From: Chlamydiia bacterium
Lineage (GTDB): Bacteria > Chlamydiota > Chlamydiia > Chlamydiales > Simkaniaceae
NCBI GenBank assembly: GCA_030429605.1
Contig: JAUIEV010000002.1
Span: 62,001-126,000 of the forward strand
DNA: 64,000 nucleotides
Reading direction: 5' to 3'
Positions 1-64,000 of this stretch are shown in pieces. The translations under genes and the position numbers were made by a program. Positions within the stretch are counted from its first letter, which is position 1. The number at the start of each line of letters is the position of its first letter. The notes under the pieces are model-generated. The model did not search any database, was not told the origin of the DNA, and worked only from the letters and a program-made list of their open reading frames with translations.

Positions 1-7
1 GTCAGGG

Positions 8-568
8 TTAATTTTGCGTTAAATCATCTGGAATTTGAGACATTGCTTCAAACTTTCCACCCTTCATTTTAAGGATTTGAGACCACAGGTGAGAGGATTG
101 TGAAAAAATAAGGTCTTTTTTTGCGGGGTATGTATACCAGAGGCCGCTTTCAACCTCTTGTTCGAGGGCGCCATTTCCCCAACCGGCAAATCCAAAACAT
201 ATGAGGTAGTGCTCATCACTACATTCGTGAGAAAGCTTCTTTAAAAACGTTTCGTCTCCACCGAGATAGACGCCAGGGCAGATTGTAAGCGTCTGTTCAG
301 GAATTGAATCATACCCATGAATAAGCATGATTTGATTCGGTTGCATTGGACCACCAATTCTAAACGAGTGTGGAGTTTTTTTGAGGCTATTGAGAGGGAT
401 TTCTTCAAAGAATGAAGGGTCTTGCATTTTATTAATGATCAGACCAAACGATCCTGCAGGGCTATGATCACAAAGAAGAATAACACTTTTTCGATAGATG
501 CCCTCATCAATTTCAGGACTCGCTAGAAGTAAAGTTCCTTTTGATAGAGGGCTGGATCTGTTTTCCAT
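8..568 (-). CDS. yqgE: YqgE/AlgH family protein (UPF0301)
   Basis: The 186-aa product matches the YqgE/AlgH family over its whole length. It starts with the family's typical GTLLLASPEI stretch, followed by a hydrophobic strand with CDHS and GLIINK, and later GGP and a GYAGWG-like motif (here GFAGWGNGALEQE). The molecular function of the family is not established; some members were linked to transcriptional control. The protein is soluble and has no signal peptide. It lies 3 bases after the mlaD stop on the same strand, so it is probably the last gene of the mla operon. No strong ribosome binding site is visible before the ATG. The family call is confident, the role is not. Confidence 0.9.
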   Translation of the reverse strand: MENRSSPLSKGTLLLASPEIDEGIYRKSVILLCDHSPAGSFGLIINKMQDPSFFEEIPLNSLKKTPHSFRIGGPMQPNQIMLIHGYDSIPEQTLTICPGVYLGGDETFLKKLSHECSDEHYLICFGFAGWGNGALEQEVESGLWYTYPAKKDLIFSQSSHLWSQILKMKGGKFEAMSQIPDDLTQN

Positions 569-571
569 TGG

Positions 572-1774
572 TTACTCAGCTGCAGCGTGAATAAGCTGCT
601 CGTTGTACAATTTGAGGTTGTTTGTCAAAGACTCTGCCTGCCTCATAAGTTCTGCGAAATCACTCTGAAACTTAGGCGACTCAAGGATTCTTTTTCGTTC
701 AGAGCTATTCTCTGCTCGATCAATAACCATTGAAAGTCGTCCCATCGCAGTATTTATAAGGTCGACTTCTCTTTGGAAATATGCTCTAAACTCTTGAGGG
801 GATTCAAGTGAGGCAATTCCGGATGCATTTCTTGCACGAGTTTTTTGCCACGTTTTATTGAGATTGAAGAAGAGTCCATATTGATTAAAGTCGTTCAAGA
901 GCGTATTTGCCTTAGACATAATTGATTGAACTTGAAGATACATTCCGTCATCGACAAGAAGTTTTCCAAGTGTGCTATCACCTTCTTGAAGCCTACTTGA
1001 AATATACTGTATTGACTGAGACACCTGTTTGAAATTCTGCATCATGATGCCTGCATTTTCAAATACATTGTCTTTCTTAAGGACAGCTAAAGCCTCATTT
1101 GCGCCATGCATGACTTCAGCAAAATTTTGGATTGCAACAGAGCTTTCATCGACAACGTGGAGCTTGTTAATCCGCTCAATTGCAACAGCAGCTTCACTCA
1201 TTGCATCATCAAATGCTCTAATGGCTGCACCCAGCTCAGTCCCGTTTTGGTCAATCCAGATGTTTACTTTATCAAGGGTTTCTTCAACTTTATCAGCAAC
1301 TTGTGCAAGCTCATTGAACGTACTTTCAAAAGGATCTACGGACTCAGCATAAATAGGCGTTTTCGCAGTGACTCTTTTAGGTACAACGCCTTTTGGCGGG
1401 GCTTTGGGTATAATCGCAATAGATTTTTCTCCCAAGAGCCCAGACGTTGCTATTGTAAACTCATCTGTATTAAATGCTCGTACATGTGAATCGATTTTAA
1501 GCACAAGTTGGTAAAAATAGACCTGGCCAAGTGCATCTGTCGGCTGCTGCCTTGCATCTGGAATTTGCTCAATTTTTGCTACTTCACCAACAGGCTTTCC
1601 AGCAAACATAACACGCGTTCCAACAGAGATACCATTGATATTAGAAAACCGCATAATAAGCGTTTGATCTCCATCGCCAACTGTTGGCTCAAGAAAGAGG
1701 ATCATGCCAACAACGAGTCCGCAAGCAACTGCGACAAAAAGACCAATAAGCATGTTCTTCATATAATCAATCAT
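572..1774 (-). CDS. mlaD: MlaD-like MCE-domain protein of a lipid ABC transporter
   Basis: This is a 400-aa protein with one N-terminal membrane helix (about residues 8-28) followed by an MCE domain (about 37-115, with the GISVGTRVMFAGKPVGEV pattern) and a long, mostly helical C-terminal part. MCE proteins of this type form periplasmic hexamers that bind lipids and pass them between inner and outer membrane with the MlaE permease and MlaF ATPase. It follows mlaF with an 8-base overlap, and mlaF follows mlaE, so the three genes form one operon. The protein is longer than E. coli MlaD (about 180 aa) because of the C-terminal helical extension, as in MCE proteins that build longer tubes. Substrate direction cannot be told from sequence. 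Confidence 0.9.
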   Translation of the reverse strand: MIDYMKNMLIGLFVAVACGLVVGMILFLEPTVGDGDQTLIMRFSNINGISVGTRVMFAGKPVGEVAKIEQIPDARQQPTDALGQVYFYQLVLKIDSHVRAFNTDEFTIATSGLLGEKSIAIIPKAPPKGVVPKRVTAKTPIYAESVDPFESTFNELAQVADKVEETLDKVNIWIDQNGTELGAAIRAFDDAMSEAAVAIERINKLHVVDESSVAIQNFAEVMHGANEALAVLKKDNVFENAGIMMQNFKQVSQSIQYISSRLQEGDSTLGKLLVDDGMYLQVQSIMSKANTLLNDFNQYGLFFNLNKTWQKTRARNASGIASLESPQEFRAYFQREVDLINTAMGRLSMVIDRAENSSERKRILESPKFQSDFAELMRQAESLTNNLKLYNEQLIHAAAE

Positions 1775-2546
1775 TCTTTGTTCTCCTTAAGGAACGTGGA
1801 TCTTGGGATATTTGTTTTCGTAAAAATGCAATGATCGGATCATCGATTTCTAAAAACGGCTCCGGTGTATCAACATATGCAATTTTTCCCTCGTTATGCA
1901 GTGCGAGCCTATCTGAAACATATAATGCCGAAACAATATCGTGCGTAACCACAATGGACGTCGCTTTCAGCTCTTCTTGTGTTTTTACTATGAGCTCATT
2001 AATTTGCATAGCAGTAATTGGATCAAGTCCAGTTGTCGGCTCATCGTAGAGGAGGTATTTTGGCCTGTATACAATGAGTCGAGCAAGACCTGCTCTTTTT
2101 CTCATACCACCAGATAAGTCAGCTGGCATTTGGTTTTGTGTTCCTGCAAGGCCCACTATTTCCAGCGCGTGATCAACCCGGTCATCGATTTCACTTTGCG
2201 AGAGTTTTTTTCCAGTCTCTAAGTCACCATTTTGGGCGAGAAAAAAACCGGTATTCTGTGCAACCGTCAAAGAATCAAAGAGCGCTGCACCTTGGAAAAG
2301 CATTCCCATTTGCATAGTCGCATGGTACAGAGCTTGCCCTTTCAGCGTGTCGACACGAACACCATCAACTTCTATTGAACCAGAATCCGGTGGCGTAATA
2401 CCAATAATGTGTTTGAGGAGGACACTTTTTCCGACACCGGAGCGACCAAGGATCGTGAGCGTTTCTCCTGTTTGCACATCAAGGGTGAGTCCTTGTAAGA
2501 CTTGGTTTTTTCCAAACCGTTTCCAGAGATCTTTAATTACTATCAT
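1767..2546 (-). CDS. mlaF: ABC transporter ATP-binding protein, MlaF type
   Basis: The 259-aa ATPase has Walker A GRSGVGKS (residues 34-41), the signature LSGGMRKR (144-151, the GMRKR form typical of MlaF), Walker B LLYDEP (165-170) and the following TTGLDP D-loop. It would power the MlaE permease for phospholipid or other lipid transport across the inner membrane. The ATG overlaps the last codons of mlaE by 4 bases and its end overlaps mlaD by 8, which indicates translational coupling in an mlaE-mlaF-mlaD operon. Nothing in the catalytic motifs is missing. Confidence 0.95.
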   Translation of the reverse strand: MIVIKDLWKRFGKNQVLQGLTLDVQTGETLTILGRSGVGKSVLLKHIIGITPPDSGSIEVDGVRVDTLKGQALYHATMQMGMLFQGAALFDSLTVAQNTGFFLAQNGDLETGKKLSQSEIDDRVDHALEIVGLAGTQNQMPADLSGGMRKRAGLARLIVYRPKYLLYDEPTTGLDPITAMQINELIVKTQEELKATSIVVTHDIVSALYVSDRLALHNEGKIAYVDTPEPFLEIDDPIIAFLRKQISQDPRSLRRTKND

Positions 2547-3376
2547 TGGCCATACATATGGTGGTTAAGTTGATTCAGTCCAAGTGTGACGAAAAAATTG
2601 AAGAAGAGTATGCACGTATAGCAAATAACAACACTGTTTGTTGTTGAACGACCAACACCTTCTGCGCCACCGTAGGTTGTCATTCCCTTGTAGCATGAAA
2701 TGGTTATAATAACGAGACCGAAGAGTATAGACTTGATGAGTCCAATTGCAAGGTCGAAATATTGAATGTAGACAGGCATTGGATCAAAATACTGGGTTGG
2801 CGGCATTTTGAAATAAAATACTGAAATAAGATATCCCCCGAAAATTCCCATGACTGCACTAAAGACAGTTAAAAGAGGCGTCATAAAGAGGCCGGCAAGA
2901 TATCTTGGAGCGAGAAGGTGTTGGTGCGGATTCACAGCCATTGTTTGTAAAGCATCTATCTGCTCTGTTACCTTCATTGTTCCAAGTTCAGCACACATTG
3001 CAGCGCCAATTCTTCCGGTAATCATAAATGCGGTGAGGACTGGGCCAAGCTCTGTAATCATTGCTTTTGCAACCATAAGGCCTGTTGTCCCGGTCAGTCC
3101 CTTATCTCCAAGCTGGAAAAAGGCCTGTGTTGCAAGGACTAGTCCAGTTGAAAGCCCCGTCATTGCCACAACGGGAAGTGACAGCACGCCAATGTGGTAC
3201 ATTTGCTCTCTGATTAAATGCCACTGAGGTGGTTTTTTGAGCGTGGCAAGAAGAACAGCACCTACCTGACGCATGTACTCACCAACGAGAGCGAGAAAAG
3301 AAAGCTTTTCTCCAAGGCTTACAAGCCATTCTGTAGTATTAGGACTCTTTTCTTGCGTTACATCAGTTTCTGACAC
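2543..3376 (-). CDS. mlaE: ABC transporter permease, MlaE type
   Basis: The 277-aa integral membrane protein has the MlaE/YrbE permease pattern: an N-terminal amphipathic segment, then GLSTGLVLATQAF, the strongly conserved region around ELGPVLTAFMITGRIGAAMCAELGTM (residues about 112-137), and several membrane helices up to the C-terminus. It forms the membrane core of the lipid transporter with MlaF and MlaD encoded directly downstream. The start is a GTG at 3376 preceded at good spacing by AGGAAGG. The gene is first in its operon. No outer membrane MlaA or periplasmic MlaC is visible in this window. Confidence 0.93.
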   Translation of the reverse strand: MSETDVTQEKSPNTTEWLVSLGEKLSFLALVGEYMRQVGAVLLATLKKPPQWHLIREQMYHIGVLSLPVVAMTGLSTGLVLATQAFFQLGDKGLTGTTGLMVAKAMITELGPVLTAFMITGRIGAAMCAELGTMKVTEQIDALQTMAVNPHQHLLAPRYLAGLFMTPLLTVFSAVMGIFGGYLISVFYFKMPPTQYFDPMPVYIQYFDLAIGLIKSILFGLVIITISCYKGMTTYGGAEGVGRSTTNSVVICYTCILFFNFFVTLGLNQLNHHMYGQ

Positions 3377-3455
3377 GACCCTTCCTGAAGCTCATTGCGA
3401 CATAGATTTTGATTGTAGGGGAATGTCCGTTTAGGGTCAAAAAAAAATAGAGAAG

Positions 3456-3482
3456 AAAAAAAGGGCCCCGTAAAAAGGCCCT
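3456..3482 (-). terminator. Rho-independent terminator of the type III secretion operon
   Basis: Read on the minus strand, AGGGCC pairs with GGCCCT across a short loop and is followed by seven T residues. It lies 13 bases after the stop codon of the last gene of the operon that runs from 6269 down to 3495, and before the mla operon start. Confidence 0.75.
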
Positions 3483-3494
3483 GTCTTGAAAAGA

Positions 3495-3968
3495 TTAGCG
3501 AGCTTTTACAGCCTGTGCGAACGACTCAACTGCTTGCTCAAGCATACGCCTAAAGGCTTCAGTTGCATTTTCTCGTTTTCCAAATGCTTGATCAGTATTG
3601 TGTGTGACACGTTCTGATAAAGAGCGCTGATGCTTTATTTGTGTCAATCGAGCTTGCATTCTTGTATCTTGAAATTCTCCGACAGGTTTCGCGGCTTCTG
3701 ACCACACAGTGACTGCGGCGTGGACAGCCGCCCCAATTCGACCTCCGATGTGCCTAGTAAAAGTAGTTGCAAGAGTACATGCGCCCGCTGATCCTGGAAG
3801 AAGGAGCTGCATAATGGACCTTGTGTAGAGTTCATTTGCTTCCGTCTCATGTGTGCGTCCCGTCTCTTGAGACGAACAATTTCCCTGACATCTCTCATCC
3901 ATGAGATGCCGGAGTTCTGAGGCATTGTCTGCTGCTGCTGCTCTTCGAAGGGCTACAATCATACTCAT
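3495..3968 (-). CDS. Hypothetical protein at the end of the type III translocator operon
   Basis: The 157-aa protein is not recognised. It is Ala-rich, has one weakly hydrophobic central stretch (around residues 52-80, LLLPGSAGACTLATTF and a following Gly/Ala segment) and an amphipathic C-terminal helix ending in SFAQAVKAR. It is the last gene of the operon that also encodes an LcrH/SycD chaperone and a YopB/CopB-like translocator, 13 bases after the latter. In Chlamydia the chaperone operons encode two translocators (CopB and CopD), so a reduced CopD-like partner is one possibility. The sequence is too short and divergent to claim it. An alternative overlapping frame looks like a shadow. Confidence 0.6.
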   Translation of the reverse strand: MSMIVALRRAAAADNASELRHLMDERCQGNCSSQETGRTHETEANELYTRSIMQLLLPGSAGACTLATTFTRHIGGRIGAAVHAAVTVWSEAAKPVGEFQDTRMQARLTQIKHQRSLSERVTHNTDQAFGKRENATEAFRRMLEQAVESFAQAVKAR

Positions 3969-3981
3969 TTTTTTACTCCTT

Positions 3982-4857
3982 TTACCCTGCTAATATTTGA
4001 CGCTTTGCTTCATGAAGCGCTCTTAACGTTTGATTCATTTTTTTTACTAACGCATTCATCTGCTGCACAGTTTGCTGCATAGTATCACGCGTTTTTTCTA
4101 TATCTCGCTCTACCTCTTTTGACGTCGCCTCTTTTTTTGCTAAAAGTGCATCAATATGACTAAGAGAAGATTCAGAAACTGCTTTCCCAATCATCGAGGT
4201 ACCTTTCATGACTCCAAGAGCACACTGGCCAATGGTTGCAACTGCTTGCGGGAGGTTGTGTGCAATTTCATTCCACGAGACCACGCCGCCAATAAGTGAT
4301 AAACCGGCTCCTAAAACTGCGAGCGTGCCTGCAAGCTGTGGATCACCGCCGTAGTTGCTCAACGATAACGCAGTGATTGAGCTGACACCTCCAACAATAA
4401 GGGCTCCTCCGGAAAGTATACCAATAGGAGAGCCTGTTGCGATAAGTGCTCCGCCAGTCAATATCGAGCCGGCACTTGTCAAAAACTGAGCAACATCTGC
4501 AAGCATGCCCCACATCGAGACTTCGGTCGCTTTTGCATTCCTTTTTTCAATCTCTTGCATAACAGATTCGTTTGTTCGAGCAAGAATCGCCTGAGCATTT
4601 GAAAGTCTTTTGGTGTCGAGTTCGAGTGCTTTTGTTGTTGTTGCTTCTTGCATTTCGAGTAGTTGAGCAAGTTTTTCTGCAACAGGAAGCTTTGGACGCG
4701 AAATGAGTGGAGGGCTTTCAGAGAGTGATGCCTCCATGTGATCGAGCGTAGCACCCACGCCAAGTGGTGTTTGTCTTGCTTCTACGGCATCGTGTTCAAT
4801 CTCTTCTAGAGGTGTTGTGTGAACAACAGGGTTTGATCGTACTGCATCAATCCGCAC
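3982..4857 (-). CDS. Type III secretion translocator-like hydrophobic protein (YopB/CopB type)
   Basis: The product is 291 aa from a GTG at 4857. An upstream ATG in frame would add 25 residues, but the GTG is preceded by GGGAGG six bases away and overlaps the stop of the chaperone gene, so it is preferred. Residues about 115-215 contain clustered hydrophobic segments rich in Gly, Ala and Ile (for example SAGSILTGGALIATG and LAGTLAVLGAGLSLIGGVV). They are flanked by long amphipathic helices, with a C-terminal coiled coil. That layout and the adjacent LcrH/SycD-type chaperone fit a pore-forming translocator delivered to the host-derived membrane. The family is assigned by architecture and context more than by detailed sequence identity. 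Confidence 0.7.
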   Translation of the reverse strand: MRIDAVRSNPVVHTTPLEEIEHDAVEARQTPLGVGATLDHMEASLSESPPLISRPKLPVAEKLAQLLEMQEATTTKALELDTKRLSNAQAILARTNESVMQEIEKRNAKATEVSMWGMLADVAQFLTSAGSILTGGALIATGSPIGILSGGALIVGGVSSITALSLSNYGGDPQLAGTLAVLGAGLSLIGGVVSWNEIAHNLPQAVATIGQCALGVMKGTSMIGKAVSESSLSHIDALLAKKEATSKEVERDIEKTRDTMQQTVQQMNALVKKMNQTLRALHEAKRQILAG

Positions 4858-5329
4858 GAGCAGCCTCCCATTGGTCAAGCATAACACGAGCGCGTTCAAT
4901 CTCTTCAGCAAGCTGAGGAGATTCGTCAGCAATTTGCAAAAACAAATTCATCGCTTTTTTTCCTTCCTCAATATCGCCCAGCGAATAGTAGCATTCACCT
5001 GCGTGAAAGTGCGGAAGAGGGTTTTGCCCATCGAGGAGTGCACACATAGCCCAGGCAGAGAGCGCTTCAGTAAAACTTTTTTCCATTTGCAGGCAAGATC
5101 CCATGCCAAACCAGTACTCACTCTGAAGTGGTTTTGCGAGAACAAGCTGATGGAAAATGCGTTTTGCTTGAGGGTAATCACCCGTTTCGTACAGGCCGTA
5201 TCCAACAGTATACAGTGTTGTGAAGTCCTCTTTTGTAAACGTCTCAATTGGGATTGGCTTTCCTTCTTGAATCAGTCGTCCAAGTTTTGAGAGAGCTTCT
5301 TCCAATGTCTTTTTTGTTTCAACGTCCAT
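4847..5329 (-). CDS. lcrH: LcrH/SycD-type type III secretion chaperone (TPR)
   Basis: The 160-aa protein has about three tetratricopeptide repeats in the arrangement of class II type III secretion chaperones: GYGLYETGDYPQAKRIFHQL, then GMGSCLQMEKSFTEALSAW, then FHAGECYYSLGDIEEGKKA. SycD and LcrH members hold translocators in a secretion-competent state in the cytosol. The next gene overlaps its 3' end and encodes a hydrophobic translocator-like protein, its probable client. Chlamydial genomes usually carry two such chaperones (lcrH_1, lcrH_2). Which copy this corresponds to cannot be decided here. Confidence 0.88.
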   Translation of the reverse strand: MDVETKKTLEEALSKLGRLIQEGKPIPIETFTKEDFTTLYTVGYGLYETGDYPQAKRIFHQLVLAKPLQSEYWFGMGSCLQMEKSFTEALSAWAMCALLDGQNPLPHFHAGECYYSLGDIEEGKKAMNLFLQIADESPQLAEEIERARVMLDQWEAARAD

Positions 5330-5345
5330 AGAGCCTTCCCTTTGG

Positions 5346-6269
5346 TTATGCTCCTGTTCTCTGTGCTATTGTTCGACGAGCTTCTTGATCCATCTCAAGC
5401 ATGTTTTTCATGATATCGATAATAATGGTATACAGCTGGACAAACGTATGCATCTCATTTGACAAGTCGGAAATGTTACCTTGGGTACGGATTTTCATCA
5501 GCTCTAATTTTTCGCAAAATCGGCGTACGCCTTCATCGGTTGGCTCAAATCCTTCTTCAAGTTCTGGCAGGTCGACATAGTCACTTAGCCCATCGAGGTC
5601 TTCACACAGCTCACAGAGAAGGTCTCGTGCTTCATTATATTTTGCTTCAAAAACTGTTCTATCAACACCTTGACCACTTGCTCTTTGCTCATACATCGCA
5701 GAGAGGTCTCCCTGGATGATTGCCAGTTGGCGGTTTCTCTTTTGCGTCTTATCAATAGTCTTTTGAATCAGATTTTCGTGGTGCACATCATAGATGCTCA
5801 TAAGATCAATTGAGCTTTGCCCTAAAGATCCGCGAGTTTTAGCAGGTGTGAGAATAGATGGTGCATACGCCGCAGCATCGGCACGATCTCTGAATGTTTG
5901 AAATTGGAGTAACGGTTCGAGGGCTTCTCTCAGTAAAAGAGCGTCTTCATCATTTTCCTGCGTTACGCGGGTCAAAAATGCATCAAGAGAGCCGGTTGAT
6001 AATTCAGATATATCGAGAGGAAGTTCTTCTTCGAGATGCGGGTAGCTCATGTCAATTGAAGCATGAAGCCTTCCATACAATTCAGCGACGTGTCTTAAGT
6101 GCCCCTCAATCTCTTCTTTTCTTGGCGTTGCTGCTGTTGCCGCAAGCTGAAGCTGGTGCATTGCTGCTCTCAATGCCGCGCTCACATCTCCCAGTTCATC
6201 AATACTTCTCTCTTGAGGGAGAGAAGGTGATGCCTCATCTCCTCTAAGAAGGTGAATGCTATGTGCCAT
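5346..6269 (-). CDS. Hypothetical helical protein, first gene of type III translocator operon
   Basis: The 307-aa protein has no recognised family. It is acidic, predicted mostly helical, and lacks a signal peptide or convincing membrane helix. The only hydrophobic patch is near the C-terminus (VQLYTIIIDIMKNML, about residues 277-291). It stands first in the operon with the LcrH-like chaperone and the translocator, 16 bases before the chaperone start, and has a promoter upstream. A role as secreted substrate, needle-tip-like factor or co-chaperone fits the context, but nothing in the sequence decides between them. The ATG is preceded by GAGAGGAAAT. Confidence 0.75.
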   Translation of the reverse strand: MAHSIHLLRGDEASPSLPQERSIDELGDVSAALRAAMHQLQLAATAATPRKEEIEGHLRHVAELYGRLHASIDMSYPHLEEELPLDISELSTGSLDAFLTRVTQENDEDALLLREALEPLLQFQTFRDRADAAAYAPSILTPAKTRGSLGQSSIDLMSIYDVHHENLIQKTIDKTQKRNRQLAIIQGDLSAMYEQRASGQGVDRTVFEAKYNEARDLLCELCEDLDGLSDYVDLPELEEGFEPTDEGVRRFCEKLELMKIRTQGNISDLSNEMHTFVQLYTIIIDIMKNMLEMDQEARRTIAQRTGA

Positions 6270-6311
6270 ATTTCCTCTCTTTTGAATGTATAGAGTATCC
6301 CTACGCTATCA

Positions 6312-6340
6312 ATCATAAAAATCCGGTACAATTGGCTCAA
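6312..6340 (-). promoter_or_regulatory. Predicted sigma70-type promoter of the type III secretion operon
   Basis: On the minus strand TTGAGC and TATGAT are separated by 17 bases, about 40 bases upstream of the first ATG of the operon. The -10 matches the consensus at five of six positions. Prediction by eye. Confidence 0.5.
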
Positions 6341-6492
6341 TGAAAAAAAGAGCCCTGGAGGTATTAAAAAACAAAATAACATTATGTGGGGTACATTTTT
6401 TTTGAACTTTCGCTGAGATACAGAAAAATGATTGTATGTAGCAAAAAAAACAGTTGTACATTAGGATGCTTCTTTTTTTGAAATGAGGCAGT

Positions 6493-7767
6493 ATGAAGGT
6501 TGAAACGAGATCTGAAGCATTAGCTGAAAAAAGTACACACTATATTTTAGGAGGCGTCAATTCGCCAATTCGAACCTTTCAAGGAGTTGGGTGCGATCCA
6601 CTCATAGTTGCAAGTGGAAAGGGTTCAAAAATATATGATGTAGAAGGGCGAGAGTATACTGATTACTGTATGAGTTGGGGCGCAATGATTCTAGGTCATG
6701 CACACCCTCAAATCCTTTCTTCAGTTGAGAAAAGAATTCATCTCGGTACATCCTTTGGAATTACTTCAGAAGAAGAAATAGCGATAGCAGAAAAAATTGT
6801 AACGGATGTTCCGTCTATTGAACGTGTTCGTTTTGTCTCTTCTGGAACAGAGGCGACAATGACTGCCGTTCGCATAGCTCGTGGATTTACTGGCAGAGAA
6901 TATCTTGTAAAGTTTAATGGAAATTATCACGGGCACGCCGACCTTTTTCTTGTAAAAGCTGGATCAGGTGCAACATCATTTGATGACGATTCATTTTCCG
7001 CAGGAGTTCCTCGCGCAGTTGTTGAAAAAACCATCTCTATTCCGTACAACGACATTAAAGCCGTCTCAGAAATTTTTGCTGAATACAGCGGGAAAATAGC
7101 GGCTGTTATTGTCGAGCCGATTGCCGGAAACATGGGACTTGTTCCTGCAACACAGCGCTTTTTAGAGACGCTTCGAGATGTAACACAAAAAGATGGTTCA
7201 CTGCTCATATTTGATGAGGTGATTTCAGGGTTCCGTGTTGGCATGACAGGAGCTCAGGGGCATTATGGAATAGAACCTGATTTGACAACCTTCGGCAAAA
7301 TTATTGCAGGCGGATTTCCTGCAGCAATGGTTGGAGGAAAAGAAGAAATCATGAATGTTTTAGCACCAATTGGAACGGTCTATCAGGCTGGAACGCTTTC
7401 TGGAAATCCGGTCGCCATGGCTGCTGGATTTGCAGCAATACAAACGCTGGAGAATGAGAAGGTGCATGCACACTTAGAAGAGCTTGGCAGGTATCTTGAA
7501 GAAAAAATAGTAAAGGTGCTTACTTCAGGCATATTTAGGCGTATTGGATCCATGTTTACCATCTTTTTTATGGACGAGCCTCCAATGAATCAAGAAGATG
7601 TTGCTCGCGCTGATATATCTCGATTTAACGCCTATTTCTCGCATATGCTCTCACGCGGGATATATGTCCCACAATCACAGTTTGAATGCGGTTTTTTATC
7701 AGTGGCACACACTGTTGAAGATATTGATGCATTTGTTGATGCTGTTTCTTCTTTTGAAGAGATGTGA
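6493..7767 (+). CDS. hemL: Glutamate-1-semialdehyde 2,1-aminomutase
   Basis: The 424-aa PLP enzyme converts glutamate-1-semialdehyde to 5-aminolevulinate in the C5 route of tetrapyrrole synthesis. Family motifs are present in order: GGVNSPIR near the N-terminus, SWGAMILGHAHP, SSGTEATMTAVRIARG (PLP phosphate site), NGNYHGHAD, LIFDEVISGFR, and the PLP lysine in TTFGKIIAGG (Lys269). Length is typical. The start ATG has TGAGGC upstream. It is transcribed away from the type III secretion operon. The gene is monocistronic or leads into the NfeD-type gene 57 bases downstream. Confidence 0.97.
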   Translation: MKVETRSEALAEKSTHYILGGVNSPIRTFQGVGCDPLIVASGKGSKIYDVEGREYTDYCMSWGAMILGHAHPQILSSVEKRIHLGTSFGITSEEEIAIAEKIVTDVPSIERVRFVSSGTEATMTAVRIARGFTGREYLVKFNGNYHGHADLFLVKAGSGATSFDDDSFSAGVPRAVVEKTISIPYNDIKAVSEIFAEYSGKIAAVIVEPIAGNMGLVPATQRFLETLRDVTQKDGSLLIFDEVISGFRVGMTGAQGHYGIEPDLTTFGKIIAGGFPAAMVGGKEEIMNVLAPIGTVYQAGTLSGNPVAMAAGFAAIQTLENEKVHAHLEELGRYLEEKIVKVLTSGIFRRIGSMFTIFFMDEPPMNQEDVARADISRFNAYFSHMLSRGIYVPQSQFECGFLSVAHTVEDIDAFVDAVSSFEEM

Positions 7768-7824
7768 TCGTACAGACAAAAAAATAGGAGTGAGGTATGT
7801 TTGGGAAAACAAGAAGAGTTTTTC

Positions 7825-9948
7825 ATGTATCGAATCGTATGCCTCATACTTTGCCTCTGCACTATTTTTACATTTGCTCATAAACGTCTCGATGTTGAGG
7901 GGTTTTTCAGCGATCAGCATGTCACATCATATGTTGAGGAAGTTGAAAAAAGTGAGCATGAGCCTCTTTTTCTTGTTGTCAATGCAAATGGGGGAGATTT
8001 TTTTGCAACCCTCAGATTTTGCCAAGCGCTTGCAAAAAAGAAAGCATCTGGCGATGAAATCGTGGTGCTTATTGCGAAGCGAGCAATAGGTCCACCTGCA
8101 CTCATTCCTTTTATGGCAACTAGCGTATATGTCCTTCCGGGAAGTGTCTGGGGAAATATCCCATATGGGCTTTCAGGTAGTATACCTATAGATGTTATAG
8201 GGGACGCTGTGAAAGGACTCATCCCGGAAGGCGGTGACGACAAGCAGCTCGAGCAAATAGCCGAAGCTATGGTCGACCCGTATACGCAAGTTTCAGGCAT
8301 TCCATACACAAACGACCCGCTTCTCCTTTCAACGCCGCAGATTGTTGCATTAAAATTCGGAACTGAAATTCCTACGAAGGAAGCATTTTACAAAAAATTT
8401 CAGATCAATCAATTGTTGGAAACAAAGACTGGAATTGGACTACACCAAGTCCGGTCGATCATGACTGAAGAAGCACTGAATGCTTCATTCAAGAATCATG
8501 TTCGTTTTCATACGCGTCAAGAGAATTATGTTGGGTACATTCGAGTTGAAACTCCATTTACGAGAGCCTCATATCTTCATGCGCGGAGTGCAATTGCCTA
8601 TTTCAAAAAGCAGAACATTAAATTATTGGCCTTAGACATTGATGTGAAAAAAGGGGATGTCTTTGCAGCGATACAAATGGTTCAGCTTCTGCAAAAACTC
8701 GATGTTGATAGCGGCATCCCTGTTTTAGCTTTACTACATGATGATGCATTAGGAGCAGGCGCGCTTATTGCATTGGGGTGTCGATACATCATTTCAATGA
8801 ACAACTCAAGCTTTGGCTCATCTGACCCAATACGGTATAACAAGCTCTATGCTGCACTCCAAGATGAGTTTGGAAAAACGGCAACTTTTTGGGACAGGAG
8901 TAAAATTCTCGCAGAGGCAATGGTGAATAAAGACTACACAATCGTACTCAGAAATCACCAAATTCACGCCGTTAAAAAACCAAGCGAAATTACGACAAAT
9001 GGAGCAGATCCAGATGTTGTTTTGACGACGAAAGGGGAGTTTTTTACAGCGCATGGAAAAGATATTTATAACTACGGTCTCTCAAATGCTGAAATTGTAC
9101 ACGCGTCTCTTGTTGGAGATGAGGAGTACCAAAGTGGATCATGGTCAATTGGAGAGTCATTTTTATCTGAGCTCTCATTTTTTAAGGATATGTCAAACGT
9201 GACCGTCCTTCGCTCTCTTGGATGGGGAGGGTATCTTCTTTCGATTTGTACGCATCCAGCTTTTTTAGCCTGTTTATTCTTTGGGCTTTTTGTTGGTTTT
9301 TATCTCGAGTTAAATACGCCAGGATTTGGGTTGTTTGGAGCGATTGGGCTCTTCTGCTTTGCCCTTCTTCTTTTCGGTGCTGTAACAAGTAATGATATCA
9401 GTGGAGCTCTGTGGCTTTCGCTTGGTATAGGCTTGCTTCTCTTTGCAATTGAGCTCTTTTTAATTCCAGGATTTGGATGGACCGGAATACTAGGTATTTC
9501 TGTCATTCTTGGGTCACTTGCTCTCTTTTTCGTTCCAAATACAGGTGCAATAGATGTGTTTACTTGGGATGGTTTTGCACTTGTTTTTGGCTATGTATTC
9601 CCGCTCTTTCTCTGGATTGCAAGTGGTCTTGCCTTGGGTGGCATTCTTGTATATGTGCTTGCCCGTTATTTTTCGCACCGGTTTTTGAACCTTTCACATT
9701 TAAATCTTCGGGGGAGTTCAACCTATGCTGAAGGATATACCCTCCACGATACTGAAGTCGACATGCCTGAGATTGGCTCACTAGGAGAGGCTGTAACAGG
9801 CTTGAAGCCGTCTGGAAAAGTGAGGATAGGAGATGAGCTCTTTGAAGCTGTGACGCAAACAGGCTTTATTGATGCCGGGATGCCTGTAACGCTTGTTCGT
9901 ATTGATGGGTATAAGCTCGTTGTTCGAATACTTGAAGAAGGTGAGTAA
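7825..9948 (+). CDS. NfeD-family membrane protein with degenerate ClpP-like domains
   Basis: The product is 707 aa from the ATG at 7825, chosen because it gives a signal peptide and has AAGAAGAG upstream (a TTG at 7801 would add 8 residues). After the signal there are two ClpP/crotonase-like segments (around NANGGDFFATLRFCQAL and LDIDVKKGDVFAAIQMVQLL). A cluster of membrane helices (about residues 470-620) follows, and then an OB-fold NfeD domain (about 645-707, GSLGEAVTGLKPSGKVRIGDELFEA). Such proteins are membrane-bound stomatin-operon proteases. Here the usual catalytic Ser region reads GAGALIALG in the second copy, with no evident Ser nucleophile, so the protease part may be inactive. It overlaps yggS by one base. 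Confidence 0.85.
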   Translation: MYRIVCLILCLCTIFTFAHKRLDVEGFFSDQHVTSYVEEVEKSEHEPLFLVVNANGGDFFATLRFCQALAKKKASGDEIVVLIAKRAIGPPALIPFMATSVYVLPGSVWGNIPYGLSGSIPIDVIGDAVKGLIPEGGDDKQLEQIAEAMVDPYTQVSGIPYTNDPLLLSTPQIVALKFGTEIPTKEAFYKKFQINQLLETKTGIGLHQVRSIMTEEALNASFKNHVRFHTRQENYVGYIRVETPFTRASYLHARSAIAYFKKQNIKLLALDIDVKKGDVFAAIQMVQLLQKLDVDSGIPVLALLHDDALGAGALIALGCRYIISMNNSSFGSSDPIRYNKLYAALQDEFGKTATFWDRSKILAEAMVNKDYTIVLRNHQIHAVKKPSEITTNGADPDVVLTTKGEFFTAHGKDIYNYGLSNAEIVHASLVGDEEYQSGSWSIGESFLSELSFFKDMSNVTVLRSLGWGGYLLSICTHPAFLACLFFGLFVGFYLELNTPGFGLFGAIGLFCFALLLFGAVTSNDISGALWLSLGIGLLLFAIELFLIPGFGWTGILGISVILGSLALFFVPNTGAIDVFTWDGFALVFGYVFPLFLWIASGLALGGILVYVLARYFSHRFLNLSHLNLRGSSTYAEGYTLHDTEVDMPEIGSLGEAVTGLKPSGKVRIGDELFEAVTQTGFIDAGMPVTLVRIDGYKLVVRILEEGE

Positions 9949-10556
9949 TGCTTTTTCGGAAAGAATTGTATGAAGCGCTTCTCAAAAAGTGCACTGATTC
10001 ACACGCAAAGCTTCTTGTCGTTACAAAAAATCAGCCTATTGAAGCCCTCCATGAAGCATATGCATGTGGCCAAAGAGATTTTGCTGAGAGCAAGCTGCAA
10101 GACAGTATAGAAAAAAAAGAAGCACTTCCAAGTGACTGCATATGGCACTTTATTGGGAGAATTCAAAGAAATAAATGTAAAAAAATTTTCAGTCTTTTTG
10201 ATGTAATCCATTCAGTTGATCGAATGGAAGTCTTTAATATGATTGCCCAAAAAAAGCATGACAAACCATTTTTTTTTCAAGTCAACATAACAAACGAGCA
10301 GACAAAAGCGGGATTTTCAGTAGAAGAAATAGCCCTGCTTGTCAAAAATAATCCGAACCATGGTGGGTCAGGGGTTATGACGATGGCTGAAAAAAATGCT
10401 TCTCCTGAAAAAATTCAAGAAACTTTTAGAAAGCTCAAGGAGCTATCAGCACAATTACATGTCCCACATTGTTCTATGGGAATGAGCGATGACTATGAAA
10501 TAGCCTTGAAAGAAGGGGCAACGCACATCCGAGTTGGAAGAGCACTCTTTTATTAA
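9948..10556 (+). CDS. yggS: YggS/PROSC-type PLP-binding protein
   Basis: The 202-aa protein belongs to the YggS family, which binds pyridoxal phosphate and helps vitamin B6 homeostasis. Visible motifs are LLVVTKNQP (PLP lysine in the strand), FAESKLQD (in place of the common GENYVQE), WHFIGRIQRNKCK, HSVDR, VNITNEQTKAGF, GVMTMA, CSMGMSDDYEIALKEGATHIRVGRALF. It is about 20 residues shorter than typical members but the fold core is complete. It is translationally coupled to the NfeD-type gene: the shared base at 9948 joins TAA and ATG. Confidence 0.9.
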   Translation: MLFRKELYEALLKKCTDSHAKLLVVTKNQPIEALHEAYACGQRDFAESKLQDSIEKKEALPSDCIWHFIGRIQRNKCKKIFSLFDVIHSVDRMEVFNMIAQKKHDKPFFFQVNITNEQTKAGFSVEEIALLVKNNPNHGGSGVMTMAEKNASPEKIQETFRKLKELSAQLHVPHCSMGMSDDYEIALKEGATHIRVGRALFY

Positions 10557-10578
10557 AAATATAAAAAAAGTTCAGGGA

Positions 10579-10607
10579 TTGGTAGATATATCACTCCGTG
10601 TTATACT
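10579..10607 (+). promoter_or_regulatory. Predicted promoter of the 222-aa hypothetical gene
   Basis: TTGGTA and TATACT are spaced by 17 bases and lie directly before the gene whose TTG start is at 10634. Prediction by eye. Confidence 0.5.
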
Positions 10608-10633
10608 TCGCGATATTTTTGGAGGAATGCAGC

Positions 10634-11302
10634 TTGTCTAGTCTTGATAGATATATAGAATCGTTTACAAGTGATCAATACCATGGAATCGTCAATCGAT
10701 TTTCAATTGTGACAACTACTGATCATCGAGAGGAAAAAACGCACCATGGTGACATGTTTGATAGACGGACCGGCGATATATATTCTTTTGAAAATGCTGG
10801 AGTCCTTGTCGGGAAATACGTAACAATGCTAGCCGCTCTTCCTGCATATGCTTCGGTGAAGGCTGCGTTCCACACACTTGCAATTCCGTATGTTGTCCTT
10901 GAAACGCTCTACAAAACAGTCACGCACGTAACACACGCAGCAGATATTTCTTTTAAGGATCAAGCTCATAGTCTAGGGCACCACGCGATTGAAATTGCTC
11001 GGTGTGGATACTACTTTACAGGCATTTCACTCACACTTCTTCGTGGAATTTACAAAACTGAGATGATTAATCCGGTGCATGCCTTTGAAACGAGGACAAT
11101 GGTCGCTAAACTTGAAAGAGAATGGAGTCATGATGTCCCCCGGAGTGCTGATATCAGGTACGTCTCAACGCGTCATGACATTGAACACGTTGCATATTAT
11201 TACCTTGGGTTTTGTTTTCTTCCACACGGAAACATTAATGACACAGTAGATGGCACAACACGTAAACGATTTACAGTTATGGTTAAAGGGAGTATAGGAT
11301 AA
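10634..11302 (+). CDS. Hypothetical protein with central hydrophobic segments
   Basis: This 222-aa protein is not recognised. The TTG at 10634 is chosen as start because GGAGGA lies seven bases upstream and a promoter sits just before it; a start 36 bases earlier lacks an SD. Residues about 55-85 and 125-145 are hydrophobic (VTMLAALPAYASVKAAF and GYYFTGISLTLLRGI), and the C-terminal third contains several His and Tyr residues. The pattern of moderately hydrophobic stretches in a small protein between housekeeping genes fits a chlamydia-specific membrane-associated or secreted protein, but no function can be given. It converges with the FliO-like gene, 4 bases apart. Confidence 0.6.
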   Translation: MSSLDRYIESFTSDQYHGIVNRFSIVTTTDHREEKTHHGDMFDRRTGDIYSFENAGVLVGKYVTMLAALPAYASVKAAFHTLAIPYVVLETLYKTVTHVTHAADISFKDQAHSLGHHAIEIARCGYYFTGISLTLLRGIYKTEMINPVHAFETRTMVAKLEREWSHDVPRSADIRYVSTRHDIEHVAYYYLGFCFLPHGNINDTVDGTTRKRFTVMVKGSIG

Positions 11303-11306
11303 GTCG

Positions 11307-11831
11307 TTATACTTCTTTAAGGGTGCGCGAAACCGCTTCTTTGTCTGAAGGGAATGACATAACCTGTCGTACTTCTAGCTGTGATTCAGCAAGCATCAGT
11401 TGTTCGCCGTTCACCTCGACTAGGTAGAGCATTGTCTTAGGTGAAAGGGGCCTTTTTTCAACAATTTTAATTGAACGAAGATAGTTCAATTGATGCATCT
11501 TGGTAAAATTAAATCTACGATAGAGCCAAACAATAAAACCAGCTGAGAGCGCAATCAAAAAAACAATTGCAAACATTTTTATAAAAAGTGCTTCATATTT
11601 TTTGGTCAGCACTTCAGGGGGTTTGACTATTTCTGGAGCATCTTCTGAAACTTCCTGCAATGGAGGAAGCTCTATTTTTTTTAGTGGAGTTTTTTTTATC
11701 GGTGGAAGAGGCTTTTTTGAAGGCTCAGGCGGTGTGACTACTTCTGTTTTAGGAAGCGTTTCTAGCTCACCTTTGGGCTCTGTTGAAAATGCACTAGCAA
11801 AAAGAAAAATTGAAAAAAGATATCGTCTCAT
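11307..11831 (-). CDS. FliO-like membrane protein
   Basis: The 174-aa protein has a signal-like N-terminus, a Pro/Lys/Glu-rich stretch (about residues 18-75), one membrane helix (about 82-105, ending WLYRRF) and a cytosolic tail. The tail reads SIKIVEKRPLSPKTMLYLVEV and then GEQLMLAESQLEVRQV, the typical FliO pattern (a VERRPLGPR-like start followed by a strand pair that recurs in FliO proteins). FliO assists assembly of the FliP-FliQ-FliR export gate in flagella. No other flagellar gene lies nearby, so it may serve the type III secretion export gate, or be a remnant of a flagellar set. The assignment rests on the short C-terminal domain. Confidence 0.6.
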   Translation of the reverse strand: MRRYLFSIFLFASAFSTEPKGELETLPKTEVVTPPEPSKKPLPPIKKTPLKKIELPPLQEVSEDAPEIVKPPEVLTKKYEALFIKMFAIVFLIALSAGFIVWLYRRFNFTKMHQLNYLRSIKIVEKRPLSPKTMLYLVEVNGEQLMLAESQLEVRQVMSFPSDKEAVSRTLKEV

Positions 11832-11885
11832 GGCACATATATAGCCCTTTTGAGAATAATATACAACTGTGATACTCTACTACCT

Positions 11886-12743
11886 ATGCAAAACCGTGGA
11901 CTCATAACTTTAGATATCGATGGAACGTTGACAGATTCGTCTCATCAAATTCCAGAACCAGTCTCAGACTATCTCTCTTATCTCTATGACGAAGGATGGG
12001 AGATAGCACTCATAACCGGCCGTACCTACTCGTATGCCAAGCATTCAATTGAAGGGCTTCAGTTTCCTTTTTATTTGTGTGTCCAAAATGGGGCTGATAT
12101 TCTTTCAGCAGAAGAGCGGAAAGTCGTTTCTCAGGCGTACATTTCAAAGCAGCATATGGAAGAGGTTCTTCGATGTGCTTCAAAAGAAATGTATGATCCA
12201 TTTATTTATGCAGGGTTTGAGCGCGGGGACTTCTGTTACTACAGGTCGGACAAATTGCCGACATCCTTTGCAAAATACTCACAGAAGTTGATGACGCTGT
12301 GCACTGCTCCCTGGGTATCACTTCAAGAATTTTCTGCGATGAGTCAGCAGGGAGTTCCTCTCATAAAATTTTTCGGTGAGTACTCATTGCTTTCACGTTT
12401 TGAAAAAGAACTGTCGAAAATACCAAATATTAGCGTGAGTTCGATCGTAGATCCGATTAATCCAAAGCTGCATATTTGCCTTATTACGCATGCGTATGCG
12501 AACAAAGGATCTGCAGCGCAAAGTGTCAAAGAGATGCTTGGAATAAAAGGGCCTCATATAGCAGCCGGTGATGATCGAAATGACCTTCCAATGCTCTCAA
12601 TTGCTGACAAAGCTATCGTGATGCAAACAGCACCCATGGAAATGCACACAAGCGGAATGTATATTGCTAAACCTGCAGAGGAGTGTGGAATCATTGATGC
12701 ACTCTCTTTTGTTATTCAAGAATTAAGCGGAGAGCTCCCATGA
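11886..12743 (+). CDS. HAD-superfamily phosphatase, Cof type
   Basis: The product is 285 aa from the ATG at 11886 (a TTG 36 bases upstream is also possible). HAD motif I is LDIDGTLTDS near the N-terminus, motif II is ALITGRT, the Lys of motif III lies in the KGSAAQ region, and motif IV is AAGDDRNDLPML. The large cap domain between motifs II and III is of the Cof/YbjI (type IIB) kind. Such enzymes dephosphorylate sugar phosphates, flavin or PLP precursors; the substrate cannot be told. Its stop overlaps the next gene's start as ATGA. Confidence 0.88.
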   Translation: MQNRGLITLDIDGTLTDSSHQIPEPVSDYLSYLYDEGWEIALITGRTYSYAKHSIEGLQFPFYLCVQNGADILSAEERKVVSQAYISKQHMEEVLRCASKEMYDPFIYAGFERGDFCYYRSDKLPTSFAKYSQKLMTLCTAPWVSLQEFSAMSQQGVPLIKFFGEYSLLSRFEKELSKIPNISVSSIVDPINPKLHICLITHAYANKGSAAQSVKEMLGIKGPHIAAGDDRNDLPMLSIADKAIVMQTAPMEMHTSGMYIAKPAEECGIIDALSFVIQELSGELP

Positions 12744-13873
12744 ACCAGGGTAAAAAGCTGAAAGAAATAGCACTAGAAAGAGGGAGAGAGGTCCAAAATC
12801 GAACATCTGGTTTTATCCATACAAATGGAATGATTTCCCTCTTTGACAATCTCTGTTTTGCGCTTTTACTCATTCAATCGAAAGTTGTAGACAACGTGCT
12901 TGAAGGGCACGACATAGTCAGAAAACTCATGGCTTTTCAAGGAGAAAATGGCTGTTTTCCCAGGCATCTCCACGAGTATCCAACATCCGCATCCATACAC
13001 CACCAGGTGCTCATACACCATGCGCTCTGTGCACTTGGAACAAAGTATGAGAAGGAAAAAAATGCGCTCTATTCTGCAATCCAAGAGAGTCAGGATATGC
13101 TTCATCCTGTCATGCATGCTCTTTTCACGCAAAATGCAGACTACGTCCCGCAAGATGCAAGAGAATGGTCTACATACCTTCTTCTAGATGCACCAAAGCA
13201 TATGCCTCATTGGAATAACGCTCTTTCTGTGCCGGTGCTTCCTAAGCAGCAGCTTGTGTTTGCAGAGAGTAGTCCAATCCCAACATATGTTGATCTATTT
13301 CTTTTCGCGTACTATGACACGTTGCCTCAACGAATTTTCTCAATGCAGACCTCTGATCTTTTGTATGCAGCATTTTTGCCTGAGCACTTTGGCGAACTCT
13401 TTGTAAAAGAAACAGACGATCGCTGGGGAGGAAATACACTTTTTTGTGGACAAGAGGAAATGCTTTTCCCGCTCACTTTTGTCTCAAAACATGCAGTTTC
13501 AAAGTCGGGTGATCTGCTTTCATTTACTATTGATGAGCCACATCCTGTGCAGCTTGATGACATTGAGTGTCAGCTCTTTTTTCCACGAAAAGGAGCTTCT
13601 TTTTCAGTCAATAGTGGGAAAAAAAGCACATTTACATTTGGGGAATCTCTTACCTTTAGCTATCCATACGGGACTGTAACCCTTTCTTTTTCCCTTGAAG
13701 AGGGAGATGGAGATTTTATGGGGCATGTTGCGTACGGCAATAGACCTGGTATGCAGCTCGAAGACAAAACATTTGATGCGCATGACTATGTTGTGACAAT
13801 ACGCTCAATGAGACGTTCTCCAAAGGCAGTTTTTTCAGTTCAGTCTAACATTGGGGCGCACTTAGTTGTCTAA
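12740..13873 (+). CDS. Conserved hypothetical protein
   Basis: The 377-aa protein is not recognised. The N-terminal half is helical with a Phe/His-rich region ([29 protein letters not shown], split here for description: the key features are a Cys-Phe-Pro-Arg and a cluster of His around residues 72-97), loosely like an alpha/alpha-toroid enzyme. The C-terminal half is rich in beta strands with alternating Phe/Ser (around residues 255-330). There is no signal peptide or membrane helix. It is translationally coupled to the HAD phosphatase by an ATGA overlap, so a shared pathway, perhaps sugar metabolism, is possible. Its end overlaps the convergent fabI by 12 bases. Confidence 0.75.
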
Positions 13874-14761
13874 TGTTGGGCTGTCTGAAGCAAGACCCAT
13901 TGCATGAAGGCCATTATCGACATAGAGTGTCACTCCTGTCACACTTCGTGCAAGTGGAGAAGAGAGATAGACAGCTGCATTTGCAACATCTTCAGCTTCA
14001 AACGAATCAATAAGTGGTGCGTTCTTTTCTGAGTAGGCGATCATCTTTTCAATAAAGCCGATTGCTTTTGCGGCTCTTGATCCAAGTGGGCCTGCCGAGA
14101 TAACATTCGATCGAATATTCCATTTTCTCCCAGCTTCCCACGCGAGCGTTCTTGTGTCTGACTCAAGCGCAGCTTTTGCTGAGCTCATCCCGCCTCCGTA
14201 TCCCGGAATTACGCGCTCAGATGCAATGTATGTAAGTGATAGTGCAGCTCCTCCTTCATTCATGAGAGGGCCAAAGTGTTGGAGAAGGCTTACATATGAA
14301 TAAGCTGAAGAGCTCATTGCAGCTAGGTAGCCGGCGCGCGAGGTTTCAAGAAGTGGCTTTTTCACTTCCGGGCTATTCGCGAGAGAATGCACAAGGATAT
14401 CAATCGTACCGAAATCTTCTTTTACAAGTTGTGCAACCTCTGAGATAGTATACCCTGTTGCATCTTTGTACCGCTTGTTTTCTTTCACATCTGCCGGGAC
14501 ATCATCAGGGGTGTCGAAAGCTGCGTCAAGTGAGTAGACTTTTGCTATGTCAAAAAGCGTTCCATCTTCAAGTTTTCTTGATTCGTCAAATTTCCCGTTG
14601 TTCCATGACTTAGTGAATATTTTCACAATCGGCGTCCATGTGCCCACGAGGATTTCACAGCCGGCTTCTGCAAGTTTTTTTGCGATTGCAAAACCAAAGC
14701 CGTTGTCATCTCCAATACCTGCGATAAAAGCGCGTTTTCCAGTAAGGTCTAGTGGGATCAT
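13862..14761 (-). CDS. fabI: Enoyl-[acyl-carrier-protein] reductase (NADH)
   Basis: The 299-aa short-chain dehydrogenase-fold enzyme performs the last reduction in each cycle of fatty acid elongation. It shows the FabI form of the nucleotide site ([18 protein letters not shown]), LVHSLANSP, and the active-site Tyr-x6-Lys arrangement ([17 protein letters not shown]). It also has the [16 protein letters not shown] loop typical of chlamydial and plant plastid FabI, which is longer than the E. coli enzyme because of insertions after residue 40. Its 3' end overlaps the convergent unknown gene by 12 bases. Confidence 0.97.
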
Positions 14762-14857
14762 ATGTCACCTATCATTTCGTTGTTAGGGACATAGACTAGC
14801 CTATTTCAAGAAAAGAAATCGAGATTTTTTTCGGGAGACGCCTTTGAAGAGGGAGCT

Positions 14858-15034
14858 TTAGGGTGTTACAGCTTTCTTAGGACGTCCTCTAGGGCGACCT
14901 GTTTTTTTTACTGTTTTTTTTGGCTTAGAAGGAGGCGTTTGTGGCATCTGAATACGTGTTCGTCTGAGCCATCCCTCTGCAGTAAGGACACGTTTTCTTT
15001 CCTGCATTTTTTTCTTATTTTTAAGCAAAGCCAT
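14858..15034 (-). CDS. Small basic protein with a canonical AT-hook
   Basis: A 58-aa, Lys/Arg-rich protein begins at the ATG at 15034, which has AAGGGGAT upstream; a longer in-frame extension to 15154 lacks a ribosome site. The N-terminus MALLKNKKKMQERKRVL is basic and helical. The C-terminus carries GRPRGRPKK (residues 46-54), the canonical AT-hook core that inserts Arg-Gly-Arg-Pro into the minor groove of AT-rich DNA. It may be a nucleoid-associated protein of the elementary body, like the small chlamydial histone-like proteins, or a secreted nucleomodulin. The motif is directly visible, the role is inferred. Confidence 0.65.
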   Translation of the reverse strand: MALLKNKKKMQERKRVLTAEGWLRRTRIQMPQTPPSKPKKTVKKTGRPRGRPKKAVTP

Positions 15035-15156
15035 ATCACATCCCCTTATTTTCTCCCCCTTACGGTCAGTATACCTCTTTTTTTTATGCGTGTCAAATGA
15101 GGCCGTGAAGTTGTAGCGAAAAAAAGAGGGCAGCGGGCATACTTGCCGGGGCAATG

Positions 15157-15276
15157 ATGGGTCAAGTTTCTCCGCATTCTAAGAGAGAAATGAACCCACG
15201 GCAAAACATCATATGTGACCTATTAGAAAAAAATCTTGAAAGACTATGGATTGATTTGATAGGAGTTAAATTTTAG
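15157..15276 (+). CDS. Possible 39-aa ORF upstream of holA
   Basis: An ATG at 15157 opens 39 codons ending at a TAG at 15274-15276, directly before the AGGAGG that serves the next small ORF. GGGGC lies just upstream of the ATG. The deduced peptide has an ordinary composition (Asn, Lys, Leu-rich second half). No family is recognised and it may be non-coding. The intergenic stretch from 15035 to 15287 otherwise shows nothing definite. Confidence 0.2.
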   Translation: MGQVSPHSKREMNPRQNIICDLLEKNLERLWIDLIGVKF

Positions 15277-15287
15277 GAGGGAAGCTC

Positions 15288-15341
15288 ATGCCGGACAGAC
15301 CTTCTAGCACACAACAAATGGATACTACTTGGCACAGATAA
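15288..15341 (+). CDS. 17-aa leader ORF overlapping the holA start
   Basis: An ATG at 15288 follows a strong SD (AGGAGGGAAGCTC, with AGGAGG ending about seven bases before it) and opens 17 codons rich in Ser, Thr and Gln. It stops at a TAA at 15339-15341, which lies ten bases inside holA as read from its TTG. The good ribosome site belongs to this ORF and not to holA, so holA is probably translated by coupling from it. A sequencing or natural frameshift that would fuse the two is the alternative. Confidence 0.45.
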   Translation: MPDRPSSTQQMDTTWHR

Positions 15342-16276
15342 CCGACCTTTCAACAGTAGTTGGGATGCTCAGTGAAAAGCTACTGAGCGAGAAAGGGCAA
15401 CACGTAGCCCTTGTTTTCTCTGACACACCAGCTCGTTTTTTCCTCACCCAAACTGTCGCGAAACTGGCGCATTCAGCAGGTGTGGATGTTGTTTACCCAG
15501 AAGATGTTGCATCACTTACAAATATGAGTGATGAGCTGTCTCTGTTTTCTGAAAAAAAACTGTATATTCTCGATGGAAAAGGGTGTAAGGACTTTGTTTT
15601 TAGAGAACCGTCTGAAAAAAGAGTGTTTATAGCTGTTGAGTCAAAAGCGCAACTTCCTAAAGATGCTGCACATTGTACGACAATTACCTTTCCAATTGAG
15701 AAGCCATGGGAACAAAAAAGTAGAACAGCAGCATGGACAAGAACACTCTTTCAAAAAAGAGGAAAACGTCCAGATGAAGAACTTGTTGAAGCGCTCGTCA
15801 GCGGCACGTCCGGCGACTTTTCAAGAATATCTCAGGAGGTGGAAAAAATCTGCCTCTACGCTGTCGATACTCCATCAGTGAGCCTTCAACAGGCTGGATG
15901 CGTCTCAGAGTTGACGCATAGTGAAAGTGAATGGCAACAAGCAGAACGTTTGATTTGGAGTGGACACGCTCCCGAGCAGTCGTTTGATGACCATTCCGCA
16001 CTCTTTCGTTTTGCGGGTCTTCTTCGGTACCACCTACAGCTTGGGGTCGTACTTTCCACTGCAAAAGATCCACTCGAAGAACTTCATAAACAGTACCCCA
16101 AATTAAAGAGTAAGGGGGAAAAACTCTACCTGCCGAAAGCCAAGTCGCTGGGTGCGAGGTATTTTATAAATGGCATTGGTGCATTATCAGAGCTTGAAAA
16201 GTCTGCTAGAGTAGCCTCTCATGCTCTCCGTCACCTGTGGGATATGTTTATTATTAATATGAGGTGTCATACATGA
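15329..16276 (+). CDS. holA: DNA polymerase III delta subunit-like protein
   Basis: The 315-aa protein resembles divergent HolA: an N-terminal ATPase-like but nucleotide-free domain (LVFSDTPARFFLTQTVAKLA), a central part with LFSEKKLYILDG, then the helical collar domain with GTSGDFSRISQEVEKICLYA (the typical GNDLRLLENELEKL-like segment) and FRFAGLLRYHLQLGV. Delta opens the sliding clamp as part of the clamp loader. The start is a TTG without its own SD, overlapped by a small leader ORF. Its end overlaps the following methyltransferase gene as ATGA. Confidence 0.75.
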   Translation: MAQITDLSTVVGMLSEKLLSEKGQHVALVFSDTPARFFLTQTVAKLAHSAGVDVVYPEDVASLTNMSDELSLFSEKKLYILDGKGCKDFVFREPSEKRVFIAVESKAQLPKDAAHCTTITFPIEKPWEQKSRTAAWTRTLFQKRGKRPDEELVEALVSGTSGDFSRISQEVEKICLYAVDTPSVSLQQAGCVSELTHSESEWQQAERLIWSGHAPEQSFDDHSALFRFAGLLRYHLQLGVVLSTAKDPLEELHKQYPKLKSKGEKLYLPKAKSLGARYFINGIGALSELEKSARVASHALRHLWDMFIINMRCHT

Positions 16277-17088
16277 AAACCACATTGGTACTACTCCCAA
16301 ATCTGCTCGATGAATCGCTCTCTCATGAGGCGTTTTTACCCGGCAATATTAATGAGACTGTGAACAACCTAGACGGATTGATTGCTGAAAGTGAGAAGGG
16401 AGGAAGAAAATTCCTAATGCGGTTTACATATGAAGAGGGGAAGACATTTCGAGATGTTCCAATTCATCTTCTCAACGAACATTCAGATACAGAAGATGTC
16501 GATGACCTTGTTCATATGTTAAATAATGGAGGAAAATGGGGGCTTATTAGCGATTGCGGGCTACCATGTATTGCAGATCCGGGCTCTCAACTTGTCGCTC
16601 GTATGCAACAAAAAAGAGCAGAAATAGAGGTAGTGCCTGGCCCTTCGTCAATCATTATGGCATTGATGCTTTCCGGCATTCCATCGCAGAGTTTTAGCTT
16701 TAATGGATATCTTCCAAAGAAACCTGAGCAGATTAAGCCTGCAATACTCCAACACCAGAAAAACTCTTCAAATCAAAAGCAAACGCAAATATACATTGAG
16801 GCTCCATACAGATCAAAAAAAACACTGCAGTATCTTATTTCGTACTTAGCGCCTGATACTGAGCTCTGTGTTGCTTGGAACCTCACCTTGAAGAATCAAG
16901 GGGTTGCTACCAAAACTGTTGGGCAATGGAAAGGGACACACCTACCAGATATTAACAAAACGCCAGCTGTTTTTTTATTTCGAGCAGCACCACACAAAGC
17001 GAAAAAAACCCTCGATAAGCAGCGAAAAAAAGGACGTTTTTATGACCAACGAAAGAAACGACGACGAAAGATGGGAGCTCATAACTGA
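16273..17088 (+). CDS. RsmI-like SAM-dependent methyltransferase (tetrapyrrole methylase fold)
   Basis: The product is 271 aa from the ATG at 16273, which overlaps the holA stop and has GAGG upstream. It shows the tetrapyrrole methylase fold of RsmI (16S rRNA 2'-O-methyltransferase of C1402): [48 protein letters not shown] and [13 protein letters not shown]. The N-terminus is unlike canonical RsmI, so this is the divergent RsmI paralogue type found in several lineages, perhaps with another substrate. The C-terminus is a very basic tail ([17 protein letters not shown]) that would bind RNA. It overlaps the start of the broken msrB gene. Confidence 0.82.
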
Positions 17089-17604
17089 TGACGAATGGGC
17101 AGAACGCCTCACTCCTGAACAATATCATGTACTTCGTGAAGGGGGGACAGAACCCCCTTTCACAGGAGCATTCGTCGATACGTGCCAAGATGGGATATAT
17201 AGATGCAAAGGCTTGTTATCCGTATGCTCCCTCTGCTGCCCTGAAATGAAGTCATCCCTCAAAAGCAATTCTAGCCATTCATCTTTGAATGAGATCGCTC
17301 CTCGAAGAGCTCTTCAGAGCTATTCTTCGTCTCGCTCATTCAAATCTAAACAACTATAATTGATTGAGAAATGAGATTATGGCGCAATCAGGGGTCCAAG
17401 GACAAGTTTGATTCTGGCACAGGATGGCCTTCTTTTACAAAACCTATTGTTTCAGATGCAGTAGTTCAAAAAGTGGATGAAACAGGACGTGTTGAAGTGC
17501 TCTGTGCTACGTGCATGTCACATTTGGGTCATGTGTTTCCGGACGGTCCTCCTCCCACACAGATGCGATATTGCATGAACTCCATTGCGCTTGCATTAGA
17601 GTGA
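17042..17604 (+). pseudogene. msrB: Peptide methionine (R)-S-oxide reductase, disrupted
   Basis: The N-terminal 57 codons (17042-17212) match MsrB up to the first zinc-site cysteine: [20 protein letters not shown] and DGIYRCKG. The C-terminal part (about 17395-17604) resumes with [13 protein letters not shown], the zinc pair [16 protein letters not shown] and the catalytic RYCMNS. Between them about 170 bases unrelated to MsrB are inserted, which put the halves in different frames and bring a TAA at 17357. The insert contains short inverted repeats. MsrB would reduce Met-R-sulfoxide; the gene as it stands should not make an intact enzyme. A new start in the C-terminal half (17371) cannot restore the first zinc pair. 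Confidence 0.8.
17213..17385 (+). repeat. Insertion inside msrB with inverted repeats
   Basis: This stretch separates the two halves of msrB and does not resemble MsrB. It contains CATTCA/TGAATG (a 6-bp hairpin with a 4-base loop near 17278-17293), TGAATGAG at about 17286 matched by CTCATTCA near 17336, and a GAAGAGCTCTTC palindrome between them. It looks like a small palindromic or MITE-like element rather than a coding insertion. The exact borders cannot be fixed without an intact homologue, and no second copy was seen in the window. Confidence 0.4.
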
Positions 17605-17753
17605 AATGATTAAAATTTTTATTATATAATATATAATTATACTCTGTGCTATCATAAATGATGAAAGCATTTGAACAGTACAAAGAAACAAGCCCTGAGA
17701 TCGAAAGAAATCACGGATGAAAATTTCTTTTACATGTTCAAAAGGAGGAAAGT

Positions 17754-17993
17754 ATGAGAATTCAATCATCGAGCGTTTCATCTGTGAGCATAACAGAACA
17801 TCATGCTCCTGTTAGAAGATGTCCGAATCCTATAGCTGCAGCTCTAAGAGCTATTCGAAATGCCTTTCGAAGGCGTCAAGAGCCAAATAGGCTAGAAGAT
17901 CACCCGGCAATTGAGATTGTACGAGGCGTGAAAAGTCCAGTGGTGCAACGTGTGTTTGCCCGGATGAATGAGCAGTATAAAGCAAAGCGCTAA
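17754..17993 (+). CDS. Small basic hypothetical protein
   Basis: The 79-aa protein is unrecognised. The start is secure: AAAGGAGGAAAGT precedes the ATG. The N-terminus is rich in Ser and Val and looks like a type III secretion signal in composition. The middle is Arg-rich (AIRNAFRRRQEP) and the C-terminus is amphipathic (VQRVFARMNEQYKAKR). The 150 bases between the broken msrB and this gene are very AT-rich and probably hold its promoter; no RNA gene was seen there. It converges with hemW, 6 bases apart. Confidence 0.6.
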   Translation: MRIQSSSVSSVSITEHHAPVRRCPNPIAAALRAIRNAFRRRQEPNRLEDHPAIEIVRGVKSPVVQRVFARMNEQYKAKR

Positions 17994-17999
17994 ATGAAA

Positions 18000-19127
18000 C
18001 TAGATAAGTCCGGCTCCAACGGTGTCATAAAAAAGACGTCCCTTTTCTGTCAGGGTAAGCTGCGTGTTACAAAACGAAAGAAGACCTTCTTCAATAAGGC
18101 CTGCAATTTTTTTGTTGAGGGAAGGTGGAATATCTGGAAACGTTGTGATATTCACGCCTTCGTGAAGGCGTAAAGCAACGGCAAGCTTTTCAGCAAGCGC
18201 ATCCTCGTACGGAAGCCTTTCTATAAAATCAATCGGGAATATTTCTTCTGAAAGCGCTTTTCCGTAACGAGAAAGATTTTTGATATTGCTAAAACGCGCG
18301 CCACCTAAATAGCTAAAAGCAGATGGGCCAAGGCCAATAAATGGCGTTCCTTTCCAGTATCCAATGTTATGCTGCGCCTGGTACCCCTTTTTTGCATACG
18401 CTGAGATTTCATACCTATGTAGGCCCATTTGCTCAAGGAGAAGGGTAGCTTCTTTATGCATTGCAGCCGCTTCGTTTTCATTTGGAAGGTGGGGTTTTAA
18501 GGCCTCTCTTTGCTTCATAAATGCGGTGTGCGGCTCAAACGTGAGGTTATAGAAAGACAGATGTGTGATTGGAAGAGTTTTAAGCACCTCAAAGGTGGAT
18601 AGAAGTTTTTCACGGGTTTGGTAGGGAAGTTCAAACAAAATATCGATTGAGATATTTGTTATGCCTGCTGTGTATGTTTCCCATACGGCATCAACAGCTC
18701 GAGATGCAGAATGTGTGCGTCCTAATAGTACAAGTTCATCCGGCAACAGACTTTGTACACCAAGGCTCACCCTATTAATTCCTAGGTGCTTAAAGGACTC
18801 CATTTTTTCTAATGAAACATCTTCCGGGTTCGCTTCAATGGTTATTTCAATATCGGATGGGGGATTGAGCTCGTCTAAAAAATCAGCAATACCCTCATAG
18901 AGAGAAGGAGTGCCGCCTCCAAAATAGAGTGATTTGATAGGGAAGTCGCCAAGGTAGTCTCGATACAGTGCGAGTTCCTGGCATAGACTTCCATGAAAAT
19001 CTAGCTGCCTTTTTTCACCATTTGGGAGAACATAGAAATGGCAGTATGGGCATTTTTTTGTGCAAAAAGGAACGTGTACGTAGAGGCCGAGTGGTGTATT
19101 ACCACTGGTCTCCTTCAACGTCTTCAA
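18000..19127 (-). CDS. hemW: HemW-like radical SAM haem chaperone
   Basis: The protein has 375 aa from a TTG at 19127, chosen because GAAGAGG lies five bases upstream and because the family begins shortly before the LGLYVHVPFC motif; the same frame is open for 82 codons more but overlaps the upstream gene. The radical SAM cluster motif is CTKKCPYCHF, followed by SLYFGGGTPSL, INRVSLGVQSL and ISIDILFELPYQT, then the HemN C-terminal domain. The protein was long annotated as an oxygen-independent coproporphyrinogen oxidase, but HemW-type members deliver haem. The start overlaps the upstream coiled-coil gene by 29 bases. Confidence 0.88.
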   Translation of the reverse strand: MKTLKETSGNTPLGLYVHVPFCTKKCPYCHFYVLPNGEKRQLDFHGSLCQELALYRDYLGDFPIKSLYFGGGTPSLYEGIADFLDELNPPSDIEITIEANPEDVSLEKMESFKHLGINRVSLGVQSLLPDELVLLGRTHSASRAVDAVWETYTAGITNISIDILFELPYQTREKLLSTFEVLKTLPITHLSFYNLTFEPHTAFMKQREALKPHLPNENEAAAMHKEATLLLEQMGLHRYEISAYAKKGYQAQHNIGYWKGTPFIGLGPSAFSYLGGARFSNIKNLSRYGKALSEEIFPIDFIERLPYEDALAEKLAVALRLHEGVNITTFPDIPPSLNKKIAGLIEEGLLSFCNTQLTLTEKGRLFYDTVGAGLI

Positions 19128-19557
19128 GAATACCTCTTCGCCACCTGTTTTTGTCGCTAAAAGGGTCTTCATCGTCTTCTTCGGAAATAGTATACTCACT
19201 CGTCTTCTCTTCAGTACCTGACATAGTTGTTTCACTGTCATACGAAGAAGAATCCATGTCCATATTTGACTCGGAAACATTTTCCTGCTCAACGTCGATA
19301 CCTGGGAGGGTGTGAGGCTCTTGATATGCTTGCCTTCCTTGAGCTCCACGCTTTGGTGCCATATACTCTTCAAGGTCGCCGCTTTCTTTCAGCTCTTTAA
19401 GTCGGATTTCTTCTTCTTGTATTTTCAATTGGAGGGACTCAATTTCCTGTTTATGCTTTTCAAGATCTCGTTTGGGAACGAGCCCTAGCTTCAGCCACTG
19501 CTCGAGGTCTTGCAGTTCGTTTTCTAGTTTTTTTAGCCGCTCGCTCTTGACAACCAT
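19099..19557 (-). CDS. Hypothetical coiled-coil protein with acidic C-terminus
   Basis: The 152-aa protein is unrecognised. Residues 3-65 form a clear coiled coil with heptad Leu/Ile (KKLENELQDLEQWL and the following KxxxExxxLxxKI pattern). The second half is low-complexity and very acidic, rich in Ser, Asp, Glu and Met. The C-terminus ends in EGDQW. It overlaps hemW by 29 bases and is transcribed with it. It may be a chlamydia-specific cytosolic protein; nothing points to secretion. Confidence 0.65.
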   Translation of the reverse strand: MVVKSERLKKLENELQDLEQWLKLGLVPKRDLEKHKQEIESLQLKIQEEEIRLKELKESGDLEEYMAPKRGAQGRQAYQEPHTLPGIDVEQENVSESNMDMDSSSYDSETTMSGTEEKTSEYTISEEDDEDPFSDKNRWRRGILEDVEGDQW

Positions 19558-19588
19558 TCTATATACCTTGCATTAGAGGATTTTTCTT

Positions 19589-19620
19589 CGTTTAGGTGCC
19601 GAAGGGTACCTTTAAACGTA
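19589..19620. repeat. Bulged inverted repeat between divergent genes
   Basis: CGTTTA-GGT on the left pairs with ACCT-TTAAACG on the right with a small bulge, between the divergent coiled-coil gene and sucA. It may be an operator or a hairpin in one of the leaders. The rest of the 200-base spacer is AT-rich and must contain both promoters, but no clear -35/-10 pair stands out. Confidence 0.3.
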
Positions 19621-19759
19621 TTAAAAGAAAAGGGAGAACTTTCATAGAGAAACACAGTATCTTCTCTCAAGGCAGCCTTTTCAATTTTACCAAACAATTA
19701 TTTGAAAGATCTTTTTTTTTCTAGGAAAATATGCTATAAAAAGGTTGAGAGGACATCTT

Positions 19760-22426
19760 ATGGCACACAATCCGTTCGACTACGCCAACTTGGCGAATAT
19801 TGCATTTATTGAGTCGCTCTATGAGCAGTACACGCAAAATCCGGAAAGCGTGGATCCCTCATGGCAACGCTTCTTTGAAGGGATGCGTTTTGCATCGAGC
19901 TTGCCAACACATGGCATTGAGTCATCCGTGCGACAAAAGGATCCTTCCTGTAGCCCAGTTCAAGAAGCTCCATCTGATGAAAGGATTCTGTGGGCGTATC
20001 GAACGTTCGGGCACCTTGCTGCAAAAACGAGCATGTTTGTCGAAGCAAAGGGTGTTCCCGAATTAGAAGTCCATTCAGCGAATGCTGAGGCATCAGGTAC
20101 AAGTACTGCATTAATAAAACAGCTTGCACGTGCCTACACTGGGACTGTTGGATATGAATTCATGCACCTTGAAGATCCTGAAATACGAGACTTTATAGCT
20201 AATGAAGTCGAAAAAAATGCAGAGACAGCCTTTTCAAAAGAAGAAAAGCTCGCCTTTTTTGCACAGCTGACAAAAGCAGAGATGTTTGAATCGTTCATTC
20301 ATAAAAAATACCAAGGGCAAAAGCGATTTTCATTAGAGGGTGGAGAGCCCTTTATCCCAATGCTTCTTGAACTAGTAGACTATGGAGCAGAAGAGGGGGT
20401 AGATGAAGCTATCGTAGCCATGGCACATAGAGGTCGATTGAATACACTCGCAAATGTGTTTGATAAGCCATACAAAGACATGTTTTTCGAATTTGAGCCG
20501 AATTATAGACCTCCATTTCATCACGTCAGCGGAGATGTAAAGTATCACTTGGGGTATGTTGCAGAGCGCACCACCCTGTATGGTAAGCCGGTGAGAATGG
20601 AGCTCATGCCCAACCCAAGTCATCTCGAATCGGTGAATGGGCCTGCAGAAGGGTATGCTCGTGCATCTCAAGATGCAAAGGGGAGAGAGAGGAAAAAAGT
20701 GCTGCCTCTCCTCATTCACGGAGACTCAGCTGTTGCAGGGCAAGGAATTGTGTATGAAGTACTCCAGATGTACAAGCTAGATGCATACGAGACCGGAGGT
20801 ACCATTCATGTCATCATCAATAACCACGTTGGATTTACCGCTGGAGCCGAAGAGTCCCGTTCAACGCGATACTGCTCTGATATTGCCAAATCATTTGGTG
20901 CACCGGTCTTCCATGTCAATGCTGACGATACGGAAGGATGTGTCTTTGCAGCGAGGATTGCAGCAAAGCTGAGACAACGGTATGGATGCGAAGTATTTAT
21001 CGAGCTCAACTGCTATAGAAGATATGGGCATAATGAGGGTGACGAACCAATGTTTACCAATCCTCTTATGTACAAAGCGTTGAAAGAGAGAGAGACGCCG
21101 CAACAAATGTATAGAAAAAAACTGGTAAACGATGGTGTTGCAAGTGAGGCTGAATTAAACCAGATTGAAGAATCGTTTCGAAACACACTTGAGGAAGCAC
21201 TGACAGCTGCGAAGAAGCAATCCGAAACGTTTCAAGAGAGTATTCCTGAAGAAAAAAGTGTTGAAAAAGAAGCAGTAAAAACAGCAGTTTCGAAAGAGCA
21301 GCTTCTTGTATACGCTGAAAAAATGACATCCCTCCCTGACAGTTTGAAGGTACATCCAAAAATACAGCGAATCATTTCTGAAAGAAGAAAAATGGTGGAA
21401 GAAGGACAAGGGATTGATTGGGGATGTGCTGAACACCTCGCATTTGCCTCGATTCTAGCAGAAGGAAAGAATATTCGAATTTCAGGTCAAGATTCTAGAA
21501 GAGGAACATTTGCCCATAGACATGCGGCCATCATAGATCAAGACTCAAAAGAGGCGTACTTTCCGCTTCAACATATTTCAGAAGACCAAGGGGTTTTTGA
21601 AATATACAACTCATTTCTTTCTGAAGAAGCGGTTTTAGGGTTTGAATTTGGATACAACACGTTCAATCCTTCTCACCTCACTATTTGGGAAGCACAGTAT
21701 GGGGATTTTGCAAATGGAGCTCAGGTCGTTTTTGATCAATATATAGCTTCTAGTGAGCAAAAGTGGAATCAAGTCAGTTCACTTGTGCTTATGCTTCCGC
21801 ATGGGTATGAAGGAGGGGGGCCTGAGCACTCTTCTGCACGGATTGAAAGATACCTACAGCTCGCTGCAAATGATAATATTCGAGTCGTTATTCCCTCAAC
21901 ACCGTCGCAAGTCTTTCATGCGCTCAGAAGACAAGTACTCTCTAACGAGAAAAAACCGCTTATTTTATTTACTCCGAAAGCACTTTTGCGCTTTCAGCCC
22001 TCCTTAAGTCCTCTTCATTCGTTGTGCGACGAAGAATTTCGGACCATTATAAAAGACCCGCGGAACATCGAATCACCTCAACGCATTATTTTTTGTTCAG
22101 GAAAAGTGTACTACGAACTCCTTCCTCACAGCGAAAAATTATCAAATACAGCTATTGTTCGAATTGAACAGCTGTACCCATTTGATGGGGATGCCGTTCG
22201 CACAGTGTTCGAAGAATATGGATCTCCTCAGGAGGTGATATGGCTTCAAGAGGAGCACCAAAATATGGGATGTTTTGAATTTATTCAGCCCTTGCTCCGA
22301 ACAACCCTTTCTGATACGGTGAAACTCACATATGTTGGGCGGAAGCGAAGTGCTTCGACCGCGGCAGGCTCGATGGCCCTACATAACAAAGAACTTGAGA
22401 CCCTTTTGCAAGAGGCATTTGAATGA
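19760..22426 (+). CDS. sucA: 2-oxoglutarate dehydrogenase E1 component
   Basis: The product is 888 aa from the ATG at 19760 (GAGAGG upstream; a TTG 15 bases earlier is less likely). It oxidatively decarboxylates 2-oxoglutarate with thiamine diphosphate in the TCA cycle. The N-terminal SucA-specific segment with [21 protein letters not shown], then [51 protein letters not shown] and the C-terminal transketolase-like [13 protein letters not shown] and [15 protein letters not shown] are all present. It is the first gene of the sucA-sucB-lpd operon and overlaps sucB by 4 bases. Confidence 0.97.
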
Positions 22427-23592
22427 AAGTTGAAGTGAAAGTACCAGCAGTCGGCGAGTCTGTTACCGAAGCTGTCGTTGCGACTATTTTGAAACCGGAT
22501 GGTTCGACCGTTGCTAAAGAAGACGAACTTATCGAGCTTGAAACAGATAAAGTAAACCAAGTTATTTATGCTCCTGAGGCGGGGAAACTGGAGCTGACAG
22601 TCACTCAAGACCAAACAGTCAAAGTGGGTGATGTAATCGGCTACATTGAAACAGATCACCAAGGGGAAGCTGTTGTCGCTGAAGACAAAACGAGTGAATC
22701 GACCGAAGAGCCTGCGCTGCAGCCTGCAAAAGTCCAAGAAGAGCTGAAACCGGCAAATGAAGACGTCACATCAGTGAGAGAATCGAAAGAAGACTTTATT
22801 GCATCCCTGTCAAAGGAGAAAAAACCAGCAGAGTCACAACCGGAAGCGCAGAAAGCGAAGGAGCCGATTTCTCCACCTTCTCAAAGTCATTCTCCTCACC
22901 AAGAGCGAAAGCGGATGAGCGGGCTTCGGAAAACGATTGCAAAACGTCTCGTTGAAGTAAAAAATCAAACGGCAATGCTTACCACCTTTAATGAAGTGGA
23001 TATGACAGAGGTCATAGCGCTGAGAACGAGTGAAAAAGATGCATTTATGAAGAAACACGGCGTAAAACTCGGGTTTATGTCGTTTTTTGTAAAAGCGACG
23101 GTTGCTGCGCTGAAAAAGATTCCTGCGGTGAATGCGTTTATTGATGGAGACGAAATGGTCTTCAACTCGCTCTACGATATTGGAATCAGCGTTTCAACGG
23201 AAAAAGGGTTGATGGTTCCTGTTGTTCGTGACTGCGCAAATAAATCGTTTGCAGATATTGAGAAAGCTATCGTTTCATACGCTGAAAAAGCGAGAGCCGG
23301 AACCATTTCGATTGAAGACATGAAAGGGGGAACATTCACCATCACAAACGGTGGAACATTTGGATCACTGCTTTCAACTCCCATTCTCAATCCTCCTCAG
23401 AGTGCTATTTTAGGGATGCACAATATTGTGAAGCGGCCGGTAGTAGTGAATGATGCAATTGAAATACGTCCTATGATGTACCTTGCACTTTCGTATGATC
23501 ATAGAATTATTGATGGGAAAGAAGCTGTCACGTTTCTTGTGACGTTAAAAGACCTTCTTGAAGAGCCATCTCGTTTACTTCTCGATCCATAA
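22423..23592 (+). CDS. sucB: Dihydrolipoamide succinyltransferase, E2 of 2-oxoglutarate dehydrogenase
   Basis: The 389-aa protein has an N-terminal lipoyl domain (about residues 2-76; lipoylated Lys43 in ELETDKVNQ), then a long charged linker rich in Glu, Lys and Pro (about 84-165), and the C-terminal catalytic domain with [13 protein letters not shown] and the acyltransferase His in [13 protein letters not shown] canonical peripheral subunit (E3)-binding domain is not recognisable in the linker, which is unusual for a SucB. The ATG overlaps the sucA stop. Confidence 0.95.
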
Positions 23593-23609
23593 AAAAGGAT
23601 GTTTTTACG

Positions 23610-24977
23610 ATGGATTTTGATGCTGTTGTGATAGGGTCTGGCCCAGGTGGATATGTCTGCGCAATAAAACTTGCCCAACTTGGAATGAAGACTGCATGTA
23701 TCGAAAAAGAGGCGCTTGGCGGCACCTGTTTAAATGTGGGGTGCATTCCTTCAAAGTCTCTTCTACAATCCTCTGAGATGTATTACAAAACAGTCCATGA
23801 CTTAGAAAGCCACGGAATACACACCGGAGAGGTTACTTTTGAGTATGAAAAGATGCAGTCGAGAAAATCAGGGATTGTTCACTCTTTTACCCAAGGTATT
23901 GCAGGACTATTCAAAAAAAACAAGGTAACACACATTCAGGGGACAGCGGAGTTTACAGGCCCAAATACGTGCAGCGTTGATGGAAAAGACATCACCGCAA
24001 AGTATTTTGTTATCGCAACAGGCTCTACCCCAACCTCTCTTCCATTTCTCCCAATTGATGAAAAAGAAATCGTCTCTTCCACCGGAGCGCTTGCTTTTCC
24101 AAGCGTTCCCAAAAAACTGCTCGTTGTCGGAGCAGGGATTATTGGCGTTGAACTCGGTTCAGTCTATGCCCGTCTTGGGGCTGAGGTGTCTGTTATCGAA
24201 TACCTCGACAGGATCACACCGACGCTTGATGTCTCTCTCTCAAAAGCACTCCAGAAAAGCCTCACAAAGCAAGGTCTCACTTTTCATCTTTCATCGAAGG
24301 TTGTTGGACTTGAGAAGCAAAACGACGAATGGCTCCTCGAAGTGGAGGGTGGAAAAACACACGCCGGTGATAAAATTCTCGTTGCTATTGGTCGTAAACC
24401 CTATACAGAAGGGCTTGGGCTTGACGCAGCAGGGGTCGAGCGAGATGAATCAGGGAAAATACGAATAAATGGCCGATTTCAAACAAATCAACCTCATATT
24501 TATGCAATAGGAGATGTTGTTGATGGCCCTATGCTTGCACATAAAGCCTCTGAAGAGGGGATCGCTGTTGCAGAAATACTTACCGGAACGTCTACGTCAC
24601 TTTCGTACATCACCATACCTTCTGTTGTATACACTGAGCCTGAAGTGGCTTCTGTTGGATTTACGGAAGAAGAAGTGAAAGAGCAAAACATACCATATGT
24701 AGCATCTCAATTTCCATTCAAAGCGAATTCACGTGCAAAATGTGTAGGAGAAGAGGAAGGGTTTGTTAAACTGCTCGCTCATAAAGAGACAGGGCATATT
24801 CTTGGAGGACACATTATCGGTGCACATGCAGGGGAGCTTATTCAAGAGGTAGCGGTATCTATGAAAGCTCGAATGACAGCGCATGAGCTCGCGTCTACAT
24901 CTCATGCCCATCCAACACTTTCAGAAAGTATTAAGGAAGCTGCACTCGCCCTTTTTTCAAAAGCTATTCACGTTTGA
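23610..24977 (+). CDS. lpd: Dihydrolipoyl dehydrogenase, E3
   Basis: The 455-aa flavoprotein reoxidises dihydrolipoamide in the 2-oxoglutarate dehydrogenase complex. The FAD-binding GSGPGGYVCAIKLAQLG, the redox-active disulfide GGTCLNVGCIPSK (Cys40 and Cys45), the NAD site VVGAGIIGVELGSVYARLG, the second FAD segment HIYAIGDVVDGPMLAHKA and the C-terminal His-Glu dyad HAHPTLSE are all intact. It is the third gene of the operon, 17 bases after sucB. No pyruvate dehydrogenase genes are in the window, so it may also serve a pyruvate complex encoded elsewhere. Confidence 0.97.
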   Translation: MDFDAVVIGSGPGGYVCAIKLAQLGMKTACIEKEALGGTCLNVGCIPSKSLLQSSEMYYKTVHDLESHGIHTGEVTFEYEKMQSRKSGIVHSFTQGIAGLFKKNKVTHIQGTAEFTGPNTCSVDGKDITAKYFVIATGSTPTSLPFLPIDEKEIVSSTGALAFPSVPKKLLVVGAGIIGVELGSVYARLGAEVSVIEYLDRITPTLDVSLSKALQKSLTKQGLTFHLSSKVVGLEKQNDEWLLEVEGGKTHAGDKILVAIGRKPYTEGLGLDAAGVERDESGKIRINGRFQTNQPHIYAIGDVVDGPMLAHKASEEGIAVAEILTGTSTSLSYITIPSVVYTEPEVASVGFTEEEVKEQNIPYVASQFPFKANSRAKCVGEEEGFVKLLAHKETGHILGGHIIGAHAGELIQEVAVSMKARMTAHELASTSHAHPTLSESIKEAALALFSKAIHV

Positions 24978-25000
24978 CCCATGATCACGACCATTGAGGC

Positions 25001-25032
25001 AAAAAAAACCCTCTACGAGGAGACGTAGAGGG
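25001..25032 (-). terminator. Rho-independent terminator (distal) for the IQ-motif gene
   Basis: On the minus strand CCCTCTACG pairs with CGTAGAGGG over a six-base loop and is followed by eight T residues. It lies about 225 bases past the stop of the gene ending at 25256, before lpd on the other strand, so it may back up the nearer terminator. Confidence 0.7.
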
Positions 25033-25119
25033 AACCGCTCTCACGATATGAGATACTTGAAACTGAGTTTAAGGTATCACTGAGCGAATACCTTTCGTGT
25101 TCATTGTGTTTTTTCTGAC

Positions 25120-25153
25120 AAAAAAAGCCACCTAAGGTTGCCCTTAAGGTGGC
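25120..25153 (-). terminator. Rho-independent terminator (proximal) for the IQ-motif gene
   Basis: On the minus strand GCCACCTTAAGG pairs, with one bulged base, with CCTTAGGTGGC across a short loop and is followed by seven T residues. It lies about 100 bases past the stop of the 804-aa gene. Confidence 0.7.
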
Positions 25154-25185
25154 CCCATTGGTCCTCATAAGATGTTTTAGTGCAC

Positions 25186-25213
25186 CCAAAAGAGAGTGTT
25201 ACCTCTCTTTTGG
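25186..25213. repeat. Perfect 11-bp inverted repeat without T tract
   Basis: CCAAAAGAGAG pairs perfectly with CTCTCTTTTGG across a six-base loop, 43 bases past the stop of the 804-aa gene. There is no T run on either side, so it is not a normal terminator; it would form a stable 3'-end hairpin in the transcript and could protect it from exonucleases. Confidence 0.5.
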
Positions 25214-25255
25214 ATACATTGTCAGTGAGTAGAATCTACCCGCTGTACGTGCTCG

Positions 25256-27670
25256 TTACACAGAAGAAGCGCGACCTGCTCTACCAGTGCCGCTCAGGTC
25301 CATCCCTGCCATCACTGGATCAGTTGTAAGATGAGGCGCTGATGCAACACTTCCAGCATCGCTTGCAGGAGCGGGCTCTGATGATCCTCCAACAACGCTT
25401 ACTGGAGCCGGCTCAGATGCCCCGGCAACACTTCCAGCGTGTGAAGAAGCAGCTGAATCCGCTGCTGCCGCATCTGGACGACGAGCCATGAACCCTCTCG
25501 CTGCTGCTTGGATTCTTGTTGCAGCCGTTTCTTCAGCCTTTTGATTTAAATGCTCTTGAAACAGTCTTGCAACCTGATTTGCACCAGCTTTAGCCTCAGC
25601 TTGTGCTTTTGCTTTTGTAGACTGAAGAAATCCTCTTCTTATCAATGTCTTGATTGTATTAGCGCAGTCAGCGACCAAATGTTGTGCTGCTGTTCGCAGT
25701 GCAACATTTGATGCATCATCGCGTAAGAGCTTCTCTGCATGCTCGTGTCCATGGTATCCTTGGAAACACGCTGATGCTGCATATTCAGCCTTCAGAGTGC
25801 GCTCACCGCTTTCAGATTGGTGAGAAATTTCTCTCCATACGTGCTTTAAGTAGATCTTCGCGAATTTGTCTCCGAGAAGAGCTTTTACAGCTGAGTAGAA
25901 ATCTCCTGACGTTCCAGCGAACTCAAGGTATTGAGCTTCACCAAATCCTGCTGAGATTTCATCAAAGACTTCTCCTGCATTCGGCGCATTGAAGAGTGTC
26001 GTAAAGTTGTATGCTTCGATACCGTTATGGAGCGCCTGTGCATGCATTGCTTGGTGAAGCGCTGCAAGTGTTGACGTTACATATTCAGGAGAAACCTTGA
26101 TGTCTTCACGAAGGACAGCTTCTACACTTGCCTTGCTGATTGCATCGCCACCAAAATATTTTCCAGGAAATGTAATTCCAAGGTGCTCAAGCACTTTATC
26201 TGCAGTGTCAAGTAGTGTGCCATCTTTAAGCTCTACACCACCGTCAGCTGAAATTCCCTCTGCTTGCGCCATGATCATATCATAGTGCGCTGCAGCTTCT
26301 GCGGCTTTTGCTGCCACTGCTTCATCGAGTTTTGATTGCTCTGACTCAAGGTGTGCTTTGGCCGCTTCCGTTTTTTCGTGCACTCCTCGGATTTCTTCAA
26401 GGAGCGACTTGATGCTCTCATCTAGTTCAGGTTGTTCTCCTCTCAGATCAACGAGTGCTTTTTCAGGGGATGTTCGAGCATCTAATACTCTAACTTCAAA
26501 TCGTGCAGCACCGTTTTCGAGTGCCACCCTATCAGCTTCGCTTGCAGCAACTTTGTTGCTTACAAGAGTATCTCTGGTGCATAACTTTTCGCGTAGTGCC
26601 TCAGCAAGTTTTTTATACTCGCTTTCTAGCCCCTCAAGCTCTTTTGTTTTCGCTTGAATGCTTGCAGTAAATGCTTGGATGTCTCCTGAGACGTCTGTTG
26701 CTTCTCTAAAGCCTTCAACAGCTGCTCTCATTGATTGAGCAACAACGCTTCCAGCGCCAGGAGTTGACTCTGTTGAAACAGCACGAACTTTGAAGTCGTG
26801 CATGAATTGTTCAACAATGCCGAGTCGTTCCATTTCAGTTTTAATCTCAGCACCAGTAAGGTTTGGTGTGAGTCCTGGCATTTCGTGGTAGCCACAGATG
26901 TTTATTGCATACTCAGTAAGTGATTTGTACACATCTTCAACAGAAGGAGTCGTAGGACTGTTTGCGTATGCGTTTTCAAGCATAGCTTGTCCTGTTTGCT
27001 CTAACACATTTTTCTGTAGAGTGTGAAATCCTTCATGAGTAAGAACGACAGGAACTCCATTGAGCCCTTTCACTCCTAAAAGAACACCATCATCATGTAC
27101 AGGTCGCATCACATCAAGAACAGGCTTGATAAAACCGAGGTCTGCTCCACCAATCTGAACAAGTGCATCAGCAAGTTGCTTGATCACGCCTTCTGAATGG
27201 TCTGAACCTTGAAGTCTCATTGCTGCCATTGCATTAACAGGATCTGTATGTCCAAGCATTTCTGCTGCAACCGGGCTTTCTGCTCCTTCTCGTGCTGCTG
27301 CAACTCTTCCTGCATGCTCTTTAAGATCACTTATTCGGTGTTTTGGAAGTTTTGCTTGAGCAACGCCTGCTGTTTTTAGCGCAGACAGTGCCGCATCAGC
27401 TCTTTGTGAACCACTGCGAGCTTCCCAAACTGATTGAAAACACATTGCAATGAACGCAAATGCACCAGAAATTCCAGTCCAATTTGACCATCTTTCTGTT
27501 CTTTCTTCTCGGACAGTGTTGTTCGCAATGTTTGTGAGTGCTTCTCTAAGTCCATCAATAGACTTTGCATCTTCTTGGTGTGTTCCAATTCCTAAGAATC
27601 CACCTCGTGTTACTTGTAAACTTTCCATCGGTTGAGGGACCGCTGGTTTGAAACCTACTGGTTCTGTCAT
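25256..27670 (-). CDS. Large hypothetical effector candidate with IQ motif
   Basis: The product is 804 aa from the ATG at 27670, which has GGAGG six bases upstream (an in-frame ATG 15 bases earlier overlaps that SD). No family is recognised. There is one short hydrophobic segment (about residues 64-82), then long helical regions including a coiled coil (about 330-460). An HEGFH sequence (212-216) has the zinc-protease HExxH form but could be chance. The C-terminal part holds a perfect IQ motif, IQxxxRGxxxR, in RIQAAARGFMARR (719-731). It ends in a low-complexity Ser/Ala/Glu/Pro tail with imperfect SEPAPxS repeats. The gene stands alone with its own promoter and terminators. An IQ motif normally binds calmodulin, which bacteria lack, so delivery into the host is plausible. 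Confidence 0.75.
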   Translation of the reverse strand: MTEPVGFKPAVPQPMESLQVTRGGFLGIGTHQEDAKSIDGLREALTNIANNTVREERTERWSNWTGISGAFAFIAMCFQSVWEARSGSQRADAALSALKTAGVAQAKLPKHRISDLKEHAGRVAAAREGAESPVAAEMLGHTDPVNAMAAMRLQGSDHSEGVIKQLADALVQIGGADLGFIKPVLDVMRPVHDDGVLLGVKGLNGVPVVLTHEGFHTLQKNVLEQTGQAMLENAYANSPTTPSVEDVYKSLTEYAINICGYHEMPGLTPNLTGAEIKTEMERLGIVEQFMHDFKVRAVSTESTPGAGSVVAQSMRAAVEGFREATDVSGDIQAFTASIQAKTKELEGLESEYKKLAEALREKLCTRDTLVSNKVAASEADRVALENGAARFEVRVLDARTSPEKALVDLRGEQPELDESIKSLLEEIRGVHEKTEAAKAHLESEQSKLDEAVAAKAAEAAAHYDMIMAQAEGISADGGVELKDGTLLDTADKVLEHLGITFPGKYFGGDAISKASVEAVLREDIKVSPEYVTSTLAALHQAMHAQALHNGIEAYNFTTLFNAPNAGEVFDEISAGFGEAQYLEFAGTSGDFYSAVKALLGDKFAKIYLKHVWREISHQSESGERTLKAEYAASACFQGYHGHEHAEKLLRDDASNVALRTAAQHLVADCANTIKTLIRRGFLQSTKAKAQAEAKAGANQVARLFQEHLNQKAEETAATRIQAAARGFMARRPDAAAADSAASSHAGSVAGASEPAPVSVVGGSSEPAPASDAGSVASAPHLTTDPVMAGMDLSGTGRAGRASSV

Positions 27671-27706
27671 AGTTCTCCTCCGCATAAACGGTTATTTTTT
27701 TTTACT

Positions 27707-27762
27707 ACTGTTTCGATGAGCTGCACCAGATAATGTGCTCTGAGGCAGTTCACCGAAACAGT
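27707..27762. repeat. 13-bp inverted repeat over the predicted start point of the IQ-motif gene
   Basis: ACTGTTTCGATGA (27707-27719) and TCACCGAAACAGT (27750-27762) pair at 12 of 13 positions with a 30-base centre that itself has short complementary pieces (GCAC/GTGC). The right arm lies where transcription from the promoter at 27764-27792 should start, so it could be an operator for a dimeric repressor or a leader hairpin. Confidence 0.5.
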
Positions 27763-27763
27763 G

Positions 27764-27792
27764 TTTATATATATACTGTTTGAGTGTTGTAA
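27764..27792 (-). promoter_or_regulatory. Predicted promoter of the IQ-motif gene
   Basis: On the minus strand TTACAA and TATAAA are separated by 17 bases, about 95 bases upstream of the ATG at 27670. Prediction by eye. Confidence 0.5.
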
Positions 27793-27978
27793 CTCTTATG
27801 GTAGTAATTATAATAAAACAGGGTGTTTAATTGTTATTAATTAATTATTAATTAATAGATAAAATATTGTTTTTATATTTATTAAATAATTAAAATTTTA
27901 ACTTTTATAATAAAATGCTAATAAATTTTTTTAATAAAAAATTAATATTGTAAATCATTTTATAATGAGGGTTATTTG
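27793..27978. other. Very AT-rich spacer between divergent genes
   Basis: About 186 bases of almost pure A and T, with runs such as TTAATTAATTATTAATTAAT, separate the divergent promoters of the IQ-motif gene and the 63-aa gene. No ORF or RNA gene is seen. Its composition would suit binding of an AT-hook or other minor-groove protein. Confidence 0.5.
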
Positions 27979-28007
27979 TTGAGGGTCGCCTGGTAATTAT
28001 GTATAAT
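27979..28007 (+). promoter_or_regulatory. Predicted promoter of the 63-aa gene
   Basis: TTGAGG and a perfect TATAAT are spaced by 17 bases. The transcript would have a leader of about 75 bases with two hairpins before the ATG at 28088. Confidence 0.6.
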
Positions 28008-28033
28008 TCAGTGTATAATAAATAATATGGATT

Positions 28034-28082
28034 GCCGGAAACGGTGTTGTTTTACCGGATCTGGCCATATGCCTGGGGAGGC
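28034..28082 (+). promoter_or_regulatory. Two leader hairpins, the second covering the ribosome site
   Basis: GCCGGAAACGGT (28034-28045) pairs with ACCGGATCTGGC (28054-28065) at 9 of 12 positions. GCCT and AGGC (28071-28082) form a small stem around GGGG that would partly hide the GGGGAGG ribosome site. Translation control of the 63-aa gene is a possibility. Confidence 0.35.
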
Positions 28083-28087
28083 TTAGT

Positions 28088-28279
28088 ATGGATGATAAAA
28101 AATATATAGCACTCTTAGAGTCGAAACTAGATCAGGTCGAAACAGAGCTCAGAACGCTCAATACGATGCTCAGAGCGGTTGGCTTTGAACACGGGATTGA
28201 TACGTTAAAAACGAGCATTGATGAGCTTCTGGAGGAAGGTATTGAGCTTCCAGTGAACGAGAAGCCCTTTGAGCTATAA
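28088..28279 (+). CDS. Small coiled-coil hypothetical protein
   Basis: The 63-aa acidic protein starts at an ATG with GGGGAGG upstream and is almost wholly one amphipathic helix with Leu heptads (LLESKLDQVETELRTLNTML). It has its own near-consensus promoter and a strong terminator just after its stop, so it is a separate transcription unit. The size and helix recall class I-type chaperone fragments or small scaffold proteins, but no family is recognised. Confidence 0.7.
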   Translation: MDDKKYIALLESKLDQVETELRTLNTMLRAVGFEHGIDTLKTSIDELLEEGIELPVNEKPFEL

Positions 28280-28296
28280 AAGAGGTGCTTGTATTC

Positions 28297-28327
28297 AAAA
28301 AAGAGCGGAAAACCCGCTCTTTTTTTT
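28297..28327 (+). terminator. Rho-independent terminator after the 63-aa gene
   Basis: GAGCGG pairs with CCGCTC, extended by an A run on the left and a T run on the right. It lies directly after the 63-aa gene and before the ferredoxin gene. Confidence 0.85.
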
Positions 28328-28393
28328 GCCCTCTTGATTCAATTCAAAAAAGGTGTTATTCTCTCGATCAAAAAAGAAAGAGAAGACGTATTC

Positions 28394-28654
28394 ATGGCAA
28401 AACTCGTATTTAACGATGATGAAGAGGCTGAAGTTGCTGATGGTGAGGCGATTAAGCCTGTTTGCGAGGAAATAGGCATCCCATTCGCATGTGAAGAAGG
28501 GGTGTGTGGAACGTGTGTAGTTGAGGTAGAGGAAGGAATGGATAACCTCACTGAATTTACGCAAGAAGAGCTCGATTTTTTAGGAGAGCAAGATGTAGAA
28601 CGGCTTGCATGCCAGTGTAAAGTAAAGGGTGGATGTGTCAGACTCAAGTTCTAA
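28394..28654 (+). CDS. 2Fe-2S ferredoxin
   Basis: The 86-aa protein is a plant/adrenodoxin-type [2Fe-2S] ferredoxin. The cluster cysteines are in CEEGVCGTC (C-x4-C-x2-C) and the final LACQC. The start ATG at 28394 is chosen because it begins the beta strand that opens the fold (MAKLVFNDDEEAEV); the frame is open upstream only across the terminator. It is highly acidic, as usual. It overlaps the DUF1858-IscA gene downstream by about 26 bases, and the two may act together in iron-sulfur metabolism. Confidence 0.92.
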   Translation: MAKLVFNDDEEAEVADGEAIKPVCEEIGIPFACEEGVCGTCVVEVEEGMDNLTEFTQEELDFLGEQDVERLACQCKVKGGCVRLKF

Positions 28655-29210
28655 GGGGCCTATACGGCGAGATATGACAATAGAAGAGGTGCTCTCTTCA
28701 TTTCCTCAAAAAGGGCAGAAAATAGCCCAGGAATTGACCAATGCGGGGCTGTCTTGTGTTGGATGTGGTGCTGCTACCTGGGAAACGCTTGAGGCCGGTG
28801 TATTGGGCCATGGGTATGATGAGGCAATGCTCGACGGACTCATAGCGCGCCTCAATGCAATTGTAGCAGAAAAGACAGAAGCTACCACTATTGAAATGAC
28901 AGAGAACGCGGCGCGTAAATTTCAGGAAATCTTAGCGCAAGAAAAGAAAGAAGGGTGGGGACTTCGATTCGGTGACAAGCCAGGTGGATGCGGCGGGTAT
29001 GAGTATGTCCTAGACTACTCTCCAGGGGCAGATGAAGGGGATACCGTCTTTACTTCACACGGTGTTGAGATCCATGTGAAAACGAACATGGTTGAGCGTT
29101 TGCTCGGGTCTGAAATTGATTATCACGATGGACTTCAAGGTTCAGGGTTTAAGATTTCAAATCCAAATGTAAAAAGCTCGTGTAGCTGTGGAAGTTCTCA
29201 GAGCTATTAA
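28629..29210 (+). CDS. DUF1858 domain fused to HesB/IscA-like iron-sulfur protein
   Basis: The 193-aa protein joins two domains. The N-terminal part (about residues 16-75) is a DUF1858-like domain (TIEEVLSSFPQKGQKIAQELTNAGLSC with a VGCG pair). The C-terminal part (about 88-190) is an A-type iron-sulfur carrier of the HesB/IscA family with three ligand cysteines in PGGCGGYEYVL and CSCGSS. The start is uncertain: GTG at 28629 or 28635 overlaps the ferredoxin gene with GGGTGG near, and an ATG at 28674 begins at the domain edge. It would assemble or pass on Fe-S clusters. It converges with the 560-aa gene, overlapping it by 4 bases. Confidence 0.85.
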   Translation: MDVSDSSSKGPIRRDMTIEEVLSSFPQKGQKIAQELTNAGLSCVGCGAATWETLEAGVLGHGYDEAMLDGLIARLNAIVAEKTEATTIEMTENAARKFQEILAQEKKEGWGLRFGDKPGGCGGYEYVLDYSPGADEGDTVFTSHGVEIHVKTNMVERLLGSEIDYHDGLQGSGFKISNPNVKSSCSCGSSQSY

Positions 29211-30889
29211 TCTCTTCCATGTCTGATAATGGTTTTGAGAGCCTCTTTTCGGCGCTCTTGGCTCCCATATTGAAGAGCAACGAATCCAATCTCTTCGGGT
29301 GTTGGCTCCTCATCTCGTTTTGAACTCATCAGCCAGTGGTTTTTCAACGTATGAAGTCGGTCAATCAACGCGCGTTCGTCTTCATCAAGCGCTTGGTTTG
29401 CTCTTAATTTTTCGATAAGCGCTTGTGCAAACGCTGTTCGTCTTAGCGCTGCAATTCCTTGCCGCAAGTGGATGTTTTGTCCGGTCAATGTAGCGGCGTC
29501 TGGTGGTGTCTCAAGCGATTCATCTAAATTTCCGGCACGCCCTCTTGGGTAAAAAAACGGTTCAAACTGTCTTTCTCTGTATGCTCTAAGGGCAGTGTCA
29601 TATGCTTCGGAAGGTGTAATGGGATTCTCTGGGTGCGGCAAATGAGAAAGCGCTTTTTGCAATCGTGTTCTCTGAAGAGGTGCTTCTCCAGCACCTATAG
29701 CTGCAAAATGAGATCCAAATATTCTAGGCGTGTGAGGTGATTCAGTCTGTCCTCTTTGGGCTTCTTGGAGGCGTCGTATTTCTTCACGAAGCTCCGCGAC
29801 AACGCTTCCAGTAGTACGTGGAGTGGAAGGAGCCGCTGCTTCTCCATCATCCTCTTCTTCTGCTGGACTCAATCCCTCTTCCAATGTTGCCAGACGAGAT
29901 TCAATCGCATGAATGGCACGCTCGACATCACCTGTTCCAGGCGGCGTAGAAAGAGCTCCAATTTGTGCTCTCAATGATCCAATATCACGTTGAATTCCAG
30001 CTAATTCTTCAGTATGATCCGTTCGCATACCACCGGCTTCTTCTGTTCCGCCTGTGAGGAGAGGCCCTATTCCAGGTCGTACTCCAGGGAAAGCTATCGG
30101 ATCAGAAGCATGTGACGGAGAGCCTGATGCTTCTCTACCTAAGCTTCCCGGTGCGTCATGCGGACGTCTAGAAATTCTTATACGACCAGAAACACCATAC
30201 TGCACAGGTCCATGCGACTCAGTCTCTGATGCTCCAGGGGCTTGTAACGGAGCGCCTGATGCTTCTCTGCCTAAGCTTCCCGGTGTGCCTTGTGAACGTC
30301 GAGAAATTCTCATTCGGCCGGACACGCCATACTGCATAGGTCCATGTGACTCAGGTTCTGCTTCTTCTGGGGCAAGAGGATCTTCAGTGTGGGATGTGCC
30401 CGCAACTGGTCTAGGTTGTGGTGTATATCCACTTCCTCCTGTAGGTGCTGGCGGAAGGCTTCCTTCAAGCGAGTCGCTGTCACCACCTTTTGGGGTGGGT
30501 GAAGAGTCATCATCAAAGAGCTTTGTAGCTCGATTCCATAAATCAGAAACGGTGTGAGCTGATGATGCTGAAGTTGATTTAAGAGAAGCTTTTGTCTCTT
30601 TCTCAAGCTCCTGTGTCCCAAGGGCCGTTTCTGGAGCTTTTAGATCGAACGTGGTTTCTGAAGGGAGGGTGCTTTTCTTCTGTAGGTCATTCGCATATGC
30701 TTCTATGAGGCTGCGGGCATGCGCGTCTACTTTCTTACCTGTGAGTGTCACTGGGGTGTTCGAGTCATCGACTTCAAAAAGCGTTACTTTGAACGTTTTG
30801 CCCTCAACGGTCACATAGCCGACATCGATACTGTTTTCAGGCGTGAAATTGTGTGGGGAGCCGCTGCTTGGCGTGACTTCTGCTGGCAT
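29207..30889 (-). CDS. Effector candidate of a three-member family (560 aa), with internal repeats
   Basis: The protein is unrecognised but its first 125 residues resemble those of the genes at 33427 and 34510: a strand pair VTVEGKTFKVTLFEV, then a helix with AHARSLIEAYANDLQKKS, and a VSDLWNRATKLF segment. Two 44-aa tandem repeats follow (about residues 179-265), each with ESHGPxQYGVSGRxRISRR and PGSLGREASG. The middle is Pro/Ser/Gly-rich and disordered. The C-terminal 150 residues are helical and contain ERALIDRLHTLK (505-516), which fits the MIM1 consensus of ESCRT-III proteins. There is no signal peptide. A consensus-like promoter lies directly upstream. The composition suits a type III secreted protein. 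Confidence 0.75.
   Translation of the reverse strand: MPAEVTPSSGSPHNFTPENSIDVGYVTVEGKTFKVTLFEVDDSNTPVTLTGKKVDAHARSLIEAYANDLQKKSTLPSETTFDLKAPETALGTQELEKETKASLKSTSASSAHTVSDLWNRATKLFDDDSSPTPKGGDSDSLEGSLPPAPTGGSGYTPQPRPVAGTSHTEDPLAPEEAEPESHGPMQYGVSGRMRISRRSQGTPGSLGREASGAPLQAPGASETESHGPVQYGVSGRIRISRRPHDAPGSLGREASGSPSHASDPIAFPGVRPGIGPLLTGGTEEAGGMRTDHTEELAGIQRDIGSLRAQIGALSTPPGTGDVERAIHAIESRLATLEEGLSPAEEEDDGEAAAPSTPRTTGSVVAELREEIRRLQEAQRGQTESPHTPRIFGSHFAAIGAGEAPLQRTRLQKALSHLPHPENPITPSEAYDTALRAYRERQFEPFFYPRGRAGNLDESLETPPDAATLTGQNIHLRQGIAALRRTAFAQALIEKLRANQALDEDERALIDRLHTLKNHWLMSSKRDEEPTPEEIGFVALQYGSQERRKEALKTIIRHGRD
30091..30354 (-). repeat. Two 132-base tandem repeats inside the 560-aa gene
   Basis: The coding repeat has a period of 132 bases (44 codons), as seen from CCATACTGCAYAGGTCCATG at about 30197 and 30328. 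The copies are clearly but imperfectly conserved, so the duplication is not recent and the protein repeat is under some selection. Confidence 0.75.
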
Positions 30890-30898
30890 TACACCTAC

Positions 30899-30914
30899 CT
30901 CTCTTAATAAGAGA
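30899..30914. repeat. Short palindrome at the predicted start point of the 560-aa gene
   Basis: TCTCTTAATAAGAGA is nearly self-complementary and lies at the expected transcription start downstream of the promoter at 30917-30945. It may be an operator or a tiny leader hairpin. Confidence 0.35.
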
Positions 30915-30916
30915 TT

Positions 30917-30945
30917 ATTATACCATTACGCTCAAAATAAATCAA
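30917..30945 (-). promoter_or_regulatory. Predicted promoter of the 560-aa gene
   Basis: On the minus strand TTGATT and a perfect TATAAT are spaced by 17 bases. The sequence ATGGTATAAT around the -10 is also found at the promoter of the 323-aa paralogue. Confidence 0.65.
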
Positions 30946-30998
30946 TAATTTAGTATAGATGGTTTTTTATAAGCTTTTGTAATTCCATTACTTGCGAC

Positions 30999-31027
30999 TT
31001 GAAAAGAAAATGGAAAAAACGTACTCT
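30999..31027 (+). promoter_or_regulatory. Predicted promoter of adk
   Basis: TTGAAA and TACTCT are spaced by 17 bases, 24 bases before the adk ATG. Confidence 0.5.
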
Positions 31028-31050
31028 ATTTCCGTACTAAGGAGGCTACC

Positions 31051-31650
31051 ATGTCACGGAGTGGACGATATTCAGGGATATTACTTTTTGGAGCTCCAGG
31101 ATCCGGAAAGGGAACTGTTGGGAAAATAATTGCTGAAGCAGGTGAGCATTGCCACGTTTCATCAGGGGATATATTTCGAGGGCTTTCTCCCGATTCTCCA
31201 GCTGGATCTACGTTCCACACCTATGCATCGAAGGGGCAGCTTGTTCCCGACGAAGTCACTATGGATGTGTGGCATGGGTATGTAAAGGGATTGATTGCAA
31301 CAAACCGCTTTTTCCCGCAAAAACAGCTGCTCGTACTCGATGGCCTTCCTCGGACTGTTCGCCAAGCGGAAATTCTTGATGAACTCGTTGATATTCAAAA
31401 GATTGTAGTTCTTGGTGCTGATGACTTGGGCGTTTTTGTAGAGAGGCTGAAAAAGCGAGCGACTATTGAAGGACGGCTTGATGATGCTGATGAATCGGTT
31501 CTCCAAAAACGAATGGATGTGTATAAAGCGCAGACAATGAGTGTATTAAGTCATTACGAGTCGAGTCAGGTTGTTCAAATCAATGCAGATCAGGGGAGAG
31601 TGGCTGTTTTGGCAGATGTTCTGGAATCCATTCGAGGAATTTCTATATAA
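31051..31650 (+). CDS. adk: Adenylate kinase
   Basis: The 199-aa enzyme interconverts ATP plus AMP and two ADP. The P-loop GAPGSGKGT is followed by SSGDIFR (AMP site), GQLVPDEVTMDVW, LDGLPRTVRQAE and the lid-to-core segment RATIEGRLDDADESVLQKR, all characteristic. It is slightly short, as the lid is of the short form, without zinc cysteines. AAGGAGG precedes the ATG. It lies inside the block of effector candidates but has normal housekeeping features. Confidence 0.93.
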   Translation: MSRSGRYSGILLFGAPGSGKGTVGKIIAEAGEHCHVSSGDIFRGLSPDSPAGSTFHTYASKGQLVPDEVTMDVWHGYVKGLIATNRFFPQKQLLVLDGLPRTVRQAEILDELVDIQKIVVLGADDLGVFVERLKKRATIEGRLDDADESVLQKRMDVYKAQTMSVLSHYESSQVVQINADQGRVAVLADVLESIRGISI

Positions 31651-31693
31651 TAAAAAATGACTATATGGTACAATTTTTAATGTTAAGGGTTCT

Positions 31694-31713
31694 CTTTTGT
31701 TTAATTACAAAAG
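31694..31713. repeat. 7-bp inverted repeat upstream of the 531-aa gene
   Basis: CTTTTGT and ACAAAAG pair perfectly over a six-base loop between adk and the membrane protein gene. It could be an adk terminator without a clear T tract, or an operator. Confidence 0.3.
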
Positions 31714-31730
31714 AATAAAACATTAAAAGA

Positions 31731-31758
31731 TGTAACAAATGAGTATTCAATTGTTACA
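31731..31758. repeat. 8-bp inverted repeat next to the ribosome site of the 531-aa gene
   Basis: TGTAACAA and TTGTTACA pair perfectly over 12 bases and run into the AGGAGG ribosome site at 31757-31762. In the transcript the hairpin would touch the SD, so it may limit translation; in DNA it could be an operator. Confidence 0.45.
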
Positions 31759-31772
31759 GGAGGAGAAATCAT

Positions 31773-33368
31773 ATGGTCGCATCTATAGCGGCTCCTATGC
31801 GTTCTCCTAGTGCCACAGGCGTATCACTGCCGGAATCGAGCCCACAACTACCTCCGGTATCTGACTCACCAGCAACACTAGCGAGAACAAGCCGTGTTGC
31901 ACACGCTGCAATTAAAGAAAGTTCTTTACGCTTTTTAAATTCGCCATATATTGCGTTCATCCCATCTAGAGTATCCACACACCCGACTGTTGCACCTGAA
32001 GGAACGAATCTACAAGAGTATTTATATACGTTCGGCGATATTGGAATGGATGTAAGGGATGCGGAAGATTTTGTATCAGCAGTCCAAATGGCGCAGGGAC
32101 ATTCGCCGACAGGATTTGGCCTGAATCAGCACGCATATGCAGCTGTCGGTCTTACGAGCACATTTTCGCTTTTTACAGGGTACTCTGCCGCACATGTCGG
32201 TGTGAATGAAGTGCAAGCCGGAGCACGCTCCGGTGACAATGTTGCTATTACCTCAGGAGTATTAAGTACGCTGAGAGGCGGCCTAGAAATCCTTTCAGGT
32301 GCAGTTTTTACAACATTTAGAGTGCTGAGCTTAATCCCTTCTGCAAGTGCGGCTGCACTTGGTGGATTTGGAACAGCCGGAATTATCGGATACACAGGTG
32401 TGTACCTTTTAATGGGTGCTACTTTTTCTGTCGCGGCGCATGAAGCGCGCCTTTTTTCAGATGAATTTGAAAAACATGCTCAGGAAAGCGAGGACGCAGC
32501 GTATTCATTCTTGTATAATGAAGTCGTATTTTCACCTCAGGATAGAGCAAAAGCACTTGCGACCGTTGTGGAAAAGCCAAAAAAGGGACTTCCGCTTAAA
32601 GAAGAAGCGGCTCTTGTACAGGCGTATAAAGCGATGCGGTACGGAAAACTGGATGACCCAGCGTGGGAAATACCTCCCGCCATGCAGGAAAAAATGGAAA
32701 CACTCCAAAAAATGGTACCTGACGGCTTTTGGGCTGAGCTTGAAGCAAAAGTAAAAAAAACAAGCTATCCTGGATATGAGCGAGCAAATATGGCGAATGC
32801 ACTCGATGTACTGTGCAGGATCCAAGAAAAACGACATACGAGTATCGGCCGCTCAGTTGGAAGCAGCGTGTTATCAAAACTTTTGAATGGAGGTCCAAAT
32901 CCAAGTAAAGAAGTGAGAAAAGCCCTGCTTACACAGGCAAGAGCTAAAATAAACAAACATTTTCGGATGTATGTGGGGCTTTCTGCGATTTGCTTTTTTG
33001 GGGCAGTCACCTTTGCTTTATCACTCGTCCTCACAGCAGGTGTCCCTCATGTCGTGGTTGCGTCCATGCTTGTTGCAACGGGACTTATCATGACCGTTAT
33101 CGATGGATACTTTCTTCATGAGGCGCTAAAAAACAATGTGCCAAAACGATGGGAGAAAACGATGATGTGGGCGATGTCTCTTCTTCTCGTCGGAGCAGGA
33201 GTTGCTGCCACATGTATGTCAGGTGGGCTCGCTCCAATGCTCATCGTTGGTGCTGTCACAGCGCTTTGGCTGGCACTGTATCTCTACACAAAGTTTCAGT
33301 GGGAAAAACCGCATGGTGCGCACGTTAGACCTGATGCTGCACTCCATCACGGTACGCCCGGAATGTAA
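31773..33368 (+). CDS. Hypothetical membrane protein, probable secreted inclusion-type protein
   Basis: The 531-aa protein is unrecognised. The first 45 residues are Ser/Pro/Ala/Thr-rich and polar, as in type III secretion signals, with no Sec signal. Several hydrophobic segments follow: about residues 125-165, 170-225 (Gly/Ala/Leu-rich), and a pair of strong helices near 395-445, and two more at about 455-500. A soluble Lys/Glu-rich helical part (about 230-390) lies between. Multiple hydrophobic hairpins around a soluble core fit a protein of the inclusion membrane. AGGAGG precedes the ATG and a bidirectional terminator follows. Confidence 0.7.
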   Translation: MVASIAAPMRSPSATGVSLPESSPQLPPVSDSPATLARTSRVAHAAIKESSLRFLNSPYIAFIPSRVSTHPTVAPEGTNLQEYLYTFGDIGMDVRDAEDFVSAVQMAQGHSPTGFGLNQHAYAAVGLTSTFSLFTGYSAAHVGVNEVQAGARSGDNVAITSGVLSTLRGGLEILSGAVFTTFRVLSLIPSASAAALGGFGTAGIIGYTGVYLLMGATFSVAAHEARLFSDEFEKHAQESEDAAYSFLYNEVVFSPQDRAKALATVVEKPKKGLPLKEEAALVQAYKAMRYGKLDDPAWEIPPAMQEKMETLQKMVPDGFWAELEAKVKKTSYPGYERANMANALDVLCRIQEKRHTSIGRSVGSSVLSKLLNGGPNPSKEVRKALLTQARAKINKHFRMYVGLSAICFFGAVTFALSLVLTAGVPHVVVASMLVATGLIMTVIDGYFLHEALKNNVPKRWEKTMMWAMSLLLVGAGVAATCMSGGLAPMLIVGAVTALWLALYLYTKFQWEKPHGAHVRPDAALHHGTPGM

Positions 33369-33395
33369 AAAAACACCGAACACAGTCGGTGTTTT
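33367..33395. terminator. Bidirectional terminator between convergent genes
   Basis: AACACCGA pairs with TCGGTGTT over a short loop; a T run follows on the plus strand and seven T on the minus strand. It separates the 531-aa gene from the 323-aa gene. Confidence 0.85.
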
Positions 33396-33426
33396 ATTTA
33401 AATAATATAAAGGAATGATACTCGTT

Positions 33427-34398
33427 TTAGCTACGAAGCGCATCCAGTCTTGCTTGAAGCTCTTCAACAGTGGTTGTAGAAGGAGCTACTCCAGATGGAT
33501 CAGTCGATGAAGTATCTGCATCTGTTGGTTGCCTGAGTGCCATGAATCGTCGAGTAAGGTCATCGACACCTTCTGTATCTGCACTTCCACCTTCTCCTTC
33601 GGTGGGATCACTTCCAGTAGTCGAAGGAGCGTCTCCTCGAAGCGCATCCAGTCTTGCTTGGAGCTCATCTGCTACAGCTTCACCTGAATCTCCTGATCCG
33701 CTTGAAGGGGGTGGTGTTGGAACTTCTTGAAAGTGCACTCGGATACCGGATGAAGGGGGAGGAGGTGATATATCTGCAGCTGGTTGTATTCTCTCAAAAA
33801 TGGTATTCCAAAGGTCTTCAGCGGTCTTCATGGAGCGTCGAAACGCTTCAGTTTTTTCTGTTGCGGCCTTGTTGTCCGCTACATAACTTGTTGTTCTTTC
33901 AAGCTGAAACTCATCTTTGACTTTTTGTAGAAATGCATCTTTCTCTAGCAGGGGATTTGGTGCTTCAGTATTAAAAACACTATTCCATCGAGCAGCAATT
34001 TCGTCATTTTTTCCACCCTCATATAATGCATGCAAATCGTCGAGTCCCTGTAGGAAAGCTTCATCATATGCAGGTTGTTTATTGTGTATGACTGTAAATG
34101 CTGTATTTTGCTCCTCTCTTGACAGCTTAATGCCAGAAAGGGCTTCTTTAGAAAAGGTGACGTCTTTTGTGTTAAATTCTCCTGGCTTTACACGTTGGTA
34201 CGACTTTGCAAGAAGCTCGATTAGGCCTTTTGCTGTGTCATCTATTCGAGCAGTCGTATCGATTGACCAGTTTCCCTGAGGATCTTTTGTCTCAATGGTC
34301 ACTTTATACTTTTTGCCGTTCACCTCGATAATGGTATCCGGCGTAGCTGGTGGTGTTGGTGTGGCTGATGATGGTGTGCTTCTGCTCACTGCTGCCAT
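33427..34398 (-). CDS. Effector candidate of a three-member family (323 aa) with MIM1-like helices
   Basis: The N-terminal part (residues about 20-200) resembles that of the 560-aa and 422-aa genes: IIEVNGKKYKVTI strand pair, DDTAKGLIELLAKSY helix and a TAEDLWNTIFERI segment. The C-terminal 80 residues are low-complexity (Ser/Thr/Asp/Pro) with three copies of a short helix: DELQARLDALR (244-254), DDLTRRFMALR (279-289) and EELQARLDALRS (312-323). The last ends the protein. The form LxxRLxxLR is the MIM1 motif of ESCRT-III proteins, which also sits at their C-termini and binds the MIT domain of Vps4. The DNA of the first and third copy shares 23 identical bases. The promoter is a full consensus. 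Confidence 0.78.
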   Translation of the reverse strand: MAAVSRSTPSSATPTPPATPDTIIEVNGKKYKVTIETKDPQGNWSIDTTARIDDTAKGLIELLAKSYQRVKPGEFNTKDVTFSKEALSGIKLSREEQNTAFTVIHNKQPAYDEAFLQGLDDLHALYEGGKNDEIAARWNSVFNTEAPNPLLEKDAFLQKVKDEFQLERTTSYVADNKAATEKTEAFRRSMKTAEDLWNTIFERIQPAADISPPPPSSGIRVHFQEVPTPPPSSGSGDSGEAVADELQARLDALRGDAPSTTGSDPTEGEGGSADTEGVDDLTRRFMALRQPTDADTSSTDPSGVAPSTTTVEELQARLDALRS

Positions 34399-34428
34399 AG
34401 TACAATTCTCCCTCTTGTTTATACTCCA

Positions 34429-34457
34429 ATTATACCATAATACAACTGTAATGTCAA
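34429..34457 (-). promoter_or_regulatory. Perfect consensus promoter of the 323-aa gene
   Basis: On the minus strand TTGACA and TATAAT, both exact consensus hexamers, are separated by 17 bases, 30 bases before the ATG. This should be a very strong promoter for the main sigma factor. Confidence 0.8.
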
Positions 34458-34509
34458 AATATTATTTTATTACAAGTGGTTTATATAAAGTGCTTTATAA
34501 ATTGAGCAT

Positions 34510-35778
34510 TTATTCGTCTGATTGCCCGTTAAGTATCTTGTTGATTTCAGCCATACCACCTTCAAATGCTCCGGAATGGAGCACCTTGTGTCGAGCTAGA
34601 CGAGCGATCATTACTGCTCCAGTTTTTGCAGTGAAGGCCTTCTCGCTTTCAGCTGAGTTTGCCCCGGTGGTTTTTTCCCACTGGAGAAGGAGGAGACGTT
34701 GAAACTCTCCTTCTGGAATATCGTATGCTTTTCGAAGCGCCTGAATATTTCTATGAAGCGCCTTAAGTCCCTCTGGAACCCTTGCTGTATCTTCATGTGA
34801 AAGAATTTCTCTCCATTCTTTTGCATGTTGTTTGTTTGATGGATGCACGAGAGAGCGAAGCACATGGCACACTACTTTTACCCCGCTTGCTAGACGCTTA
34901 TCATTCCATGCGGTACGTGTTGATTCAGATGGATTTATTCCCTCAGGTGGTTCAGGAAGGTCTATACCACAAGGAGGCACTGGTGTATGGGAGGGAGCTT
35001 TAGGGATTCTGTCTTCTGCATTTGGCATTGCAATAAGAAGTGCGGCGAGGTCTTCAAACTCTCTTTGGATAGACTCTAGCGAACCTTCCGGTAAAATTTC
35101 AGGAGGTCTTGTTTCTGCATATTCAATAACAGCATCTACGTCTAGAGCTTTTACTGTGAGTGCACTCTCAAGGTTTCTTCGTTGCTCTGGTGAGAGAGTT
35201 TTGTTCTCTTGTAATATTCGAGCTAAATGCAGTATAAATTCCTTGCATTCAGGATCATTATTGATTGCAGTGGATATGTCTTCAAGTTTCTCTGATGTTA
35301 AATGTCGAGGGCCATCGGGCGGGTTTGGAACGTGAGTAAAACGAAGGCGTGTATAGGTTGTGTCTTCCAGGCTTGGCGTACATGCTTTTTCCCAAAGAGC
35401 ACCCATTGTATTTGGATGTGCATGATCATGGGGTAACAGCTGCTCAAGGCTTCTTGCTGCTGTTTCACTAATTTTTTCTTCTGACAACCTCTGATCCGGA
35501 GGTCCGATCGTCACTTCTCTCTCAGAAAATGAAGAGGGGCTTTTTCTGGCTAATTCATTTGCATACTCTGTAAAGAGTTCTGTTGCTTTAGCATGGACTT
35601 TTTCAGCTTCTTTTGGAATAGGGTTTCCAGAACCATCTGCTGTATAGACAGTCATGAGGTAGGTTTTCGTTATGGAGGTTCCATCAGGTTGCGGTACTGA
35701 TACCTGCACTGTTTTGGGTGGGCAGAGAACAGATGTTTCTGGAATATGTGAAGGTGATGAGCGGATTGGAGCAGCCAT
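34510..35778 (-). CDS. Effector candidate of a three-member family (422 aa)
   Basis: The N-terminus shares the domain seen in the 560-aa and 323-aa genes: a strand pair (SITKTYLMTVYTADGSG), a helix with VHAKATELFTEYANELARKS and a TMGALWEKAC segment near residue 135. The rest is helical with two or three helical bundles (about 150-420), with no membrane segment, signal peptide or known motif; the MIM1-like helix of its paralogues is not seen. It ends KILNGQSDE. The ATG directly follows the stop of a 13-codon leader ORF with a good ribosome site, so its translation is probably coupled. Confidence 0.72.
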   Translation of the reverse strand: MAAPIRSSPSHIPETSVLCPPKTVQVSVPQPDGTSITKTYLMTVYTADGSGNPIPKEAEKVHAKATELFTEYANELARKSPSSFSEREVTIGPPDQRLSEEKISETAARSLEQLLPHDHAHPNTMGALWEKACTPSLEDTTYTRLRFTHVPNPPDGPRHLTSEKLEDISTAINNDPECKEFILHLARILQENKTLSPEQRRNLESALTVKALDVDAVIEYAETRPPEILPEGSLESIQREFEDLAALLIAMPNAEDRIPKAPSHTPVPPCGIDLPEPPEGINPSESTRTAWNDKRLASGVKVVCHVLRSLVHPSNKQHAKEWREILSHEDTARVPEGLKALHRNIQALRKAYDIPEGEFQRLLLLQWEKTTGANSAESEKAFTAKTGAVMIARLARHKVLHSGAFEGGMAEINKILNGQSDE

Positions 35779-35820
35779 TTATTGCCGTTCCCCACTGCTA
35801 ATTACATGTGATTTACTCAT
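35779..35820 (-). CDS. 13-aa leader ORF abutting the 422-aa gene
   Basis: On the minus strand GGGAGG lies six bases before an ATG at 35820 that opens 13 codons and ends in TAA at 35781-35779, immediately followed by the ATG of the 422-aa gene. The TAA-ATG junction and the strong ribosome site suggest translational coupling of the larger gene to this peptide. Confidence 0.45.
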   Translation of the reverse strand: MSKSHVISSGERQ

Positions 35821-35906
35821 TCCCAACCTCCCGTTGTCTTATTGTAACATCTTAACATTATTTTGTATATATGTTTTTTGAAATCAATGGGGGGGTTGGG
35901 AATAAA

Positions 35907-37289
35907 TCAGCTCGTAACATCCATTTCAAACACATCACTTTTGAGGAGTTCTGATGAAAACTTTCGTTTTTCAGGATCAATTTCAAACATTTCATCAATG
36001 ACAAATCGAATGAGTCTTCTCTCCTCATCAAGTCGATCCAATCGATTTGAGACATCGGTTTTAGCTAAAATTTCATCGAGTCGACGCTTCATAAGGTCTT
36101 TAAATTTTATCCCCTCCATATCGATGAAACGTTTACTGAAAGGCAGCTGGCCTGTAAGCACATAGAAAAAGAGAACCCCAGCCATCCATATATCACTTCT
36201 TCTCGAGATTATTGGAGTTTTACCTAAAAGCTCGGGCGGAGTGTATTCTTTTCTTGTTTTTTGTGCGCCCCGTGACAATTTACTCGCTGTTGCAAGTGAA
36301 AAGTCACTAATTCTCACGCTTATCTTCCCATCATGTTCAAAGAGGAGAACATTATCCGGGGCTATATCATAATGGATTAATCCGGCATAGCTGAGTGAAC
36401 TAAGTCCATACAAGACTTCTCTCATGCACAGCACTACACGTTCATGCGTGAAAAATGTGCTTTTCATTTTCTTTCCGATCGTGGAAGTGGCAAGGTCCAT
36501 TATCATTACATAGTTGCTACCAATGGCTCCTGAAAAATAGACAGGGTTACATCCACGAAAATGGCTCACAGCTAGATGATGAGCTGCTTCGGTCTCACCA
36601 CATTTAAAAGAGTCAAATACTTTTAATGCAAATCGGTGATCTGCAATGCGCACTTTTTTCACAATACCATAGGTGCCTTTCCCCAATGTCTCACCCTTTT
36701 CAAAACGCTTATTTTCTGCTAACGCTTGGGCTATATCCAGTGTAATGGGATGAATAAAAATTGAAGAGCCCGTTTTGGAAGATGCTCTTTCCATGAGTTG
36801 AAGCGATACGTTCAAAGAATCTATGTGCTTTTCGAGAAAAGAGCAAGCTACCCTCACACCAAATGCACTGTCAAAAGCAGTTATGAGCTCTCTTTGTTTT
36901 TCTTCCTGATCATCGGAAGGGAGTGTAAGAAGCTGCTTTGCAAGAAGGCTCACTTTTCCTGAAAGAACAAGTGCTTCGGAATGAAGCGCTTCAAAGCAGT
37001 GTAGTCTTTCAGCGAGCGAGGTTTTTGTATGAAAGTGGTATCCGCCTTTACATAGAGCTGCTTTTTCTTCTTCAGTTTTATCGAGCTCTTCGAAATATCT
37101 TGCTTTTACTGCTTCAACCTCCTCTTGTATTTTTGGGAAATGGTCAAATGTTACCTCATGAAGCCGTGAGTCAATTTCTGTAGCTCTATTTTCTGTAACG
37201 GGAAGTGTGAGGACTGGGGGGAGTTCTTGGAAAAAACCTGTTTCACTGATGCAGTCTGGTTCCCTATATGTAACACGTGCAATAGCCAT
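35907..37289 (-). CDS. Eukaryotic-type Ser/Thr protein kinase with altered motifs
   Basis: The N-terminal 195 residues are helical and unrecognised. A protein kinase domain follows (about 200-455): glycine loop LGKGTYGIVKKV, the ATP lysine in FALKVF, catalytic HYDIAPDNVLL (the Asp and Asn are kept, the Arg of HRD is Tyr), ISDFSLAT in place of DFG, PPELL in place of APE, and SDIWMAGVLFF. It has the residues for catalysis except that DFG is DFS, so activity is plausible but not certain. There is no membrane helix. It sits with other effector candidates and may be secreted; Pkn5 is a secreted chlamydial kinase of this kind. Confidence 0.85.
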   Translation of the reverse strand: MAIARVTYREPDCISETGFFQELPPVLTLPVTENRATEIDSRLHEVTFDHFPKIQEEVEAVKARYFEELDKTEEEKAALCKGGYHFHTKTSLAERLHCFEALHSEALVLSGKVSLLAKQLLTLPSDDQEEKQRELITAFDSAFGVRVACSFLEKHIDSLNVSLQLMERASSKTGSSIFIHPITLDIAQALAENKRFEKGETLGKGTYGIVKKVRIADHRFALKVFDSFKCGETEAAHHLAVSHFRGCNPVYFSGAIGSNYVMIMDLATSTIGKKMKSTFFTHERVVLCMREVLYGLSSLSYAGLIHYDIAPDNVLLFEHDGKISVRISDFSLATASKLSRGAQKTRKEYTPPELLGKTPIISRRSDIWMAGVLFFYVLTGQLPFSKRFIDMEGIKFKDLMKRRLDEILAKTDVSNRLDRLDEERRLIRFVIDEMFEIDPEKRKFSSELLKSDVFEMDVTS

Positions 37290-37306
37290 TGAATTCCATC
37301 CTTTTA

Positions 37307-37335
37307 TTGATTAGAGTCAATATTTATTCCATACT
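37307..37335 (+). promoter_or_regulatory. Predicted promoter of the Xer recombinase gene
   Basis: TTGATT and CATACT are spaced by 17 bases, about 30 bases before the GTG start. Prediction by eye. Confidence 0.4.
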
Positions 37336-37363
37336 CATTTAATAAAAGAAAAGGAAAGATTTC

Positions 37364-38212
37364 GTGCATCCGCTTCACGCTTTAGAAGAGTTTCATTTTT
37401 ATCTCGCAGCAGAGAGAGGGCTTTCGCAAAATACGATTGATGGATACACAAGAGATATTCGTCGCTTTCTAGGGGAATATAAACGTCTCAGTGTCTCATC
37501 TGACGAAGTGATCATGCATCTTGGTTCTTTGCAAGAGGGTGGGCTTTCGAGTAGTTCACTGTATCGAGTGCTCGTTGCGCTTAAAGTATTTTATCGCTTT
37601 CTCTTCCGAGAAGATCTCTTGAGAGAAAATCCAACACTTTCGCTCGACTCCCCAAAACTCTGGACTATTTTACCTGATGTCATGAACGAAGAAGAAATAC
37701 ACTTGTTGCTGACTATGCCTGATACCTCATCTCTTCTCGGTTTACGTGATAAGGTTGCGATGCTGATACTCTATGCTACTGGGATCCGTGTTTCCGAGCT
37801 GTGTTTTTTAAAGAGAGAAGAAGTCTCTGAAGAGGGGCTTCGGATTCACGGAAAAGGGAAGAAGATCAGAATTGTTCCTATCGCTCACGATGCGGCGCGT
37901 TTAGCGAAAGAATATATTGAGATTTCACATAAAGAGCGAGGGCCGCTTTTACTTTCAAAAAATGGATATCAATTGGACAGGCATCAGATATGGAGGCGTA
38001 TTCGGAAATATGCTAAAGAAGCTGGGCTCATTAAAAGAATTTCTCCGCATACTTTTCGTCACACTTATGCGACACACCTTTTGGATAATGGTGCGGATTT
38101 ACGAGTAATACAAGAATTTTTAGGGCATGCTGAAATCTCAACCACTGAGCGATATACGCACCTTTCAAAGGAAAAAATGAAGGAAAAATTTACTCAGTTT
38201 CACCCACGTTAA
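37364..38212 (+). CDS. xerD: Tyrosine site-specific recombinase XerC/XerD
   Basis: The 282-aa recombinase has the N-terminal SAM-like core-binding domain (FHFYLAAERGLSQNTIDGYTRD) and the C-terminal catalytic domain. The catalytic residues are all visible: Arg in TGIRVSELC, Lys in GKGKKIRIVP, His-x-x-Arg in PHTFRHTYATHLL, His in FLGHAEIS and Tyr in TERYTHLS. It resolves chromosome dimers at dif before division. The XerD call is preferred because of the LPDVMNEEEIHLLL start of the catalytic domain, but XerC cannot be ruled out. The start is a GTG with AAGGAAAG upstream. No dif-like site was identified in the window. Confidence 0.9.
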   Translation: MHPLHALEEFHFYLAAERGLSQNTIDGYTRDIRRFLGEYKRLSVSSDEVIMHLGSLQEGGLSSSSLYRVLVALKVFYRFLFREDLLRENPTLSLDSPKLWTILPDVMNEEEIHLLLTMPDTSSLLGLRDKVAMLILYATGIRVSELCFLKREEVSEEGLRIHGKGKKIRIVPIAHDAARLAKEYIEISHKERGPLLLSKNGYQLDRHQIWRRIRKYAKEAGLIKRISPHTFRHTYATHLLDNGADLRVIQEFLGHAEISTTERYTHLSKEKMKEKFTQFHPR

Positions 38213-38249
38213 AAAATTATATTTACCCATTTCTGTTCATAGTTTGTCG

Positions 38250-38278
38250 TTTCTCATAACTCCTCTTTCTGATATACT
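38250..38278 (+). promoter_or_regulatory. Predicted extended -10 promoter of the 74-aa gene
   Basis: TATACT is preceded by TG one base upstream (extended -10) and by a weak -35 TTTCTC at 17 bases, about 35 bases before the ATG at 38314. Confidence 0.45.
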
Positions 38279-38313
38279 CGCATTGAACATGCAAAAAGAA
38301 GGAGATATGGTTT

Positions 38314-38538
38314 ATGGCATCAGCTATCGGATTTGGAACAATTCATATTCCAGGTGAGGCTCTACCAAGTGTGGCAGAGGCTGGAGATCGGTTAAGTCCA
38401 AGTGTATTAAGAAGTCTTGAAAATGGATCAAACAGACGACCTGTAGAAATTGGTGAAGCAGCACATAAAAGAGTCGCTGTGAGAAGAGAGGGGTCTCCAC
38501 TCACTAAGATGTTTGAAGCTGCCGTTGAGAAGAAGTAA
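38314..38538 (+). CDS. Small hypothetical protein
   Basis: The 74-aa protein is unrecognised. AAGGAG precedes the ATG at nine bases and a promoter and a strong terminator frame the gene, so it is a separate unit. The first 25 residues are rich in Ser, Ala, Ile and Gly without charge clusters (MASAIGFGTIHIPGEALPS), the rest is polar and basic (RVAVRREGSPLTKMFE). The composition of the N-terminus would suit a type III secretion signal, but nothing else is known. Confidence 0.6.
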   Translation: MASAIGFGTIHIPGEALPSVAEAGDRLSPSVLRSLENGSNRRPVEIGEAAHKRVAVRREGSPLTKMFEAAVEKK

Positions 38539-38546
38539 TAGATTGT

Positions 38547-38577
38547 AAAAAAGCCCCAAAATTTGGGGCTTTTTTTT
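38547..38577. terminator. Bidirectional terminator between the 74-aa gene and gatB
   Basis: AGCCCCAA pairs with TTGGGGCT across a very short loop, with an A run on the left and an eight-base T run on the right, so it can stop transcription from both sides. Confidence 0.85.
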
Positions 38578-38583
38578 ACTCAA

Positions 38584-40047
38584 TTATCTTGAGTCGAGTT
38601 TTTTAGAGAGAAGATCTTTTACGATATCTGGTGATGCCTTTCCTCGACACAGCTTCATTATTTGGCCAACCAAATAGTTGTACGCTTTATCTTTCCCGTT
38701 CTTAAAGTCTTGTATTGAATCAGGATTCTCTTCAAGCACCTTATCCACCAACGGTTCTATAGACGATATATCACTCATCGGTTGGTAGTCAGGGTTTTCT
38801 TTGACGATGTCTTCAGGTGAGGAACCTGGAGCTTTCACCATATCATCAGCCACCGCTTTTGCAATTTTTCCAGTGATTGTTTTTTTATCAATCATCGAGA
38901 CGAGCATCCCAACATACGATGCCGGAATACCGAAGTCAGCAAGGTGTTTTCCAGAGTCTTTTGTTCGGCCAACAAACTCAACTGTAATCCAGTTACAGAG
39001 TGATTTTCCATTTCCGCATTCTTTTAGGGCTTCTTCAAAATAGTCTGAGAGCTTTTTATCCGAGACGAGGAGCGTAGCGTTGTATTCACTTAAGTCAAGC
39101 TCTTTGGTGTATCTCTCCAAACGTTCATGTGGAAGTTCAGGGAGATTTTTTTCAATTTCATCGACATACTCTTTCGATAATACGATTGGAGGGAGGTCCG
39201 GTTCGGGAAAATATCTGTAGTCTGCAGCGCCTTCTTTTGAGCGCATTTTCACCGTTTGCTTTTTTTCAATATCAAATCGAAGTGTCGCTTGCTCAACAAC
39301 CTGCTCAAAGGGAGCATCAGGATTTTTTTCGTAGGCTTGCACTTGCCGTACAAACTCGGATTCAATAGCCCATTCCATGAATGTAAATGAGTTCATGTTT
39401 TTGATTTCTGCTTTTGGCCTAAATCCTTTTTCTCCCTTTTTTCGAACTGAAACGTTCACGTCCATACGGAGCTGCCCTTCTTCCATATTACATTCAGAGG
39501 CACCTATGTACTGCATAATTGCTCGTATGGCTTGTGCATATGCACTGGCATCTTTGGGTGAGTGCATGCACGGTTTAGAAACAATTTCAATGAGGGGAGC
39601 TCCAGCCCTGTTGTAGTCTATCCCTGCAAAAGAATTGAAATGCTTCAGCATACCTGCGTCATCTTCTAGGTGTGCATGTTCGAGGTGAAAGGTTTTCATC
39701 GTTCCTTCGACATCAACAACCACTTTTCCCCCAATAACAATTGGGTGGTCAAATTGTGTAATTTGAAAGTTTCGTGGTGAGTCAGGGTAAAAGTACGACT
39801 TTCTATCAAATCGTGAATAGTGCGGGATTTCTGCTCCCACAGCTTTTCCAAACATAACGGCTTTTCGAACCGCTTCTTGATTCAAGACGGGGAGGGCGCC
39901 TGGCTGCCCAGTATCGACAATTCCGATGTTCATATTTGGTTCATCACCAAAACGGTTCGGCGCTGAACTAAACAGTTTTGTTCGAGTATTGAGCTGGACG
40001 TGGACTTCAAGGCCAATAACCGGTTCGTAGAGTTCGTACTGTGACAT
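38584..40047 (-). CDS. gatB: Asp/Glu-tRNA amidotransferase subunit B
   Basis: The protein has 487 aa from the ATG at 40047, one base after the gatA stop; the frame is open 50 codons further into gatA but the family starts at YEPVIGLEVHVQLNT. The tRNA-binding and amidation core with KLFSSAPNRFGDEPN, GQPGALPVLN, DRKSYFYPDSPRNFQITQFD, GIDYNRAGAPLIEIV, MEEGQLRMDVNVSV and MRSKEGAADYRYFPEPDLPP is complete, followed by the helical YqeY-like tail. With GatA and GatC it converts misacylated Glu-tRNA(Gln) and/or Asp-tRNA(Asn) to the amide form. Confidence 0.97.
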   Translation of the reverse strand: MSQYELYEPVIGLEVHVQLNTRTKLFSSAPNRFGDEPNMNIGIVDTGQPGALPVLNQEAVRKAVMFGKAVGAEIPHYSRFDRKSYFYPDSPRNFQITQFDHPIVIGGKVVVDVEGTMKTFHLEHAHLEDDAGMLKHFNSFAGIDYNRAGAPLIEIVSKPCMHSPKDASAYAQAIRAIMQYIGASECNMEEGQLRMDVNVSVRKKGEKGFRPKAEIKNMNSFTFMEWAIESEFVRQVQAYEKNPDAPFEQVVEQATLRFDIEKKQTVKMRSKEGAADYRYFPEPDLPPIVLSKEYVDEIEKNLPELPHERLERYTKELDLSEYNATLLVSDKKLSDYFEEALKECGNGKSLCNWITVEFVGRTKDSGKHLADFGIPASYVGMLVSMIDKKTITGKIAKAVADDMVKAPGSSPEDIVKENPDYQPMSDISSIEPLVDKVLEENPDSIQDFKNGKDKAYNYLVGQIMKLCRGKASPDIVKDLLSKKLDSR

Positions 40048-40048
40048 A

Positions 40049-41503
40049 TTATGCGTACCGTGGGGGTGTTTTTGGTTCAAATGTGTGTTCTTGTTCAAAC
40101 TGGTGTGCAAACTGGAGCACTTTACTATCGTCTCCTTGTCTTCCAAAAAATTGTATGCCATACGGGAGTGTTCCTTCAAAGTGGCCGCATGGAACACTCA
40201 CCGCCGGGAGACCGGCTAGGTTAGCGCCGATTGTATACAAGTCTTGTAGGTACATATTCAATGGATCTTTAATGGAATCAAGCTCGAATGCTTCATTTGG
40301 AGACGTTGGTGTTACGATAACATCACATGATGTGAAGGCGCGTTTGTATTCATTAATAATAAGCGTTCGAACGCGCTGTGCTTTTCTGTAAAATTCCTCT
40401 TGATGCTCTGAAGAAAGAACGAATGTACCAAGAATGATGCGTTGCTTCACTTCGGGGCCAAAGCCCTCTTTTTTTGAGAGTTCGTAGATTTCATCGAGAT
40501 TCTTCGCGTCCTTCGACCTGTTCCCGTACCGTACTCCATCAAATCGCGCGAGGTTTGTCGAAGCCTCAGCGGTTGAAAGAATATAATAGACCGGAATTGA
40601 GTGATTCAAGAGTTCTAAATCAATATCTACGATCTCACATCCAAGATTTTCTAGTTGTGCCAGTGCTTCCTTAAAGAGTTGGAGGGCTTCTCCATTCATC
40701 CCTTGAATGAAGTTCCAAGGCACGCCAATTTTCTTTCCTTGGAGAGGTTGATTGATCATGTCGAGGTATGGCTCCGGGAGTTGCTGGTATGATGTGCTGT
40801 CGTTTGTACACGGTCTTCCTAAAATTTCCATGACATATGCAGTATCTTCTACAGAGTTTGTAAAAGGCCCAACAACATCCAAAGAGGATCCAAATGCAAC
40901 AAGCCCATACCGTGAAACACGGCCGTATGTTGGTTTAAATCCAACGGTTCCGGTAAACGAGGCTGGTTGACGGATTGAACCTCCTGTGTCCGTTCCAAGA
41001 GAAATAGGGGTGAGTCGTGCTGCAACAGCGGCTGCAGAGCCACCGGAAGAGCCACCAGGAGTTCGCTTGAGATCCCATGGGTTTTTTACCGGAAAGTATG
41101 CTGAATGTTCTGACGATGAACCCATTGCAAATTCGTCGAGGTTTGTTTTCCCCATAATCAGAGCATCTTCAGCAAGAAGGTGCTCAACGCAGGTTGCTGT
41201 AAAAGGGGAAGTGTATCCACTCAGAAATTCACTTGCGCATGTCATTTTATGCCCGGAATACTGGAGGTTATCTTTAATAGAAACCGGAACCGCAGCGAGC
41301 TTGCCAAGTGGTTTTCCAGCTGCTTTTTTTTCATCGAGTGCTTTTGCTCGCTCTAGTACTTCCTCATCAAAAACGGATATGAAGCATCCAAGTTCATCTT
41401 TGTGGTCATTGATCCTTTTGAGGAAATGCGTTGCAATCTCGACTGCTGATGCCTCTCCTTCAAGAAACAACCTATTGATTTCTCGTGCTGAAAGTGTATG
41501 CAT
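40049..41503 (-). CDS. gatA: Asp/Glu-tRNA amidotransferase subunit A
   Basis: The amidase subunit has 484 aa from the ATG at 41503 (a TTG at 41515, overlapping gatC, is the alternative). The Ser-cisSer-Lys catalytic set is present: Lys in VSIKDNLQYSG, Ser in PGGSSGGSAAAVAARL and Ser in LGTDTGGSIRQPASFTG. It releases ammonia from glutamine or asparagine and channels it to GatB. It is the second gene of gatC-gatA-gatB and is separated from gatB by one base. Confidence 0.97.
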   Translation of the reverse strand: MHTLSAREINRLFLEGEASAVEIATHFLKRINDHKDELGCFISVFDEEVLERAKALDEKKAAGKPLGKLAAVPVSIKDNLQYSGHKMTCASEFLSGYTSPFTATCVEHLLAEDALIMGKTNLDEFAMGSSSEHSAYFPVKNPWDLKRTPGGSSGGSAAAVAARLTPISLGTDTGGSIRQPASFTGTVGFKPTYGRVSRYGLVAFGSSLDVVGPFTNSVEDTAYVMEILGRPCTNDSTSYQQLPEPYLDMINQPLQGKKIGVPWNFIQGMNGEALQLFKEALAQLENLGCEIVDIDLELLNHSIPVYYILSTAEASTNLARFDGVRYGNRSKDAKNLDEIYELSKKEGFGPEVKQRIILGTFVLSSEHQEEFYRKAQRVRTLIINEYKRAFTSCDVIVTPTSPNEAFELDSIKDPLNMYLQDLYTIGANLAGLPAVSVPCGHFEGTLPYGIQFFGRQGDDSKVLQFAHQFEQEHTFEPKTPPRYA

Positions 41504-41507
41504 GGGG

Positions 41508-41807
41508 CTACTCAAATTTGATGACTGAAGGGGTTTTTATCATGCCGCTGACTTGGTCAGGTGCGTTTTGTAGAAAGATATCTCTTGTAAGATCTGTTTT
41601 CTCTTCGTCTGCTCGAAACACATTTTCAATGTGGTCATTCACATGAACGCAAGGAGGGACATTTTCAGTGTCAACTTCAGCAAGTTGGTCAATATACTGC
41701 ACAACTTTTTGAAGGTTTTCTTTTAAGGTTTTTTTTTCATCCTTGCTAATGCGTACCCGCGTGAGTTGGGCTAGGCGCACAATTTCTTCTTCTGTCACTG
41801 AATACAT
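41508..41807 (-). CDS. gatC: Asp/Glu-tRNA amidotransferase subunit C
   Basis: The 99-aa protein belongs to GatC, which stabilises the GatAB pair: EEEIVRLAQLTRVRISKDEKKTLKENLQKVVQYIDQL opening helices (described here in part), then VDTENVPPCVHVN and DLTRDIFLQNAPDQVSGMIKTP with the conserved FLxNAP motif near the end. It is the first gene of gatCAB and has GAGGAAG upstream of its ATG. Confidence 0.93.
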   Translation of the reverse strand: MYSVTEEEIVRLAQLTRVRISKDEKKTLKENLQKVVQYIDQLAEVDTENVPPCVHVNDHIENVFRADEEKTDLTRDIFLQNAPDQVSGMIKTPSVIKFE

Positions 41808-41873
41808 GAACTTCCTCTGTTGTGACGAAATATGTTACCGAAAACAAAGGCTATCGTCTAGAAATTTTTTCCT

Positions 41874-41902
41874 TTAACAAATTCTTTTCTCCATCGTACT
41901 CT
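41874..41902 (+). promoter_or_regulatory. Predicted promoter of the 109-aa gene
   Basis: TTAACA and TACTCT are spaced by 17 bases, about 30 bases before the ATG at 41931. Prediction by eye. Confidence 0.4.
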
Positions 41903-41930
41903 TTTCGAACAAAAATTTTGCAAGGATAGT

Positions 41931-42260
41931 ATGAGAACAACACATGACGGCGCGAGTATGCTCGCCCCTCTCTTTCAAGGGAGGAACGAAAATGAAGGAG
42001 ACGAAGAGCAAGGAACTGTAAAAGCTCGGGTGGAACATCTACGCTCATCCACGTTTGAAGGTGAGCCGAGGTATTTTTGTTGCTGTACAGCTCGACAAGC
42101 AGGGTATGTTGGGTGGTATTCACGACGTATGCTTCTTGTAACCCTCCTTGCAGGTTCAGCAGTAGGGGCTGTGACAAGTAATACAGGCCTTTTTGCCTGT
42201 AGTTTGTTCTCTTTTGCTCTCGCCTTGCCTTCTCATATTCTATTAGAATCACAAGTGTAG
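41931..42260 (+). CDS. Small membrane protein with inclusion-type hairpin
   Basis: The 109-aa protein is related to the N-terminal part of the next gene: both have a Cys-rich stretch (FCCCT here, LCCFT there) followed by YxRR/YTRS and a pair of membrane helices with GSAVG between and ending ALPS/TLPS (about residues 67-104 here). A single hairpin of two hydrophobic helices in a small protein with a polar N-terminus is the layout of inclusion-membrane proteins. AAGGAT lies before the ATG. A longer open frame on the opposite strand is the shadow, since the homology to the neighbour supports this strand. Confidence 0.65.
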   Translation: MRTTHDGASMLAPLFQGRNENEGDEEQGTVKARVEHLRSSTFEGEPRYFCCCTARQAGYVGWYSRRMLLVTLLAGSAVGAVTSNTGLFACSLFSFALALPSHILLESQV

Positions 42261-42295
42261 TTTTTCCATATGTAAGATAATTCTTTAACAAAATC

Positions 42296-42323
42296 TTAAC
42301 AAAAGATAATGTTAAATTGTTAT
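42296..42323 (+). promoter_or_regulatory. Possible promoter of the 306-aa gene
   Basis: TTAACA and TGTTAT are spaced by 16 bases, about 20 bases before the ATG region. Weak match, in an AT-rich spacer. Confidence 0.3.
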
Positions 42324-42343
42324 TTGAAACATAGGAGGCATGT

Positions 42344-43264
42344 ATGGCTGCACAGGTTGGGAGGGCTGCGCTTCAAGCTGGGATTGAAGCGCACATAGGT
42401 GGAGTTGATCGCGACGAAGAGAGGGGCGACATTCCTCGGGTTCCGAGTGAAGAAATTCCTCAAGAGGATCCAGCAACACTTGCCGCACTTGATAGAATTC
42501 AAGGTGTATTTAGCTCTGCGTTGTGCTGTTTTACAAATAAGCAAATTATGCACGTCGAAATCTATACGCGGTCTTTTGCCTCGCTCACACTTGCTGTTGG
42601 AAGTGCTGTTGGTTTTGCCATTGGGAACCCTCAACTAGGTTGGGTGTGTGTGGGAGCTCTCGCCCTCACGCTTCCTTCAATAGCGCTTATTGGTCGCTTT
42701 GGTGATGTGCTAAAAACAATTGATCAAGTTGAGAGAATGCGTGAAGTTAATGCTGCGCTTCGAGAAATTACTTCGAGGGCACAAAATGCGGCTCGAATTG
42801 CACGTGAAAGTGCTCTTGCGATTCAAGCAGAAAACGTCCGTTTAAGTGCATCAATCGATAGTCTGTCTGAAACAGAGAGACGTTTGGGAACAAATATAAC
42901 CACATTTGAGGAGCGGATTGCAGAATTAGAGACTGTTAAAGATGCGTTGTCTGAGCGAAACAGAGAGCTTTCTGAAACAGTCGAGAGTATGCGTGTAGAA
43001 ATTCAACGATTGAGAGATGCGGCAAGTTCTGTCGGTGATGCGGCAGATCGCGTCTCAGCTGGATCAGATGCTGTGAATCAACTTGCGCTCACGCTGAGGC
43101 GAGAACGAGCAAGGATTGTTGAGCAGTCAGCGCTGATAGATGACTTGAGAGGTCGAGTACGACCTTTAAGAGACCTCGAGCAACAAATTGAGAGACAGGA
43201 AGCGCTCTTGCGAGAAAGAGATGCAACCATTGAGGGGCTACGTCAACGGTTGACTGTTGAATAA
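42344..43264 (+). CDS. Membrane-anchored coiled-coil protein, inclusion-type
   Basis: The 306-aa protein starts with about 65 polar residues, then CCF and a hairpin of two membrane helices (about residues 82-122, with LAVGSAVGFAIG and VCVGALALTLPS), shared with the 109-aa gene upstream. The rest (about 125-305) is an almost continuous coiled coil rich in Arg, Glu, Leu and Ala. This architecture, a membrane hairpin with a cytosolic coiled coil, is typical of chlamydial Inc proteins that recruit host tethers and SNARE-like partners. AGGAGG precedes the ATG. No specific host motif is recognised in the coil. Confidence 0.75.
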   Translation: MAAQVGRAALQAGIEAHIGGVDRDEERGDIPRVPSEEIPQEDPATLAALDRIQGVFSSALCCFTNKQIMHVEIYTRSFASLTLAVGSAVGFAIGNPQLGWVCVGALALTLPSIALIGRFGDVLKTIDQVERMREVNAALREITSRAQNAARIARESALAIQAENVRLSASIDSLSETERRLGTNITTFEERIAELETVKDALSERNRELSETVESMRVEIQRLRDAASSVGDAADRVSAGSDAVNQLALTLRRERARIVEQSALIDDLRGRVRPLRDLEQQIERQEALLRERDATIEGLRQRLTVE

Positions 43265-43270
43265 GCGATT

Positions 43271-43480
43271 TTATACATCATGTATGTTGAATGTGCATGC
43301 CCATAGACCGACCAAGACAACAAAAACCGTTGGTATGAGTATTGCGAGGGGTTCATACCCAGTCCATTGAGAAGTTCCCGGCGCTATATGCGTGTATTCT
43401 CGCCCCTGATAGACTACTGAACGGTTTCTGTCAGGGTCTAATTGGATAGGTTCATCTTGTGGTCGAATGGGTTGGGGCAT
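43271..43480 (-). CDS. Small single-pass membrane protein
   Basis: The product is 69 aa from the ATG at 43480, which has AGGAAG upstream (the frame is open 13 codons further). The N-terminal 40 residues are polar and Pro/Asp/Arg-rich, and a single membrane helix (about 47-64, LAILIPTVFVVLVGLW) lies near the C-terminus, as in tail-anchored proteins. No family is recognised. It may be cotranscribed with the following genes on the minus strand, being the last in that direction. Confidence 0.55.
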   Translation of the reverse strand: MPQPIRPQDEPIQLDPDRNRSVVYQGREYTHIAPGTSQWTGYEPLAILIPTVFVVLVGLWACTFNIHDV

Positions 43481-43530
43481 ACACTTCCTGAATCTTATTG
43501 GGATCAAAAAGTATAGCACATGAATTCTGT

Positions 43531-45159
43531 TTACGTAACCTTTTTTTCAAAGAGGTGGGCACTCCATTCATTTCCTTGTTTTACCAAAGAAAGTGTTAAT
43601 GGAATATCTTCAGATCCTTCAGACAGAAATTTATTTTCCCCTTTTTTGAACATTTTTTGTCTGAAGTAGTATGTGACATCGTAGTGTGTTTTTTCGTGTT
43701 TTGCTATCGCTATGTGCGCAATGTTAAACACTGGGATATAGTATTCGGATGGTTCGCCTAAAAGGTCGTTCAGATTCCCCTGAAGCCTCTGCTGCAATAG
43801 ATTTTTTCCGTCTTGTGAAAGTGCGCCTTCTAAGTAGGTGAGCACAGTATTATCATCGAGGGAGAGGTTTTTTAGTGCTGTGAATATTTCTAGCAATTTT
43901 TCTGCAGATAGGTCTTCTACCTTATCAGTGAAATACACTTCTTTTTTCTCTGCAAAAAAAAGGATTGAAGGCCACTCTCTGTGGATTTCGTTTGCGAAAA
44001 ATGAACACATTTCCTTGATTGTTTCATTTGAGTGGACTATGTCAAATAGCTCCTTATATTTTGATTCTTCAGTTTTTGTGATTCGGCACTGATTAAATGT
44101 GTCTATGAAAGAAAGCCCTTCAGGTGTGTGTGAGATTGTTTCGTGGTACGCCCAGTCAAGTAGCTTGAGTGTTGAATGCGATGGATTTTGGATGTTGAGG
44201 AAAAGGTTCCATTGGTTTGTGTTGAGTATTAATTCGACAGTATGTGCTAAATCTTTTTGAGCAATCCGATCAATAACATCAGTTTGGTTGGCGATTTTAA
44301 TCATGGTTTTTTTTGCTGCTGCAGGAAGGTCTTTTGGCATTTTTTCGTTTTCAACAAACTTTTCCAGCAAAATAACTTCTTCGTCGCTCAATTGAGTGAA
44401 AAAAGTCAGCGTCTTATACAGGCTAAAATCATCCTCCTGAAGCTCATCTAACGTTTGGAATGCCATAACAATTTCTTGGAAAGACTTGAGCAAGTCTTTA
44501 AGCCTTGTCAATTGTTCAGGATGTGTTTTCCCAATTCCTGTTCGATGGATTCTATCATTGATTTGTTCTTGAGTCAGTCCAAACTCTGTTTTAAGGATTG
44601 TAAAACAGGTGTTTATTTTGTCAATTTGATGAAACTGTTTATTTTTTGTGTTTCTTCTGAGTTCTCTCCAAATACGTAGATACTCATCGTTGTTAAGGAG
44701 CGCTTTCGGTTTGCGAATAAACTTTGGATCATTTTCAGGCGTCGTTATAAAGAGAAGGAGCTCATTTGGAGTAAATATTTTTTTGTATTCTACACCTCGA
44801 TCGCTGTCTTCACTTTTTTTTCCTTGTATTTTCATAAAAATTTGATTGATTCCATCACGAGGATCAAGACTTGTCTCCTCTTTCCGCATGATTTCAATTT
44901 CTTGATGGAGGTGCTTAACATGTCGAACTTTTCTTTTGGCGAGTTCGTTTTGTATAACAAGGGTTGCAAATTTTTTAATTCTGTATGAATAGACGCCAAG
45001 AGTCAACAGGTTGAATAGGTAGTTTCTTAGAGGACTTCTACGAAGAAGGTTTTTTTTGAGCGTTCGAATGAGAGTGCGTTTTGATTGTGCATTATTGACA
45101 TTTGCGAAATGGATGTCATCATATGAGATAAGTGAATAGAGTTCTTTTTTTTGGGGCAT
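43531..45159 (-). CDS. Hypothetical 542-aa protein
   Basis: The protein is unrecognised. It is mostly helical, rich in Lys, Leu and Glu, with one moderately hydrophobic basic patch (RRSPLRNYLFNLLTLGVYSYRIKKF, described by its position at about residues 40-64) that could bind a membrane. There is no signal peptide. It lies 3 bases after the MFS gene upstream and shares its strand, so it is cotranscribed with it. A type III effector is possible from size and composition, but no motif supports it. Confidence 0.65.
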   Translation of the reverse strand: MPQKKELYSLISYDDIHFANVNNAQSKRTLIRTLKKNLLRRSPLRNYLFNLLTLGVYSYRIKKFATLVIQNELAKRKVRHVKHLHQEIEIMRKEETSLDPRDGINQIFMKIQGKKSEDSDRGVEYKKIFTPNELLLFITTPENDPKFIRKPKALLNNDEYLRIWRELRRNTKNKQFHQIDKINTCFTILKTEFGLTQEQINDRIHRTGIGKTHPEQLTRLKDLLKSFQEIVMAFQTLDELQEDDFSLYKTLTFFTQLSDEEVILLEKFVENEKMPKDLPAAAKKTMIKIANQTDVIDRIAQKDLAHTVELILNTNQWNLFLNIQNPSHSTLKLLDWAYHETISHTPEGLSFIDTFNQCRITKTEESKYKELFDIVHSNETIKEMCSFFANEIHREWPSILFFAEKKEVYFTDKVEDLSAEKLLEIFTALKNLSLDDNTVLTYLEGALSQDGKNLLQQRLQGNLNDLLGEPSEYYIPVFNIAHIAIAKHEKTHYDVTYYFRQKMFKKGENKFLSEGSEDIPLTLSLVKQGNEWSAHLFEKKVT

Positions 45160-45162
45160 AGT

Positions 45163-46428
45163 TCAATCCTCTTCATCATCATCTAGGTCAATCTCAAAAT
45201 CAATCCCTTTCCCTCGAGGGTATAAGTAGTTTACAAGAGAGGTTGTTCTCGGAAGTGGCATGTAATCTCCTTGCTCCTCTTGAGAGATTGATTTACCTGT
45301 CACAATTCTAAATATTGCAATTGACATGAGGAGTGTGCTCAGCGTTGCACAATAGAGAAAAAGTCCGCCCGGGTCTGTTAGGCGCATAATATATGCTGCT
45401 AGAACTGGGCCAAAAATACAGCCGGTTCCGTAAATAATAAGAAGTGAACATGTTATTTTAATGATCAAATAGGGGGAGAAATGGTCACATGTGTATGAAA
45501 TACAGATTGGATAGAGAGTAAACGAAAGTCCGCCAAACAAAATAGTCAGTCCGAGCACCACTCCAAAGTGCGCTGTTTGAAAGAAAAAAAGTGTGCAACA
45601 GACAACTCCTAAAAGAGCACAAATACCAACGAGGACTTTTGGTCTGTCAAAAATATCTGAAAGGTGTCCCATTGGCCACTGAAGAAAAAGCCCTCCAATA
45701 ATAGTCAGTCCCATAAGCATTGATATTTGAGACTTGTCCATTCCTACATCTTTTCCAAAAATGGGGCCAAGGGCATAAAATGAGCTTAAAATCAGGCCGG
45801 CCAAAAAGCATCCAAGGACTCCAAGTGGTGCTTTTTTTATCAAATACGGTATTTTGACAGGAACCGTCTCTACGTGAACCGGTCCGCTTCCCTTGATCAT
45901 CATGATTGGCCACATGGCAACTGCTGTCAGCAATGAGGTAATGACAAAGGGTAAATTTGAGGAAACAGACGTCAAATTTAAAATAAATTGACCAAGTCCT
46001 TGTCCAGCGTACAAAAAGAGCATATAAAGAGAGAGAACTTTCCCTCTTGTTTGCGTCGTTGATCCAAGGAGGAGCCAGCTCTCTATAACAATAAAATATG
46101 AAGCACAGCAAAGCCCAATACAAAAGCGGAATAGAAGCCACCACCATGCAGAGGTAAGTTCCATTTGAAGGAGAACGGCGACTATATTTAAAGAGGCACT
46201 AAGTGCAAAGGATCTGATATGTCCAATTCGCTCAATTATTCTTTCGATAACAAGCGAACCTATCATCATTCCTGCATAGTATGAGGAGTTGATGAAACCG
46301 ACCATAATGTTCGAGCTACCTTCAGAGGATACACGCAAGCTTGCAAAGGTCATGTAAAAACCAATACCAAGCATTGAAATGACAAGGCCTGCAAAAAGAG
46401 GGGAAAGGGGGCGAATAATATGCTTCAT
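45163..46428 (-). CDS. MFS transporter, YcaD-like
   Basis: The product is 421 aa from the ATG at 46428, preceded by AGGAAAT (a start 24 bases earlier is less likely). Twelve membrane helices, IRPLSPLFAGLVISMLGIGF at the N-terminus, FINSSYYAGMMIGSLVIERIIERIGHIRSF with the MFS loop 2-3 motif, and FIVIESWLLLGSTTQTRGKVLSLYM (the family-typical ESWL...RG motif) place it with YcaD-like proteins. The C-terminus is a polar acidic tail ending DDDEED. The substrate of the family is not established; members probably export small metabolites. Confidence 0.85.
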   Translation of the reverse strand: MKHIIRPLSPLFAGLVISMLGIGFYMTFASLRVSSEGSSNIMVGFINSSYYAGMMIGSLVIERIIERIGHIRSFALSASLNIVAVLLQMELTSAWWWLLFRFCIGLCCASYFIVIESWLLLGSTTQTRGKVLSLYMLFLYAGQGLGQFILNLTSVSSNLPFVITSLLTAVAMWPIMMIKGSGPVHVETVPVKIPYLIKKAPLGVLGCFLAGLILSSFYALGPIFGKDVGMDKSQISMLMGLTIIGGLFLQWPMGHLSDIFDRPKVLVGICALLGVVCCTLFFFQTAHFGVVLGLTILFGGLSFTLYPICISYTCDHFSPYLIIKITCSLLIIYGTGCIFGPVLAAYIMRLTDPGGLFLYCATLSTLLMSIAIFRIVTGKSISQEEQGDYMPLPRTTSLVNYLYPRGKGIDFEIDLDDDEED

Positions 46429-46537
46429 ATTTCCTACATACTGATCTTTCACAACAAGTTCAATAAGAAAGTCTTTCTGAGAAAGCTTTCATGCTATAAA
46501 ATTGTCGCGCTTTTAAAGGAAGAAGAGGAGAATTTCA

Positions 46538-47644
46538 ATGAGAGCATCCACCCTTTCAAATGGTTTTGCCCTATTTTCGATGTTTTTTGGCGCTGGAAAC
46601 ATTACCTTTCCGCTTGTCTTGGGCCTTGCAGCCTCAAATAATCTTCCTCTCGCCCTTGTCGGCTTTATTATAACTGCAGTGCTCATTCCTTTTAGCGGTC
46701 TTATTTCAATTGCTTTTTCTGATGGAAAGTATACAACTTTTTTTCAACAAATCGGGAAATATCCAGGACTCTTCGTCACAATTTTTCTCGTCGCTCTTCT
46801 TGGGCCATGTGCAGGAATTCCTCGGTGTATAACGCTTACGTATTCTACTTTGCATGTCGTCTTTCCAGCGCTTTCTCTTCCTGTCTTTAATGCTGCTTTT
46901 TGTGTTGTGCTCTATTTTTTGTCTGTACAGAAGAATAAAATTGTTGAAATCATCGGGTCGTATTTAAGCCCTGTGCTTTTAGCATTGCTCGTACTTATTA
47001 TTATCAAAGGTGTGTTTTTCACTAGTACTTCCCCGCAGGAGGTCTCAGGATGCAATAATTCATTTGTATACGGACTATTTGAAGGCTACAATACAATGGA
47101 TCTTTTAGCGTCATTCTTTTTTTCAAGTCTTGTTTGCTCTCGTGTAAAAAGTGGACATACGTCGAAAAAAACGTTTCTACTTTCTATGCTTCAAGCGAGT
47201 GGTATAGGAGCGCTCCTTCTCGCATTAATATATGTAGGCTTTAGTTTTGTCGCTGCAAAGAATGCCGCTGCGCTTGCTCATGTTTCGCCGGAGGAATTGC
47301 TTGGTCACATCGGAACCCTTGTCTTAGGTAATTTTGCGGGGATGGTTGTGTGTCTTGCCGTTGCGCTCACGTGCTTGACGACTGTAATTGCGCTGACGTC
47401 TATTTCAGCTTCTTTTATACAAGAGACAGTTTTTCGATCCAAAATAAGTTACAAGGTGTCCGTCATTCTTATTCTTTGTATTTCTCTCTTTGTTGCGACA
47501 CTCGGATTTTCCGGGATCATTCAGGTGTGTTTACCGGTGCTTACTATTTTATATCCATCGCTTGTACTTTTTTGCTTGCTAAGTATTGTTCGGAATGTTT
47601 ATAAGATGGGACCATACGCAAGACACGAAAAACTCTCATACTGA
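46538..47644 (+). CDS. brnQ: Branched-chain amino acid transporter, BrnQ family
   Basis: The 368-aa transporter has about 11-12 membrane helices and the LIVCS family signature FALFSMFFGAGNITFPLVLG near the N-terminus, then PCAGIPRCITLTYST and FVYGLFEGYNTMDLLASFFF. It imports Leu, Ile and Val with Na+ or H+. It is about 60 residues shorter than the E. coli protein, as is common in chlamydial members. GAGGAGAA lies before the ATG. It would supply amino acids from the host. A hairpin with a T run follows. Confidence 0.9.
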   Translation: MRASTLSNGFALFSMFFGAGNITFPLVLGLAASNNLPLALVGFIITAVLIPFSGLISIAFSDGKYTTFFQQIGKYPGLFVTIFLVALLGPCAGIPRCITLTYSTLHVVFPALSLPVFNAAFCVVLYFLSVQKNKIVEIIGSYLSPVLLALLVLIIIKGVFFTSTSPQEVSGCNNSFVYGLFEGYNTMDLLASFFFSSLVCSRVKSGHTSKKTFLLSMLQASGIGALLLALIYVGFSFVAAKNAAALAHVSPEELLGHIGTLVLGNFAGMVVCLAVALTCLTTVIALTSISASFIQETVFRSKISYKVSVILILCISLFVATLGFSGIIQVCLPVLTILYPSLVLFCLLSIVRNVYKMGPYARHEKLSY

Positions 47645-47689
47645 AACGTGTCAAAGCGATAAGTTTCTTTTTATTCTCCTCCTCTTTGG

Positions 47690-47720
47690 CGCTGGCCCAG
47701 CAATGGGTCGGCGTTTTTTT
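47690..47720 (+). terminator. Imperfect terminator after brnQ
   Basis: CGCTGGCCCA pairs with TGGGTCGGCG at 8 of 10 positions and is followed by seven T residues. Confidence 0.55.
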
Positions 47721-47799
47721 GTCCTCTTTTCTTCCAGTTGTCTTGAATACTTTGATCTGATATGAACTGAAAAATACATTTGCACACGCTGAGGATGCC

Positions 47800-49170
47800 A
47801 TGCGGGAAAAAATGAAAGGTACGTTCTATGTCATTGTTGCTATGATTGCAGGGCTTGCCGGTATATTATTTGGCTATGACACAGGTGTTATGTCAGGGGC
47901 TATTCTTTTTATTGGAAAAGAGTTCACGCTCTCTCCACTTGTCAATGGAATTGTTGTTGCAGCAGTCTTGCTTGGAGCTTTTTTAGGGGCTATTTTATCC
48001 GGGGTGCTGACTGATAGATACGGAAGAAGAAAAGTACTGATTGCCGTCTCCCTTGTTTTTATTGTTGGTACCGCTTTGAGTGCATCTGTTTTTACCATTT
48101 CCCTTCTTATTTTCGCTCGATTTATTGTTGGTATTGCAATAGGAATAGCATCGTATGCGGCGCCTCTGTATATTTCAGAAATATCTCCTCCAAGATACCG
48201 GGGAGCATTGGTTTCTCTCAACCAACTTACTATTAGCGTTGGTATCTTGCTTTCATATATTGTTGATTATTTGTTTTCTGCGAGTGAGAACTGGCGAGGA
48301 ATGCTTGCCATAGGTGTCCTTCCGGCACTTTTTTTATTAGCTGGCATGTACTTTCTCCCGTCATCTCCACGCTGGTTAGTCGGTGAAGGTCGAAAAACAG
48401 ATGCGCTTGATGTACTAGCTACCTTACGCGGCTCGATGCCCCTTGCGGTCAAAGAGCTAGATGATATTGTTGAGACAACAAAACAAGAGAAAGGCTCTTT
48501 TGCTGAATTGTTTTCAAAAAAAGTTCGTCCTGTTTTGTGGATTGGAGCACTTCTTGCAATTATTCAGCAGGTAACAGGAATCAACACCATTTTATACTAT
48601 GCACCTACTATTTTTGAAATGGCAGGGTTCCACAGTTCTACAGCATCCATTCTTGCAACAATGGGAGTTGGTGTTATTTTTGTTCTATTCACTGTGATAG
48701 CACTCCCTCTTATTGATTCATGGGGAAGGCGCCCTTTGTTACTTCTGGGCCTTTCAGGAATGTTTGTGTCGTTGAGTGCGCTTTCAATGAGTTTTTTCAT
48801 CCTTCGTTCGAGTGGGATAGGAAAAGGATTGGCACTTGCATCTATGCTTGTGTACATCGCAAGTTTTGCGATTTCACTCGGACCAATTATGTGGCTCATG
48901 ATAGCAGAAATATATCCATTACGAGTTCGGGGTATGGGAGCTAGTTTTGCAACGTGCATAAACTGGGCAAGTAATTGGCTTGTGACTGTCACTTTCTTGA
49001 CACTCGTTTCTAGCATCGGAACGACTGGCACTTTTCTTTTGTATGCATGTTTTTGTATTGCTTCTCTTTTGTTCGTCGTCTTTTTTGTACCTGAAACAAA
49101 AGGCGTTACACTCGAAAAAATCGAGAGAAATTTATTTGCTGGCAAACCATGGCGGAAGCTCGGAGTATGA
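47800..49170 (+). CDS. MFS sugar porter (probable D-xylose/H+ symporter)
   Basis: The 456-aa transporter has 12 membrane helices and all sugar porter family signatures: AGILFGYDTGVMSGAI, DRYGRRK, RFIVGIAIGIASYAAPLYISEISPPRYRG (in pieces), SSPRWLVGEGR, QQVTGINTILYYAPTIFE, and PETKG near the end. It resembles XylE/AraE-type proton symporters. It overlaps xylB, and xylB overlaps xylA, so it most likely imports D-xylose. The ATG at 47800 has GAGGA upstream; an in-frame ATG at 47812 is an alternative. Confidence 0.9.
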   Translation: MREKMKGTFYVIVAMIAGLAGILFGYDTGVMSGAILFIGKEFTLSPLVNGIVVAAVLLGAFLGAILSGVLTDRYGRRKVLIAVSLVFIVGTALSASVFTISLLIFARFIVGIAIGIASYAAPLYISEISPPRYRGALVSLNQLTISVGILLSYIVDYLFSASENWRGMLAIGVLPALFLLAGMYFLPSSPRWLVGEGRKTDALDVLATLRGSMPLAVKELDDIVETTKQEKGSFAELFSKKVRPVLWIGALLAIIQQVTGINTILYYAPTIFEMAGFHSSTASILATMGVGVIFVLFTVIALPLIDSWGRRPLLLLGLSGMFVSLSALSMSFFILRSSGIGKGLALASMLVYIASFAISLGPIMWLMIAEIYPLRVRGMGASFATCINWASNWLVTVTFLTLVSSIGTTGTFLLYACFCIASLLFVVFFVPETKGVTLEKIERNLFAGKPWRKLGV

Positions 49171-50660
49171 TGTATCTTGGAATTGATCTTGGGACCTCAA
49201 GTGTAAAGCTTGCGCTGATAAATCAACAGGGTGAGTGTATCGCAGATGCTTCTGCACCACTTTCAACCAATTCACCTCATCCATTGTGGTCTGAACAGAA
49301 CCCCGAAGAGTGGTGGCAAGCACTCCTTTTAGCTGCAGATAGTTTGAAAAAAGAACATGGAAAATCTCTGAAAACAGTACAAGGTATTGGTCTTTCTGGA
49401 CAGCAACACGGGGCTACGTTTGTTGATGCGCATGGAACACCTTTACGTCCTGCAATCCTTTGGAACGACGGCAGATCGTATAAAGAATGCAGTGATCTTG
49501 AAGAGCTAGTTCCAAATGCATGGGATATTACAAAGAATCGTGTGTATCCAGGGTTTACCGCGCCCAAAGTGAAGTGGGTTCAGAAACATGAGGCAGACGT
49601 ATTTAAGAAAACGGCAAAAATTTTGCTTCCGAAAGATTACCTGCGATTTAAGTTGTCTGGAACCTATGGAACTGATGTGAGTGATGCATCAGGTACATCG
49701 TGGTTAGATGTCGAAAAAAGATCTTGGTCACAAGAAATGCTCAGTGCGTGTGATTTAACAGAAGAGCATATGCCTACCGTATTTGAAGGGACAGACAAAA
49801 CGGGGGCAGTGCTTCAATCTGTTGCAAATCTTTTGGGTGTTCCTTCAAGGACTCCGATCTTTGCAGGAGGAGGCGACAATCCAGCCTCTGCATTGAGTGT
49901 GAACTGCGTCTCTCATAAGGATGCATTTATCTCACTTGGGACATCAGGGGTGTTTTTTGTTGCCTCAGAAACAACCCGCGCGAATCCAAAAGGGTGTGTG
50001 CACACAATGTGTCATGCCATTCCAAATATGTGGCACCACATGACAGTCCATTTAAGCGCAGCAAGTTGTTTTGACTTTGTGCAAAAAATGACCCATGCGT
50101 CTTCACTGTCTGATTTATTTGCAGCAGTTGAAGCGAATTTTTCTCCTGAAAATAGCGTCTATTTTCTGCCGTTTCTTTCCGGTGAACGAACGCCATACAA
50201 TAATCCCCAGTCTCGAGGTGTATTCTTTGGGCTGGAGCATAAAACAAGAAATGTTTCCTTATTACAAGCAGCTATTGAGGGTGTCGCATTTAACTTTGCA
50301 AATGGGCAAGAAGAAATGGAGAAAGTGGGGATTGAGATTGGCGATGTTTCTGTTGTAGGGGGAGGTTCAAGAAATCTGTTTGTAGGGAAAATACTCGCCT
50401 CAGCTCTCAACAGACCTCTTTTTTACAGAAAAAACCGCGCACTTGGAGGAGCTATCGGGGCTGCACGCTTAGCTCTTTTAGGTCATACATTTACACAGCC
50501 AGAAGATGTTTTTACACATTCATCAATTGAGACGGTTGTTTCACCTGATCCATATTTGGCTGAACTCTATGAAAAAAAACGTGCACTTTTTACCTCACTT
50601 TACTATGAGTTAGAGCCAAGTTTTTCGAAGGCGTATGCCCTAAGGAAGGAATATGAGTAA
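49167..50660 (+). CDS. xylB: Xylulokinase
   Basis: The FGGY-family kinase has 497 aa from the ATG at 49167 (an adjacent ATG at 49170 and one at 49149 are alternatives; the family begins MYLGIDLGTSSVKL). Motifs present are the N-terminal phosphate-1 loop DLGTSSVKLALINQQG, GIGLSGQQHGATFVD, ILWNDGRSYKEC, ISLGTSGVFFVAS, and GGGSRNLFVGKILASAL in the C-terminal domain. It phosphorylates D-xylulose made by XylA, to give xylulose 5-phosphate for the pentose phosphate pathway. It overlaps both neighbours by a few bases. Confidence 0.95.
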   Translation: MMYLGIDLGTSSVKLALINQQGECIADASAPLSTNSPHPLWSEQNPEEWWQALLLAADSLKKEHGKSLKTVQGIGLSGQQHGATFVDAHGTPLRPAILWNDGRSYKECSDLEELVPNAWDITKNRVYPGFTAPKVKWVQKHEADVFKKTAKILLPKDYLRFKLSGTYGTDVSDASGTSWLDVEKRSWSQEMLSACDLTEEHMPTVFEGTDKTGAVLQSVANLLGVPSRTPIFAGGGDNPASALSVNCVSHKDAFISLGTSGVFFVASETTRANPKGCVHTMCHAIPNMWHHMTVHLSAASCFDFVQKMTHASSLSDLFAAVEANFSPENSVYFLPFLSGERTPYNNPQSRGVFFGLEHKTRNVSLLQAAIEGVAFNFANGQEEMEKVGIEIGDVSVVGGGSRNLFVGKILASALNRPLFYRKNRALGGAIGAARLALLGHTFTQPEDVFTHSSIETVVSPDPYLAELYEKKRALFTSLYYELEPSFSKAYALRKEYE

Positions 50661-51960
50661 CTATTTTTCGAAGTTTCCAAAGATTGAATATAAAGGGCCG
50701 GATTCAGAAGACCCACTCTCATATAAATACTACGATCCGAAGAGGATTGTTTTGGGAAAGACAATGGAGGAACATCTCCGCATTGGGGTTTGTTTTTGGC
50801 ACAACTTTTGCTGGGAAGGAGCTGATGTTTTCGGGGATCCGACAATGAATCGCCCTTGGTTGAAGAAAGAGAGTCCAATGGAAACAGCGAGAGAGCGGGT
50901 GAAAGCTGCCTTCGAGTTTTTTGAAAAAATCAATGTGCCGTATTTTTGTTTTCATGATCGGGATGTTTCTCCATATGGAAAAACTATTCAGGAGTCAAAT
51001 GAGAACCTGTCAACTGTTGCCTCCTGGATTCATGAAGAGATGGAGAGGACAGGGAAAGAACTTCTATGGGGTACTGCGCAACTTTTTGCTCATCCACGGT
51101 TTATGAGTGGTGCAGCAACAAATCCAGACCCTGAAGTGTTTGCCTACTCAGTAGCTCAACTCAAGCACGCACTCGATATAACACACCAGCTAAAGGGGCA
51201 TAATTATGTTCTTTGGGGTGGTCGTGAAGGGTATGAAACGTTACTCAATACTGATCTTTCAAAAGAAATGGATCAATACGGTCGGTTTCTCTCTATGATT
51301 GCAGAGTATAAACACAAAATTGGGTTTAAAGGGCTACTCCTTATAGAACCTAAACCATGTGAACCTACGATTCATCAATACGACTTTGATTGTGGGCACG
51401 TATATGCCTTCTTGCAAAAATACGGCCTAGAGAATGAGTTTAAAGTGAATATCGAGGTTAATCACGCTATTTTAGCGGGGCATACGTTTGCCCACGAGGT
51501 TGCATATGCTCTCTCTAATGGTATTTTTGGAAGTATTGATGCAAATGAAGGAGACTACCTTCGAGGGTGGGATACAGACCAATTTCCTATGCGACTGAGT
51601 GAGTATACGCATGTTATGTACCTTCTTTTGCAAAATGGAGGGTTTACATCAGGTGGGTTTAATTTAGACACAAAACTGAGACGCCAGAGTATTGACCTTG
51701 AAGACCTTTTTCATGCGCATATTTTAGGGATTGATACGTTAGCAAGAGCGCTTCTCAATGCATCTGAACTGATTGAAAAAAAGGCACTATCGAATACGCT
51801 TGAAAAGAGGTATGCAGGTTGGGAAGGTCCATTTGGCAAAAAAGTTATAGAAGCGGCAAGTTTAGAGTCTGTTGCAGCCCTTGGGGAATCTGTCGATCCG
51901 AAACCAAAATCCGGCAGACAGGAGTATCTTGAAGGTATACTTAATACATTTACTCGATAA
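50653..51960 (+). CDS. xylA: Xylose isomerase
   Basis: The 435-aa TIM-barrel enzyme interconverts D-xylose and D-xylulose with two divalent metal ions. Family motifs are seen in order: RIGVCFWHNFCWEGADVFG, YFCFHDRDVSP (catalytic His), GAATNPDPEVFAYS, YVLWGGREGYETLLNT, LLIEPKPCEPTIHQYDFD (metal ligands), NIEVNHAILAGHTFAHEVA and GSIDANEGDYLRGWDTDQFP. The length is that of the class II enzyme. AAGGAAGGA precedes the ATG, which overlaps the xylB stop. It closes the transporter-xylB-xylA operon. Confidence 0.97.
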   Translation: MSNYFSKFPKIEYKGPDSEDPLSYKYYDPKRIVLGKTMEEHLRIGVCFWHNFCWEGADVFGDPTMNRPWLKKESPMETARERVKAAFEFFEKINVPYFCFHDRDVSPYGKTIQESNENLSTVASWIHEEMERTGKELLWGTAQLFAHPRFMSGAATNPDPEVFAYSVAQLKHALDITHQLKGHNYVLWGGREGYETLLNTDLSKEMDQYGRFLSMIAEYKHKIGFKGLLLIEPKPCEPTIHQYDFDCGHVYAFLQKYGLENEFKVNIEVNHAILAGHTFAHEVAYALSNGIFGSIDANEGDYLRGWDTDQFPMRLSEYTHVMYLLLQNGGFTSGGFNLDTKLRRQSIDLEDLFHAHILGIDTLARALLNASELIEKKALSNTLEKRYAGWEGPFGKKVIEAASLESVAALGESVDPKPKSGRQEYLEGILNTFTR

Positions 51961-52020
51961 GCACTTTGTATAAATTGACGCACATACTGTATCTTGAATG
52001 CAGTTTTTTAAGAGGAGTCT

Positions 52021-53250
52021 ATGTCACTTATTTCTACAACACTCTCAGGAGTGCGCAGCCTATCTGAGCTCTTTCCAGGAGAGCTAGCTTTTCGCCGCAT
52101 TGAAGATAAAATTGCTGCTGTAGCATTGTGTGTATTTGCTGCATGTGCTTCTGTGTTCGTTTCAACACTTGCCTTCACTGCATGCATTCTCTTAACGGCT
52201 ACCGTCTCTTTTGTTCCGATTGTAAATCATAGGCGTACGGAGGAGCTTATACTGATGGGGTATTCGTATAGTGGCAATGTATTGAAAATATCCCTTCCAT
52301 ATGTCAAGCGATACCCAAAAGAAATTGCAATGCTTCTTACGACAAAAGGATTGCCGCGACTCGTTCTTTTGCATGAAAGCCCCCGTACCATTGATGCTGG
52401 AGGTGTGAGAAAGCAATTTTTTGCAACCCTCATCAAGGCGTTTTGTTCGACTCTCTCTAAAAATGAGAGGACAGGTGTGCCACAGATTGCATCAATGGAT
52501 GGGGAAGAAATGAGAGGTCTATACACTCTTTTAGGGAAGCTGTATAGTTTGCTTCTTACACAAAAGAGTGCAAAACCTGATCAAGTGTTAGTTGCAGGTG
52601 ATGTCCTTCCTGAGGGGTATTTTAGGCTCCTTGAAACCTTGTCAGAAGAAACTGATGGAGAAGCGCTAGCCCGTTTTGCACCTCTTCTTTCATCGATTGA
52701 CACTTCATTAAAAGAGCCTGCTCTTGTAGTACATAATCGTGGTAACAGAGCTATCTCTTCCCGTTTCGCAGCACATTTTGGCATTCCATCATCTGATGCA
52801 TATGCAGTTGCACGAGAGTATATTATTCCATATGTTGACGCTGCGAGAGCTTTTCTCCGAGGAGGAGGTAAAGCATTAAAAGATGCGCTCAGTCGACAAG
52901 GTGCTGATGCGCTGGAAAGAGTACTTCAAGGAGAGCCTCTCTCAAGTTATCGAATGATTGAATCAATTGACTTTTCCGGCAGTCGCACTCATCCGCATGC
53001 CTCATTTTTAACAGAAAAAATTTTGTTTAGTTCAAAGGTGTGGAGGAGAGAATTTCTCCGTGCTGTCACAGGTAACCGGACGCTTCCTACTGGCTCTCGT
53101 ATTTCAGTACGAGTTGATGAGAGAGGCAGTGTGTTTCATTTTCATACATGTTTTAACAGGGTAACGCTCCCTGGGGTACCTCTAGAAAAAGAGGCATTTT
53201 TCTCTTTTCTGGATGCATCAATACGCGGCGAGCATTTCAATGTGGGATAA
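52021..53250 (+). CDS. HECT-type E3 ubiquitin ligase homologue with membrane hairpin (409 aa)
   Basis: Residues about 30-68 form two hydrophobic helices (IAAVALCVFAACASVFVS and AFTACILLTATVSFVPI), like an inclusion-membrane hairpin. The rest reads as a HECT domain: PRLVLLHESPRTIDAGGVRKQF (like RxWxxFESExGLDxGGVxREWF in eukaryotic HECT N-lobes), LYTLLGKLYSLLL (FxFIGRxxGLAL), FLRGGGKALKDALSR, then in the C-lobe REFLRAVTGNRTLPTGSR (LLQFVTGTSRVPxxGF) and FHTCFNRVTLPG, with the catalytic Cys377 in the classical HTCFNxLxLP context. HECT ligases take ubiquitin from an E2 onto this Cys and pass it to a substrate. Bacteria lack ubiquitin, so it should act in the host. GAGGAG precedes the ATG. Confidence 0.88.
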   Translation: MSLISTTLSGVRSLSELFPGELAFRRIEDKIAAVALCVFAACASVFVSTLAFTACILLTATVSFVPIVNHRRTEELILMGYSYSGNVLKISLPYVKRYPKEIAMLLTTKGLPRLVLLHESPRTIDAGGVRKQFFATLIKAFCSTLSKNERTGVPQIASMDGEEMRGLYTLLGKLYSLLLTQKSAKPDQVLVAGDVLPEGYFRLLETLSEETDGEALARFAPLLSSIDTSLKEPALVVHNRGNRAISSRFAAHFGIPSSDAYAVAREYIIPYVDAARAFLRGGGKALKDALSRQGADALERVLQGEPLSSYRMIESIDFSGSRTHPHASFLTEKILFSSKVWRREFLRAVTGNRTLPTGSRISVRVDERGSVFHFHTCFNRVTLPGVPLEKEAFFSFLDASIRGEHFNVG

Positions 53251-53262
53251 CGTTCAGTTAGT

Positions 53263-53291
53263 TTGCTAGAATCGGTATGTCTGGATATATA
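53263..53291 (+). promoter_or_regulatory. Predicted promoter of the 131-aa gene
   Basis: TTGCTA and TATATA are spaced by 17 bases, about 70 bases before the ATG at 53360. Confidence 0.45.
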
Positions 53292-53359
53292 GCTGGAAAA
53301 AAAATTGCCTAATATTAACACTTTCTTTAAGATTTTGAAAAATCAATTTGAGAGTACAT

Positions 53360-53755
53360 ATGGCAGTTCATTTCCTTCTTTACAATCGTCATCCCTTAAC
53401 AAGTGCTATGGTTGCTCGCGATCTTGGATATAATAGTCCTACACAAAAAATACAGGTCATAGCCCTTGCCTTTTTTGCAACGGCTGGTCTTGCTCTTGCT
53501 GGTCTAGCTGTCCCTGCAACATGTGCAGCACTTGCACTTGTCGTTTCTATTCTTATTCCTATTATTCCTTTTCGATCTTCCGAATCAGAAGTGTATGGAG
53601 CTGAACCTGAGCTTGTTCGAGACCCTAGTATGAGACGTGCAGAAGGATTCGCAGAACCGCTAAGCGATGCTTCTGCAAGACCTCTACTGAATGCACTTCT
53701 TAGATCAATGGAGACTACTCGAGTAGGACATAGAGCAGCAGCGGTCCTTTGTTAG
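53360..53755 (+). CDS. Orphan membrane-hairpin module, paralogue of the HECT protein N-terminus
   Basis: The product is 131 aa from the ATG at 53360, which aligns with the start of the next gene (MAVHFLLYNRHPLT here, MAVNFLLYNRHPLT there) and has GAGAG upstream. The shared part continues through two membrane helices (about residues 30-70, with ALAFFATAGLALAGL and LALVVSILIPIIPFR). After that only about 60 polar residues follow and the HECT domain is absent. The downstream spacer of 66 bases contains no HECT remnant, so it is either a truncated duplicate or an independent inclusion-membrane-like protein. Confidence 0.7.
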   Translation: MAVHFLLYNRHPLTSAMVARDLGYNSPTQKIQVIALAFFATAGLALAGLAVPATCAALALVVSILIPIIPFRSSESEVYGAEPELVRDPSMRRAEGFAEPLSDASARPLLNALLRSMETTRVGHRAAAVLC

Positions 53756-53821
53756 AAAATAGCTGTTTATGATTATTTACATATTCTTTATACTCACGCC
53801 CCTATTCATTTTGGGGTTATT

Positions 53822-55501
53822 ATGGCAGTTAATTTTCTACTTTACAATCGACATCCTCTAACGAATACTATGCTGACGCAAGGTATTGCATATGAAAATG
53901 AAAGGCAAAAGGTGGCGGTCGTAGCGCTTGCCTTTTTTGCGACGGTTTCTTTTGCTGTTGCCGGCCTTGTGAGTTCTACAACACTTGCTTCCCTTGTACT
54001 TGTCGTTTCAGTTCTTGTTCCAATAATGCCTTTTCGAGATGGTGAGGGTGTGCCGGTTCTTCTTCCGGATGTTGGAGGTGGTGCTGAAGACCCAGATGAT
54101 AGAGAACCTCCAATCGATCCTCCAGGTGGTGGTTCTGCAGTGGGCGTGGCTGCTCCTGTACGACCTTCTATTAATCCGTTTGATCCTGGTCTCGTAGCTT
54201 CGGCAGAACATGTAGTTACGGCAGCACGTATGGCATTGACTCAAGGTCGTCGTACTGATGCGGAACTGCGTCGGGCTTACACCCGAATTCGACAAACTCC
54301 TGTACGAGCCTCTGTACTAGCTGCACCGACGTCGGCACGGCCAACACCTTCCGTTGGAGGGAGTGGAACCCTGACTCCGGAACAGCGACGAGCACGTATT
54401 CGACAAGCGATGGATCGGAGGGAAATACGATATTCTGGAGGGAGCCTTTCCCTGAGTTTAGATTTTTTAAAAAACAATCCTCTCCTCATGCTACAGTTTG
54501 TGTGTGAATATGGCATACCATCAAGAGTAACGTTTCTTAGAGTCGATCGTTCTGGGGTACTCAGAAGCATCGCTGCTATTGATGCTGGAGGGTTGAGAAG
54601 GCAGTTTCTTGGAATTCTTATGGAAGCTGTTTCAAATACTATTTCAAAAACATCAGGTGCTCCGTACCTACCTTATATTCCTGCTGAAGGTGATCTACCC
54701 CCATCTCGAGTGAATCAACTCGAGATGTACAATCGGCTTGGTAATTTATATTCAAAGATTTTAGCGAGATCTGGTGAGGGCTTTGTTACCGGGCACATTT
54801 TTGATCCGTGTTTTGTTCAGATGCTTGCAGTCTGTGCTAGGGAAGGTGATCATACACGCCAAATGAGTATGATTGCAAACATTGTAGCAGATAAAGATCC
54901 ACATTTTACTTCGGTTGCTGCTTTGCTTCGAAATCCTGCTGATGCTTCAGCAAGAGCAACTGTAGCTGCGATATTTGCTTGTGAAGAGCATGAAGCAGAA
55001 GCAGAAGCGTGTAAGGCGGTGAGTGCCTACCACCTTCCTTGCATGTCCATTTTGGCAGGAGGGGGTGAAGCTTTTGAGCGACGAATCCTCGCTTCGAGGA
55101 ATTTGCATGTTCTCGCTCATTCGATTCAAGGGCAATCAATAAGCAAAAGTGCTCTTCTTGGTGCATTGGTTAATAATAATGCATGGAGCCTTAGCCAAGC
55201 CTCAGCTCGTCACTTCTCGTGGCTTCAAGAAATGGTGCGAGAGTCAGATGAAGAATGGCGACGAAAGTTTGTATTTGCAGCGTCCGGTCAGTCTGTGCTT
55301 CCCGTTGGACAAAGAATCAAAATAAATCCAACGCGTGGCGCCGGAGGTGTTGTTGCATACCACACCTGTTTTTACGAGGTAGATCTGCCGGGAGAAACTA
55401 TTGTGGACGATCACAGGCGACGTATCCCTCTTACAAAGGAAAAATTCAAAGAGCTCGTGAACTTTTCACTTGAAGGATGTGATGGTTTTTCTGCTGTGTA
55501 G
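53822..55501 (+). CDS. HECT-type E3 ubiquitin ligase homologue with membrane hairpin (559 aa)
   Basis: The N-terminal 75 residues are the membrane-hairpin module shared with the gene upstream. A Pro/Gly/Arg-rich linker follows (about 75-200). The HECT-like part (about 205-555) has VTFLRVDRSGVLRSIAAIDAGG with GGLRRQFLGILMEAV, YNRLGNLYSKIL, and in the C-lobe RRKFVFAASGQSVLPVGQR and YHTCFYEVDLPGE with the catalytic Cys516. It is paralogous to the 409-aa protein two genes upstream, with about 150 extra residues in the linker. Some HECT positions differ (FVTG is FAASG). The same mode of action on host ubiquitin is inferred. A terminator follows. Confidence 0.85.
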   Translation: MAVNFLLYNRHPLTNTMLTQGIAYENERQKVAVVALAFFATVSFAVAGLVSSTTLASLVLVVSVLVPIMPFRDGEGVPVLLPDVGGGAEDPDDREPPIDPPGGGSAVGVAAPVRPSINPFDPGLVASAEHVVTAARMALTQGRRTDAELRRAYTRIRQTPVRASVLAAPTSARPTPSVGGSGTLTPEQRRARIRQAMDRREIRYSGGSLSLSLDFLKNNPLLMLQFVCEYGIPSRVTFLRVDRSGVLRSIAAIDAGGLRRQFLGILMEAVSNTISKTSGAPYLPYIPAEGDLPPSRVNQLEMYNRLGNLYSKILARSGEGFVTGHIFDPCFVQMLAVCAREGDHTRQMSMIANIVADKDPHFTSVAALLRNPADASARATVAAIFACEEHEAEAEACKAVSAYHLPCMSILAGGGEAFERRILASRNLHVLAHSIQGQSISKSALLGALVNNNAWSLSQASARHFSWLQEMVRESDEEWRRKFVFAASGQSVLPVGQRIKINPTRGAGGVVAYHTCFYEVDLPGETIVDDHRRRIPLTKEKFKELVNFSLEGCDGFSAV

Positions 55502-55533
55502 TTAATTATATTCTCTTTGTCTTTCTATTGATC

Positions 55534-55562
55534 AAAGCTGCCTACATAGGCAGCTTTTTTTT
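55534..55562 (+). terminator. Rho-independent terminator after the second HECT gene
   Basis: AGCTGCCTA pairs with TAGGCAGCT over a two-base centre, followed by at least eight T residues. Confidence 0.85.
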
Positions 55563-55600
55563 GTTTAATTTATTTAATTAATTATAAACTAATAATTACA

Positions 55601-55629
55601 TTGTAAAAATTAAATTATAATTATAGACT
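55601..55629 (+). promoter_or_regulatory. Predicted promoter of the Yip1-like gene
   Basis: TTGTAA and TAGACT are spaced by 17 bases, about 34 bases before the ATG at 55663, in an AT-rich region. Confidence 0.45.
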
Positions 55630-55662
55630 CAAAAGTAAGAAGGTTAAAGAGGAATAAGGCAT

Positions 55663-56295
55663 ATGGAGCAGGAGAATAAAAAAAGCTGTCCTTTCTGGAT
55701 GATGTGGGTTCGACCCAGAGAAACGGTAAGAAAAATAGCAGACCAAAAACCACGGTCCGGCTTTTGCCTTCTGTCCTTTCTATACGGGGTAAATTTTCTT
55801 TTTTTCCTCTCTCAGCTTCTGTATTTATCAGATGCAATGCCTCTTTGGGGGATTGTAGTTGGATCGCTCATTCTAGCTGCGCCAGTAGGAGCCCTGCTTA
55901 TCTATCTTTACGCTTTTTTTGTGTACTGGCTAGGAAAGCTCATTAAAGGAAATGGCTCTTTTCAAGGGGTTCGAGTTGCTGTTACATGGTCGCTTGTGAC
56001 GAACAGTGTCAATGTGCTTGTATGGTTTGCATACATTATTACATTTGGAAGCATTGTCTTTCTGCCTTCTTTTTCGGTCATGCATTTTAGTGGGGTTGCT
56101 TCCATCATTTTAACCATGGGAAGCTGGGCGACACTTGTTGCTTCAATTTGGGGAATCGTCATTCTTGTTCAAGCTGTTGGGGAAATCCAAGGGTTTTCTG
56201 CATGGATGGGTTTGTTAAATGTTGTGTTGGCGTCAGTTGCTGTTAGCGTCATCTACTACATAATAGGATTATTAATTCAATACGCTGTGTATTAA
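55663..56295 (+). CDS. Yip1-domain membrane protein
   Basis: The 210-aa protein has the Yip1 domain layout: a short cytosolic N-terminus with the WVRPRETVRKIADQKP motif (WxxPRExxxxI in bacterial members), then five hydrophobic helices with GVNFLFFLSQLLYL, LAAPVGALLIYLYAFFVYWLGKLIKG, FQGVRVAVTWSLV and a final pair of helices. In eukaryotes Yip1 proteins help vesicle trafficking; bacterial members are inner membrane proteins of unknown function. AGAGGAATAAG precedes the ATG. It is followed 19 bases later by an exported protein gene, probably cotranscribed. Confidence 0.85.
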   Translation: MEQENKKSCPFWMMWVRPRETVRKIADQKPRSGFCLLSFLYGVNFLFFLSQLLYLSDAMPLWGIVVGSLILAAPVGALLIYLYAFFVYWLGKLIKGNGSFQGVRVAVTWSLVTNSVNVLVWFAYIITFGSIVFLPSFSVMHFSGVASIILTMGSWATLVASIWGIVILVQAVGEIQGFSAWMGLLNVVLASVAVSVIYYIIGLLIQYAVY

Positions 56296-56314
56296 ACAGC
56301 TAAAAGGGGGAACA

Positions 56315-56875
56315 ATGAAAGGGCTAATAGCTATCGCGGCAAGTATATTGCTAACATCAGCGCCGGCTGGAAGTGCAACATACGATGTGCAGTTTGTGAA
56401 TGGGACAGAAGCCCTTTCGCAGTGGAAGGATTTTCACTCTGTTGGAGGGAAGTGTACCATTTCACTCCCTGAGAATCCTGAGCATGTTCGTCAACTTCTT
56501 CCAATGCCGGAAGAGGGATATAATCTCCAGTACGATGTGTACGTATCTGCATTTGAGAAAAAAGCTGTGTACATGATGTTGATTGCTCAATATCCACCAC
56601 ATGTTAATGAAGAGTATGCAGATCAAGGGCTTGAGAGTTTCTTGAACGGTATTTTGTCACAAAATCCGAAAAACAAGCTTATCTTTGCTGACATCACTGA
56701 AGTACAAGGTCATAAAGCACTCGATTTTTTTATTGAAACATCAGGTGTTTTCTTCAAAGGAAGAGCAGTTATGGCTGAAAATAACTTATATCTTCTCGCT
56801 ATGGAATGTGAGAGTGGTAACTATGTTGACCACCACTATAGCTTTTTTATTAACTCATTTAAGTTGTTGAAATAG
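56315..56875 (+). CDS. Hypothetical exported protein
   Basis: The 186-aa protein has a clear Sec signal peptide (MKGLIAIAASILLTSAPAGSA, cleavage near residue 20) and a mature part of mixed alpha/beta predicted structure with no known family. It contains alternating strands (YDVYVSAFEKKAVYMMLIAQYP) and two Cys, one near 48 and one near 165. It is the second gene of a three-gene run with the Yip1-like gene and a four-helix membrane protein. AAAGGGGG precedes the ATG. A periplasmic or outer-membrane-associated role is likely from the signal. Confidence 0.75.
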   Translation: MKGLIAIAASILLTSAPAGSATYDVQFVNGTEALSQWKDFHSVGGKCTISLPENPEHVRQLLPMPEEGYNLQYDVYVSAFEKKAVYMMLIAQYPPHVNEEYADQGLESFLNGILSQNPKNKLIFADITEVQGHKALDFFIETSGVFFKGRAVMAENNLYLLAMECESGNYVDHHYSFFINSFKLLK

Positions 56876-56877
56876 GT

Positions 56878-57321
56878 ATGAGTACATTTGTTGCACTTGT
56901 CTTTATCCAATTGATTTTTACGTGGTCAATGCTGGGAATTACTCTCTTCTCTCAAATCGTCCACTACCCACTGTACCGTCAGATTAAAGAAGGCTTTGTG
57001 CAGTATGAAAAATCTCATTTACGACGCGCTGGGGCGCTAGTTGGTCCAGTTATGCTTTTAGAAGCTGTAACGGCAATTCTACTGGTTGGTTTCTCGACGC
57101 AGGGACCACTTGCTCGACTTGCCGTTATAAATCTTATTCTTTTGATTTTTATTTGGTTAACCACTTTTTTATTGAGTGTCTACCAACATCAAAGACTGAG
57201 TGTTCGCTTCTCAAAGCAAGTTCTTCATGAACTTATCTCATCTAATTGGATTAATGCGATATTATGGCTGGCTAAAGGGCTTGTGCTTACAAGCATCCTG
57301 TGGCTGAAAATCAGTGCTTGA
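56878..57321 (+). CDS. Conserved four-helix membrane protein
   Basis: The 147-aa protein has four membrane helices (about residues 5-25, 53-73, 80-100 and 120-142). The first helix ends in FSQIVHYPLYRQI and is followed by YEKSHLRRAGALVGPVMLLEAVTAILL, a pattern found in a family of small conserved bacterial membrane proteins of unknown function. It starts 2 bases after the exported protein gene and is the last of the operon, ahead of a terminator. Confidence 0.75.
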   Translation: MSTFVALVFIQLIFTWSMLGITLFSQIVHYPLYRQIKEGFVQYEKSHLRRAGALVGPVMLLEAVTAILLVGFSTQGPLARLAVINLILLIFIWLTTFLLSVYQHQRLSVRFSKQVLHELISSNWINAILWLAKGLVLTSILWLKISA

Positions 57322-57346
57322 AACATTTTACTCCTCCGTACCCGCG

Positions 57347-57378
57347 ACCGGCTTTCCATGTGGAGGGCCGGTTTTTTG
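57347..57378. terminator. Terminator between convergent genes
   Basis: ACCGGC pairs with GCCGGT, with further pairing inside the loop (CC with GG), followed by six T residues on the plus strand. The minus-strand gene recN ends at the following base. Confidence 0.75.
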
Positions 57379-58992
57379 TTATTTTTGCACGAGGAGTGTT
57401 GCCGATTCTGATCCGCCAACCATTCGCTGAAGCTCTTGTTGCCTTTCATCTGGTGGTAATAGTCTAATCGAACCTTGGCTTTTTTGTTTGCTTTGCTCCT
57501 TTTCAACTACAAAATGGTGGGCTGCTCGACGAGCAACCTGTGGAAAGTGGGTAATAGTTAAAAGCTGCTGGCCTGTTGCTACCTGTTGGAGGAGGTCCGC
57601 TACAACGTTCGCTGTTTCTCCGCCAATGTTCGAGTCGATTTCATCAAAGATAAGCGTTGGAGTCGTTTGTTTGCTTGCTATATGTGCTTTGAGGGAAAGA
57701 AGAATTCTTGAAAGTTCGCCGCCTGATGCAACCTCTTTTATTGGAGATGTATTCCCTCTTCTTTCTAAAGTAAAACAGACAGCATCACACCCATGTTTTT
57801 TCACTTCACCTTCTTCAACGGTAATACCGAAAGATGCATCGTCCATCTTGAGAGTGTGTAGTGTATTTTGGACCATGTTTTGAAGGGATGCAGCTGCTTG
57901 AGAGCGAGCCTGGGAGAGGTTTTTTCCTTCTTGTATCAATGAAGCATAACAGTTCTCTACCGTCACTCTTTGTGAGTCAATTCGTTCTTGGTATGAGTGC
58001 GCATCTTCTATTTTTTCAATGATGCTGTTGTATGTTTCTGAAATATCTTCAAACGAAACGTCGTGTTTTCGCTTAAAGAGGGTTAAAAATGTGGAGAGCT
58101 CTTCAAGTCTTTCGAACTCTTCTTTGTCGAATTCAAGTTGGTCAATATATTGCTCTCCAAACGTAACTCCTTCGTCAAGCTCAAGGAGTGCAGTATGAAA
58201 GTTATCAGACATTTGTGTCAGCGCTGTATCTTTCTCCGCACATTTTTCAATAAGGCGAATCATTGATTGAAGCTGAGTGGTCACATGTTCTTTTATTGTG
58301 ACTACGGCTTGTGAAAGTGAATCTGCAAGCTCTTCAGCGTGTGAGAAGGTCTCGTGTTTTTTGAGTTCTTTTTCAATATCAAGATGGTCGATTCCGTGCT
58401 TTTCGAGCTCTTCTTTCTGCCAGAGTAAATCATCAAGAGGGGGAGGTGCATTCTCAGACAGCTCGCTGAGGAGTGCAGAGGCTGCTGCATGTGCTGTGTA
58501 CTTTTCGCTGTAGCTTTGTAAAAGCGGCCCATGTTGACCAAAAGAGTCGAGTAATTTCCGTTGGTATTCACCGGAGAGTAGCAGTTTTCCCGCATGTTGA
58601 TCGACAATCTCGACAAGGTACTTTCCAAGTGCTTCTACTACTGATGCATTTGTGAGTTGTGAATTCACAAATAGCTTCGATTTCCCTTCTCTTGGAAGAA
58701 TTCGTTTCAGTAGAAGCCATTCATCCGCTTCGTACGAGATGCCTGATTGATCGAGCAGGGACTGTATATGTTTTTGATCAGTAATATCAAATGCGGCTTC
58801 AATGAGTGTTTGCGTTGCATTTTCCGCAATTGCATGTGGTGGTGGTTTTGCTCCAAAAAGAAGCTTGAGCGCCTTAATGACGACCGTCTTGCCAGCTCCG
58901 GATTCACCGGTAATGCAATGGAGCCCTTCTCCAAAGGAGAGTTCTGCATGCTGAACATGAAGGAAGTTATCAATCCGCATCAAATGAAGCAT
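57379..58992 (-). CDS. recN: DNA repair protein RecN
   Basis: The SMC-like ATPase has 537 aa from the ATG at 58992, which fits the family start (MLHLMRIDNF, compare MLxxLxIxNF) and has GAGG upstream. The Walker A is GESGAGKT, a long coiled coil lies in the middle (about residues 150-360, with LSELSENAPPPLDDLLWQKEELEKHG), the signature region is EVASGGELSRILLSLK and Walker B with the D-loop is LIFDEIDSNIGGETANVV. It acts in double-strand break repair with RecA. It overlaps rnhC by 23 bases. Confidence 0.95.
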   Translation of the reverse strand: MLHLMRIDNFLHVQHAELSFGEGLHCITGESGAGKTVVIKALKLLFGAKPPPHAIAENATQTLIEAAFDITDQKHIQSLLDQSGISYEADEWLLLKRILPREGKSKLFVNSQLTNASVVEALGKYLVEIVDQHAGKLLLSGEYQRKLLDSFGQHGPLLQSYSEKYTAHAAASALLSELSENAPPPLDDLLWQKEELEKHGIDHLDIEKELKKHETFSHAEELADSLSQAVVTIKEHVTTQLQSMIRLIEKCAEKDTALTQMSDNFHTALLELDEGVTFGEQYIDQLEFDKEEFERLEELSTFLTLFKRKHDVSFEDISETYNSIIEKIEDAHSYQERIDSQRVTVENCYASLIQEGKNLSQARSQAAASLQNMVQNTLHTLKMDDASFGITVEEGEVKKHGCDAVCFTLERRGNTSPIKEVASGGELSRILLSLKAHIASKQTTPTLIFDEIDSNIGGETANVVADLLQQVATGQQLLTITHFPQVARRAAHHFVVEKEQSKQKSQGSIRLLPPDERQQELQRMVGGSESATLLVQK

Positions 58993-59881
58993 TGTCTGAT
59001 ACCTCTGCAAACGTTTTGAAGTGGGTTTTACATACCGTTTTAAGAAGAGATGGATCTTTTACGGCAATTTTTTTTGCAACTTGTTTGACAGTGCTTGAAG
59101 CACCTTTTGGAAGTGAAAACCCAAAAGGTGTCGAGAGTGCTTCGATGCCTTGTAGGAATGCAGCCCGTGCGAGTATAGAAGCCGCTGCAATGACTATATC
59201 TTCTTCCCCTTTATGCTGCTGCTGCAACTTGATCGCTGCATTTTTTCTGCTGAGTGCAGTGGATACAAGGTATTCATGTCCAAACTGGTCAATCGTTGCA
59301 AACATGCAGCCGGTTTTCTGGCTTAAGGAATCAATGACAGTTGCATGTCCCCAAGCCAATAATTTGTTGAGATTGCCAAAACGGTGATAGAGTTCATTGT
59401 ATTTTTCCGGTCGCAATACAAGTGTTTCAAATGCTGTGGCGTCTCGGATTTTTGGTGCAAGAAGCAAAGCTCGTTTATCCGAAAGCGTTTTGCTATCTTT
59501 AATTCCAAGCTCAAGCAGCTGCTTTATAGAGCCCTCGTTCGCATAGACAGCAGAAATACAAAGAGGGCCAAAGAAATCACCTTTTCCAGCTTCATCAACA
59601 CCGATACGATCTTTGAAATCAACATTTGCTTCCGGATAGGAATATTCGACCGTTTCTAGGATTTCAGGTTCAAGGTAAAATGTAATGAAGTCATCTTTGT
59701 TTTTCCCCTGCACTGTGAGCTTTCCGGATGAGTAGAGTGTTACTGTTACTCCGTCTCTTCGAGCCTGAAATTCTGTATACTGAGGAATGGAAAGGGTAAA
59801 TCCTTGGTCAAGAACAAGGTCTTTCAACTTCAGAAATTTATCTTTAGAGAGTTTTGTAGAAAAGCATGCAGGTTTTGTCAT
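58970..59881 (-). CDS. rnhC: Ribonuclease HIII
   Basis: The product is 303 aa from the ATG at 59881 (the frame is open 76 codons upstream but would run into rodZ on the other strand). An N-terminal TBP-like substrate-binding domain (about residues 1-90, with ARRDGVTVTLYSSGKLTVQGK) precedes the catalytic domain with GVDEAGKGDFFGPLC (two acidic residues), KDSKTLSDKR, the DQFG region and a terminal KTHF. It removes RNA from RNA-DNA hybrids. It is next to rodZ, in the same divergent order as in Chlamydia. Confidence 0.93.
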   Translation of the reverse strand: MTKPACFSTKLSKDKFLKLKDLVLDQGFTLSIPQYTEFQARRDGVTVTLYSSGKLTVQGKNKDDFITFYLEPEILETVEYSYPEANVDFKDRIGVDEAGKGDFFGPLCISAVYANEGSIKQLLELGIKDSKTLSDKRALLLAPKIRDATAFETLVLRPEKYNELYHRFGNLNKLLAWGHATVIDSLSQKTGCMFATIDQFGHEYLVSTALSRKNAAIKLQQQHKGEEDIVIAAASILARAAFLQGIEALSTPFGFSLPKGASSTVKQVAKKIAVKDPSLLKTVCKTHFKTFAEVSDNASFDAD

Positions 59882-59990
59882 GGATTCAAGAGTATCAGAG
59901 CATTGATATTCTGAAAAAGCAATATTTTCCTTTCCCGAAACAGGGTACATGAGGTGTAATAAGGAATTAAAAGCTTGTTTGGGACATACT

Positions 59991-60398
59991 ATGAACACAG
60001 AAATGAAAAAAGTTGGCGAAATCTTTGAATCCAAACGATTAGAGAGAAGCTTAACGCTAAAAGACGTTGAAAACGCAACATCTATCCGTTCTTCATACCT
60101 AGAAGCCATAGAAAAAGGTGAAGTCGAAAAGTTTCTTTCGACCGTCTATTTTCATGGGTTCATCAGACAATATGCGACATATCTTGAGATTGATGTCGAA
60201 ACGCTCATCAAAGAAAATCCGGAACTCTTTCAACGGAAAGATGAAAAACATGACTTTGCATACGGCATTGGAACGCTAGAAGTTCGTGGAAGTATGAGCG
60301 GTGGGGTGAAGTGGTTACCTAACTTGATGTACGGTGGAGCTTTTGCACTCCTTCTCGTTGTTGCGTATTACTTTGCAAAATTTGTTGGCGTCTTGTAA
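59991..60398 (+). CDS. rodZ: RodZ-like cytoskeletal protein
   Basis: The product is 135 aa from the ATG at 59991. Residues about 5-75 form a Cro-like helix-turn-helix of the RodZ type (IFESKRLERSLTLKDVENATSIRSSYLEAIEKGE, given here in outline) and residues about 108-130 a single membrane helix (LMYGGAFALLLVVAYYFAKF). The periplasmic part after the helix is nearly absent, as in chlamydial RodZ. RodZ links MreB to the cell wall machinery, which in chlamydiae serves polarised division. It is next to rnhC, supporting the call. Confidence 0.88.
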   Translation: MNTEMKKVGEIFESKRLERSLTLKDVENATSIRSSYLEAIEKGEVEKFLSTVYFHGFIRQYATYLEIDVETLIKENPELFQRKDEKHDFAYGIGTLEVRGSMSGGVKWLPNLMYGGAFALLLVVAYYFAKFVGVL

Positions 60399-60437
60399 GG
60401 TCAGCACATAATAAACCTATAACCTGATTACGGAGCT

Positions 60438-62579
60438 ATGGAGAAACGAATTCTTGGAGATTACACACTCTTACATAAATTAGGAAACGGAACCCTTGGT
60501 GAAACGTATCTCGCAGAGCATCGGTTTATTAAAAAACGCTTTGTTCTGAAAATTCTCCCTCAAGAACTAGCAAATGATGCTGATTTTGTTGCCCGTTTTG
60601 AAGCACATATAGCAGCTCTTGCTACACTGGATCACCAAAACATTGTCAAGGTCCATACAGTGTCTCATTCCGACGGGTGCTACTTTCTTGTAAGCGATTT
60701 TGTAGAAAATGAGCGAGGTGAAGGGGAAAACGTATTTGATTACCTTCGCCAGTCAAGGCGAACACTTTCAGAAGAAGAAGTACTTGATTTTCTCCATCAG
60801 ATTGCCTCTGCGCTGCAGTATGCTCACGGACAAAAAGTGAATGGATATCAGCTAACGCATCGAGACCTTAAATTAAACAACATCCTTGTGAAGGAAGTTG
60901 ATGGACGTCCAAGGCCCTTCATTACCGACTTTGGACTTGGGGTGCTTGTTGGAGAAGCAAAAATTTTAACCTCAATGTACGCTCATTTAGCAGAACTTGT
61001 TGGAATAGATGATTCCTCTTCGAAAAACAACGCCAAAACCCACTCTTTCCTAACTGGTGACTTTGACGTTTCTAAACTTTCAAAACTCCACTTTTCTTTC
61101 TACCAAACCTATGCTTTTCTCGCTCCGGAGCAACGAATTTACCGAGGTGTAGAGCACGGGGTGACTGCGGATATTTATGCCTTTGGCGTGCTTGCGTACT
61201 TCCTTTTAATGCGAAGCTTCCCTGAAGGGTACTTCACAATGCCATCTTTGGTTCGAAACGACCTCTCCCTAAACTGGGATGGACTTTTCCAATCCGCACT
61301 GCAGCCGAATCCTAATAAGAGGCCCCGTACAGCTCTCGAAGCAATGGAGCAGGTCAAGCGGAATGCTCCTGTGCATGATGTTATGACGCGTGTTTCTACT
61401 GAAGAGCAAAAAAGAAGCTATCAAACGCGGTTTGAAGCTGCTGCAGCTCCGGCGTATCCCTCACAACCATCCCGCTCAAACGAGCCGCCTTCAAGGCAAA
61501 CTGATTTTTTTGATCAGGGACGAAGCGCTCGTGTTGACGCCCATGCAAACTACGCGCAGACTTCACCTGCAGTTGATCAAACAATCCGTCCTCCACTTCC
61601 TGAAGGTGTGCAATACATGAGTTCAAAAGGGACAGAGGGTGCTACAGCAACACAAAGTGCCGTGAAGCCTAATACTGAAATGGTCTCACAGGTTTCACGA
61701 ATGGTACAGGATGAGCATAAACCGCATCCGGTACTGAATCCTCCTGAAATAGAGCGCCCAGTGTACGAGCCTGATCCAGGAAAAGTGTTTCAAATGGAAA
61801 CAACCGTTGCACCTTACAAGCCTGAAGAAAAAAAGGTGAAAGATGTTGAGCCAATTCTGACAGACATGGTTGTAGTGAAAGGTGGTGAGTTTTCTCGCGG
61901 TTCAAATGGGGGAGTACGTGATGAGCGCCCTCGCCATAAAATCTGGCTCAATGATTTTGCAATTGATATTCACGCTGTTTCAAATGAACAATTTGTTCGC
62001 TTTCTTGAAGCAATGGGTGGTGAAAAAGATTCCAACAATAATGACATCATTAAACTCAGAGATTCAAAGATAAAACGCTTTAGCGGCGAGTACACGATAG
62101 AGTCAGGGTACGCAAGACATCCTGTGATTGGTGTGACGTGGTACGGTGCGACAGCTTATGCAAAATGGATAGGTAAGCGCCTTCCGACAGAAGCTGAGTT
62201 TGAAATTGCTGCTCGTGGTGGACTTGTTGATGCATTGTATCCTACAGGTGATGATATTGATCGATCTCAAGCAAACTTTTTTAGTTCTGATACATCGGAA
62301 GTTATGAGTTTTCCTCCAAATGGATATGGTTTGTATGACATGGTTGGTAATGTCTACGAATGGTGTGAGGATTGGTATGGCTACGATTACTATGAGGATT
62401 CATCTCAAGAACCTCATAACCCTAAGGGGCCAATTCAAGGGGTGTATAGAGTTCTTCGAGGCGGATGCTGGAAAAGCTTAAAAGAAGATCTTCGAACATC
62501 GCATAGACATAGAAACAACCCCGCAACAGTGAACTCAACATATGGGTTTAGATGTTGCGCTGATGTTGCTTCTTCATGA
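60438..62579 (+). CDS. pkn1: Ser/Thr protein kinase Pkn1 with FGE-sulfatase domain
   Basis: The 713-aa protein has an N-terminal Hanks-type kinase domain (about residues 5-310): loop LGNGTLGETYLAEH, Lys in FVLKIL, catalytic THRDLKLNNILV, TDFGLGV, and FLAPEQR. A Pro/Ser/Gln-rich linker (about 315-465) leads to a formylglycine-generating-enzyme/sulfatase-modifying domain (about 470-711: MVVVKGGEFSRGSNGG, WYGATAYAKWIGKRLPTEAEFE, YGLYDMVGNVYEWCEDWYG, YRVLRGGCWKS). This combination is that of chlamydial Pkn1. No membrane helix is seen. It overlaps the phosphatase gene downstream by 4 bases. Confidence 0.92.
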   Translation: MEKRILGDYTLLHKLGNGTLGETYLAEHRFIKKRFVLKILPQELANDADFVARFEAHIAALATLDHQNIVKVHTVSHSDGCYFLVSDFVENERGEGENVFDYLRQSRRTLSEEEVLDFLHQIASALQYAHGQKVNGYQLTHRDLKLNNILVKEVDGRPRPFITDFGLGVLVGEAKILTSMYAHLAELVGIDDSSSKNNAKTHSFLTGDFDVSKLSKLHFSFYQTYAFLAPEQRIYRGVEHGVTADIYAFGVLAYFLLMRSFPEGYFTMPSLVRNDLSLNWDGLFQSALQPNPNKRPRTALEAMEQVKRNAPVHDVMTRVSTEEQKRSYQTRFEAAAAPAYPSQPSRSNEPPSRQTDFFDQGRSARVDAHANYAQTSPAVDQTIRPPLPEGVQYMSSKGTEGATATQSAVKPNTEMVSQVSRMVQDEHKPHPVLNPPEIERPVYEPDPGKVFQMETTVAPYKPEEKKVKDVEPILTDMVVVKGGEFSRGSNGGVRDERPRHKIWLNDFAIDIHAVSNEQFVRFLEAMGGEKDSNNNDIIKLRDSKIKRFSGEYTIESGYARHPVIGVTWYGATAYAKWIGKRLPTEAEFEIAARGGLVDALYPTGDDIDRSQANFFSSDTSEVMSFPPNGYGLYDMVGNVYEWCEDWYGYDYYEDSSQEPHNPKGPIQGVYRVLRGGCWKSLKEDLRTSHRHRNNPATVNSTYGFRCCADVASS

Positions 62580-63043
62580 CCTCTATACTGTTTGTTTGCT
62601 ACGGAAATATTTGTAGATCTCCTGCGCTACAGGCTGTCTGTGAGCACAAGCTACAAGAATGTGGACTGCAGCAAATCTATATTGATAGTTGCGGTATTTC
62701 GGATTCATTTAGAGGAGCTCCAACTGACAGGAGAATGCTGCGAGCATTAGTAAAGCGTGGTATTTCGTTTTCTCATACTGCACGTGCATTCGAGCCTTCT
62801 GACTACTCAACCTTTGATCTTATTTTAGTTGTTTCTAAACAGCTTCAGTCACGTCTTTCTCTTGAAGCCCCCAAAGAGTATTCTGGTAGGATTGAGCTTG
62901 CGACACATTTTACTAAAAATGGTAAAGATGTTGAAATACCTGACCCGTATGAATCTACCGTCGAAGGGTTTGAGAACGTGCTCGATCTTATTGAAGAATC
63001 GGTGAATGGTCTTGTGGAATTCCTGAAAAAACAGTCTACGTAA
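62576..63043 (+). CDS. Low-molecular-weight protein tyrosine phosphatase
   Basis: The 155-aa protein shows the LMW-PTP signature VCYGNICRSP near the N-terminus (Cys8, Arg14 of C-x5-R, followed by Ser) and the general acid Asp in IPDPYES. It removes phosphate from Tyr residues in proteins, including tyrosine kinases or aspartate and serine phosphoproteins in some systems. It starts within the pkn1 stop (ATGA overlap), so kinase and phosphatase are made together and may act on the same targets. Confidence 0.93.
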   Translation: MTSILFVCYGNICRSPALQAVCEHKLQECGLQQIYIDSCGISDSFRGAPTDRRMLRALVKRGISFSHTARAFEPSDYSTFDLILVVSKQLQSRLSLEAPKEYSGRIELATHFTKNGKDVEIPDPYESTVEGFENVLDLIEESVNGLVEFLKKQST

Positions 63044-63090
63044 TTATTGATACATTTTCTTTTATACCATAGGAGAGGTTCGTCGAATAC

Positions 63091-63119
63091 TTGAAACTTT
63101 CCTTCGTATCGTGTAGACT
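63091..63119 (+). promoter_or_regulatory. Predicted promoter of ispH
   Basis: TTGAAA and TAGACT are spaced by 17 bases and lie 27 bases before the ispH ATG. Prediction by eye. Confidence 0.45.
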
Positions 63120-63145
63120 TTTAAATAAATTTTTCTTGGATTCGT

Positions 63146-64000
63146 ATGAAATTATTACTTTCTCAGCCTCGTGGTTTTTGTGCAGGTGTTGTTCGGGCAA
63201 TTGAAACAGTTGAAAAAGCGCTCGAACTGTGGGGTGCTCCGATTTATGTGAAACACCATATTGTACACAACATGCATGTTGTCCGAAGGCTTGAAAAAAT
63301 GGGCGCCATTTTTATTGAAGACCTAAACGAAGTTCCGGAGGGTTCTCGTATTATTTACTCAGCGCACGGCATTCCTCCTTCAGTCCGAGAGCATGCAAAA
63401 AAGCGGCGACTTATTGAAATTGATGCATCATGCGGTCTTGTGATACGAGTTCATTCTGCAGCCAAACGCTTTGCAGAGAAAGGGTATCATATTATTCTGA
63501 TAGGGCATAAAAACCATGTAGAAGTTATTGGAACAGCGGGTCATGTCCCTGGTAACTGCTCGATTGTTGAATCTCCGGAAGATGTAGAGGCGCTTTCTTT
63601 TGCCCCTGATCAAAAGTTATTTTATGTTACTCAAACTACCTTAAGTCTTGATGATGTGAAAGATATTACAGATGCGCTCCAAACAAAATTTCCTCAAGTT
63701 GAAACGCTTCCAAGCTCTTCAATCTGCTATGCAACAACAAATAGGCAGATGGCACTGCGCGAAATTATCGATAGAGTTGATGTAGTTCTTGTTGTTGGAG
63801 ATACCTCAAGCTCGAATTCTAATCGTTTGTGTGAAGTTGCCAAAACAAGGGGAATCCCTTCTTATCTGATTAACAACCCATCAGAAATTGATCCACATTG
63901 GCTCCAAGGTATTGAAACAATTGGCCTGACTGCAGGTGCCTCAACGCCGGAAGATGTTGTGCAAGCGTGTATAGAGCACCTCACTGTGCTCGGGGTCACG
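63146..64000 (+). CDS. ispH: 4-hydroxy-3-methylbut-2-enyl diphosphate reductase, partial at window end
   Basis: The open frame from the ATG at 63146 runs past the end of the window (285 codons seen; the family has about 310). It makes IPP and DMAPP in the last step of the non-mevalonate isoprenoid pathway. The three iron-sulfur cysteines are seen in PRGFCAGVVRAIE (Cys12), DASCGLVIRVH and SICYATTNRQ, together with HHIVHN, YSAHGIPPSV, GHKNHVEVIGTAGH and TTLS. The DASCGLV segment differs slightly from the common DATCPLV form, but the cysteine is kept. Confidence 0.95.
   Translation, partial: MKLLLSQPRGFCAGVVRAIETVEKALELWGAPIYVKHHIVHNMHVVRRLEKMGAIFIEDLNEVPEGSRIIYSAHGIPPSVREHAKKRRLIEIDASCGLVIRVHSAAKRFAEKGYHIILIGHKNHVEVIGTAGHVPGNCSIVESPEDVEALSFAPDQKLFYVTQTTLSLDDVKDITDALQTKFPQVETLPSSSICYATTNRQMALREIIDRVDVVLVVGDTSSSNSNRLCEVAKTRGIPSYLINNPSEIDPHWLQGIETIGLTAGASTPEDVVQACIEHLTVLGVT

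What the first reader, a model, noticed from the sequence alone, without database searches (positions are those of the whole stretch)
52021..55501. Two HECT-type ubiquitin ligases fused to an inclusion-membrane-like hairpin
Seen in the sequence: the 409-aa and 559-aa proteins carry, in order, GG(V/L)RxQF in the N-lobe context DAGG, a LGxLYSxxL helix, an RxFxxAxxGxxxLPxG(S/Q)R segment, and HTCFNRVTLPG / HTCFYEVDLPGE. This is the order and spacing of eukaryotic HECT domains, with the catalytic Cys at 377 and 516 (codons 53149-53151 and 55367-55369). Both begin with a pair of hydrophobic helices instead of a WW or C2 region. Known: bacterial HECT-like effectors such as SopA and NleL resemble HECT in structure more than in sequence; direct HECT sequence homologues in bacteria are rare, and chlamydial ubiquitin systems described so far are mostly F-box, RING/U-box, BTB and proteases. 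Inference: a membrane-anchored E3 ligase displayed on the inclusion surface, acquired from a eukaryotic host.
Basis: partly seen in the sequence, partly recalled or inferred. Interest (0 to 1): 0.95.

Follow-up and report, generated by a model that had tools for sequence, protein, structure and literature searches.

The report
Membrane-anchored HECT ubiquitin ligases in chlamydiae
An unnamed relative of Chlamydia carries two neighbouring genes whose products have the sequence signature and predicted fold of HECT ubiquitin ligases, enzymes typical of eukaryotic cells, joined to a greasy N-terminal segment that likely anchors them in the membrane around the bacterium, where they would tag host proteins with the host's own ubiquitin.

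The parts
52021..53250 (+). ORF1, 409 aa: hydrophobic N-terminal segment plus HECT domain
52111..52224 (+). ORF1 charge-free hydrophobic stretch, residues 31-68 (likely membrane hairpin)
   Evidence: low-confidence helix
52267..53247 (+). ORF1 HECT domain, residues 83-409
52393..52404 (+). ORF1 DAGG of the N-lobe (residues 125-128)
53149..53151 (+). ORF1 predicted catalytic Cys377 in HTCF
53236..53238 (+). ORF1 Phe406, the -4 aromatic
53360..53755 (+). hairpin-only gene, 131 aa from its ATG; same N-terminal module as ORF2, no HECT
   Evidence: (57% identity over 76 aa); no Pfam match
53822..55501 (+). ORF2, 559 aa: hairpin, low-confidence linker, HECT domain
53912..54034 (+). ORF2 charge-free hydrophobic stretch, residues 31-71 (bilobed; two predicted helices)
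54431..55498 (+). ORF2 HECT domain, residues 204-559
54581..54592 (+). ORF2 DAGG of the N-lobe (residues 254-257)
55367..55369 (+). ORF2 predicted catalytic Cys516 in HTCF
55487..55489 (+). ORF2 Phe556, the -4 aromatic
55534..55557 (+). terminator-like stem (10 pairs) before a T run, just after ORF2
   Evidence: 9 such sites in the region against 4.2 expected, so suggestive only

Best explanation
ORF1 and ORF2 encode proteins with a complete eukaryote-type HECT domain by sequence profile and predicted fold, which would act as ubiquitin ligases that are likely exported by the bacterium's type III system and likely anchored by their N-terminal hairpin in the membrane of the vacuole (inclusion) that holds the bacterium. 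In this reading a host E2 would pass ubiquitin to Cys377 or Cys516 in the C-lobe, the -4 Phe (406, 556) would lock C-lobe to N-lobe for ligation, and the tethered enzyme would ubiquitinate whatever host protein comes near the inclusion surface. The HECT modules likely descend from a chlamydial family whose three other members in the same genome carry ankyrin-type repeats, likely for substrate choice; in ORF1 and ORF2 membrane location would replace that targeting. Shown here: homology, predicted fold, motif retention, phylum distribution and tree position. Inferred: activity, E2 use, export, location and substrates.
Against: Neither protein alone finds a HECT by phmmer in the PDB: no hit for ORF1, HUWE1 at E 1.6 and third in rank for ORF2. 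ORF2 is below the Pfam cut-off. The E2-binding sub-domain looks the most diverged part: ORF1 residues 200-293 are all helix in the model and the profile alignment to HUWE1 is weak there, so E2 use is unproven. ORF1's hydrophobic stretch is 38 residues and ORF2's 41, against the published Inc rule of more than 40 residues or two segments of 20-30. Without the requirement that no later segment exists, a strong N-terminal segment is in 18 of 57 HECT proteins but also in 6 of 33 controls, which include transporters. The type III ATPase SctN was not found in this assembly, though 20 of 27 family genomes have it at E <= 1e-100. Of the 57 proteins, 7 lack the -4 aromatic and 13 lack H[TS]C in their last 120 residues, so parts of the family may be inactive or divergent.
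Confidence: 0.6

Rival explanations
1. Active HECT ligases of the same origin that sit elsewhere: the hairpin places them in another host membrane (ER, mitochondria, vesicles) or they act from the bacterial envelope, not the inclusion.
For: Bilobed or single hydrophobic segments are not specific to inclusions; the 38-residue stretch of ORF1 is shorter than the usual Inc rule; a chlamydial RING ligase, SneRING, was reported in host cytosol with part of it at membranes and mitochondria (PMC12591485, passages).
Against: In 11 of the 18 HECT proteins with a strong N-terminal segment it starts at residue 31-39, after a polar N-terminus, which resembles the Inc layout; type III gate present.
Confidence: 0.2
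2. Catalytically weak or dead HECT folds used as host-ubiquitin or E2 binders, that is decoys or scaffolds.
For: Diverged all-helical E2 region; some relatives have lost HTC or the -4 aromatic.
Against: ORF1, ORF2 and the three paralogues keep HTCF and the -4 aromatic, and in the family the aromatic is confined to that position, which decoys would not need.
Confidence: 0.13
3. Members of the bacterial HECT-like (bHECT, SopA/NleL) family that only converge on HECT.
For: These are the known bacterial thioester-forming ligases with a HECT-like domain.
Against: Profile and Pfam matches are to eukaryotic HECT; the 60 PDB sequences shown of 71 matched include none named SopA or NleL. bHECT C-lobes lack the beta-sheet (PMC10274628, passages), while the ORF1 C-lobe model has strands 361-366, 373-375 and 380-384.
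Confidence: 0.02
4. Decaying gene copies or contaminating eukaryotic DNA.
For: A hairpin-only gene lies between the two, as a broken copy might.
Against: The window lies on a 398-kb contig with bacterial neighbours; both frames are open; public data hold another version of ORF1, 95% identical and also 409 aa; 38 other genomes of the phylum have the family.
Confidence: 0.03

Closest known systems
Eukaryotic HECT E3 ligases, nearest HUWE1 by profile and fold (also AREL1, TOM1, UBR5, TRIP12, HECTD3)
   Same: Bilobal domain at the C terminus, DAGG in the N-lobe, HTCF catalytic Cys, C-lobe strands, -4 aromatic, LP after the Cys motif
   Different: About 12-20% identity in the full-domain structural alignments; E2-binding sub-domain all-helical in the model and diverged; N-terminus a membrane segment; encoded by bacteria
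Chlamydial inclusion membrane (Inc) proteins
   Same: Polar N-terminus of about 30 residues, then a long hydrophobic, roughly bilobed domain, then a soluble domain (criterion from PMC3290821, passages)
   Different: 38-41 residues, at the lower limit; joined to an enzyme domain; export and location untested
Bacterial HECT-like ligases (SopA, NleL, VsHECT and others; PMC10274628)
   Same: Predicted to accept ubiquitin on a C-lobe Cys from a host E2
   Different: Described there as evolutionarily distinct, many with an N-terminal beta-helix, and without the C-lobe beta-sheet (passages); the present proteins match eukaryotic HECT
Chlamydial F-box, BTB and RING/U-box families (PMC4209131) and SneRING (PMC12591485)
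   Same: Host-ubiquitin effectors of environmental chlamydiae
   Different: Adaptors or RING-type; HECT is not mentioned in the main text of PMC4209131 and only as background in PMC12591485 (term look-ups)

Membership tests
HECT E3 ligase (eukaryote type) | Significant match to the HECT family profile | tested here: met
   PF00632 24.3 bits over the 23.9 cut-off for ORF1; ORF2 22.3 bits, under it, 24.0 and over it in the genome search; chlamydial profile to HUWE1 1.4e-20
HECT E3 ligase (eukaryote type) | Bilobal HECT fold at the C terminus | tested here: met
HECT E3 ligase (eukaryote type) | Catalytic Cys in the HTCF context some 30-45 residues from the C terminus | tested here: met
   ORF1 Cys377 of 409 and ORF2 Cys516 of 559, both in HTCF; ORF2 has an insertion after the Cys
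HECT E3 ligase (eukaryote type) | Aromatic (Phe) at position -4 | tested here: met
   Phe406 and Phe556; 50 of 57 in the family have F or Y
HECT E3 ligase (eukaryote type) | Recognisable E2-binding sub-domain | tested here: inconclusive
   diverged, all-helical in the model; weak profile alignment there
HECT E3 ligase (eukaryote type) | Ubiquitin thioester and ligase activity | not testable with these tools
   needs purified protein
Inclusion membrane (Inc) protein | Bilobed hydrophobic domain of more than 40 residues, or two segments of 20-30 with a short loop | tested here: inconclusive
   charge-free stretches of 38 (ORF1), 39 (hairpin-only gene) and 41 (ORF2) residues; a dip at 51-55 is clearest in ORF2
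Inclusion membrane (Inc) protein | Type III export | not testable with these tools
   SctV family present, SctN not found in this assembly
Inclusion membrane (Inc) protein | Location at the inclusion membrane | not testable with these tools
   needs microscopy
bHECT (SopA/NleL) | C-lobe without beta-sheet | tested here: not met
   ORF1 C-lobe model has strands 361-366, 373-375, 380-384; feature from PMC10274628 passages
bHECT (SopA/NleL) | Sequence match to the SopA/NleL family | tested here: inconclusive
   none listed at E up to 10 in Pfam, but the filters drop weak matches

The most novel reading that the evidence does not exclude
Chlamydiota hold an unreported, phylum-wide arsenal of eukaryote-type HECT ligases, and on several separate occasions have welded the HECT domain to a membrane hairpin, so that a ubiquitin ligase displayed on the inclusion surface is a recurrent chlamydial invention; the trio in this window shows it forming from a hairpin module and a duplicated HECT gene of the ankyrin-HECT clade.
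Probability: 0.5. Interest if true: 0.87.

Novelty: new variant of a known kind. Interest (0 to 1): 0.76.

Why it matters
Bacterial HECT-like ligases described in the papers read here are an evolutionarily distinct, structurally different family. A sequence-level HECT family in obligate intracellular bacteria, with a membrane-anchored form, would show that bacteria have taken over the eukaryotic HECT machine itself. It would give chlamydiae a direct way to write ubiquitin at the inclusion, a surface where host defence can also place ubiquitin (recalled). Two carriers appear to be cultured organisms (by recalled replicon sizes), so the idea is testable now.

Tried and rejected
Single-sequence searches were too weak: the search for homologous proteins with ORF1, ORF2 and profile A1 returned only ORF1/ORF2 copies, each scoring only the roughly 8000 candidates that share most words; phmmer against the PDB failed. 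The genome-wide profile searches were what worked.

Considered and set aside: bHECT membership (C-lobe strands; its absence from the structural rows proves nothing). That the Waddlia-sized genome's HECT is the known inclusion protein Wimp1: that is Wcw_1131 with a RasGEF domain and no predicted transmembrane domain (PMC6925127, passages), while L146 has no Pfam match at E <= 0.01 and a hydrophobic segment. That each HECT was taken separately from eukaryotes: the tree groups ORF1 and ORF2 with chlamydial HECTs, but with only three eukaryotic rows and weak deep branches it cannot date or root the original transfer. The type III ATPase family as proof of a secretion system in this assembly: one search gave only sub-cut-off matches, read by me as other ATPases (inferred). 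A first control for hydrophobic segments used a slightly looser rule for HECT proteins than for controls; the identical rule gives the same 17 of 57 against 1 of 33.

Rows dropped before counts: of the 60 proteins, the hairpin-only gene, L149 (stretch cut short by my fetch) and L155 (masked end) were left out, which leaves 57. L030 reads as masked letters and was not used. The 57 are the stronger, mostly full-length matches I chose to fetch plus those of the window's genome, not every match of the 39 genomes.
Full report
What is there. The window holds three consecutive + strand genes after a xylose-isomerase-like gene: ORF1 (52021-53250, 409 aa), a hairpin-only gene (53360-53755, 131 aa from its ATG) and ORF2 (53822-55501, 559 aa), followed by a terminator-like stem at 55534-55557.

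Which organism. The window is part of a 1.79-Mb assembly of 10 contigs, 93% complete. Genomes that the search calls kin of the same order have contigs whose lengths equal those of named records: G149 C2 101003 = CAMFIG010000002.1, G116 C137 76844 = JANWJE010000137.1, G103 C1 143045 = JABDDC010000001.1, all titled Chlamydiae or Parachlamydiaceae. The window's own family contains a genome with contigs of 2,496,337 and 132,038 bases, which I recall as the replicons of Simkania negevensis; the window is therefore likely from a Simkaniaceae member.

A functional signature. HECT ligases need an aromatic residue four positions from the C terminus; in Rsp5 its loss blocks ligation but not thioester formation (PMC3738095, passages read), and it is conserved in E6AP (PMC6463701, passages). 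ORF1 ends FNVG and ORF2 FSAV. Of 57 chlamydial HECT proteins examined, 50 have F or Y at -4 (27 F, 23 Y), while positions -1 to -3 and -5 to -8 have 0 to 4 aromatics of 57. After thinning at 40% identity it is 36 of 42. The 7 exceptions are L108, L117, L132, L134, L138, L148 and L150. This suggests that the domain is kept for HECT chemistry. H[TS]C is found in the last 120 residues of 44 of 57, and a simple DxGG pattern in 40 of 57, so the family is not uniform.

How widespread. PF00632 rings in 6 of 27 genomes of the family, own included, and in 30 of 232 of the phylum at E <= 0.01, 17 over the cut-off, and in none of 14 control genomes (at the looser E <= 1 two controls ring, none over the cut-off). 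The A1 profile finds 39 of 232 at E <= 0.001, in 10 family labels. In 195 genomes of another phylum the only hit is the genome chosen as centre because it carries HECT, so 0 of the other 194. A scan of GTDB contigs with two degenerate patterns confirmed 14 loci among 68 matched stretches, 12 of them in records titled Chlamydiae, Parachlamydiaceae or Parachlamydia. A genome with a 2,116,312-base contig (recalled as the Waddlia chondrophila chromosome) has a 675-aa member (L146; 1.4e-40), and the Simkania-sized genome a 915-aa member (L099 1018-3762; 4.7e-37), both with an N-terminal hydrophobic segment.

Architectures and evolution. The same genome carries three further HECT proteins of 1042, 801 and 873 aa, at L006 8955-12083, L006 12297-14702 and L007 248-2869. 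Ankyrin repeats pass their cut-off in the first two and are sub-threshold in the third. In a 61-row tree ORF1 and ORF2 pair (94/89, below the starred level) and sit inside a well-supported clade (100/94) with these three paralogues and HECT proteins of G083, G149 and G168; of that clade outside the window's genome I tested only L106 (G149) for ankyrin repeats, and it has them. Eighteen of 57 HECT proteins have a strong N-terminal hydrophobic segment, in 11 of the 18 starting at residue 31-39; 6 of 33 other proteins of this window, which include transporters, have one too. With the demand that no later segment exists it is 17 of 57 against 1 of 33. On the tree the label needs six changes, five of them forced by well-supported branches, so HECT-membrane fusion was gained or lost repeatedly. 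The hairpins of the three window genes are related: hairpin-only gene against ORF2 57% over 76 aa; ORF1 against ORF2 was reached by 1 of 1000, and ORF1 against the hairpin-only gene by 3 of 1000, shuffles that keep hydrophobic part and flanks apart.

Mechanism. Best reading: exported by type III secretion, inserted by the hairpin in the inclusion membrane with the HECT domain on the host side, charged by a host E2, ubiquitinating proteins at the inclusion surface. The SctV family is present; SctN was not found in this assembly, though 20 of 27 family genomes have it at E <= 1e-100, so a gap in the assembly is likelier than loss (inferred). Main doubt: the E2-binding sub-domain looks diverged and is modelled as helices only. 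Hydrophobic lengths of 38, 39 and 41 residues sit at the edge of the published Inc rule (PMC3290821, passages).

In print. Searches pairing HECT with Chlamydiae, chlamydial effectors, Waddlia, Simkania, Chlamydiota and Parachlamydia, and two broader ones, gave no chlamydial HECT in the listings. Term look-ups showed none in PMC4209131 (0 mentions) or PMC12591485 (background only); the hit in PMC10877369 is an author's first name. PMC13125535, which holds both HECT and Simkania, was seen only as a listing. This covers only the open library held here, and most listed papers were seen as titles and abstract starts only.

Noticed in passing
window 47800-51960: Sugar transporter, FGGY kinase (xylulokinase-like) and xylose-isomerase-like genes in a row, directly upstream of ORF1: a likely xylose-use operon in a chlamydial genome (the isomerase match, 29 bits, is below its Pfam cut-off).
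   Followed up: partly
L098 and genome G232: A MAG titled Bdellovibrionales has HECT matches on three contigs, one of them only 22 codons long; the one tested groups with eukaryotic HECTs in the tree (100/99). A real second bacterial lineage or contamination was not resolved.
   Followed up: partly
L119, L122, L125, L126 (G149 contig C2): One chlamydial MAG has a tandem array of four HECT genes in about 11 kb with similar C-terminal ends and a shared insertion after the Cys motif.
   Followed up: no
L093 (G065 contig C90): A record titled Verrucomicrobia bacterium SZAS-7 has a contig of the same length (35687) as a genome placed in the same order as the window, so its title is probably wrong.
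   Followed up: no
window 60438-62579: Protein kinase domain fused to an FGE-sulfatase-like domain; I recall this architecture from chlamydial Pkn1.
   Followed up: no
window 55663-56295: Yip1-domain membrane protein right after ORF2's terminator-like stem.
   Followed up: no
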